From contig NZ_JAFMPZ010000061.1 in NCBI RefSeq assembly GCF_017353455.1, positions 1-36,810 of the forward strand: a stretch of 36,810 nt of DNA, in the 5' to 3' direction. Position 1 is the first letter of the stretch. The number at the start of each line of letters is the position of its first letter. Shown one piece after another: positions 1 to 36,810 of this stretch. The position numbers and the translations under genes were made by a program. A model generated the notes under the pieces. The model was not told where the DNA came from. It saw nothing but the letters and a program-made list of their open reading frames with translations, and ran no database searches. The stretch is from Streptomyces laculatispora (GTDB taxonomy: Bacteria > Actinomycetota > Actinomycetes > Streptomycetales > Streptomycetaceae).

Positions 1-117
1 TCTCGGCCTCCCGCAGCCGGGCCCGCAGTTCGCCGATCTGGGTGCGGAGGCCGTCGGCCATGGCACGGGCAGCGCCTCCTGGATGCCGAGCGCGTCGAGC
101 AGGGGCTGGACGTTCAC
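1..117 (-). pseudogene. coiled-coil accessory ORF fragment, runs off the window
   Basis: A GTG at 117-115 overlaps the stop of the upstream IS5-type remnant and opens a frame beginning VNVQPLLDALGIQEAL. A second frame then continues from the ATG at 61-59 as MADGLRTQIGELRARLREAE and leaves the window still open. The second half has the heptad character of a short coiled coil. The two pieces look like one small gene broken by a 1-nt shift near position 65. I do not recognise the family. The overlap with the transposase stop suggests an element passenger or the gene next to the insertion site. Confidence 0.25.
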
Positions 118-543
118 GCGGTCACCGTCTGCGGGTCAGGCCAGGCGGGGCTGTTCGCGTCGGTGAGGCGGCGGGTCATGACATGGGTCATGGCCCAGTA
201 GACGCGGGAGACGCACGAGGCCGGGCAGTGTTCCTAGTCGCGGACCAGGCGCCGGTCACGTGTGTCAGGATCCCGTTGGTCTGCTCGACCACCCACCGCT
301 TCGGCTGCGGGACGAACCCCTTGTCACGTCGCGCACTTCTGCGGCAGATCGTGCGGGAGTTGGGCCCACTGGCAGCCGGTCCGGCTCTGGTAGAGGATCG
401 AGTTGAGGATCTCCCGCATCGAGTTAGGCGCCCTGGTGGCCGCTGACCGAGCGGTGCCGGTTCTTCCACGCCGTGATTACCGGCTCGACCAACGACCACT
501 GCTCAGCCGATAAGTCGCCCGGGTACGGCTTGCGTTCACTCAC
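114..543 (-). pseudogene. degenerate IS5-family transposase
   Basis: The GTG at 543 starts VSERKPYPGDLSAEQWSLVEP, the N-terminus of the same transposase type as the intact copy at 35867-36748 (VSERKPYPSDLSDARWALIEP). After about 38 residues the frame changes and only C-terminal sequence is left: KRWVVEQTNGIL, which carries the Glu of the DDE triad, then HRRLVRD in another frame, then RVYWAMTHVMTRRLTDAN up to a stop at 114-116. The central part with both catalytic Asp residues is deleted. At least two frameshifts and an internal stop are present, so the copy is dead. Confidence 0.75.
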
Positions 544-617
544 CCGCCACCCCAACCGACCACGGACCAAAAGATTCCGCGCACACCCACCCCCGCAGGC
601 TGCGACGATAGAATCAC

Positions 618-695
618 TCAAAGAGCAACGAACCGTCCGCTCGGATGTGCCCTGTCCTCCTCGAACCGCCGGGCCAGCGACGTGCGGTCGTCCAT
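618..695 (-). pseudogene. 5' remnant of an ECF sigma-factor gene
   Basis: The ATG at 695-693 starts MDDRTSLARRFEEDRAH, which matches from memory the opening of actinobacterial ECF sigma factors of the SigJ/ECF41 kind (M-D/E-R-x-x-L-A-x-x-F-E-E-x-R-x-H-L-R-A). The next residues diverge and the frame stops at 618. The rest of sigma domain 2 and domain 4 is absent. The IS5-type remnant lies just downstream, so an insertion followed by deletion could have removed the body of the gene. The match is short, so the call is tentative. Confidence 0.35.
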
Positions 696-819
696 CGGCC
701 GCGTTCCCCTCGTCGTCAGGTGTTCTGAGGCCGACCCCCGAAGTCCTGCCGGTGTGACCGCGGACGAACCCGGCCCCGGGTACCGGGTCCTCGCCCCGCA
801 CACCTGTCGCACCGGCTGC

Positions 820-850
820 CCGCCCGGGACGGCCGACCCGTCCCGGGCGG
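820..850. terminator. bidirectional terminator-like hairpin
   Basis: A perfect 13-bp inverted repeat (CCGCCCGGGACGG / CCGTCCCGGGCGG) with a 5-nt loop lies 7 nt past the stop of the LLM oxidoreductase. There is no clear U-tract, which is usual for actinobacterial terminators. Confidence 0.7.
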
Positions 851-856
851 CCAGGC

Positions 857-1786
857 TCAGATCCCGGCTGCTCGCGCTGCCTCGTACACCTCGGTCGCCA
901 CGTCGATGAGCTCCATGGCGTCACGGGTGGTGCCCTGGAGGTCCAGCATGATCTCCGGAACGCCCGTCGCGGCGTGGGCCACCAGATCCTCCACGATCTG
1001 CGCGACATTTCCGTGGAACGGCTGCCGGCCCTGGCCCTCCGCCGGCTTGGCGCTGTACCGCGCGTTGGCACGGGCACAGACACCGACCGGCCGGTCACGC
1101 CCCCGCTCGGCGGCGACGTCCCGCACCCGCTTCCACTGCTCGGCCAGCTGCGACGCGCCCATGGCCACGGGCATCCAGCCGTCGGCCCGGTCGACCAGAC
1201 GGCGAATGGCCCGGGGGCCGCTCGCCGGGAGGAAGACGGGGATGGGACGAGCCGGTTTGGGCCCCACCTCGGACGGGGCGATCGTGGTCAGATCCCCCTT
1301 GTAGGAGACGGGGTCCGGCCCCCAGACGGCCGCGCACACGTCGAGCAGCTCGTCCAGGACCGCGCCGCGCTTCTCGAAGGGGGCGACGGCCGCGGCCGCG
1401 TACTCGTCCAGGGACCAGCCCGTTCCCAGCCCCGCGATCACCCGGCCACCGCTGGCGACGTCCAGCGAGGCGAGCGACCGGGCCAGCTGGAAGGGGACAT
1501 GGAGCGGCGCGACGAGAACGCTGGTCCCGAGCCGGGCGCGGTCGGTGGCCGCGGCGGCCAGGGTCAGGGTGACCAACGGGTCGGCGACGCTGCGGTAGTG
1601 CTCCGGCCAGGCCAGCCCCGGAACTCCGTACAGACCCTGGGTGGCGGGCTCGGGAAACAGAACCCGCTCGAACACCCACAGACTCTCGTACCCGACTGCT
1701 TCCGCTGCCCGTGCCACCTCGGCCACATCGTGGCCGAGGTCGTACTGCTTCATCTGCGGAAGGCCAAGACCGAGCGGGATCGGCAT
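857..1786 (-). CDS. LLM-class F420-dependent oxidoreductase
   Basis: The 309-residue product is a single luciferase-like (beta/alpha)8 domain of the subgroup that uses the deazaflavin F420 in actinobacteria. Visible marks are the first strand IPLGLGLPQ, the segment SLASLDVASGGRVIAGLGTGW (residues about 107-127), which aligns with the LSxGRxxxGxGxGW signature of the family, and KPARPIPVFLPASGPRAIR, part of the cofactor-binding half. The ATG at 1786 is preceded by AGGGAG. The protein should be cytoplasmic and act on a small carbonyl or alkene substrate that cannot be named from sequence. It lies 68 nt downstream of the rhamnosidase on the same strand, so cotranscription is possible, and it ends in a strong hairpin. 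An FMN-dependent monooxygenase is the main alternative. Confidence 0.85.
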   Translation of the reverse strand: MPIPLGLGLPQMKQYDLGHDVAEVARAAEAVGYESLWVFERVLFPEPATQGLYGVPGLAWPEHYRSVADPLVTLTLAAAATDRARLGTSVLVAPLHVPFQLARSLASLDVASGGRVIAGLGTGWSLDEYAAAAVAPFEKRGAVLDELLDVCAAVWGPDPVSYKGDLTTIAPSEVGPKPARPIPVFLPASGPRAIRRLVDRADGWMPVAMGASQLAEQWKRVRDVAAERGRDRPVGVCARANARYSAKPAEGQGRQPFHGNVAQIVEDLVAHAATGVPEIMLDLQGTTRDAMELIDVATEVYEAARAAGI

Positions 1787-1854
1787 AGGTGTGTCTCCCT
1801 CTATGAGGTGTATGGGGCAACTACTTTACGACCAAGCAGTGGTGACGAGACGTC

Positions 1855-4800
1855 CTACCCGGTGAAGCGGTGGTTTCCGGAGCCGACCCGGTACACCGCG
1901 CAGCCCTCCTCCTCGCGCAGGAACGTCGCGCGGGTGTGGGTGACCGAGGCCGGGGTGTCTGCGGGGACCCACACCTCGGCGGTCGTGTTGGGAGGCACGG
2001 TGCACCTCAGGTCGATGCCGCCGGAGCGCAGTTTCCACTGGGTGGAGACGGGGCCGTAGACCGAGGCGAACGTGGCGCGGGCCGAGGTGACGTCGCCGCC
2101 CGGGCGAGGACGGATGACGATCTCGCGGAAGCCGGGCCGGCCCGCCGAGATTCCGGCGATGTTGGTGTACATCCACTCGCCGACCGATCCGTAGGCGTAG
2201 TGGTTGAAGGAGTTCATGTCCGGGGTCTGGAAGCTGCCGTCGGGCTGGATGGAGTCCCAGCGTTCCCACATGGTGGTGGAGCCCTTGTCGATCTGATAGC
2301 CCCAGCTGGGGAAGGAGCGCTGCTGGAGCAGGCGGTAGGCGACATCGGTGTGCCCGGTGTCGGTGAGGACCGGCAGCAGCCGGGGCGTTCCGAGGAAGCC
2401 GGTCGACAGATGCCAGTCCTTGGCCTCGATCAGTGCGACGAGCCGGTCGGCCGCCGCCTTCCGCAGTGCCTCCGGCAGCAGGTCCATCGACAGGGAGAGG
2501 ACATACGCGGTCTGCGTGTCGCCCTTCACCCTTCCCTCGGCGGTGACGTAGGCGGCCTGGAACGCCTTGCGTATGCGTGCGAAGAGATCGAGGTGGGCGG
2601 CGGGGTCCTCACCGAGTTCCGTAGCCGTCCGGGCCGCGAGATCGGCACTGTGCGCGAAGTAAGCGGTGGCGATGACGTCCTTCGGTGTCTCGTCGGAGAC
2701 GTTCAGCCAGTCGCCGTAGCCGCCGGCCGGCCGCAGCAGGCCGTCGCTGTTCCTCTCCAGGAACGTCAGCCAGGCCCGGATGGAGGGCCAGGCGTCCTTC
2801 AGGACCTGGCGGTCCCCGTACGCCTGGTACAGCGACCAGGGGACCGTGACGCCCGCGTCGCCCCAGCCGGCCGCGCCGTTGCCGACATTGCCCACGATGG
2901 GCGCCACGTCCGTGAAGGCGCCCTCGGCGGTCTGGGCGTCCCGCAGGTCCACGAGCCACTTGGTGAGGAAGCGGGCCGACTCCATCGTGTAGGCGGCGGT
3001 CGGCGCGAAGACGTTGATGTCACCCGTCCACCCCAGACGCTCGTCGCGTGCGGGCGTGTCCGTCGGGATGGAGAGGAAGTTGCCCCGCTGGCCCCACGTG
3101 ATGTTGCTGTGCAGTTTGTTGAGCATCGGGACGTCGGTCTCGAACTCGAAGGTGAACGGGGCGGACGTGTGCATGACGCGGCCGGTCAGCGCATGGGCCG
3201 GGGGAGTGCCGGGGAGGCCGGTCACCTCGACGTAGCGAAATCCGTGAAACGTGAAGCGCGGTTCGTACGTCTCGGCGCCGCCGCCCTTGAGGACGTAGGT
3301 GTCGGTTGCCGCGGCGCTGCGAAGATTCGCGGTGTAGATGGTGCCGTCGGGGTTGAGGACCTCGGCGTGCCTCAGACGCACCGTCGTACCCGCGTCGCCC
3401 GAGAGGCGCAGCCGCACCGAGCCGACCATGTTCTGGCCCAGGTCGAAGACGAAGACGCCAGGTGCGGGCTCGGTCACCTTCCTGGCCGGAAGCTCCTTGG
3501 TCACCCGGACCGGGCCGTCCACCTGCGCGACGATCAGGCCGGGTGCGGCCTCGCCCGCGCCACACACCTCGGACCAGGTCCGGTCGTCGAAGCCGGGCGA
3601 GGTCCAGCCGGGGGTCTCCTTGCGCGCGTCGTACGTCTCTCCGCCGAGGAGATCAGCGGAGAGGATCGGCCCGGAGGCGGCCCGCCAGTCCGTGTCCGAC
3701 GTGATGCGCCGACTCGTCCCGTCCGTGTACTCGATCTCCAACTGGGCGAGAAATGCCGGGCGTTCACCGTACTGATGCGGACCGAACATGCCGACATTAC
3801 CCGCGTACCACCCCGGCGCCAGATATGCACCGATGGCATTCGCGCCGGACCGCAGGAGCGTGGTGACGTCGTACGTCTGGTACTGGACGCGCTCGCGGTA
3901 GTCGGTCCAGCCGGGAGCGAGCTGATCGCGTCCCACGCGGTGGCCGTTGAGATGGGCCTCGTACAGGCCGAGAGCCGTGGCGTACAGGCGCGCCCGTGCG
4001 ACCTTCTTGCGCGGCAGCTCGAACGCGTGCCGCAGCTGGTTGGCCGCGAACACCGCCGGAACGACCTTGCCCCATGGTCCGGCCCCCCACGCGGCCGCCT
4101 CCTTCGCCGCCGGCCAGCCGCTGTCGTCGAAGCCGGGCCCGCGCCAGTCGCCGGCGGGCTCCTTGTCCGTCGACTTCCAGGAGGCGTCGGTGACGACGGT
4201 CTGTTCCCCGGATGCCGTGCGCAGGGTGAGTGCGGCGATCAGCCCGGCGGCTCCTTCGCTCGCGTTGGCCGCCGAAACCGCGAGGACGTTCCTTCCGGGA
4301 CGCAGCTGCGCGAGGACGTCAACCACCGCCGGATGGCGCCAGCCCTCGTTGTCGGTCGCCAGGTCGGTATGCGCGGCCTCGGTGCCGTTCACGGAGACCG
4401 CGTACACGTTGTCCGCGCTGATGGCGAGGGTTGCCGCCGTGATTCCGTCCGCGACATCGATGGTGCGGCGGAACCAACGGGTGCCCTTCGGGGCGCTGTT
4501 GGCCGGTTCGCCCTCGGGGAACCAGATCCAGTGGCTGTTCTCCAGCGACGGTGCGTCCGTGAGGGCCGGGGGAGCGGACACCCAAGTGGCGGACCACTGC
4601 GCGGGGTCCATGAGGCCGGTCTCCCACCACGAAGGCGCACTCCAGCCGGACTCGCCACCGGCCGTGTCCCACACCCGCACGGACCAGAAGTAGCGTGTCC
4701 GCGGCTTGAGGCGAGGCCCCGCGTAGGGGACGAGGACGGATTCGCCGGACATCACCTTCCCGCTGTCCCAGACGTCCGGGTTCGACAGGCCGGACGCACT

Positions 4801-5064
4801 GGAGGCGATCCGGATCCGATAGGCGCTCTGGTGCACGTTCGGCTCGTCCGAGGTGATCGGCCAGCTCAGCCGGGGGTGTTGCGTGTCGAGGCCCAGGGGG
4901 TGCTGAACGTACTCGACGGTGGGCGTGGTGACGCGTGGTGCACCGTGCTGGGTATGCGCCTGGGCGGGTGCCGGTACCGGTGCGGCCGTGGCCGGTGCGA
5001 CTCCGGCTGCTACGGCGCCCACCGTGGCGGCAGCGCTCGTCAGGATGTTCCTCCTGCTGATCAA
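1855..5064 (-). CDS. exported alpha-L-rhamnosidase, GH78
   Basis: The 1069-residue protein begins MISRRNIL, a twin-arginine motif, then an Ala-rich hydrophobic stretch and an Ala-Pro-rich linker, so Tat export is expected. It then has the usual large GH78 layout: N-terminal fibronectin-like and beta-sandwich domains (about 50-330), a second beta-sandwich domain (about 340-520), a short linker sandwich, the (alpha/alpha)6 catalytic barrel from about residue 630, and a C-terminal beta-sandwich. The motif RDERLGWTGD near residue 673 holds the family's acidic catalytic residues, and TTMWERWDS near residue 933 holds the predicted catalytic base Glu. It removes terminal L-rhamnose from plant glycosides or pectic chains outside the cell. 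A LacI-type palindrome lies 25 nt upstream of the start, suggesting sugar-responsive repression, although no LacI gene is in the window. Confidence 0.93.
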   Translation of the reverse strand: MISRRNILTSAAATVGAVAAGVAPATAAPVPAPAQAHTQHGAPRVTTPTVEYVQHPLGLDTQHPRLSWPITSDEPNVHQSAYRIRIASSASGLSNPDVWDSGKVMSGESVLVPYAGPRLKPRTRYFWSVRVWDTAGGESGWSAPSWWETGLMDPAQWSATWVSAPPALTDAPSLENSHWIWFPEGEPANSAPKGTRWFRRTIDVADGITAATLAISADNVYAVSVNGTEAAHTDLATDNEGWRHPAVVDVLAQLRPGRNVLAVSAANASEGAAGLIAALTLRTASGEQTVVTDASWKSTDKEPAGDWRGPGFDDSGWPAAKEAAAWGAGPWGKVVPAVFAANQLRHAFELPRKKVARARLYATALGLYEAHLNGHRVGRDQLAPGWTDYRERVQYQTYDVTTLLRSGANAIGAYLAPGWYAGNVGMFGPHQYGERPAFLAQLEIEYTDGTSRRITSDTDWRAASGPILSADLLGGETYDARKETPGWTSPGFDDRTWSEVCGAGEAAPGLIVAQVDGPVRVTKELPARKVTEPAPGVFVFDLGQNMVGSVRLRLSGDAGTTVRLRHAEVLNPDGTIYTANLRSAAATDTYVLKGGGAETYEPRFTFHGFRYVEVTGLPGTPPAHALTGRVMHTSAPFTFEFETDVPMLNKLHSNITWGQRGNFLSIPTDTPARDERLGWTGDINVFAPTAAYTMESARFLTKWLVDLRDAQTAEGAFTDVAPIVGNVGNGAAGWGDAGVTVPWSLYQAYGDRQVLKDAWPSIRAWLTFLERNSDGLLRPAGGYGDWLNVSDETPKDVIATAYFAHSADLAARTATELGEDPAAHLDLFARIRKAFQAAYVTAEGRVKGDTQTAYVLSLSMDLLPEALRKAAADRLVALIEAKDWHLSTGFLGTPRLLPVLTDTGHTDVAYRLLQQRSFPSWGYQIDKGSTTMWERWDSIQPDGSFQTPDMNSFNHYAYGSVGEWMYTNIAGISAGRPGFREIVIRPRPGGDVTSARATFASVYGPVSTQWKLRSGGIDLRCTVPPNTTAEVWVPADTPASVTHTRATFLREEEGCAVYRVGSGNHRFTG

Positions 5065-5088
5065 TGCGGCCCCTCACATAGAAAGTGA

Positions 5089-5100
5089 TGAATCGATTCA
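5089..5100. promoter_or_regulatory. LacI-type operator candidate
   Basis: TGAATCGATTCA is a perfect 12-bp palindrome with a central CG, the form typical of LacI/GalR operators. It sits 25-36 nt upstream of the rhamnosidase start codon, where bound repressor would block transcription or its start. Confidence 0.6.
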
Positions 5101-5229
5101 CAGAGCGAACGTAGCTGAACGTAGAGGCGTGCGAGGTGGGGGTCAATGAGTATGCAGGGAGTTTCTCGATGGGGCGTTGCCCGGGTGTATGTCCTTCATG
5201 TTCGCTGCAATGCAAGCGAGTTGCTTGTT

Positions 5230-5241
5230 TGAACGGTTTCA
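5230..5241. promoter_or_regulatory. possible second LacI-type half-site pair
   Basis: TGAACGGTTTCA keeps the TGAA-N4-TTCA outer halves of the operator at 5089 but has an imperfect centre. It is about 166 bp upstream of the rhamnosidase start. It may be an auxiliary operator or chance. The rest of 5101-5407 shows no gene. Confidence 0.25.
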
Positions 5242-5407
5242 ATCGATCGGGAGGTGGCAACGCGAACCTCTTCGGCGGAGCGCATCCGGTCGGCGAAGCG
5301 ACCACCGCCGGGCGAAGTGGCCGGTGAACCCGGTCGTGGAAGGCTCCGGCGAAAGGCGCGTCCGGCCGGCCCGGCGGCCACTTCGCGCCTCTGGTCCCGC
5401 ACGGGTA

Positions 5408-5427
5408 TCTCTGACTAGAGTCAGAGA
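5408..5427. promoter_or_regulatory. MarR-type operator abutting a start codon
   Basis: TCTCTGACTAGAGTCAGAGA has perfect 9-bp arms with a 2-bp spacer, and its last base is directly followed by the ATG at 5428. The central TAGAGT (5416-5421) fits a -10 hexamer for a transcript starting at or next to the ATG. No Shine-Dalgarno sequence fits, so a leaderless message is likely. The symmetry and size suit a MarR dimer repressing its own gene. Confidence 0.7.
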
Positions 5428-6327
5428 ATGGATACGGCACAGATCGACCAGGTGCGGCGGTTCAACCGGACCGTCACCGAGCGCGTGGGCGTGCTCCAGG
5501 AGAAGTACCTCGCCTGTGACCGGCCCATCGGCGAGGCCCGGCTGTTGTGGGAGATCGGCGAGCAGGGCCAGGATGTACGCCGGCTGCGCGAACGGCTCGG
5601 GCTCGACTCCGGTTACGTCAGCCGGCTGCTGCGCGCACTGGAGGCCGATGGCCTGGTCACAGTGGAGCCGCACCCCCGGGACAGACGGGTGCGCCAGGTC
5701 CGGCTCACCGAAGCGGGCGGCGCGGAGCGTGCCGTTCTCGACAGCCGCAGCGACGAACTGGCCGGCTCCCTGCTGGCCCCGCTCGACACCGCCCAGCGTG
5801 CCCGGCTGGTCGCCGCGATGGCCGAGGTCGACCGTCTGCTGACCGCCTCGACGGTGACACTCGACACCGTCGACCCGGAGCACCCCGATGCCCAGCACTG
5901 CCTTCGGTCCTACTCCCGCGAGCTGGCGGAACGCTTCGAGACCGGCTTCGACCCCGTGCGGAGCCTGCTGCCCGACGCGGGTGAACTCCGTATGCCGCAC
6001 GGTCTGTTCCTGGTCGCCCGACTGCACGGCGAGCCCATCGGCTGCGCCGGTCTGAAGCTGCCGCAGGACGGTTCGGCAGAGATCAAGCGCATGTGGGTCG
6101 CGCCCCATGCCCGGGGCCTCGGCCTCGGCCGCCGGTTCCTGGCCGAGCTGGAGGCGCGGGCCCGGCTGCAGGGCCGCGACGTGTTGCGCCTGGACACCAA
6201 CAGGACGCTCACTGCCGCGATCCGCCTGTACCACGCCACCGGCTTCGAGGAGGTCTCTGCATTCAACGAGGAGCTGTACGCCGACCACTGGTTCGAGAAG
6301 AGGATCTCCGCTGCGTCATCGCGGTGA
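5428..6327 (+). CDS. MarR regulator fused to a GNAT acetyltransferase
   Basis: The 299-residue product joins two domains. Residues about 1-145 form a MarR winged helix-turn-helix: RFNRTVTERVGVLQEKYLACDRPIGEARLLWEI, then LDSGYVSRLLRALEADGLV as recognition helix and VEPHPRDRRVRQVRLTEAG as wing. Residues about 150-299 form a GNAT domain, with the acetyl-CoA pyrophosphate loop HARGLGLGRRF near residue 229 and the C-terminal strand pattern RLYHATGFEEV. Such fusions are a known actinobacterial architecture. The regulator half probably binds the palindrome at 5408-5427, giving autorepression. The acetyl acceptor is unknown. The start is fixed by the operator and by the absence of any upstream in-frame alternative with a ribosome-binding site. 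Confidence 0.88.
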   Translation: MDTAQIDQVRRFNRTVTERVGVLQEKYLACDRPIGEARLLWEIGEQGQDVRRLRERLGLDSGYVSRLLRALEADGLVTVEPHPRDRRVRQVRLTEAGGAERAVLDSRSDELAGSLLAPLDTAQRARLVAAMAEVDRLLTASTVTLDTVDPEHPDAQHCLRSYSRELAERFETGFDPVRSLLPDAGELRMPHGLFLVARLHGEPIGCAGLKLPQDGSAEIKRMWVAPHARGLGLGRRFLAELEARARLQGRDVLRLDTNRTLTAAIRLYHATGFEEVSAFNEELYADHWFEKRISAASSR

Positions 6328-6355
6328 CGCCGCTCATGCCCTCCAGCCGTCTGTG

Positions 6356-7071
6356 GTGAGTGCGTCGCCGTCGTACAGGGGCACCGGTACCCGGTTGAGG
6401 TGATCTCGCACTGTGTGTGGCTGTACTTCCGGTTCCCGCTGTCGTTTCGTGAGGTCGAGGAGCTGATGCTCGAGCGCGGTGTGATCGTCTCGTACGAGAC
6501 GGTCCGCCGGTGGTGTGTGAAGTTCGGGCAGCAGTACGCCAACTCGCTGCGTCGCAGGTGGCCACGGCCGGGGGACAAGTGGCACTTGGACGAATTCTTC
6601 ATCAAGATCAACGGAGAGCGGGAGTACCTGTGACGGGCCGTCGACCAGGACGGCATGGTGCTCGACATCCTCGTGCAGATCCGGCGGGACCAGGCCGCGG
6701 GCAGGCGCTTCTTCCGCAAGCTGCTGAAGACGACCCGAGCAGTGCCCCGTGTGATCATCGCCGACAAGCTCCGCTCCTACGGCGCCCCCCACCGCGAGGT
6801 CATGCCCTCCGTCGAGCACCGATCCCATAAGGGTCTCAATAACCGGGCCGAGAACTCCCATCGGCCGACCCGGCAGCGTGAACGAGCGATGAAGGGCTTC
6901 CGCTCCATCGGTGGAGCGCAGTGGTTCCTGTCGGCGTTCAGTGGCATCTCACCGCACTTCCGACCCCGCCGCCACCTGATGACCGCACCCCGACACCGCG
7001 ACGAGACGACCGTCCGCTTCGCCATCCGGGAGCAGATCACCGGCGCCACCGGCCGGCCTACCGCGGCCTGA
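6356..7071 (+). pseudogene. IS6-family transposase, frameshifted and with a nonsense codon
   Basis: Joined frames give an almost complete IS6 (IS26-like) DDE transposase. SASPSYRG is in one frame. After loss of one base near 6382 the next frame reads HRYPVEVISHCVWLYFRFPLSFREVEELMLERG and DKWHLDEFFIKINGEREYL. A TGA at 6631-6633 replaces the expected Trp before RAVDQDG, and the same frame continues through VIIADKLRSYG, NNRAENSHRPTRQRERAMKGF and RPTAA to 7071. The DDE residues appear kept (WHLDE, IADKL, RAENSH). I could not find terminal inverted repeats. One deletion and one nonsense mutation make it a recent but dead copy. Confidence 0.85.
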
Positions 7072-7166
7072 GCCCAGGCCGACACCCGGCCCCACCACGC
7101 TTCGACGCACCATCAGACACCCGCATACCCGACAACGTGACAACGCCAGCGGGCGGGGTCGCGACA

Positions 7167-7650
7167 GTTGCCGTGGAAGACCTGCACGTGGCGGGCGTGA
7201 CCCGCTCAGCCCACGGCACCATCGAAGCGACCGGGAAGAAGGTCCGGCAGAAAGCTGGCCTCAACCGGGCCATCCTGGATTCCGCCCCCGCGAGTTGCGC
7301 CGTCAGCTCACCTACAAAGCTTCCTGGTACGGCTCCCAGCTCGCAGTCCTGGACCGTTGGTGGCCCTCCAGCAAGACCTGCTCGGACTGCGACTGGCAAA
7401 ACTCACGCCAGACGCTCGCCGACCGGGTATTCCACTGCGCCGTCTGCGGCCTGGCGATGGATCGGGACCTGAACGCCGCCCGGAACGTTGAACGGCACGC
7501 CGTCGTCGCTGACGCACACTCCGTTCCACCCGTTTCCCCCGGCACGGGGGAGACGCAAAACGCCAGTGGAGTCCCCATCAGACTTCTGGCCTCTCGGGGC
7601 CGGAAGCAGGAGACAGCGAAATGGGAAGGCACCGGACCGCCTGGCACGGT
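7167..7650 (+). pseudogene. tnpB: IS200/IS605-family TnpB remnant
   Basis: This is the C-terminal half of a TnpB protein, the RNA-guided nuclease encoded by IS200/IS605 elements. The first frame reads VAVEDLHVAGVTR, including the conserved V-x-E-D-L-x-V with a RuvC acidic pair. After a frameshift near 7295 the next frame reads RRQLTYKASWYGSQL and PSSKTCSDCDWQN, then HCAVCGLAMDRDLNAARN. That is the four-Cys zinc ribbon followed by the last RuvC Asp motif DRDLNAARN. The tail GETQNASG is typical of actinobacterial copies. The N-terminal half and tnpA are missing, so it is inactive. The element's guide RNA would normally overlap this 3' end. Confidence 0.8.
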
Positions 7651-7734
7651 GTCACCTCGGCGGAGCAATTCGCCGACGTCCCCCAACCCGCGTCAGAGCA
7701 GGCAAAGCTGTTCTAACGCTGCACGTCACGAAGG

Positions 7735-7824
7735 TTGCAGCCCGTATGTGCAGGGGACGACCGCCGTCGTCCGCAAGGGCGTACAGGAATACGACTTGCA
7801 TCCCGTATGCGCAGGGGGCGACCG
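7735..7824. CRISPR. orphan two-repeat, one-spacer array with type I-E geometry
   Basis: Two 29-nt units at 7735-7763 and 7796-7824 match at 26 of 29 positions and enclose 32 nt (7764-7795), the exact 29/32 geometry of type I-E arrays. Both contain TTGCA, CCCGTATG and GCAGGGG and end in CGACCG. Set against the E. coli I-E repeat, the positions CCCG, GC, GGG and the terminal ACCG fall in the same register. The stem is imperfect. No cas genes are in the window and no third unit lies at 61-nt spacing, so this would be a relic or an orphan mini-array. A chance or transposon-end repeat remains possible. Confidence 0.5.
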
Positions 7825-8032
7825 GTCGCCGACCTGCGGTGGTCCAGTGCTCCCCGAGCCCGGACCGATGCGCCACGTTGCACCCGAATGACATACGGGT
7901 GACTGCCGTCCCAGCCGATGCTCCGGCATCGGCGTTTTGATATGCCCCGATATGACAGCTATGGAGTCCCTACGTACGTTCAATGACGGGTCCGCTGCTC
8001 AGCCGACCTGACTCCGAGACAGGAGAAACGAC

Positions 8033-8644
8033 ATGACCGCACGTTCCACCGTCCTCACTGCCGCCATCGCCGCCGCCGCGGCCCTGACCGCCACCGGCAG
8101 CACCTTCACCTCGGCCGCCACGAACGAGCCGCCCCAAGCCACCCCGGTCGTCCAAAAGGCCGCAGCCCCAGCCCCCGCTGGGGCTCCCAAGGACAGAGGT
8201 GACGCCGGAAGGAGCAACGAAGGCCGGAGCGACAACGAAGGCCGAGGCGGCAACGACGAGGGCCGCGGCAATCAGGGCCGAGGCAACGACGAAGGCCGAG
8301 GCGGCGACGAGCGCGGAGGCGACCAGGACCGGGGTCACGGAGGCCGGGACGACGACGAGGGCAGGATTCACCTCAACGAGCGCACGTACTCCGCCTTCCC
8401 CGGCGGCTGCGTCAGCGTGGCCAGCGGCCTGGGCTCCACCAGCTTCAACATCTTCAACGACAGCCGGCGAACCGTCGAGGTCTTCAGCGGGGCGACCTGC
8501 GACAACGGTGCCCCCATCGCCACCGTCGGCCCCCACGGTTCCACTGAAGGCGTGTTCCCGAACCGCGTCGAAGGGGGTGTGTTCGTCAGCAACGGAGTAG
8601 GGGGCAGCTTCCGAGTGATCGAGAACGACCACTACGACTACTGA
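8033..8644 (+). CDS. secreted low-complexity protein, function unknown
   Basis: The 203-residue product starts MTARSTVLTAAIAAAAALTATGSTFTSAA, a Sec signal peptide with cleavage expected after an Ala near residue 29-30. Residues about 52-115 are a Gly/Arg/Asp/Glu/Asn-rich tract of irregular GRGNDEGRG-type units, probably disordered. The last 90 residues (from IHLNERTYS) look like a small beta-rich domain with two Cys (GGCVSV, ATCDNG) that may pair. GGAG lies 8-11 nt before the ATG. I do not recognise the family. The C-terminal domain is possibly a cell-surface or matrix module, and the charged tract may bind anionic polymers. The gene ends in a strong terminator. Confidence 0.75.
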   Translation: MTARSTVLTAAIAAAAALTATGSTFTSAATNEPPQATPVVQKAAAPAPAGAPKDRGDAGRSNEGRSDNEGRGGNDEGRGNQGRGNDEGRGGDERGGDQDRGHGGRDDDEGRIHLNERTYSAFPGGCVSVASGLGSTSFNIFNDSRRTVEVFSGATCDNGAPIATVGPHGSTEGVFPNRVEGGVFVSNGVGGSFRVIENDHYDY

Positions 8645-8667
8645 CCGGATCGCCCGCGCGACGTGAC

Positions 8668-8706
8668 GTGGTACGCCGGCCCGCCGGAATCGGGCCGGCG
8701 TACCAC
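8668..8706 (+). terminator. strong hairpin terminator
   Basis: A perfect 16-bp inverted repeat (arms 8668-8683 and 8691-8706, 7-nt loop) starts 23 nt after the stop of the secreted protein gene. Confidence 0.85.
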
Positions 8707-8822
8707 AAACACCGGCGCACCGGTGTGTGGTGCTCCTGCGGGGCACCGCCGTGTGAGATAACCCCCGCGGTGTGGACACACCTGACAGTGAATCTTGTTG
8801 ATCCTGGAAGGTGCAGATCTCT

Positions 8823-8942
8823 GTGGCACGGCTCTCGAAGTACAGTGCGCAGTTCCGGTCCGACGCGATCGCGTTGTGGCGGGCCTCGGCTGGCAGGCGA
8901 ATGTTCAAGGATGTCGCGGTTGATCTGAACGTGGGACTGTAA
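8823..8942 (+). pseudogene. IS3-family OrfA N-terminal fragment
   Basis: GTG at 8823 opens VARLSKYSAQFRSDAIALWRAS, then GRRMFKDVAVDLNVGL and a stop. This is the first 39 residues of an IS3-family OrfA, whose helix-turn-helix normally continues with a segment such as SPETLRTWVR. The remainder of OrfA and all of OrfB are absent, so only the 5' end of the element survives. The 160 nt that follow (8943-9102) hold no gene I can support. Confidence 0.7.
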
Positions 8943-9102
8943 GCCTCAGGGGCGGGGGCTTTGGGGTGGTTGGCGATGGAGCGGGGCCCCGCCGGCCGTC
9001 TTAAGGCCGCACCGCCCTGGCCGACGAGGGCGAAGCCCGCCTTGCTATGTTCCGCTGTGTTGATCGGGGCCGTCGCCGGGCGGCCGCCGTCCTGATCCGG
9101 GT

Positions 9103-9942
9103 TCAAAGACGTGTTGCGACGCGAATCAGGTCAGCAACCGTACGAAGGCGGCTGTGCGGCGGCCAGGCGATCACCGTTGTCACGGACGGAGCGTCCAGGA
9201 TCGGCACGGCGGAGAGGTCCTGGCGCAAGCCCGCGCTGGCTGACTCGGGAATAGCCACGGTGGTACGGCCGAGCGCGATCAGCTGGAAGAGCTGTGTCAG
9301 GTTGTGTACCTCTGCGCCCGGTCCTTCTGGGTAGCTGCCGCCGGGACCGGGCCAGCGGGCCATCGGGAGCTCCGGCAGTGTGGTGACGTCCGCCATCCGG
9401 ACTTGGGAGCGGCAGGCGAGCGGGTGTGAGGTCGGCAGGATCGCGACCTGTCCTTCGGTGTACAGGGTTTCGGTGTCGAGCCCGGCCGCTGAGTCGAAGG
9501 GCAAGTGCAGGAGAGCCGCGTCGGCGTGCCCGTTCTGCAGCAGTTGCTGGTGCTGGTGTGCCTCGCAGAGCAGTAGATCGACGATGGCTGCGCCAGGTTC
9601 TGCGGCGTAGGCGTCGAGCAGTTTCGTCAGCAGCTCGCCCGCGGTGCCGGATTTGACGGCGAGGACGAGAGCGGGGTGTGCTGTCGCGGCCCGCTGGGTA
9701 CGCCGTTCGGCTGCGGTCACCGCGCTGAGGATCGGGCGTCCTTCGGTCAGTAGCACGGTTCCGGCCCCGGTGAGCGTGACCTTGCGGCTGGTGCGTTCGA
9801 GCAGTGCGGTCCCGAGCCGCCGTTCGAGCTGGATGATCGCGCGGGACAGGGGCGGCTGGGCTATCCCCAGGCGCTGTGCGGCCTTGCCGAAGTGCAGCTC
9901 CTCGGCGACGGCGACGAAGTACCGCAGCTCGCGTATTTCCAT
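9103..9942 (-). CDS. LysR-family transcriptional regulator
   Basis: The 279-residue product has the canonical N-terminal LysR helix-turn-helix, MEIRELRYFVAVAEELHFGKAAQRLGIAQPPLSRAI with QLERRLGTALLER following. After it comes a linker helix and a periplasmic-binding-protein-like effector domain (about 90-279, including VAILPTSHPLACRSQ). It is transcribed divergently from the SDR gene at 10047, with 104 nt between them, the classic arrangement in which the regulator controls its neighbour and itself. An inverted repeat in that gap is a likely binding site. The inducer cannot be inferred. Confidence 0.9.
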   Translation of the reverse strand: MEIRELRYFVAVAEELHFGKAAQRLGIAQPPLSRAIIQLERRLGTALLERTSRKVTLTGAGTVLLTEGRPILSAVTAAERRTQRAATAHPALVLAVKSGTAGELLTKLLDAYAAEPGAAIVDLLLCEAHQHQQLLQNGHADAALLHLPFDSAAGLDTETLYTEGQVAILPTSHPLACRSQVRMADVTTLPELPMARWPGPGGSYPEGPGAEVHNLTQLFQLIALGRTTVAIPESASAGLRQDLSAVPILDAPSVTTVIAWPPHSRLRTVADLIRVATRL

Positions 9943-9982
9943 GATCCCAGGCTACGACGGCAAACAGCTGATCGATGCCGAT

Positions 9983-10003
9983 CGGGTATTGCTGCACTAC
10001 CCG
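9983..10003. promoter_or_regulatory. LysR binding-site candidate
   Basis: CGGGTA-N9-TACCCG is a 6-9-6 inverted repeat in the divergent LysR/SDR gap. It contains the T-N11-A core (T9987 to A9999) expected of LysR boxes. It lies 40 nt from the LysR start and 43 nt from the SDR start. Confidence 0.55.
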
Positions 10004-10046
10004 GGCGGTGTTGGTGCCCGGCTGCAGCAGGGGCATTCTCGATGTC

Positions 10047-10772
10047 ATGAGCGAGAAGATGAGCGCACTGGTCACTGGCGCGAACAAGGGAATCGGATAT
10101 GAGATCGCGGCTGGGCTGGGTGCGCGGGGGTGGAGTGTCGGTGTCGGCGCCCGGGACGAACAGCGCCGTAAGGACGCCGTGGCAAGGCTGCGCGCGGCTG
10201 GTGCCGACGCGTTCGGCGTGCCCCTGGACGTGACCGACGGCGCGAGCGTGACCGCCGCAGTCCAACTGATCGAGGAGCAGGCCGGACGGCTCGACGTACT
10301 GGTCAACAACGCCGGCGTTGCCGGCGGCTGGCCGGAGGAACCCACGACCCTCGACCTGGAAACCGTGCGGCAACTGATGGAGACCAACGTCATCGGCGTC
10401 ATCCGGGTCACCAACGCGATGCTGCCGTTGCTGCGCCGTTCGGCGCACCCGCGGATCGTCAACCAGTCCAGCCACGTCGGCTCCCTGACGCTCCAGACCA
10501 CGCCCGGCGTCGACCTCGGGGGGATCAGCGGGGCCTACGCACCGACGAAGACCTACCTCAACGCCGTCACCATCCAGTACGCCAAGGAGCTGAGCGGCAC
10601 CAACATCCTGATCAACAATGCCTGCCCCGGCTACGTGGCCACTGACCTCAACGGATTCAGCGGGACACAGACCCCCGAGCAGGGCGCGGCGATCGCCATC
10701 CGGCTGGCGACCCTTCCGGACGACGGCCCGACCGGCCAGCTGTTCGACGACAATGGGGTCATACCCTGGTGA
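10047..10772 (+). CDS. SDR-family NAD(P)-dependent oxidoreductase
   Basis: The 241-residue classical short-chain dehydrogenase has the Rossmann motif TGANKGIG (residues about 9-16), NNAG (near 88), a catalytic Ser in NQSSHVGS and the YAPTK catalytic Tyr/Lys pair. The frame is open further upstream, but the ATG at 10047 (MSEKMSALVTG) places the nucleotide-binding strand at the usual distance from the N-terminus. It resembles the carbonyl-reductase-like SDRs that reduce aldehydes, ketones or quinones with NADPH. Divergence from the LysR gene suggests inducible control. Confidence 0.88.
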   Translation: MSEKMSALVTGANKGIGYEIAAGLGARGWSVGVGARDEQRRKDAVARLRAAGADAFGVPLDVTDGASVTAAVQLIEEQAGRLDVLVNNAGVAGGWPEEPTTLDLETVRQLMETNVIGVIRVTNAMLPLLRRSAHPRIVNQSSHVGSLTLQTTPGVDLGGISGAYAPTKTYLNAVTIQYAKELSGTNILINNACPGYVATDLNGFSGTQTPEQGAAIAIRLATLPDDGPTGQLFDDNGVIPW

Positions 10773-10886
10773 CCTGCCACTCGGACGCGTTCCTCGTCGA
10801 TCCGGCCGCGACGCCCGTCGGACCCACGTGCACCACGTCCCAGTTCGCCGACACTGATCGCGTCCTCCTCGGAGGTGGAGTCGACT

Positions 10887-10910
10887 CTCGCCGACACCAT
10901 TTTCGGCGAG
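10887..10910. terminator. bidirectional terminator between convergent genes
   Basis: CTCGCCGA-N8-TCGGCGAG is a perfect 8-bp stem whose loop ends in a short T run. It lies between the converging SDR (stop 10772) and NmrA-like (stop 10949) genes. Confidence 0.65.
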
Positions 10911-10948
10911 TGCCACTGAAGTCGGAACTCGCCTATGGAGCCGCAGTC

Positions 10949-11788
10949 TCAGCGGAACGCGGCGACGTTGCGGGCGGCCCAGTCGGCGAAGGGGCGTGGG
11001 GCGCGGCCGAGGACCCGCTGGACGTCCGGGCTGACACGCAGTTCGGCCGGGCTCGGGGAGCCGAGGATGTCCAGGGTGTCGTCGGCGAGCTCCGTCGGCA
11101 TGCTCTGGGTCATGGCGGCCTTGGCCTCGTCGCGAGTGAGCTCGTGGAACCTCACCGGCGAGCCCAGGGCGGCGGCGATGGCCTCGGCCTGCTGGCGCGG
11201 AGTGACCACCTGCGGGCCGGTCAGCTCGTAGACGCCGCCGGTGTGCCGGTCGTCCAGCAGGCAGGCTGCCGCGACTGCGGCGATGTCCGCCGGGTCGATG
11301 ATCGGTACCCCGACGTCGCCGAAGGGCGCGGCGACGACCTGTTGCGTGCGGACGGACTCGGCCCACCACAGGGCATTGGAGGCGAAGCCACCCGGCCGCA
11401 GGATGGCCCACTGCAGACCGGACTCCCGCAAGGTGTCCTCCAGTACGCGCATCGCGATCCGCGTGGGGCCGCTGGGCCTGGTCACCACGCCCAGTGTGGA
11501 GAGCAGGACGACCCGGCGGACCCCGCCGGCCGCAGCTTCGCCAATGATGTCGGCAGGGTTGGCTCCTGTGGCGTGCAGGTCGCCGGACAGCAGCAGGAAC
11601 AGCGCCTTCGCTCCGGCCAGCGCGGGCGAGAGGCTGACTGGCTTGGCCAGGTCGGCCACCACGTGGCGGGCGCCGTTGGGCACCGCTGCCGTGTGCCGTG
11701 ACACCGCCGTCACCTGCTGGCCCGCTTCGGTCAGTGCCTGCGTCAACGGCCGGCCGATATTCCCGGTGGCTCCGGTCACCACGATCAT
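10949..11788 (-). CDS. NmrA-like NAD(P)-binding protein (atypical SDR)
   Basis: The 279-residue product starts MIVVTGATGNIGRPLTQAL. The TGATGxIG motif marks atypical SDRs of the NmrA/HSCARG and SDR_a5 kind, which bind NAD(P) and often lack the catalytic Tyr-x-x-x-Lys. Further marks are VVLLSTLGV, WAILRPGGFASN and GGVYELTGPQ, all typical of this group. It is probably a redox sensor or quinone/NADPH oxidoreductase (QorB-like). It is divergent from an HxlR regulator, a common pairing in which the regulator controls the oxidoreductase in response to electrophiles or quinones. Confidence 0.85.
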   Translation of the reverse strand: MIVVTGATGNIGRPLTQALTEAGQQVTAVSRHTAAVPNGARHVVADLAKPVSLSPALAGAKALFLLLSGDLHATGANPADIIGEAAAGGVRRVVLLSTLGVVTRPSGPTRIAMRVLEDTLRESGLQWAILRPGGFASNALWWAESVRTQQVVAAPFGDVGVPIIDPADIAAVAAACLLDDRHTGGVYELTGPQVVTPRQQAEAIAAALGSPVRFHELTRDEAKAAMTQSMPTELADDTLDILGSPSPAELRVSPDVQRVLGRAPRPFADWAARNVAAFR

Positions 11789-11843
11789 CTTCAGCTCCCT
11801 TGTCAGATGTCTTCTGTGGCCCTCACGCTAGGAGTGGGGCTAA

Positions 11844-11874
11844 CTTCTGGTAAGGGCATACCTTTGGGTAAGCT
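11844..11874. promoter_or_regulatory. HxlR operator/promoter candidate
   Basis: Two near-identical 11-mers, CTTCTGGTAAG (11844-11854) and CTTTGGGTAAG (11862-11872), lie 18 nt apart on the same strand. GGTA and TACC form a small inverted repeat between them. The second copy overlaps a possible -10 (TAAGCT) just before the hxlR ATG, consistent with autorepression. Confidence 0.4.
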
Positions 11875-11880
11875 CATGGC

Positions 11881-12252
11881 ATGACAGAAAGCGTGCAGCG
11901 TGGAGGCGTTGAGGCGGAGGGGCGGTATGACGTGTTTCACACCGACTGCCCCGCGCGCGGTGTGGTCGACCACGTGACCAGCAGATGGGGGGTCTGGGTA
12001 CTGATCTCCTTGCGGAGCAGAAGTCTTCGGTTCTACGAGCTGCGCGAGAGCATCCAGGGCATTAGCGAGAAGATGCTCGCCCAGACGCTGCGGGCGCTGG
12101 TCCAGGACGGCCTGATCTGGCGGGAGGTCGAGCCGACGACGCCGCCGCAGGTCACCTACGGGCTGACCGAGTTCGGCCGGGACGTCGGCGAGCCGTTGAC
12201 GGAGATGTTCGACCGGATCACACGGCGACTGTCGCCGCAGAGCACGGGATAG
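11881..12252 (+). CDS. HxlR-family transcriptional regulator
   Basis: The 123-residue protein is a single winged-helix HxlR domain: HTDCPARGVVDHVTSRWGVWVL with the family's N-terminal Cys at residue 23, RFYELRESIQGISEKMLAQTLRAL as helix-turn-helix, and VTYGLTEFGRDVGEPL near the end. The Cys in this position is the sensing residue in several redox- or aldehyde-responsive members. It is divergent from the NmrA-like gene, with 92 nt between. The ATG at 11881 has no clear ribosome-binding site and may be leaderless. Another ATG lies 5 nt upstream but is out of frame. Confidence 0.9.
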   Translation: MTESVQRGGVEAEGRYDVFHTDCPARGVVDHVTSRWGVWVLISLRSRSLRFYELRESIQGISEKMLAQTLRALVQDGLIWREVEPTTPPQVTYGLTEFGRDVGEPLTEMFDRITRRLSPQSTG

Positions 12253-12401
12253 CGTGGTGCCGACTGGTGCACATCCGCGACGCGATGGACGACCGACGTT
12301 TTGTGCGACATCCCGCGAGTTCCCCTGAGCCTTGCTGAGCCCTTCCCCGCGTGGCCAGGGTGTTCTCTCTCCTTGGGATGCTCTTCGAGCTGGTGACGTA
12401 A

Positions 12402-12418
12402 CTTCAGGATTCTTGAAG
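12402..12418. promoter_or_regulatory. inverted repeat upstream of the recombinase trio
   Basis: CTTCA-N7-TGAAG lies about 56 nt before the likely recombinase start. It may be an operator for the small HTH protein of the trio or a recombination-core half-site. The rest of 12253-12443 shows only a direct repeat of CTGAGCC (12325 and 12335). Confidence 0.3.
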
Positions 12419-12473
12419 CGTTCTCACTTCGTCCGATCGATCTGTGATCGGGGTGAAGGTGAGGAGGCTCGGG

Positions 12474-13550
12474 TTGGCGCTGGCAGCCGTACGCGACCTG
12501 CGTGAGTTCCGCGATCCGGTCTCGGCGGAGGAGCTGGAACAGTTCGAGACCGATGTACTCGCCAGCTTCGTGCTCGCGCGTGCTTCGGCGGGGCTGGCGG
12601 ACGGCACGATCCGCGGGGACGTCGGGCACCTGGACCAGATGCGGGCCTGGTTCGGCGGACCGCTGTGGGACATGGAGCCGGCCGACGCCGACGGGTACTT
12701 CGGGAAGGTGCTGCGGGGCTCGCCGAGCGGAACCCGGCTGGCCCGCGCACAGGCGCTGACCACGTACTTCCTGTTCCTGGAGCTGCGGCACAAGGTCGAG
12801 ATCCATCGGATGACCGGGCGGGTCGTCGAGTGCCCGATCGACGAGATGAACCGGCCGCGAGGGTCCAAGGACGCGGCCTTGCGGATCCCGCCGACCGAGC
12901 CGGAGATCAAGACCCTGTTCACCGGCTGGGGCGGTGAGCTGGCCACCTGCCGCAAGTTCACCCCGACCGCACGGAACTACACCGCATCGAAACTGATGTC
13001 CCAGGTCGGACTCAGGGTCAGCGAGGCATGCAAGCTCGACCTGGCCGACATCAAGTGGGACCTGGGCCGCTTCGGCAAGCTCCACGTGCGTCACGGCAAG
13101 GGTGCCCGCGGGTCGGGCCCACGCGAGCGGATGGTGCCGCTGATCAACGGTGCCGACCGCACGCTTCGATGGTTCATCGAGGACGTCTGGGGCCAGTTCG
13201 ACGACGACCACACCCGACCCGGTGCCCCGCTGTTCCCCTCCGAGCGCAAGAACTCCGACTGCTCCGCGCGCCGCGTCGGCGACGACGCCTTGCGCAACGG
13301 CCTGGCCGCCGCGGCGAAAGCCCATCTGCCCGGATGGGCCGACACGCTCACGCCGCACGTCCTGCGGCACTTCTGCGCGTCCGAGCTCTACCTCGGGGGC
13401 CTTGATCTGCTCGGTATCCAGGAGGTCCTCGGACACTCCTGGATCGCCACCACAATGCGGTACATCCACGTCCAGCAGACCCGGGTCGAGGACGCCTGGC
13501 TGTCCGGACAGCAGCGGGCCGCGAAGCGGCTGGAAGGACTGATGGGATGA
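12474..13550 (+). CDS. tyrosine recombinase/integrase, first gene of a trio
   Basis: The 358-residue product carries a full tyrosine-recombinase active site: Arg181 in GLRVSEA, HVLRH with His295 and Arg298, His321 in LGHSW and the nucleophile Tyr330 in MRYIHV. Residues about 20-140 form the SAM-like core-binding domain. The frame is open from GTG 12444, but GAGGAGG at 12461-12467 is correctly spaced for TTG 12474, so that start is preferred. Its stop overlaps the next gene by ATGA, so the genes are translationally coupled. Size and company (about 360-residue recombinase, small HTH protein, larger second recombinase-like protein) recall Tn554 and other multi-recombinase elements. It probably moves this module site-specifically. 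Confidence 0.88.
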   Translation: MALAAVRDLREFRDPVSAEELEQFETDVLASFVLARASAGLADGTIRGDVGHLDQMRAWFGGPLWDMEPADADGYFGKVLRGSPSGTRLARAQALTTYFLFLELRHKVEIHRMTGRVVECPIDEMNRPRGSKDAALRIPPTEPEIKTLFTGWGGELATCRKFTPTARNYTASKLMSQVGLRVSEACKLDLADIKWDLGRFGKLHVRHGKGARGSGPRERMVPLINGADRTLRWFIEDVWGQFDDDHTRPGAPLFPSERKNSDCSARRVGDDALRNGLAAAAKAHLPGWADTLTPHVLRHFCASELYLGGLDLLGIQEVLGHSWIATTMRYIHVQQTRVEDAWLSGQQRAAKRLEGLMG

Positions 13551-13876
13551 AGTGGAACCTGCGGCTGACCGCCGCGAACAAAGGCATCTGGAAAGCGTCC
13601 GAACTCCAGCGGAGCCTGGCCGAACACGGCTTGGTGATCTCGGCCGGGAAGATGTCCGGCCTGTGGTCCGGCCAGCCGGTCTCCCTCAAACTGGAGGACC
13701 TCGACGTGATCTGCGTCGTGCTCGGATGTGAGATCAGCGATCTGCTGATTCCCGAGCCCGGGAAGGTCAAGCTCCCGGGACAGCAGGCAGTCGTCCAAGA
13801 GGCCACGACCGGCTCGGTGGTGGCCCCGGCCGTCGTGCCCAAGCGCCGCGACGGCCGTTCCCTGCCGCCGATGTGA
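13547..13876 (+). CDS. XRE-like helix-turn-helix protein of the recombinase trio
   Basis: The 109-residue product has an XRE/Cro-type fold: MKWNLRLTAANKGIWKASELQRSLAEHG, then LVISAGKMSGLWSG as the turn and recognition helix, and LKLEDLDVICVVLGCEISDLL, the usual closing helices of XRE domains. The tail is basic (PKRRDGRS). It overlaps the upstream recombinase by 4 nt and is followed 15 nt later by the zinc-ribbon protein. By analogy with TnpC of Tn554, or with excisionase-like partners, it could orient or regulate recombination. A simple autoregulator is the alternative. Confidence 0.8.
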   Translation: MKWNLRLTAANKGIWKASELQRSLAEHGLVISAGKMSGLWSGQPVSLKLEDLDVICVVLGCEISDLLIPEPGKVKLPGQQAVVQEATTGSVVAPAVVPKRRDGRSLPPM

Positions 13877-13891
13877 CCTGGTCACACCGCC

Positions 13892-15466
13892 ATGGGGAAG
13901 ATCAGCGAGAACAAGCCGGCGGCCTCCTGCTCTGGCTGTTTCGCCTGGGGGCAGCTGCCCGGCCGGTTCTGCCGCGGCTGCTACACCTACGGCCAGCAAC
14001 ACGCCGTCGGCGAATGCGCCGGCTGCCGGCGGCAGGTTCCGGTCGATGACAAGCACGGCTACTGCCGCCTCTGCCGGGCCCAGGCGACCTGGGCGATCAA
14101 GGCCAGCGGCAAAGCTTCGGTGACCGAGCCGTACCTACAGCAGGTGACCTGCCAGCAGCTGTTCTTCGCGAACCTCCAGCGGCCCAAGAACGGCGGGCCG
14201 CGAGTCGGCAAGGCCGGACGGCGCGTGCTGAAGCCACCGCCACTTCCCGAACCGTCTCGCGTGATCACGCCGTCAACGCAACTGACACTGTTCACCGTCA
14301 CTCGGGACTTCCGCCGGTTCGACCGCGAACTCCACGCCGACCTGGCCAATCCATGGCTGGTCCGGGCCCGGCAGGCCGCTCGGGCACTGGGCGAGGCTCG
14401 CGGCTGGAGCCGCTGGATCACCAGCGACGTGAACCGAGCCCTGGTCATCGTGCTGTCCGGCTACCGCGAAGGCGAATCGATCCGGTACTCCGGGCTCTTC
14501 CCGGCCCTACGAGTCCGCGGGCTTCCCGTCGTGCGGACCGCCGAAGTCCTCGACCGCCTCGGCCTGTTCACCGACGACCGGGTCCCCGCCGTCGACCGGT
14601 GGCTGGAGCGAAAGCTCTACGGGATGCCCCCGGGCATCCACCGCGCCGTCGAAGCCTGGGTTCGCACTCTCCTCAACGGTGGCCCGCGATCCGAGCCTCG
14701 CTCCCGGCATACGACATGGGCCTACCTGGGGGAGATCCAGCCGGTGCTGCTGGAGTGGTCCAGCCGCTACGACCACCTGCGAGAGGTCACCCGGGAAGAC
14801 ATCATCGCGGCCCGGGACGCTGTCACCGGCAAACAGCGCGAGAGCCGGATCGTCGCGCTGCGGTCGCTGTTCCGGCACGCGAAGAAGAACGGCCAGATCT
14901 TCCGCAACCCCACGATCCGCATCCGTGTCCCCCGGCAGACCGGCGGCGTCCTCCAAACCCTCGTCCAGGCGGACATCGACGAGGCCATCGCCACGGCCAC
15001 CACCCCAGACATCCGGCTCATCGTCGCCCTGGCCGCCGTCCACGCGGCACGGCCGAAGATGATCCGCACCATGCAGCTGGACGACGTCGACCTGGGCAAC
15101 CGGCGCATCACCGTCGGCGGCCACGTCCGCCCACTCGACGACCTCACCCACCGAGCGGTCCTGGACTGGCTCGAACACCGCCGCAACCGTTGGCCGAACA
15201 CGGCCAACCTCCACCTGCTGATCACCCAGAAGACCGCCGTCGAACTCGGCCCGGCCGGCAAGCTCTGGACCACCCGGGCCACCCGCAACCTCACCGCCAC
15301 CCTCGAACGGCTCCGCGTCGACCGTCAACTCGAAGAGGCGCTCACCCACGGCGCCGACCCGCTCCACCTCGCCCTCGTTTTCGGCATCGACGAGAAGACC
15401 GCCATCCGCTACGCGGACTCAGCACGCGCGCTTCTGGGAGATGCCGCCGAGCAGGCATCGCGGTGA
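13892..15466 (+). CDS. zinc-ribbon recombinase-like protein with eroded active site
   Basis: The 524-residue product begins with four CxxC pairs (Cys13/16, 27/30, 42/45, 58/61), enough for two zinc ribbons. Residues about 280-345 resemble a SAM-like core-binding domain (WAYLGEIQPVLLEWSSRY, VTREDIIAARDAV, LRSLFRHAKKNG). The last 170 residues follow a tyrosine-recombinase catalytic fold (IVALAAVHAARPKMIRTMQLDDVDL and LALVFGIDEKTAIRYADSA). A Tyr is kept in IRYAD, but the H-x-x-R box is not visible and the first Arg motif is atypical, so it is probably a non-catalytic partner that binds DNA. It is the third gene of the operon. A compositional role like TnpB of Tn554 is inferred. Confidence 0.75.
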   Translation: MGKISENKPAASCSGCFAWGQLPGRFCRGCYTYGQQHAVGECAGCRRQVPVDDKHGYCRLCRAQATWAIKASGKASVTEPYLQQVTCQQLFFANLQRPKNGGPRVGKAGRRVLKPPPLPEPSRVITPSTQLTLFTVTRDFRRFDRELHADLANPWLVRARQAARALGEARGWSRWITSDVNRALVIVLSGYREGESIRYSGLFPALRVRGLPVVRTAEVLDRLGLFTDDRVPAVDRWLERKLYGMPPGIHRAVEAWVRTLLNGGPRSEPRSRHTTWAYLGEIQPVLLEWSSRYDHLREVTREDIIAARDAVTGKQRESRIVALRSLFRHAKKNGQIFRNPTIRIRVPRQTGGVLQTLVQADIDEAIATATTPDIRLIVALAAVHAARPKMIRTMQLDDVDLGNRRITVGGHVRPLDDLTHRAVLDWLEHRRNRWPNTANLHLLITQKTAVELGPAGKLWTTRATRNLTATLERLRVDRQLEEALTHGADPLHLALVFGIDEKTAIRYADSARALLGDAAEQASR

Positions 15467-15509
15467 AACCCACTCGACCTGCTCAACCGATTGACGAGAT
15501 CATGGACAG

Positions 15510-16019
15510 ATGTCGTCGACCGAATCAGCAGCCCGCGAGCTTCAGGACCGCGCCGTTCTCTGGAGCATGGGCGAGATCCGCGCAACCGACGTCGTCACTG
15601 CTGCCTGTGATGCACTCGTTGCCGGCCTCGACAGTCCTGCCCTGCGGATCCTGGCCGCGTGCACACGCGCGGAGGCGGACTACGACGTCCCCGACCTCCT
15701 GCCCCCGGCACTCGACGAACTGGGCCTCACCTCTTACTCAGTGGGCAGCATTGCCGGACAGGAAGCCGCCGCACGAGCACTTGCCGCCCGGATGCTGGCG
15801 GGCGAGCTGACGCCACGCGAGCTGGCCTTCAGGATCCATCAGCGCTTCGGGCACGAGCTGCCTCTGGCCGAGCGACTCGCCAACCTGGACGACGACTACG
15901 ACGTCCTCGAATACGGCGACAGAACACAGGCGCAGATCGACGCCGATGTCACGGCCGAAGCTCTTCGGCTTGCACAGCACCCTCGTGTTCCAACCGAACC
16001 CACGGATCTACCGACCTGA
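15510..16019 (+). CDS. conserved hypothetical protein
   Basis: The 169-residue, acidic, mostly helical protein (GEIRATDVVTAACDALVAG, ALRILAACTRAEADYDV, LPLAERLANLDDDYDVLEYGD) has no signal peptide, membrane segment or metal-binding motif. Similar proteins are, to my memory, scattered in Streptomyces genomes without assigned function. It starts 43 nt after the trio and could be a passenger of that element or an interrupted chromosomal gene. The ATG at 15510 is used. Another ATG at 15502 is out of frame. No good ribosome-binding site is visible, so translation may depend on the upstream message. Confidence 0.65.
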   Translation: MSSTESAARELQDRAVLWSMGEIRATDVVTAACDALVAGLDSPALRILAACTRAEADYDVPDLLPPALDELGLTSYSVGSIAGQEAAARALAARMLAGELTPRELAFRIHQRFGHELPLAERLANLDDDYDVLEYGDRTQAQIDADVTAEALRLAQHPRVPTEPTDLPT

Positions 16020-16033
16020 AGCAGACCTGTGGA

Positions 16034-16080
16034 CCCGTGGGTTCAGGCTGAAGGACCTTCGGTTTCCTTGAACCCACGGG
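16034..16080 (+). terminator. long-arm hairpin after the trio
   Basis: Perfect 12-bp arms CCCGTGGGTTCA (16034-16045) and TGAACCCACGGG (16069-16080) enclose a smaller GAAGG-A-CCTTC hairpin. It lies 15 nt past the stop at 16019. It can act as a terminator and is the first of several hairpins up to 16294. Confidence 0.65.
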
Positions 16081-16219
16081 GATCCCGGCCCTGTACTCCC
16101 GAAGCTGCCACGAGGCGACAAGTCGCTTTCCGGGATCGACCGATTGAGGCGGGATCGCCTCTCGGGACCGATGAGAGGACGTCGGGGATGGGTTCGACGA
16201 TGCCCGTTTCTCAGAAACG
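16081..16219. repeat. cluster of nested hairpins
   Basis: Four further inverted repeats follow in 140 nt: GATCCCGG (16081-16088) with CCGGGATC (16130-16137) enclosing GCGAC-AA-GTCGC, then GAGGCG-GGAT-CGCCTC near 16145-16160, then CCGTTTCT-C-AGAAACGG near 16204-16220. No coding frame is supported. The density is higher than elsewhere in the window and suggests an element end or a structured RNA. Confidence 0.5.
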
Positions 16220-16257
16220 GTCATCTGTGAGAGGGCAGGGTGCCGGTCATGCGCGCG

Positions 16258-16294
16258 CCGTTGGCCGGCCCGCACGTCATGGCCCGGCCAACGG
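16258..16294 (-). terminator. terminator of the alcohol dehydrogenase
   Basis: Perfect 11-bp arms CCGTTGGCCGG and CCGGCCAACGG with a 15-nt loop lie 6 nt past the ADH stop. Confidence 0.75.
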
Positions 16295-16299
16295 TCTCT

Positions 16300-17211
16300 T
16301 CAGTCCAGGTCGGACATGTCGAGCACGAAGCGGTAGCGGACGTCGTTTCGCCGGAGGCGGTCGAGTGCCGTGTCCACCTGTGACGACGGGAGTACTTCAA
16401 TGTCGGCGGCGATGCTGTTGTCGGCGCAGAATTGGAGCATCTCGGCTGTCGCCAGGCGGCCTTCGCTGCCCGCGGAGCTGAGCTTCTTGCGGCCGATGAG
16501 CAGGTCCGTGGCCTCGACGGTGACGGGGCCCAGGTACCCGAGGAGGCTGAGGGTGCCGTCCATCGCCACCAACTTCAGATACGGGGCGAGGTCGTGAGGG
16601 GCGGAGATGGTGTCGATGACGACGTCGAAGGTGTCGCGCGCCGCAGCCATGTGCTGGGTATCGGTGAAGTCGATGAGGTCGTGAGCGCCGAGCTTGCGGG
16701 CGTCGTCGCGCTTGTCTTGGGTGCGGCTGATGACGGTCGTGGTGGCGCCGAGTGCCACGGCCATCTTGACCGCGAGGTGGCCCAGGCCGCCGAGCCCGGC
16801 CACAGCGACGCGACTGCTCGGCCCCACGCCGAGGTGGCGCAGGGGTTCCCAGACGGTGACGCCGGCGCACATCAGCGGGGCGGCTGCGGCCGGGTCGAGG
16901 CCGGAGGGGAGCGGGTAGGCGAAGGTGTCGCGCACGATGTACTCGCGGGAGTAGCCGCCCAGGGTGGTAGACCCATCCTGCCGGTCGGTGCCGCCGTAGG
17001 TCAGAGTCGGGAAGGAGTGGCAGAAATTCTCCTGTCCGGCTTCGCACATGGCGCACACGCCGCAGGAGTCGACGATGTTGCCCACCGCGACGCGGTCGCC
17101 GACCGAGAAGGTGGTTACCTCCCGTCCGATCCCGGCCACCACGCCGGTGAATTCGTGACCGGGCACCAGGGGCGCTTTCGTGTGCGGCCCCGAACAGGGC
17201 TGGAAGGCCAC
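16300..17211 (-). pseudogene. zinc alcohol dehydrogenase lacking its N-terminus
   Basis: The 303 residues are the body of a medium-chain, zinc-dependent NAD(P) alcohol dehydrogenase of the YahK/CAD type, normally about 345-350 residues. Present are VPGHEFTGVV with the zinc-binding His-Glu, the structural-zinc lobe with four Cys (CGVCAMC and a later C in ENFCHS), the second catalytic Cys in PLMCAGVTVW and the Rossmann motif GLGGLGHLAVK. The usual first 60 residues with GxCHSD, which supply the first catalytic zinc ligand, are replaced by unrelated sequence (VEVDIPCACSVAFQPCSG). The first usable start is GTG 17211. The gene was probably disrupted when the integrase remnant arrived on the other side. 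Activity is doubtful. Confidence 0.7.
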
Positions 17212-17279
17212 CGAGCAGGCACACGGGATGTCGACCTCGACCTGTCCGGGAGCGGGAACGCCTGCTCGCGCCGCCGTTC

Positions 17280-17760
17280 GTGCAGGCGTGCTCGGCCTCC
17301 CAGTCCCGCCGCAGGACCGGTCTGGCCAAGACGTCGACGTGGTTGGAGCCGTTTCCCGGAGAGACCTGGCAGAACCGCTGGAATGCCAGCGGCGCGGACG
17401 CGGTCGGCAACATCGCCTGGCGGCGCATGGCCGGCTCCTGGCTCCAGGCCACCGGCTGGTCCTACCAGGACCCGAAGAAGGACTTCGACGCCCTGATCAG
17501 CGGCGATGTCATCCGGCCCAGCCTGTCGTGGCTGCTGACTCCGGGGACGGTGCAGATTCTGACCGCCGAGATGGCACGCAGCCGCGACCCGGAAGGGTTC
17601 GCCGCTCTGACGGCCGTCTGCCGGAGTGACCCCGCCAACACCCACACCAAGGACGGCGCACTGCGGCGGATCGCCACCGTCATGGCCACGAAGGGCGGCA
17701 TGGTCCGAGACATCACGGTCGGGGACTGCCCGAAGCTGGACGAGTGGGATACCGGGCAGG
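17280..17760 (+). pseudogene. site-specific integrase N-terminal remnant
   Basis: From about 17313 the frame reads LAKTSTWLEPFPGETWQNRWNASGADA, then ISGDVIRPSLSWLL, AALTAVCRSDPAN and GGMVRDITVGDC. This is the SAM-like core-binding half of a family of Streptomyces tyrosine integrases, as I remember them. The catalytic half never appears. After about 17760 the frame runs on without similarity to 18251. Both ends are therefore truncated. It meets the truncated ADH head to head at 17212-17312. Confidence 0.65.
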
Positions 17761-18323
17761 GATTTCGCGCGTCCGGGACCTTACGACCACCTGACCGACA
17801 GGGGTTTTGGGCGAGACCGTGCGAGCTCGTTAGCTTCCGCCGCCGTCCGGCCTGCACGCTGTCAGCCGCTCACCGTGAGGGGCGGCGATTCCGTCCCCTT
17901 CGAGGAAGGGGCGGAATCGGGGCCGCCTCGCCCTTCACTGCTGCCCCACGAACCACGCTCCCCTGTCTGGTCCGGCTGACCCAGGTGCGCGGGTCCCGCC
18001 GCCACCATCGACTCTCCGCTTCACTGAGAAGCAGATCGCTGATCCGAAAGCCAGCTCATCGAGCGTGGTCAGTCTCCACCGCACATTGCCACCCGGCTGA
18101 TTCGAGAGCATCCTCGCCGCCCGGCGCCGGTTCGCGGGGTGGCTGCGCGGGATGCGCGCCGGGCTGCCGCGCAGAAACGGCCCGGCCGGGTAAGTCGGGC
18201 GCGGTTGAGCACTTTCCGACGAGCGGTCCATCGGTTTTTGCGAGATCTTGAGGAGGAGCGCGCCCCACAGTGGCGACGCATACCCAGGGTGACACCCGCA
18301 CCCAGTGAGGAAGGAGGGCTGTG
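17761..18323. other. non-coding stretch with one strong hairpin
   Basis: No frame here has convincing protein character. The hairpin at 17887-17918 stands out (GATTCCG and CCCCTTC against GAAGGGG and CGGAATC, with GC-rich outer arms). The last 100 nt should hold the promoter of the dehydrogenase operon. AAGGAGGG at 18311-18318 is its ribosome-binding site. Confidence 0.5.
17887..17918. terminator. hairpin downstream of the integrase remnant
   Basis: Arms of 7 and 7 bp separated by one bulged T form a near-continuous 14-bp stem with a short GAG-type loop. It is likely a terminator. Confidence 0.55.
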
Positions 18324-18893
18324 GTGAGTGATTCGGATACGGGCGCCGCTGGGCGGAGCCAGGGCGAGATGGCCCAACTCTCGGCGATCGAGTTGAACGT
18401 CAACGATCAGGTGCGACGGCTTGAGGTAGATCCACGGACCTCGCTGCTCGACGCGCTGCGCGAGCACCTGCGCCTGAGCGGGACCAAGAAGGGGTGTGAT
18501 CACGGGCAGTGCGGCGCCTGCACGGTGCTGATCAACGGCCGACGCGTCAACTCTTGTTTGACGCTCGCCGTGATGCACGAGGACGATGAGATCGTGACGA
18601 TCGAAGGCCTGGGCGATCCCGATGGTCTACACCCCATGCAACGTGCCTTCGTCGAGCGTGACGGCTTCCAATGTGGCTACTGCACTCCCGGCCAGATCTG
18701 TTCGGCTGTCGGCATGCTCGCCGAGGTGGAGGCGGGCTGGCCCAGCCACGCCACCGCTGACGTGACCTCGCTGCGGATCGCGTTGACCGATGAGGAGATC
18801 CGCGAGCGGATGAGCGGCAACATCTGTCGGTGCGCCGCCTATCCGAACATCGTCGCGGCCATCCGTGGCATCGCGGTGGGACGCCCGGAATGA
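18324..18893 (+). CDS. 2Fe-2S subunit of a molybdenum dehydrogenase (PaoA/YagT type)
   Basis: The 189-residue iron-sulfur subunit belongs to an aldehyde/xanthine dehydrogenase. Cys58, 63, 66 and 78 ([10 protein letters not shown] and NSC) bind the plant-ferredoxin-type cluster. Cys117, 120, 168 and 170 (QCGYC and CRC) bind the second 2Fe-2S cluster of the helical C-terminal domain. GTG 18324 is 6 nt past GGAGG; GTG 18321 is the alternative. The E. coli PaoA homologue carries a Tat signal, but none is present here, so the complex is probably cytoplasmic. Its stop overlaps the next start (ATGA), which couples their translation. Confidence 0.93.
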
Positions 18894-19873
18894 GATCCTT
18901 CACGTACGAGCGAGCAACCGACGCACAGGCCGCCGTCGCTGCGGTGTCCAGAACCGGCGCGAAGTTCATCAGCGGCGGCACCAATCTGCTCGACCTGATG
19001 AAGCTCGACATCGAGGAGCCCAGCCATCTGGTCGACATCAGTCGGCTTCCGTTGCGGGACATCGAAGAGCTCCCCGACGGCGGACTGCGTATCGGGGCCC
19101 AAGCGGCAAATTCCGATGTGGCCGCCGATGCCCGAGTGCGTACCCGCTACCCGGTGCTGTCGGAAGCACTGGTGGCCGGAGCCTCGGGCCAGCTGCGCAA
19201 CAAGGCGTCCACCGGGGGAAATCTGTTGCAGCGCACTCGCTGCCCCTACTTCTACGACACAGCTGCGGGCTGCAACAAACGGGATCCCGGTTCCGGTTGC
19301 TCGGCGATCGGCGGGTTCAACCGGATTCACGCCGTCCTCGGCGTCAGCGGCTCCTGCATCGCGACCCATCCCTCGGACATGGCCGTCGCGATGACCATGC
19401 TGGAGGCGGAGATCGAGCTGCTCGACGCCGATGGGTCGGTACGCCGCGTCGCGATCGCAGACTTCTACCGGCTGCCGGGCGATACGCCGCACATCGAGAC
19501 CGTGCTGCGTCCTCGCGAGATGATCACGAGCGTGCTCCTTCCCCCGCCCCCGTCGGGCCGGCAGATCTACCGCAAGGTGCGAGGCCGGGCGTCGTACGAG
19601 TTTGCGCTGGTCTCCGTGGCGGCTGTCGTCTCGACCGATCTGGGAGCGATCAGTGAGGCGCGGGTGGCCTTCGGCGGTGTGGCGCACAAGCCCTGGCGGT
19701 CCATCGAGGCGGAGGCCGCGTTGACCGGCCGTCCCGCCACGATGGTCACCTATCGCGCCGCCGCCGAGGCCGCGATGCGCGACGCCGTGGGGCAGGGGCA
19801 CAACGACTTCAAGATCGAGCTGGCCAGGCGCACGCTGTGCCGCACGCTGGCGCAAGCGGCTCAGGCGAGCTGA
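18890..19873 (+). CDS. FAD subunit of a molybdenum dehydrogenase (PaoB/YagS type)
   Basis: The 327-residue FAD-binding subunit carries electrons from the molybdenum site through the clusters to [17 protein letters not shown] and [13 protein letters not shown] are the flavin-binding signatures. Between them and GGFNRIHA lies a Cys insertion (Cys118, 128 and 137 in RCPYFYD, GCNKR, GSGCSA) that in E. coli PaoB holds an extra 4Fe-4S cluster. That marks the PaoB branch rather than plain xanthine dehydrogenase. The ATG at 18890 overlaps the previous stop. The next gene begins 9 nt after the stop. Confidence 0.92.
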
Positions 19874-19882
19874 GGAGACGAG

Positions 19883-22859
<2,977 letters not shown>

Positions 22860-23277
22860 CCCGTCGTCCTCGACGTGACCGACCGGTCCGCCGACGCGGC
22901 GGGCCTGCGGGCGGCCCTCGACCGGGTCGGCAGGGTCGCGTCGTGGTCAACAACGCCGGCTACGCCAACGCCTCGGCCGTGGAGACCACGCCGGAGGACG
23001 ACTTTCGCCGCCAGTTCGACACGAACTTCTGGGGCGTCTGCAACGTCTCGACCGAAGCACTCCCGGTCCTGCGTGCCCAGGGCGGCGGCACGATCGTGCA
23101 GTTCTCCTCCATCGGCGGCCGTGTCGTCGGCACCCGGGGCTCGGCTCCTATCAGGCGGCGAAGTTCGCCGCGGACGGCTTCACCCGCGTGCCGGCGGCCG
23201 AGACCGCCCCGTTCGGCGTCATACGCAGCGCAACGACTGGGGAGCCCGGAGGAGGCCCCGTCGGGACGCTGGTCTGA
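22860..23277 (+). pseudogene. SDR oxidoreductase remnant, N-terminus lost and frameshifted
   Basis: Three frames together give the middle and end of a classical SDR: VVLDVTDRSADAAGLRAALDRVGR, then VVNNAGYANASAVETTPEDDFRRQFDTNFWG and GGGTIVQFSSIGGRVVGTRGS, then GSYQAAKFAADGFTRV with the Tyr/Lys pair. The TGxxxGIG nucleotide-binding motif is missing because the sequence begins exactly where the divergent TetR gene starts. At least two frameshifts (near 22940 and 23140) make it inactive. The original gene was probably divergent from TetR, with the promoter region and first 60 codons deleted. Confidence 0.75.
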
Positions 23278-23406
23278 TCAGTCCGGCGCCCTGCGTCGGC
23301 CCCGGCCACCGGATGTCGGCTCCGAATTGGCCGTCCGCATGTGTCGGTGCTGTGAACCGCGCCGTGCCCGGCCGGGCGGCTGCGTAAGGGATGCCGCAGA
23401 ACACTC

Positions 23407-24306
23407 TTACCGCCATGCCGCCCATTTCTTCACCGCGAACCGGTCGCCGACGCGCCGCACCTCGGCTGCGCCCGGTCCGGGGAAATGCGCGGGGAACAGC
23501 AGGGCGCCCCGGTCTGCGGCCTCCCCCAGCAGGCGGCGCCGGCTGTCCCGTGCGCGGGGTTCGTCCTCGTCGAAGCCGGGGCAGTCGCCCGGTTCCGCGA
23601 TCTGCAGTGGGCTGTGCAGCAGATCCCCGGCGAACACTGCCCGGTCCGAGCCCGACCGCAGCCATACGACGGAGGAGCCGGGCGTGTGGCCGGGGGCGGG
23701 CTCGATACGGAGCTGGGCGTCGATGTCGTAGTGCTCGCCCTCCCACAGCACGGTCTGCCCGGCCTGGTGTACGGGGGCGACGCTGTCCTCGAAGACGTTG
23801 GCCATCTGGGGGCCGGAGCGGGTCCGGTGTCCGTTGGCCGGGTTCCAGTAGTCGAAGTCGGCGCGCGAGATGACGTACTGGGCGTTGGGGAAGGTCGGTC
23901 GCCACTCCCCGTCGTCTGTCAGACGGGTGTTCCAGCCGACGTGGTCGCCGTGGACATGGGTGCAGATCACCGTGTCCACGTCCTGCGGGCGGACGCCTGC
24001 CGCGGCCAGCTCATCGAGGTAGTGGGTGTTCAGATGGTGGAAGGCCGGCATGGCCGGGCGCTCCCGGTCGTTGCCGATTCCGGTGTCGATCAGGATCGTC
24101 CGGCCCTCGCTGCGAATCAGCCATGTCTGCATCATGGTGCGGACCTCGTCGGCGGCCTGGTCCAGGAAAGTGGGGACGAGCCAGTTCTCATGCGCCTCCC
24201 AGTGCTCGATGGGCACGTCGGGGAAGATGTAGTCGCGGGCGCTGCCTCTGGCAGGCAGCTCGACCACGCGGGTGATCTCCACGTCCTCAAGCGCGATGGT
24301 GTCCAT
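23407..24306 (-). CDS. MBL-fold metallo-hydrolase
   Basis: The 299-residue metallo-beta-lactamase-fold enzyme has the metal-binding THVHGDHVGWN (HxHxDH, about residues 113-123), APGHTPGSSVVW (third His), AVFAGDLLHSP (bridging Asp) and FPAHFPGP (last His). The set suits two zinc ions. The insert before the HxHxDH motif resembles quorum-quenching lactonase-like members, so an ester or lactone substrate is plausible. GGAGG precedes the ATG at 24306. Two inverted repeats lie directly upstream and may be operators. No signal peptide is present. Confidence 0.88.
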   Translation of the reverse strand: MDTIALEDVEITRVVELPARGSARDYIFPDVPIEHWEAHENWLVPTFLDQAADEVRTMMQTWLIRSEGRTILIDTGIGNDRERPAMPAFHHLNTHYLDELAAAGVRPQDVDTVICTHVHGDHVGWNTRLTDDGEWRPTFPNAQYVISRADFDYWNPANGHRTRSGPQMANVFEDSVAPVHQAGQTVLWEGEHYDIDAQLRIEPAPGHTPGSSVVWLRSGSDRAVFAGDLLHSPLQIAEPGDCPGFDEDEPRARDSRRRLLGEAADRGALLFPAHFPGPGAAEVRRVGDRFAVKKWAAWR

Positions 24307-24314
24307 GCCCTCCA

Positions 24315-24338
24315 GCCTGCGCGCTGGATGACGCAGGC
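24315..24338. promoter_or_regulatory. inverted repeat upstream of the MBL gene
   Basis: GCCTGCG-N10-CGCAGGC lies 9 nt before the MBL start codon and overlaps its leader. It is a likely operator or attenuating stem. Confidence 0.4.
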
Positions 24339-24346
24339 GCTATCGG

Positions 24347-24380
24347 CCACACCCCGCACCTCACAGGGAGCGGGGTGTGG
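24347..24380. promoter_or_regulatory. 11-bp-arm inverted repeat
   Basis: CCACACCCCGC-N12-GCGGGGTGTGG is perfect over 11 bp and sits 41 nt upstream of the MBL start. It could be a regulator site or a terminator for transcription entering from upstream. Confidence 0.45.
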
Positions 24381-24619
24381 CGCGATACGGCCGGTCTGGC
24401 AACACGCGACACCAGGTGGGAGTCGGACGGTGACCATGGTGGGGCGGAAGAGCGAGAGCGTGACCGTTCTCGGTCTGGCCAACGGTGCGTTTATTCGTGA
24501 CGGCGGCACCGGGCGCGACAAGAACACCCCGCTGGGGCCCGCAGCAGACCAGCATCAGGGCCACGTGTTGGATCACGGCCTGAGAGCGAGGCGCTCCTGC
24601 TGGCTCGGCTCCCACAGCC

Positions 24620-24990
24620 CACTACTGTCCGGGGCGGCAACGGCACGGTTCCCCTGTTCTCGGCACGTCTGCGACCACTACGGGCACCGACGACAGACGG
24701 TGTGCCAGACCGCCTCGAACACCGGCGGCAACTGCCGCCAGGTACAGCAGCCGGTCGTAGCTACGAACACGATCGCCGCCGGCACCTCCCCGGCCACCCG
24801 CCCGACGCGACCACCGCACGGCCACAGGTGGCACTCATGACTTTCCCGCTGCCACGCGAACGACGGTGTGCTGCCGAGAAGCCCATCCGCACAGGTCAGC
24901 GATCCAGCGCACCTTCGGTGCGCGCCGGGGGTCGACCCGCCCCGCCACATGGTGGTGCGTGGCGTCGATCAGTAGCAGCGCCTCCACCGG
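24620..24990 (-). pseudogene. IS5-family transposase fragment and unrecognised partial frame
   Basis: On the minus strand around 24690-24800, AIVFVATTGCCTWRQLPPVFEAVWHTVCRR matches the N-terminal region of IS5-family transposases of a different subgroup from the copy at 35867. Nothing C-terminal survives. Just upstream (about 24830-24990), another minus frame reads VEALLLIDATHHHVAGRVDP and IADLCGWASRQHTVVRVAAGK; I do not recognise it. The stretch 24381-24620 has no supportable gene. Confidence 0.45.
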
Positions 24991-24992
24991 AG

Positions 24993-25733
24993 TCAGCCGA
25001 TCGCGAGTTGTCCGCCGAGAACCTCAAGGACCGTGCCGGTGATGTAGCTGGCGCGGGAGGAAGCAAGGAACAAAACTGCTTCCGCGATCTCTTCAGGCTC
25101 TGCGACCCGCCTCAGTACGGTGGTTCGCCCAATCACCTGGAGGGCTTCATCTCCCATCTCCTTCGTCCCGGGGGTATGGACAGGGCCGGGGGCCACGGCA
25201 TTCACGCGGACACCCTGGGTACCGAACTCGTCAGCCCACACGCGGGTGAGGAGTTCGAGCGCGGCTTTGGAGGCCCCATAGGCTGCCGCGCCCCGGACCG
25301 GCGTGGTGGCTGCCCCTGTACTCAGACTCACGATGACGCCACGTCCCCGTGTGGCCATTGCCGGTGCGAGCGCACCGACCAGGAGCATCGGCGCACGCGA
25401 GTTGATGGCCATATGAGTGTCGAACATCTCGGCTGTCGTGTCCGGGGTACTGGCGAACCGATAGATGCCGGCGTTGTTGATCAGAACGTCCACCTCGCCT
25501 GCTTCAGCCGCAAGACGCAGCACCTCCTCAGGCTTGCTCAGATCCGCGGCAACGAACCGGGCGTTTCCGCCTGCGGCGGTGACTTCGTCGACGGTCTCGG
25601 CACCGCGCTGCTCGTCCCGCCCATGGACGACGACCGAGGCCTCCAAGGCGGCCAGGCGAAGGGCAATGACCCGGCCGATGCCAGCGGTGGCGCCGGTCAC
25701 AAGAGCGGTGGATCCGGCCAGTTCTGCAGTCAT
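24993..25733 (-). CDS. SDR-family oxidoreductase
   Basis: The 246-residue classical SDR has TGATAGIG (residues about 13-20), NNAG (near 87), a catalytic Ser in VSLSTGAA and the YGASK pair, then VRVNAVAPGPVHTPG and SYITGTVLEVLGG, the C-terminal signature shared with FabG-like enzymes. The frame is open to 25862, but the ATG at 25733 has GAGGAG 6 nt upstream and begins MTAELAGSTALVTG, the normal distance to the cofactor motif. It probably reduces a ketone or oxidises an alcohol with NADP(H). Nearby genes give no specific pathway. Confidence 0.9.
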   Translation of the reverse strand: MTAELAGSTALVTGATAGIGRVIALRLAALEASVVVHGRDEQRGAETVDEVTAAGGNARFVAADLSKPEEVLRLAAEAGEVDVLINNAGIYRFASTPDTTAEMFDTHMAINSRAPMLLVGALAPAMATRGRGVIVSLSTGAATTPVRGAAAYGASKAALELLTRVWADEFGTQGVRVNAVAPGPVHTPGTKEMGDEALQVIGRTTVLRRVAEPEEIAEAVLFLASSRASYITGTVLEVLGGQLAIG

Positions 25734-25897
25734 GTGAGGCTCCTCGGAGACGAGACGTACAACGTGCTGTCGGCTGTCCCTCGCATAACCGGCAAAGCCT
25801 GCTCGGCGATACGGACCTCGGTGCCCAGGTAGGCCAGCCGGGCGATCCCGGGCAGCAGGCACCGGTTGCGCCGCTGACGCTGAGAGGGGGTGTTGGT

Positions 25898-26911
25898 GTG
25901 TGGGACCACCTCGGCCGCCGCCCGGTGCTCGTCGCGGCCATCGTGCTGGAGGCGGTGGCGCTCGTGCTGTTCCTCAGCGCCCAGAACGTGGTCGTCCTGG
26001 CCGCCGCCCGGGAGGTGCAGGGCGTCGCCACCGGCGCGGCGACCACCACCTTGAGCGCCACCCTCGTCGACCTCGAACCGCCGCACGCCCCCGGACGTGC
26101 GGGCGTCGTCACCTCGGTGGCCCCCCTGTCCGGGCTCGCGCTCGGCGCGCTCGGCTGCGGTGTGCTGGTGGAGTTCGGCCCCGCGCCGCCCCGACTGGTC
26201 TATGCCCTGCTGCTCGGCGCCATGGCGGTGGCGGTGGCGGGTGCCGTACTGCTGCCGGAGACCTCCCCGCGCCGCCCGGGGGTCCTCGCCTCCCTGCGGC
26301 CCCGGGCGGCGCTGCCCGCCCACCTGCGCGCGGAGATCGTCCCGGTGGTCCCGGCGATGATCGCGAGTTGGGCGCTGGCCGGGCTGTTCCTCTCCCTCGG
26401 ACCGTCCGTCGCGGCCCAATTGTTCGGGCTGCACAGCCACCTGGTCGGCGGCGTCGTGGTGACCCTGCTGGCGGGCACCGGCGCGCTCACGGTCGCCGCG
26501 CTCCGCGCCCGTTCGGCGGCCTCGCTGCTGGCGCCTTCGTCCGCGCTGCTCGGGCTCGGCGTCCTGACCGCGCTCGGCGGCATCGTGGCGGATCTGGTCT
26601 GGCTCGCCGCCGCCGGCACCGTCGTCGCGGGCGTCGGCTTCGGCGCCTCGGTGCTCGCGACGTTCGGCACCTTCGCCCGAATCGCCGGCCCGCACGAGCG
26701 CAGCGCGGTCTTCGCCTCCGCGAACATCATCAACTACCTCGGCAACAGCGTGCCCGCGGTCCTCGGTGGCATCGCCGTCACCGCCATGGGACTGCGGACC
26801 GCCACCGAGATCTACGCGGCGGCGATCGTGGTGATCGTCTTTGCCGCCTTCCTCCTGCGCCTGCACCAACTACGGGCGCAGCGCCGCGCGGTTGCGACGC
26901 ACGGCGAGTGA
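25898..26911 (+). pseudogene. MFS transporter, first two membrane helices missing
   Basis: The 337 residues begin WDHLGRRPVLVAAIVLEAVAL, the motif A loop that in major-facilitator proteins follows helix 2. About 60 residues, comprising helices 1 and 2, are therefore absent. The remainder is highly hydrophobic with about ten membrane segments and a central loop (PETSPRRPGVLASLRPR). From memory it resembles multidrug MFS exporters of actinomycetes. The preceding 25740-25897 has no matching N-terminal frame. The start at 25898 may be fortuitous. A truncated transporter would probably not function, although the remaining frame is intact. Confidence 0.7.
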
Positions 26912-27044
26912 AGCGCCTGCCCGCGATGACCGTCGCGCGATCCCCGCCGAATCCGCCGACCCCCTCGAATCCGCCGAAGCCATCGAAGCCAACGAATCCA
27001 CCGAAGACCGACACGCAAGCACTCGTGCGAAAGAAGGAAACACC

Positions 27045-27845
27045 GTGACGACCGCAAGCAGCGGAGCCGGCGAGCACCTCGTCGTCCGGCGATCGAACCA
27101 CACGACGATCCACTACACCGCCGCCGGTCCAGCCGATGCGCCGGCCCTCGTCCTCATCCACGGCTGGGGGTGCAACCGCACGGACTTCGACGCGGTGACC
27201 GACCACCTGCCCGAGGGCCACCGGGTCCTTACGGTCGACCTCGCCGAACACGGCGAATCCCGGTCGACGCGAGAGTCGTGGACCATCGAGGAGTTCGCCC
27301 ACGACGTGGCGGCGGTGCTGGAGGCCGAGTCGGTGACCACGGCCGTCGTGGTCGGACACTCCCTCGGTGCGGCGGTCGCCGTCGAAGTCGGCCGACTGCT
27401 CCCCGGCACCGTCTCGCGCGTGATAGCGCTCGACGGGCTGCACTACCTGTCCCTGTTCCCAGCGCAGAGCGAGGATCAGGCCGAGGCCGTGCTGGGCCTG
27501 TTCCGCAACGACTTCCCCGCGGCGGTACGCGGACTCGTCCTGGGAGGGTCGCCCGCCGGGACCGATCCGGCGCTCATCGACGCCTACTTCGAGAAGATGG
27601 TCGCGGTCCGGCAGCCCGCGGGCCTGCGGGCCATGGAGGCCCTGGTGCACTGGGACATGGACGCGGCACTGCGCGAGACGAAGCCGCCGATCACCGTGTT
27701 CGCCGTGCGCGCCCTCCTGACCCAGGAGGCCGTCGACCGCTACGGGGACCGCTTCGACATTGTGCTCGTCGACCTGGGCAGCCACCACTTCCCGGTCGAG
27801 GCTCCCGAAGCCACGGCGCACCTTCTGGCCGCCGTCCGCAGCTGA
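27045..27845 (+). CDS. alpha/beta-hydrolase
   Basis: The 266-residue alpha/beta-hydrolase fold protein has LVLIHGWGCNRTDF (oxyanion region), VVVGHSLGAAVAVEV with the nucleophile Ser106, and SHHFPVEAPE with the catalytic His near the end. GAAGGA lies before GTG 27045. The codons upstream of it (26912-27044) are a Glu/Ser/Ala- or Pro-rich repeat with no domain character, so the longer frame is not preferred. It sits between the MFS gene and an Old Yellow Enzyme homologue on the same strand, suggesting a small catabolic or detoxifying operon. The substrate is unknown; an ester or lactone is likely. Confidence 0.87.
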   Translation: MTTASSGAGEHLVVRRSNHTTIHYTAAGPADAPALVLIHGWGCNRTDFDAVTDHLPEGHRVLTVDLAEHGESRSTRESWTIEEFAHDVAAVLEAESVTTAVVVGHSLGAAVAVEVGRLLPGTVSRVIALDGLHYLSLFPAQSEDQAEAVLGLFRNDFPAAVRGLVLGGSPAGTDPALIDAYFEKMVAVRQPAGLRAMEALVHWDMDAALRETKPPITVFAVRALLTQEAVDRYGDRFDIVLVDLGSHHFPVEAPEATAHLLAAVRS

Positions 27846-27859
27846 CGAGGCATCGGTGC

Positions 27860-27883
27860 GGGCCGTGGATCCGCCCACGGCCC
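27860..27883 (+). terminator. hairpin between the hydrolase and flavoenzyme genes
   Basis: GGGCCGTGG-N6-CCACGGCCC is a perfect 9-bp stem 15 nt after the hydrolase stop. It may terminate or attenuate transcription into the flavin enzyme gene. Confidence 0.6.
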
Positions 27884-27938
27884 GGTCACCGCAATCGACG
27901 CCACCCCCATGCCACTTCGAGAGGAAGAGAGTTCGGCT

Positions 27939-29027
27939 GTGTCCAGCCCGGAGTTCACCCGACCCGACACGCGTCCCCTGCGACTGCGAGACGTCACCAT
28001 CGCCAATCGGGTGTGGATGTCGCCGATGGCCCAGTACGCCGCGGCCCCCGACGGCAAGCCGACCGACTGGCATCTCGTGCACTACGGCGCACGAGCGGTG
28101 GGCGCGGTCGGCCTGATCATGGTCGAGGCCAACGCCGTGGGACCGCTGCACCGGACCACGTCGGCCGACCTCGGCATCTGGAACGAGGAACAGGCCGCCG
28201 CGCACCGGCGCCTGACCACGTTCATCCGAGAGCGGGGCACCGTACCAGGGATCCAGTTGCAGGCCGCCGGCAGGAAGGGGTCACACCTGCTTCCCTGGGT
28301 GGGCGCGGGGCAGAACGGTTCCGTGAGCGTGGCCGACGGCGGCTGGCAGACCTTCGGGCCGTCGGCGGTGGCCTTCGGCGACCTGAACCAGCCGCGGGAG
28401 GCCGACCACGCCGACCTCGACGAGGTGGTCGAGGCGTTCGCCCGCGCCGCCCGGATGGCCCACCTCGCCGGATACCAGGTGGTCGAGATCCAGGCATCGC
28501 ACGGATACCTTTTGCACGAGTTCCTGTCCCCGCTGTCCAACCACCGCACGGACGAGTACGGCGGAAGTCTGGCCAACCGGATGCGGCTGGCGCTGCGCGT
28601 GGGCCGCGCCGTCCGGGACGCATTCCCGGCGGAGAAGGCGGTGTTCGTCCGGATCACCGCCACGGACTGGCTCCCGGGCGGGATCACCCTCGACGAGGCG
28701 GTGGGATTCGCCGAGGAACTTGCGGCGGTGGGCGTCGACCTCCTCGACGTCACGTCGGGACTGGTGGTCCGGGACGAGGCGGCCCGCCCGCCGGCGCGGG
28801 ACGGCGTCCACGTCGACTTCGCGGCAACACTGCGGAACGCGACGGCACTTCCGGTCGCCGTGGTCGGACGGATCGAGAACCTGTCGCGAGCCGGCGAACT
28901 GACGACGAACGGCCCGGTGGACGCCGTGATGATCGGACGCCCCCTTCTGCGCGACCCGTACTTTTCCCTCCGCGGACATTCCGCGGACAAGGCGGCCTGG
29001 CCCGACCAGTACCAGCGCGCCCTGTGA
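27939..29027 (+). CDS. Old Yellow Enzyme family NADH:flavin oxidoreductase
   Basis: The 362-residue FMN enzyme belongs to the YqjM-like branch: RPLRLRDVTIANRVWMSPM, GIQLQAAGRKG, HGYLLHEFLSPLSNHRTDEYGGS, and VVGRIEN and MIGRPLLRDP at the phosphate site. It would reduce activated alkenes with NAD(P)H. Three positions depart from the family pattern: the Cys that tunes FMN (Cys26 of YqjM) is Ala31, the first His of the substrate pair is Gln185 (QASH, with His188 kept), and the usual QLxHAGRK reads QLQAAGRK. GAGGAAGAGAG precedes GTG 27939. ATG 27909 lacks a ribosome-binding site. Confidence 0.88.
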   Translation: MSSPEFTRPDTRPLRLRDVTIANRVWMSPMAQYAAAPDGKPTDWHLVHYGARAVGAVGLIMVEANAVGPLHRTTSADLGIWNEEQAAAHRRLTTFIRERGTVPGIQLQAAGRKGSHLLPWVGAGQNGSVSVADGGWQTFGPSAVAFGDLNQPREADHADLDEVVEAFARAARMAHLAGYQVVEIQASHGYLLHEFLSPLSNHRTDEYGGSLANRMRLALRVGRAVRDAFPAEKAVFVRITATDWLPGGITLDEAVGFAEELAAVGVDLLDVTSGLVVRDEAARPPARDGVHVDFAATLRNATALPVAVVGRIENLSRAGELTTNGPVDAVMIGRPLLRDPYFSLRGHSADKAAWPDQYQRAL

Positions 29028-29218
29028 AGCCGCCCGGCGCACGGACCCGCGGGCTCAGTCCACGTAACGTGCGGCCGGCGGGGTCGCGTTCGGGTCGGCC
29101 CCACGCTCGTATTGCTACGGCGAGGACCCATGTACCTCTCTGTAGTCGTCGATCGCTTCTTTCATAGGTGCCCGCCGTCGCAACACCGTGCCGTCGGGGC
29201 GTCCGCGCAGGCCACCGT

Positions 29219-29270
29219 GTTTCACGGGTCGTTTCCTTTCCCTTGACCCGTGAAACGCACCCCTGAAACG
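29219..29270. promoter_or_regulatory. TGAAAC repeats and -35 box before the serine recombinase
   Basis: A perfect 12-bp inverted repeat (GTTTCACGGGTC at 29219-29230, GACCCGTGAAAC at 29245-29256, 14-nt spacer) is followed by a second direct TGAAACG (29264-29270). TTGACC at 29243-29248 could be a -35 box. It is either an autoregulatory operator or a recombination (res-like) site. Confidence 0.55.
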
Positions 29271-29279
29271 ATCCGAGGG

Positions 29280-30161
29280 GTGAACACCGACCCGCGCAGG
29301 CTCGTCGAAGTGCACCCCTGCCCGATGTCCACCTGCCGGGCCCCGGCCGGCCCCCCGTGCCGGACCAGCGCGGGCAAGGTCGCGCTCAAGTACCACACCG
29401 CCCGCTTCCAACTCGTCCCCTCGCTCCGCTCAGAACTCCACATCACCACCCCGGCCGTGCGGCATCCCGGTTCGCTGTGGACCGCCCTGCCCGCCGTGCA
29501 GGCCGGGGCGACGTCTGTGCCGATGGAGGTCCGGCCCGGCTACGCCCGCGTATCGACCCGGACACAGGAGATCAGGTCGCAGGTCGACGCACTCGAAGCC
29601 TGCGGCGTGCGCCGCCTGTTCCAGGAACGCATCAGCTCCCGCGTGCGCGAACGACCCGAGATGAAGACCGCCCTCGCCGCCGCCCGCGAATACCTCTCTC
29701 TCGGCGTGAAGGTCACCCTCGTCGTGCACGAGATGAAACGACTCGGCCCTGGCGCCCTCGAACTCCTCAAGGTCGCCGAGGAACTGCGCGACGCCGAGAT
29801 CGAGCTCGAATTCCTCACCGGCCCACTCCAGGGCAGGCACGACCCGGCCGGACACGGCGCCGCCCTGTTCGCCTTCTTCGCCGCCATGGCCGAATCCGAA
29901 CGCGACTACATTCGCGACAAGACCCTCGAAGGCCAGGAAACCGCCCGCGCGAAGGGCAAGGCCATCGGCGGCGTCAAGGTCTCCGACGAGGACATGCTCG
30001 CCACCGCCCTGCGACTGCGCGACGAAGAACACTTCTCCCTGCGCGAAATTGCGGCCCGAGTGGTCATCCGGACCGGCAGCAAACGCGGCCGGCACCCCGC
30101 CCCGGCAACGGTCATGCGGATGCTCCGCGAGCACGACGAGAAGACCGCTACAGCCCCATAG
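29280..30161 (+). CDS. zinc-finger/serine-recombinase fusion
   Basis: The 293-residue product has two parts. Residues 1-70 form a small zinc finger (Cys14, Cys19, Cys27, His39; VHPCPMSTCRAPAGPPCR and KYHTARF) known as a free-standing domain in actinobacterial plasmids and integrative elements. Residues 84-293 form a small serine recombinase of the resolvase/invertase type: YARVST with the nucleophile Ser92, AAMAESERDYIRDKTLEGQETARAKGK, and a C-terminal helix-turn-helix (FSLREIAARV and PAPATVMRML). The usual LDRLGR reads MKRLGP, an active-site variation. The start at GTG 29280 gives the usual N-terminus of the zinc finger; GTG 29250 is inside the inverted repeat. Confidence 0.82.
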   Translation: MNTDPRRLVEVHPCPMSTCRAPAGPPCRTSAGKVALKYHTARFQLVPSLRSELHITTPAVRHPGSLWTALPAVQAGATSVPMEVRPGYARVSTRTQEIRSQVDALEACGVRRLFQERISSRVRERPEMKTALAAAREYLSLGVKVTLVVHEMKRLGPGALELLKVAEELRDAEIELEFLTGPLQGRHDPAGHGAALFAFFAAMAESERDYIRDKTLEGQETARAKGKAIGGVKVSDEDMLATALRLRDEEHFSLREIAARVVIRTGSKRGRHPAPATVMRMLREHDEKTATAP

Positions 30162-30307
30162 CCAACTAGCTTCGGTCACATAGCGTTACTTGTCGCTTCG
30201 TCGTTCCTTCGGGAGAGCAAGGCCGAATACGCGACACCTCCCACATGCGAGCCCACCAGCCTCAAGTCCGCATTACGCCACAAGCTTGACAAACCTGATT
30301 CCACAGA

Positions 30308-30602
30308 ATGCGGATGTGGCACTCCATGTGGCTCAGCCGGATTACCGAGGCCGTCGCCGCAGCCGAGCAGCGGGAGGCCGAACAGCGGCAGGGCGAGGAG
30401 CGGCGGCCGCCTACCCCGACTGGAGAGTCGAGCTCGGCTCGGCCAGGGCCGCCCTCCGATCGAAGTGCACGCCGGCCACTGCCACGCCGCGGGGAAGCGG
30501 CGACGGGCCATCGACCGGGACCAGGCCCTCACGTTGCTGGCCGACGGGGTCCGGTCCTGCGCGCACTGCCGGCCCGACACGGACCTCGGAGTGCTCGGGT
30601 AG
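30308..30602 (+). pseudogene. DUF6233-type gene with two frameshifts
   Basis: The first frame reads MWLSRITEAVAAAEQREAEQRQGEERRPP. A second frame then contributes PDWRVELG, and a third reads GRPPIEVHAGHCHAAGKRRRAI, DQALTLLADGV and CAHCRPDTDLGVLG up to the stop at 30600-30602. Joined, they match the pattern of Streptomyces DUF6233 proteins as I remember it (coiled N-terminus, DW-x-x-E-x-G, GRPP, HxGxCH, CxHCRPDTxLG). Two single-base shifts near 30415 and 30445 break it. The function of the family is unknown. Confidence 0.6.
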
Positions 30603-30609
30603 CACCCGG

Positions 30610-31527
30610 TCAGGCGCTCTTCGGCTTCGGCGCCGCGGCCTTCTTTCTTGTGGTCTTCTTCGCTGCGGACTTCTTTGCCGGAGGCTTCTTCGCAGCTGCC
30701 TTCTTGCGGGGCTTCATCTCGTGGACCGTGGCGTGATCGTCCTCGTCTCGGCTCTTCTTGGCCTGCTTCACGCTGGCGTTCAGTGCTGCCATCAGGTCGA
30801 TGACCTCGCCCGGCTTCTGTTCTCCATCCTCGGCCGGTGGCGGGAGTTCCTTGCCTTCCGTCTTTGCCTCGATGAGCTTCTTCAGGGCGTCGCGGTACTG
30901 GTCACGGTAGCCACTGATGTCGTCGGTGGCCATCGAGTCCATCAGCGCCATGGCCTGTTTGATCTCGCCCTCATCGAGGTCGACGGCGTCCGGGGCGAGC
31001 TCGGCCGACGAGCGCACCTCGTCCGGCCATTTCATGGAGTGGAGGACGAGTGCGTCGTCGCGGATGCTGAGCAGGCCCAGGCGCTCACGGTTGTGCCACG
31101 CGAACTTCGCGATCGCGGCCTTCGAGGTCCGCTCCAGTGCGCGCCGCAGAAGAACATAGGGCTTCGCAGCCACGGCGCCGTCGGCCGACAGGTAGTAGCT
31201 GTCGGCAATACGCACCGGGTCGATCGATTCGCGGTCGACGAACGCGACGATCTCGATCGCTTTCGCGGTGGGCAGCGGCATCTGGTCAAGCTCTTCCTCG
31301 GTGACCGGGACCGTCTGGTCCTTGGTGAGCTCGTACCCCTTGCCGATGTCCTCCTGGCCGAGCTCCTCGCCGTCGATGTCGCACACCTTCCGGGTGCGCA
31401 CCCGGCTCATGTCTTCGAGGTGCACCTGATGGAAGTGGATCGAATGATCCGCAGTGGCCGACGAAACCCTGATAGGGATCGTGACCAGGCCAAACGAGAT
31501 CGCACCGCTCCAGATGGTGGACGGCAT
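30610..31527 (-). CDS. ku: Ku protein of non-homologous end joining
   Basis: The 305-residue bacterial Ku begins MPSTIWSGAISFGLVTIPIRV, the usual start, followed by RTRKVCDIDGEE, the bridge region and SYYLSADGAVAAKPYVLLRRAL. The Ku core ends near residue 255. The C-terminal tail, from about 270, is rich in Lys, Ala and Pro (KKAAAKKPPAKKSAAKK) and in homologues aids DNA binding and ligase recruitment. It forms a homodimer ring on DNA ends. It lies close to a DNA ligase gene transcribed the other way (32016), with a small conserved gene between, so an end-joining locus is clear. Streptomyces often carries several ku copies. Confidence 0.96.
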   Translation of the reverse strand: MPSTIWSGAISFGLVTIPIRVSSATADHSIHFHQVHLEDMSRVRTRKVCDIDGEELGQEDIGKGYELTKDQTVPVTEEELDQMPLPTAKAIEIVAFVDRESIDPVRIADSYYLSADGAVAAKPYVLLRRALERTSKAAIAKFAWHNRERLGLLSIRDDALVLHSMKWPDEVRSSAELAPDAVDLDEGEIKQAMALMDSMATDDISGYRDQYRDALKKLIEAKTEGKELPPPAEDGEQKPGEVIDLMAALNASVKQAKKSRDEDDHATVHEMKPRKKAAAKKPPAKKSAAKKTTRKKAAAPKPKSA

Positions 31528-31703
31528 TCATACCTCCCAGACCCCCTGCGGTTGCCGGGAAGCAGTCCGGGCGCCGACTAGGGAGACACCTGGCCAAGCC
31601 AGGGGCGACCGGGCCACCGCCCGTACACCGATCCTCACGCCGCCGAGCTGCACCCGCATCCGGGCCAGGTGCGCGCGGCGCCACCACGGGCCACATTGGA
31701 GGT

Positions 31704-31928
31704 ATGGATACTCCCCCGATCGTGGTCCACCGGCCAGCACCATCCGGCGGACGGCTCGTCACGGTGCACATCAACGGCCGCCACGAATCGCTCGGGCTTG
31801 CCCACAGTGACCACGACGTCATCGTGTTCCTCGCCGACGCGGGAATGGCAGACCCGGAGCGGGCCCTCGATACGTCGTCCCTCGTCGAGTGGCGGGGTGC
31901 CGCCGCCCACGAATACCCGGAGACGTGA
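31704..31928 (+). CDS. small conserved protein at the Ku/ligase locus
   Basis: The 74-residue product (MDTPPIVVHRPAPSGGRLVTVHINGRHESLGLAHSDHDVIVFLADAGM) has alternating hydrophobic strands and no signal peptide or Cys. I do not recognise a named domain, but short proteins of this shape are, to my memory, found next to ku in streptomycetes. GGAGG lies only 1 nt before the ATG, so initiation may be leaderless or weak. It is divergent from ku and about 90 nt before the ligase on the same strand. Confidence 0.6.
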   Translation: MDTPPIVVHRPAPSGGRLVTVHINGRHESLGLAHSDHDVIVFLADAGMADPERALDTSSLVEWRGAAAHEYPET

Positions 31929-32015
31929 CTGTGTCCGAAGCGGCTACTGCCTTCCGCCGGCCTCGACGTGGCGGGGCGCACGGTCGGGCACACCAATACG
32001 CGGCGGCGTGAAGTC

Positions 32016-32891
32016 GTGGACTTCCCGATCAAAGCGGCACTGGCCCGCGCCGTACCCACCCTCCCAGCCGGGCCCGGCTGGTGGTTCGAGCCCAAATTCG
32101 ACGGCCACCGCACCGTGCTCGTCCGCACCGAAGAGTCGGTGACCCTGTACGCCCGGTCCGGCCGCGTCGTCACCCAGCACTGGATGGACCTGGCCGTGGT
32201 CGCGATGCAGCTCTGGCCAGGGACGGCGCTTGACGGGGAAGCGGTGATCTGGAGAGATGGTCGCCTGGACTTCGGGGCCGCCCAGTCCCGTGCAGCATCA
32301 GGGCCGGCTCGCGCCCGCGCCCTCGCCATCCGACACCCAGCCTCCTACGCGGTCTGGGACCTCCTGCAGCACCCAGACCCGGCGATCGGGGACTGCCGCG
32401 CGTTGCCGTACACCGAGCGGCGCGCGCACCTCCTGGACGTGCTGGCCGACGTAGGGCCGCCGATTCAACCCGTTCCCGCGACCGACGACCGGGGCACCGC
32501 CCTGCACTGGTACGAGGTGCTTCAGGGGCAGGGCATCGAAGGCGTAATCGCCAAGCGGGCCACGGCCGGCTACCCCTCGGGGCGGCGCGGCTGGGTCAAG
32601 ATCCGTCATACGGAGACGGAGGATGCGCTTGTCGTCGGCTACACCGGGCCGCCGCTCCGACCCCACCGCCTCGCGCTCCTCGTCGGCGACGAGGGCGGGC
32701 CCGCCCAGCTATCGGCCAGGCTCGAACCCGTTCTCGCCGGCCGCATCGGGGCCGCCCTCACCAGTGCGTTCGTGACAGGCGAGCGACACATCCACGGCGG
32801 GACGTACCACCACATCGACACCGACCTCATCGTCGAAGTCCTCGCCGGGTCCGGGCGGCATGGAACGCTGACCGTGACCCGGATGCGGTGA
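32016..32891 (+). CDS. stand-alone ATP-dependent DNA ligase (LigD ligase-domain type)
   Basis: The 291-residue product contains the adenylation and OB-fold domains: EPKFDGHR with the adenylated Lys27 (motif I), LDGEAVIW (motif III), EGVIAKR (motif IV) and GWVKIRH (motif V). No polymerase or phosphoesterase domain of full LigD is present. The frame is open to 31968, but GTG 32016 gives VDFPIKAALARAVPTLPAGPGWW, the normal N-terminus of these ligases. With Ku it should seal double-strand breaks. Other LigD domains are presumably encoded elsewhere. Confidence 0.9.
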   Translation: MDFPIKAALARAVPTLPAGPGWWFEPKFDGHRTVLVRTEESVTLYARSGRVVTQHWMDLAVVAMQLWPGTALDGEAVIWRDGRLDFGAAQSRAASGPARARALAIRHPASYAVWDLLQHPDPAIGDCRALPYTERRAHLLDVLADVGPPIQPVPATDDRGTALHWYEVLQGQGIEGVIAKRATAGYPSGRRGWVKIRHTETEDALVVGYTGPPLRPHRLALLVGDEGGPAQLSARLEPVLAGRIGAALTSAFVTGERHIHGGTYHHIDTDLIVEVLAGSGRHGTLTVTRMR

Positions 32892-32903
32892 CCCCAAGTC
32901 AGG

Positions 32904-33185
32904 TCAGGGAGTGACCTTGTACTTCACGACGGTGTCGGCGCAGCCCTTCGCGAGCTTCTCCAGCGCCCCGCGCTCCTCGGTGTCCGTGGTGAGCTTCCAC
33001 CGCAGCTTCGTCGCGACCCAGTCGGCACCGTAGATGCTCTGCGCGGACGCGGCCGACGGGAGCCACTGAGCCGGATCGCGGTCGGCCTTGCTGCGATTCG
33101 TCTTCGCCGTGACCGCTACCAGCGACCGTTCAGCGGTGAGATCGTTGGCGTACTGCTCGCGCCGCTCCGCATCCCACTTCGATGC
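32904..33185 (-). pseudogene. C-terminal remnant of a DUF1524-type HNH nuclease
   Basis: The minus strand reads KWDAERREQYANDLTAERSL, then VTAKTNRSKADRDPAQWLP and YGADWVATKLRW, ending TVVKYKVTP and a stop at 32904-32906. This is the end of a family of secreted actinobacterial HNH endonucleases (GmrSD-C/DUF1524-like). N-R-S-K-x-D-x-D-P-x-x-W-x-P is the characteristic segment. The HNH motif itself lies upstream in intact members and is lost here, since similarity stops at about 33185. No start is available. Confidence 0.65.
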
Positions 33186-33688
33186 TTCAGCTGGCGGGCA
33201 GCGTCATTCGGACCCTGGGATATTCCTACGGTGATGAGGCCCTTCGAATTTCTCCACCCACCGCTCAGGTGCTGGCCAGACATGCTCACTTGGATTCCCC
33301 ACGCTGGAACACGCGGTGGGTACACCGATGGCGAGAACGGAGGTCGCCGCTGAGCGGGTTGGGGAGGAGAGCAGCTACCTATGGCCTACCTGGCAAATGA
33401 TCATCTGGCGGGTTCGTGGGACCAGGAGCGCGGCCAGAGGTCGGCCTCGACGCGGAACCGCCGGCTCGCTGGATACGGAGAGCGACCCGGTCGGCGGTTG
33501 CCCGGCTGTCGATGTACTCGTCTCTGATCGTGCGGAGGTCGTGAGTTCGAGCTCTGACCAGGTAGACGGTCGGCTTGGTGATGCCCCGAGGCCGCCTCGC
33601 GGGCTTGAGCCCGGTGCCGCGACTGACGAACCTGGCGAAGAGTCGTGTCCTACCGGCTCGAGGCGCGGCCAACCGCCCCCGCTACGTC
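33186..33688. other. 500 nt without a supportable gene
   Basis: Frames here have no domain similarity I recognise. A minus frame (about 33400-33600, RPRGITKPTVYLVRARTHDL) is open but lacks a supportable start. The region lies between the HNH remnant and the next gene's stop and probably holds deleted-gene debris. Confidence 0.4.
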
Positions 33689-34486
33689 CTACTCCTCCGG
33701 TTCCCAGGCGCGGAGCAGGTCGAGCAGCCCTGCGTCTCCGTCAACGTGCAAGGATTCGGCCGGGATACGGTCGTACAAGTAGATGACCAAATCACTGGCC
33801 GTGCCATGGATGGAGGCGCCGACTGCGTGCGAGTCCTCGCTGGTCGCGGCAGTGGGCGCGGGGATGCGGGTGGAGCGTGCGCCGTCGCCGTCGACCTTGA
33901 GGCGCCAGGAGCGGCCCTCGGCGGTGTGGAAGTCGAAGGCCGTGGGCTTGTGCGGCCAGGCGCTGGGCGTCGCGACGCAGGTGAACAGGAACTCCTCGAC
34001 ACCGTCGAGGGCGACCTCGGCCGGCAGCGGCTGCGGGGCGCCCGCGGCGAGATGGGCGTCGTAGGTGTGCACCGCGCTCTCCTGGACCCGGTGCCGGGCG
34101 ACTCCGCCAGAGGTCCGCGGCGTCTGCAAGGCGCTCCACCACGCCCAGCAGCCGGCGTCCGGGCCCGCCTCCCGCAGGGCGCTCAGCAGAAGCTGCGTCG
34201 ACGCGGCCAGCCAGGCCAGCAGGGCCTCACGCTCCCGCGGCACTTCCAGAGCGGCGCGCGCAGCGGTGGCCTCGGCCGGGGGAGCGTCGGCAGGCCCCGC
34301 GCCGACGATGGCGGCCCAGAAACGGTCTCCCCCACCCAGGTGCTTCACCAGATCGAGCAGCGTCCACTCGGGGCAGGTCGGCACCTGTGCGTCGAGACTG
34401 GGCGCGGCGGCGACCGCGGCGCGGAAGGCGGTCGACCGTTCATCGATCAGTCGCAGCAGGTCAGGGAACTCAAGATTCTTTTCCAC
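33689..34486 (-). CDS. maleylpyruvate-isomerase-family (mycothiol-dependent fold) protein
   Basis: The 265-residue product has the DinB-like four-helix N-terminal domain of mycothiol-dependent maleylpyruvate isomerases (FPDLLRLIDERSTAFRAAVAAAP, CPEWTLLDLVKHLGGGDRFWAAI) and the MDMPI C-terminal domain from about residue 165 (VEEFLFTCVATPS, TAFDFHTAEGRSWRL, GTASDLVIYLYDRIP). CPEWT and the downstream HRVQESAVHTYDAH supply the metal-binding His/Glu pattern. The start is GTG 34486. A small palindrome lies 12 nt upstream. The family includes many actinobacterial members with unknown substrates. Confidence 0.88.
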   Translation of the reverse strand: MEKNLEFPDLLRLIDERSTAFRAAVAAAPSLDAQVPTCPEWTLLDLVKHLGGGDRFWAAIVGAGPADAPPAEATAARAALEVPREREALLAWLAASTQLLLSALREAGPDAGCWAWWSALQTPRTSGGVARHRVQESAVHTYDAHLAAGAPQPLPAEVALDGVEEFLFTCVATPSAWPHKPTAFDFHTAEGRSWRLKVDGDGARSTRIPAPTAATSEDSHAVGASIHGTASDLVIYLYDRIPAESLHVDGDAGLLDLLRAWEPEE

Positions 34487-34497
34487 GCCGGATGTCT

Positions 34498-34516
34498 ATC
34501 ACCGTGCTCCGGTGAT
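34498..34516. promoter_or_regulatory. operator-like inverted repeat
   Basis: ATCACCG-N5-CGGTGAT lies 12 nt upstream of the GTG at 34486 and could bind a dimeric repressor. The remaining sequence to 34749 shows no gene. Confidence 0.45.
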
Positions 34517-34749
34517 CGGACAGCGATTTTCACAGTCGCCGCCGGTTGGCCATTGCGGACGTCGTCCTCGCCTCCCACCGCTCGGGTGACAAGCGCTGCG
34601 AGGACGCTGGTGGTGGCGGTACGCCCGGCGTCGTGCCTACGTAGAGGGCTGCGGGTGGAGTCGCGCTGTAACAGGGATTCCTGGTGGAGGACTGACATGT
34701 CCAGCAGGCCCAGTGCTCCGGCTTGTACTTCAGGGTCCTCGTTCGGTTC

Positions 34750-34779
34750 GGGCGGGCAGCAGGTCTCAACTGCCCGCCC
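34750..34779 (-). terminator. terminator of the small secreted protein gene
   Basis: Perfect 10-bp arms GGGCGGGCAG and CTGCCCGCCC with a 10-nt loop lie 18 nt past the stop at 34798. Confidence 0.75.
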
Positions 34780-34797
34780 AAGAGCATCAATTCCGAG

Positions 34798-35175
34798 TCA
34801 GCAGCTGCGCCACTCGATCGATGCGTAGCCGAGGAGGGGGTTGTTGGTCGGTGTGGCCACCCGGAAGGTGATCGTCGTCCCCTTAGGTCCGGCCTGCGGG
34901 CTGTCGACCTCCTTGTTGGTCCACCTGTCCCAGAAGCGCGTGAAGGGGCACCGTCCGTCCGCGCGGTCGTCGCGGACCCAACCCGTAGCCACGTTCCCGC
35001 AGATGTCCCCCTCCGTGGCGCCTTCGGCCCTCTCCCGGTAGAAGTGGGTGCAGGCTACGGCGGATTTTGTCGGCTGGCTTGCCACCGTCGACGGAGCGGT
35101 GGCCCCTGCGGGAGTTGCCATGAAACCGGCGAGCAACATCGTGCCTCCGGCGATGCTGGCGACAGCCTTGCGCAT
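34798..35175 (-). CDS. small secreted protein, function unknown
   Basis: The 125-residue product starts MRKAVASIAGGTMLLAGFMATPAGATA, a Sec signal peptide with cleavage expected near AGA-TA. The mature part has four Cys (ACTHF, ICGN, RCPF and the last residue, WRSC), consistent with two disulfides, and a Trp/Asp/Arg-rich middle (GWVRDDRADGRCPFTRFWDRW). The ATG at 35175 has GGAG 8 nt upstream; a TTG 6 nt earlier is in frame but unlikely. I do not recognise the family. It ends in a strong hairpin. Confidence 0.75.
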   Translation of the reverse strand: MRKAVASIAGGTMLLAGFMATPAGATAPSTVASQPTKSAVACTHFYRERAEGATEGDICGNVATGWVRDDRADGRCPFTRFWDRWTNKEVDSPQAGPKGTTITFRVATPTNNPLLGYASIEWRSC

Positions 35176-35274
35176 ATGCAAGCTCCTTCGATGAGGCCGA
35201 ATGAACCGTTCCGGGTTCGGTAGAGACTCTAGATTGTGGCTGTGACCTGCTGTTTTTGTGTGTTCTGGTAGTGG

Positions 35275-35384
35275 GTGGGCTTGCGGATGCCGGCGCGGGC
35301 CTGGCGCCAGGCTTCCAGGGTGGGGCGGACGAGTTCCCAGCGGGCGTCGGACAGGTCACTTGGGTAGGACTGTGAGGGCTGCAT
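35275..35384 (-). pseudogene. IS5-family transposase N-terminal fragment
   Basis: The ATG at 35384 opens MQPSQSYPSDLSDARWELVRP, then TLEAWRQARAGIRKPTH, the start of an IS5-type transposase related to the copy at 35867. After about 38 residues similarity ends and the frame stops near 35229. The rest of the element is missing. Confidence 0.65.
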
Positions 35385-35640
35385 GATGCCTGGGTACGTG
35401 GCTGGAGCCGACCTGGGCAGGGCGTGTGCCGAGGCATCTGGTGCACCGGGGCGCGGATTCGCAGACCAGGATGAACCAGGTCGCTTCTGAATGAGACGGG
35501 AGCTCTTATGAGAAACCCGGCGCATTACTGGTCCACGGATTACCCCATAAGCCGCTTTCCCGGTGAATCACCATTCAGGCGTCCATATTTGATCGCTCAG
35601 AACCAGAGCAGAACACCGAATATGCGAACCAAACGCTCAC
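35385..35640. other. no gene seen
   Basis: This stretch has lower GC than its surroundings, notably 35500-35640. It holds no frame with recognisable character and probably represents target DNA of the IS5 element. Confidence 0.4.
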
Positions 35641-35866
35641 TTAGAGGGCGTTTATGCAGGTCAAGATAAGTAAGTGCCTTATGTGAGTGGCCTACTTCGA
35701 TGCGGTTCACCCTGTAGATGCTGAATGCCGCTCGGTAAGGCGTGGACCTCGTTGCCCGTCTCATCCGCTTCTGGTCTCGAAAACCCGTCTGACGTAGAGA
35801 TGCGACAGAACCTCCTGACCTTCTGCGGAACGGACCCTTCCGGCTCGGCCGTGATCACGCTGGGTC

Positions 35867-36748
35867 GTGAGTGAGCGCAAGCCGTACCCCAGCGACCTGT
35901 CCGACGCCCGATGGGCCCTGATCGAGCCGACGTTGACAGCCTGGCGGAATGCCCGGCTCGAACGCAGGCCCACCGGAAAGCCCGCGAAAGTCGACTTGCG
36001 TGACGTGTTCAACGCGATCCTCTATCTCAATCGCACCGGAATACCCTGGAAATACCTCCCGCACGATTTCCCCGGACACGGCACCGTCTACTTCTACTAC
36101 GCAGCCTGGCGTGACGAGGGAATCTTCAACCAACTCAACTACGACCTCACCGCACTCGCGCGCGTGAAGGACGGACGCAAGCCCGAACCGACAGCGTCCG
36201 TCATCGACACCCAGAGCATCAAGACGTCCACCAATGTGCCCCTGACCAGCCAGGGAACCGACGCCGCCAAGAAGATTGTCGGGAGGAAGCGAGGCATTAT
36301 GACCGACACGACCGGCCTTATTCTCGCCGTAACCGTAACCGTAACCGTAACCGTAACCGTAACCGTAACCGTAACCGTCGCCGGCGCCGGCCTCTCGGAA
36401 AACGCCATGGGAATACGTCTCCTCGACCAGGCCAAGAAGACTTATCCGACCATCGCGAAAAGCTGGGTCGACACCGGCTTCAAGAAAACCGTCGTCGAAC
36501 ACGGCGCCACCCTCGGAATCGACGTCGAGGTCGTCAGCCGCAACCCCGAGAAACGCGGCTTCCACGTTGTGAAAAGGCGCTGGGTGGTCGAGCGCAGCAT
36601 CGGCTGGATCATGATGCACCGACGCCTCGCCCGCGACTACGAGACCCTCACCGCCAGCTCCGAAGCCATGATCCACATCGCCTCGATCGACAACCTCGCA
36701 AAGCGCATAACGGACGAAGCCACCCCGACCTGGCGAGGGACCTACTAG
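35867..36748 (+). CDS. IS5-family DDE transposase with internal repeat tract
   Basis: The 293-residue transposase contains VSERKPYPSDLSDARWALIEP (N-terminal helices), FNAILYLNRTGIPWKYLPHDFP, and the DDE triad Asp114 (SVIDTQS), Asp202 (SWVDTGF) and Glu242 (WVVERSIGW with the Y-R-E-K-like context HRRLARDYE). All catalytic residues are kept and the frame is unbroken. Between the two Asp residues the protein carries eight Val-Thr dipeptides (155-170), where relatives have AVTVTAA-like sequence. That lengthens a core strand and may impair activity. The start is GTG 35867. Confidence 0.9.
   Translation: MSERKPYPSDLSDARWALIEPTLTAWRNARLERRPTGKPAKVDLRDVFNAILYLNRTGIPWKYLPHDFPGHGTVYFYYAAWRDEGIFNQLNYDLTALARVKDGRKPEPTASVIDTQSIKTSTNVPLTSQGTDAAKKIVGRKRGIMTDTTGLILAVTVTVTVTVTVTVTVTVAGAGLSENAMGIRLLDQAKKTYPTIAKSWVDTGFKKTVVEHGATLGIDVEVVSRNPEKRGFHVVKRRWVVERSIGWIMMHRRLARDYETLTASSEAMIHIASIDNLAKRITDEATPTWRGTY
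36329..36376 (+). repeat. (GTAACC)8 hexanucleotide tandem repeat
   Basis: Eight perfect GTAACC units lie in frame inside the transposase gene and encode Val-Thr eight times, followed by GTC-GCC. The codons GTA and ACC differ from the GC-ending Val codons used elsewhere, so replication slippage of a short seed is the likely origin. Confidence 0.95.
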
Positions 36749-36810
36749 AAGATAAAGGGCATTTCGCCTAGATCAAACGCCCTCTTAGCCCCAATACCGT
36801 TCAGTTAGTG

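Follow-up and report, generated by a model that had tools for sequence, protein, structure and literature searches.

Known multi-protein recombinase transposons and elements at Tn3 ends

Knowledge of multi-protein recombinase transposons goes back to Tn554, which encodes the catalytic tyrosine recombinases TnpA and TnpB together with TnpC. According to passages of PMC10214605, Tn554, SEs, GInts, and RITs each carry at least two catalytic recombinases. In those passages, SEs (strand-biased circularizing integrative elements; intA-tfp-intB-srap) are operons containing two RHRY recombinases, a recombinase-fold protein that lacks the RHRY set (Tfp), and a small protein, with imperfect inverted ends, a 6-bp spacer, target specificity, and circles that arise without an empty donor site; their reported hosts are Gammaproteobacteria, zinc is not mentioned in these parts of the text, Tfp is supposed to bind DNA, and biochemistry of each SE protein is called for. 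GInts (ginABCD), as presented in parts of PMC5385486, combine two catalytic recombinases with a degenerate third recombinase (GinC), a small partner, and cargo. An actinobacterial Tn554-like class, outlined in portions of PMC3414803, occurs on actinomycete plasmids and chromosomes and pairs a recombinase of ~350 aa with a longer recombinase-type protein, both of them catalytic.

The locus described here lies in a 36,810-nucleotide stretch of Streptomyces laculatispora DNA (the window), and the element that it contains is hosted by Streptomyces and other actinomycetes. It encodes a single catalytic tyrosine recombinase, a small XRE-like helix-turn-helix (HTH) protein, and a third protein, ZN, in which both catalytic histidines are missing. 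An initial annotation of the window had likened this trio to Tn554 TnpA/B/C, a resemblance that is loose because Tn554 has at least two catalytic recombinases in the passages of PMC10214605 and this element has one. The same difference in gene content separates it from SEs, whose operon layout and target specificity it otherwise shares and whose imperfect inverted ends and 6-bp spacer it may share; a further difference from SEs, as they appear in parts of PMC10214605, is that the trio element has empty sites in other genomes. It resembles GInts in being a multi-protein recombinase element with a degenerate recombinase, a small partner, and cargo, whereas GInts, in the relevant parts of PMC5385486, have two catalytic recombinases besides GinC and are larger islands with 2.5 to 70 kb of cargo, direct imperfect repeats as ends, and Proteobacterial examples. 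With the actinobacterial class the element has in common its occurrence on actinomycete plasmids and chromosomes and a recombinase of similar length next to a longer recombinase-type protein. Unlike the trio, the FB24 pair of that class has no intervening HTH gene in the portion of PMC3414803 describing it. The trio recombinase showed only distant similarity to the FB24 plasmid 1 pair (E = 6e-12), the ZN profile scored 2.1 and 1.2 bits against the two proteins, and the long protein has no zinc-ribbon array; when tested in this way, the class as portrayed in those portions of PMC3414803 appears to be a different family. The gamma-mobile-trio (GMT), mentioned in a passage of PMC12715929, is also a mobile element named for three genes, one of them a recombinase. 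The trio recombinase reached 17.4 bits against NCBIfam GmtY (cutoff, 340), and the matches obtained with 36 ZN proteins included no GMT model. RITs carry three catalytic recombinases, in contrast to the one found here, where the second gene encodes an HTH protein.

IS4321 and IS5075, of the IS1111 family, are insertion sequences that use a different class of enzyme. They share with the trio element the terminal inverted repeats (TIRs) of Tn3-family (Tn21-like) transposons as targets, but they insert within the TIR, whereas the trio element lies 2 bp outside it (PMC8269217, in the passages on targeting). They have no recombinase, XRE protein, or ZN; conversely, Pfam searches with the element's four open reading frames (ORFs) returned Phage_integrase and HTH_26, with only subthreshold matches for ZN and ORF4, and no IS1111-type transposase. 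In the titles, abstract openings, and selected passages of the open full-text literature, which leaves subscription papers outside its scope, we recognized no description of the trio or of recombinase elements at Tn3 TIRs. For TIR targeting, the precedents that turned up were IS elements unrelated to the trio element.

The trio is carried by an element with defined ends

The initial annotation had proposed that three genes at 12402 to 16294 form a mobile module, with a single fixed chromosomal locus as the outcome that would speak against it. That outcome did not appear; a fixed locus is ruled out by copies of the element in unrelated flanks, and empty sites are present in other genomes. Judged from these comparisons, the trio is the core of a mobile element. 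Empty sites and end mapping moved the boundaries to 12302 and 16084, and the gene content had to be extended by a fourth ORF, which had been overlooked. The features are as follows (all on the + strand).

12302 to 16084, +, whole element of 3,783 bp without target duplication (empty site in L044)
12302 to 12322, +, left end TGTGCGACATCCCGCGAGTTC, with outer inverted arm GCGAGTTC
12444 to 13550, +, catalytic tyrosine recombinase, 368 aa (Pfam Phage_integrase, PF00589; E = 9.3e-22)
13547 to 13876, +, XRE-like HTH protein, 109 aa (HTH_26, PF13443; E = 1.2e-9)
13892 to 15466, +, ZN, 524 aa, zinc ribbons and tyrosine-recombinase fold; proposed target-recognition subunit (structure model, PDB matches, target covariation)
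13928 to 14074, +, zinc-ribbon region of ZN, cysteines 13, 16, 27, 30, 42, 45, 58, and 61 (alignment columns)
14618 to 15463, +, recombinase-fold region of ZN, residues 243 to 524; noncanonical active site with R475 and Y507 kept
15510 to 16019, +, ORF4, 169 aa, no family assigned; present in some copies only, with other genes in the same place elsewhere
15996 to 16084, +, right-end region, where GAACCCACGG occurs three times with alternating orientation; strong folding
16070 to 16084, +, right terminal 15 nt GAACCCACGGGGATC, with outer inverted arm GAACCCAC
16085 to 16126, +, target, outside the element: two spacer bases (16085 to 16086), then a Tn3-family TIR of type A (16087 to 16126)

The element thus listed contains an intact tyrosine recombinase, the small XRE protein, ZN, and a variable fourth ORF. 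In L044, the counterpart of window positions 10901 to 12301 (92.5%) is fused directly to that of 16085 to 16193 (94.5%). A second empty site, L090, matches the flanks of the copy L010 at 97.4% over 115 alignment columns on the left and at 99.0% over 524 on the right, and the two flanks meet at the element boundary. These two sites set both ends to the base, and target duplication is absent in both. At the left end, the first 14 bases were the same in 18 of 21 copies examined (L075 is the same site as L008, and L011 has no flank), the exact end being missing in L030, L081, and L082. The hairpin-rich tail, suspected earlier to be an end, is the right end: its fold has a z score of −3.8, and none of 200 shuffles was equally stable. 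In L163, the reading frame of an ORF in the left flank, which has no Pfam match, resumes across the element. Searches of 50,697 phage records for a phage origin of the element gave 0 matches, PADLOC found no defense-system matches for its four proteins, and family searches with ORF4 gave nothing above the cutoff.

The element lies 2 bp outside Tn3-family TIRs

The target had escaped the initial annotation. A recognizable Tn3-family TIR was found at 37 of 48 distinct right ends, beginning in 36 cases exactly 2 bp outside the element, compared with 2 of 238 control windows, one of which holds the TIR of a masked copy, shifted there by the masked stretch. The 48 right ends, which are distinct sequences rather than proven independent events, remained from 60 distinct rows once 11 (internal motif copies or reverse-strand reads) had been dropped by hand together with one N-masked row. 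The other 11 right ends had no recognized TIR; the search pattern misses at least L027, L074, and L089, though their right flanks contain TIRs. This recurrent insertion places the element in the functional class of IS4321 and IS5075, elements that target Tn3-family TIRs. The TIR beside the element differs at 4 of 38 positions from that of a complete Tn3 transposon (L105). The type A TIR is that of a complete Tn3 transposon that encodes a 1004-aa transposase and is bordered at each end by the same 5 bp, GACTC, and a TnpA gene follows each TIR of types B and C.

Conservation beyond 16084 had first led us to draw the element's end at 16127 to 16137, a position abandoned once the empty sites, and TIR copies lacking the trio, identified this stretch as target. 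That the stretch nevertheless belongs to the element, making the TIR junction an artifact of end mapping, is highly improbable: early alignments did carry similarity to 16127 to 16137 in two copies, but the trio is absent alongside in 18 of the 21 places where the stretch occurs, and the stretch forms the end of a complete Tn3 transposon and is retained in both empty sites. The trio element very probably exists and targets Tn3-family TIRs.

We had predicted that, in the Tn3 transposon next to the element, the far TIR would be followed by five bases, 3 bp from the left flank and 2 bp from the right. This was not borne out at the two loci with a far TIR, L074 giving no match and L006 matching at 4 of 5 positions beside a degenerate far TIR. 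Longer stretches for four plasmid copies contained no far TIR, and a TIR at window position 30185, if it is the far end here, also mismatches the prediction. The Tn3 transposons beside the element may be truncated.

ZN has a recombinase fold and a noncanonical active site

As the initial annotation had claimed, the recombinase is fully catalytic by its residues: R191, K219, H305, R308, H331, and Y340 are invariant in all 24 aligned relatives. Its stop overlaps the start of the adjacent XRE-like gene, also correctly recognized, by 4 bp. In ZN, the eight N-terminal cysteines, which we infer bind metal, are complete in 31 of 36 aligned relatives, the other five rows having gaps (three) or a substitution (two) at these columns. 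The ZN model superimposes on XerH (5jjv; Z = 15.0, RMSD = 3.1, 267 residues), and profile matches were to XerC, XerD, XerA, and Gp33, in agreement with a tyrosine-recombinase fold; the pTM of the model is 0.43, which leaves the domain arrangement uncertain.

The earlier description of ZN as a recombinase fold without a visible HxxR box holds in that a histidine occupies this place in only 1 of 36 aligned relatives, and a complete R-K-H-R-H-Y set was not found in them. To conclude that nothing catalytic is left would be wrong, since all 36 have Tyr at the place of the catalytic tyrosine (Y507). These placements were made partly by eye. ZN could itself be catalytically active through an unusual active site, giving the element two catalytic subunits like Tn554; Y507 is joined in this regard by the HxxR arginine (R475), also invariant in all 36, and by the first arginine (R387), kept in 20. 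Against this stand the loss of R387 in 16 of 36, the near absence of the HxxR histidine, and a second histidine place that is Leu, Ile, or Met in every relative, so we consider a second enzyme improbable.

Target differences track ZN

Among 17 of 24 copies (the other 7 lack a full-length protein), target distance tracked ZN distance with a partial Mantel r of 0.80 (0/2,000 permutations); the corresponding value for the recombinase, given ZN, was −0.26. These 17 copies are related rather than independent events. Group 1 elements (L010 type) have a GGCCC TIR as target and group 2 elements (L147 type) a GGGG TIR. The recombinase of L077 is nearest group 2 (0.09 from L079 and L148), yet this copy has a group 1 ZN and a group 1 TIR. 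More broadly, the recombinases of L077, L079, L081, L148, and L152 are at most 0.11 apart, whereas their ZN distances reach 0.50 and their right flanks differ. This covariation suggests that ZN is probably the target selector.

A recombinase usually binds core sites of its own. Here the recombinase, aided by host factors, might select the target by itself, leaving ZN as an architectural or excision factor whose match to the target is phylogenetic hitchhiking. The small, related Mantel sample and the joint divergence of recombinase and ZN in distant relatives fit this account, but the negative recombinase value and the five copies with close recombinases and unlike right flanks do not, and we regard it as unlikely, though less so than a catalytic ZN.

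A proposed mechanism

The best reading, to which we assign a probability of roughly 80%, is that the element is a site-specific tyrosine-recombinase transposon whose ZN subunit would recognize the target. The single catalytic recombinase would cut and join at a 36-bp joint of inverted arms GAACCCAC and GCGAGTTC around a 6-bp spacer, presumably identical to the left end's first six bases. In each of the 24 copies, the dyad center of the joint falls at +3, which would imply a 6-bp spacer, but single joints outdo shuffles only weakly, 1 to 144 of 500 shuffles being equally good. ZN, without catalytic histidines, would bind the target half-site (a TIR or, in distant relatives, a gene motif) and so set the target, and the XRE protein may regulate the operon or aid synapsis. 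Left ends retain TGTGCG and right flanks retain the bases of the target itself, a pattern expected under the predominance of one strand exchange, which has been proposed for SE elements; such a strand bias is a tentative suggestion.

Since target differences follow the partner rather than the recombinase, the role of noncatalytic partners is directly testable through natural swaps. Should the partner prove to be a targeting subunit separable from the enzyme, a tyrosine recombinase could be retargeted by swapping this second protein, without reengineering the enzyme itself. The odds are about even that the element belongs to a large actinobacterial superfamily whose members leave the choice of target to an exchangeable zinc-ribbon/recombinase-fold subunit, each ZN swap bringing a new conserved DNA motif. 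These motifs would comprise several Tn3 TIR classes, tnpA, istA, a DDE_Tnp_1 gene, and a Nudix box, and many members would thereby specialize in parasitizing other transposons. The element and its relatives reveal a layer of elements at the edges, or within the transposase genes, of actinomycete Tn3-family transposons. Relatives with a different ZN are located at other TIRs, and more distant relatives interrupt tnpA, istA, or Nudix genes.

The trio is predicted to be a mobile element with defined ends

The initial annotation described a recombinase, an XRE-like protein, and a zinc-ribbon protein (ZN) as a mobile module. ORF calls and domain matches recovered all three ORFs. The recombinase proved fully catalytic, as claimed, with the complete catalytic set invariant in 24/24 aligned relatives; its gene is coupled to the XRE gene by a 4-bp overlap; and ZN carries eight cysteines in a zinc-ribbon arrangement, followed by a recombinase-like region. 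Downstream of ZN lie a fourth ORF (ORF4, 169 amino acids) and a hairpin-rich stretch, the tail noted previously.

12302-16084, trio element
12444-13550, recombinase
13547-13876, XRE-like protein
13892-15466, ZN (524 amino acids)
15510-16019, ORF4
16087-16126, type A terminal inverted repeat (TIR) of a Tn3-family transposon

The fourth position, taken here by ORF4, behaves like cargo, a tentative role. A homolog (36% identical) lies in the opposite orientation at locus L005 (9811-10119, minus strand), and likewise in L012, L027, L038, and L158.

Unrelated DNA beside the left end of copies and two empty sites bear out the mobile-module claim and, at the level of sequence, indicate a mobile element with defined ends. 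In copies reaching the left end, similarity begins abruptly at 12302, with unrelated DNA upstream. In L044 (genome G170), the left flank of the window (10901-12301) is directly joined to 16085-16193; thus, the element is 3,783 bp and makes no duplication. A further empty site, at L090 in genome G075, corresponds to the copy at L010: the left flanks agree at 97.4% across 115 alignment columns and the right flanks at 99.0% across 524, and the two meet at the same boundary.

A single scan across a collection covering 84,980 species genomes found 38 loci encoding a ZN relative, and 85 of 392 searched genomes of Streptomyces, the genus of the window, had a match at E ≤ 1e-30. A plasmid search returned 105 records, 81 from Streptomyces and the others from further actinomycetes (e.g., Rhodococcus, Arthrobacter, and Nocardia). 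In the genome of the window, ZN occurs as one full copy and two short remnants, alongside a relative with 28% identity. These two belong to a set of remnants (L002, L004, L032, L036, L037, and L039) that retain only the C-terminal end of ZN; L032, L036, and L037 also retain the right-end region. The 8.6-kb copy L147 (G327:C24) has a second recombinase and XRE pair (30% identical) between its own recombinase and XRE genes, which may reflect insertion of a trio element into another one.

ZN has a predicted recombinase fold with an altered active site

The predicted structure of ZN (pLDDT, 82.3; pTM, 0.43) places a recombinase fold at residues 243-524, which match tyrosine recombinases, including XerH (Z, 15.0; RMSD, 3.1 Å over 267 residues) and the Tn1549 integrase (Z, 14.1; RMSD, 4.0 Å over 259). 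Further matches are SroF and MrpR, phage regulators with a recombinase fold, and the related YopR; none of the three is known to have recombinase activity. The reported lack of an HxxR box held: the histidine position is His in 1 of 36 aligned ZN proteins, and the second histidine position is Leu, Ile, or Met in 36/36. R475, D477, R478, E482, H384, and Y507 are invariant in this alignment; R475 and Y507 were equated with the catalytic Arg and Tyr by profile alignment, adjusted by eye. Because Y507 is invariant, the tyrosine position is retained in ZN, whereas GinC is described as lacking the catalytic tyrosine in the excerpts of PMC10214605.

Most right ends lie beside TIRs of Tn3-family transposons

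Unrelated insertion sites resemble one another in the first 40 bp of the right flank. A search pattern built from this sequence occurred at 21 places, distributed over 17 of 121 genomes; 3 of these places border the right end of a trio, and the other 18 do not. Two genomes carry it as inverted pairs, with spacings of 7.3 and 8.8 kb. The 8.8-kb pair (L105) bounds a complete Tn3-family transposon with inverted terminal repeats, a 1004-amino-acid transposase (PF01526; E, 5.2e-127), and an identical 5 bp (GACTC) outside both ends. The 7.3-kb segment (L104:1521-8839), between inverted type A TIRs, carries oxidoreductase-type genes (assigned by eye) and a transposase reduced to a C-terminal remnant near one end. 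Two further TIR types right of trio copies also come from Tn3 transposons. After type B (L183) comes a full-length TnpA, and after type C (L185) an interrupted one.

Scored against references taken from outside trio junctions, a TIR (≤14/38 mismatches) was present at 37 of 48 distinct right ends (60 rows, minus 11 dropped by hand and 1 N-masked), compared with 2/238 control windows ~120 to 360 bp away; by the same scoring, 11 right ends had no recognized TIR. Thirty-six of the 37 TIRs begin precisely 2 bp beyond the end of the element, and the remaining one, at L013, begins 8 bp beyond it. At L009, both ends of one 3.3-kb segment have a TIR, each with a trio right end on its outer side. The target-duplication prediction, that the far TIR of the adjoining Tn3 transposon is followed by 3 bp of left and 2 bp of right flank, was not borne out at the readable loci. 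A second Tn3-type TIR (30185-30224, minus strand; 7/40 mismatches to type A) faces the one at 16087; the 5 bp outside it are GAATA, so there is no clear sign that both TIRs bound one transposon.

When right and left ends were joined, the best dyad center in 24/24 copies, including three with a differing left end (AACTGG...), fell 3 bp into the left end, which would imply a 6-bp spacer made of the six outermost left-end bases. Single joints are only weakly better than shuffles, and the sequence evidence for a joint dyad is the constancy of its center. The left side keeps TGTGCG and the right side keeps bases of the target, a pattern that would be compatible with one dominant strand exchange.

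Target choice correlates with ZN

Across 17 related copies that have a right flank and encode full-length versions of all three proteins, target-sequence distance correlated with protein distance at r = 0.81 for ZN, 0.34 for the recombinase, and 0.37 for XRE. Controlling for the recombinase, the partial correlation for ZN was 0.80, a value reached in 0/2,000 permutations; controlling for ZN, that for the recombinase was -0.26. In the clearest case, the L077 recombinase is nearest those of L079 and L148 (0.09), yet its ZN and TIR are group 1. We read this correlative pattern among related copies as module exchange, in which the target would follow ZN.

Copies with ~50%-identical ZN keep a recombinase 82 to 88% identical and are mostly at other TIR types. 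One such type is GGGGGTTGAGGAACATCGGAACGAAAACCGGCGCTAAG, a close variant of which precedes tnpA in L154; the right flanks of two of these copies (L081 and L151) were unrecognized. Several more distant copies (ZN, about 30 to 35%), in which the 15-nt right-end motif is recognizable, sit inside genes at conserved motifs.

Table. Sites of distant trio copies
Locus; site; basis
L167, L185; split tnpA; both halves by Pfam
L168; divergent tnpA, same codons as L167/L185; upstream half read by eye
L169; tnpA; downstream half only
L163; splits istA-like (IS21-type) gene; right half PF22483
L177; adjoins DDE_Tnp_1 gene; weak match (E, 2.5e-5)
L172, L175; split Nudix box between WEL and PGG (frame); right halves PF00293
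L166; splits putative nuclease-like gene; by reading

Comparison with known systems

We file the trio element with multi-protein tyrosine-recombinase transposons, as a new variant; the family was not recognized as described in the open-access literature searched. Excerpts of PMC10214605 and PMC5385486 attribute two or more catalytic recombinases to each of SE, GInt, RIT, and Tn554. The FB24 plasmid 1 pair, of the actinobacterial Tn554-like class in the portion of PMC3414803 consulted, scores 2.1 and 1.2 bits with the ZN profile. IS4321/IS5075 share the TIR target, but their machinery is different, as excerpted from PMC8269217.

A distant trio copy at L162 (G025:C1:3717000-3731000) lies antisense between two Tn3-type transposase halves, split near residue 780; the surrounding segment has an inverted TIR pair with AGTAGT outside both ends (repeat read by eye). 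Close to its interrupted Tn3 transposase, L185 (1-599) encodes a long site-specific integrase (725 amino acids by record coordinates) together with a small partner; these are perhaps of the Tn554-like class of PMC3414803.
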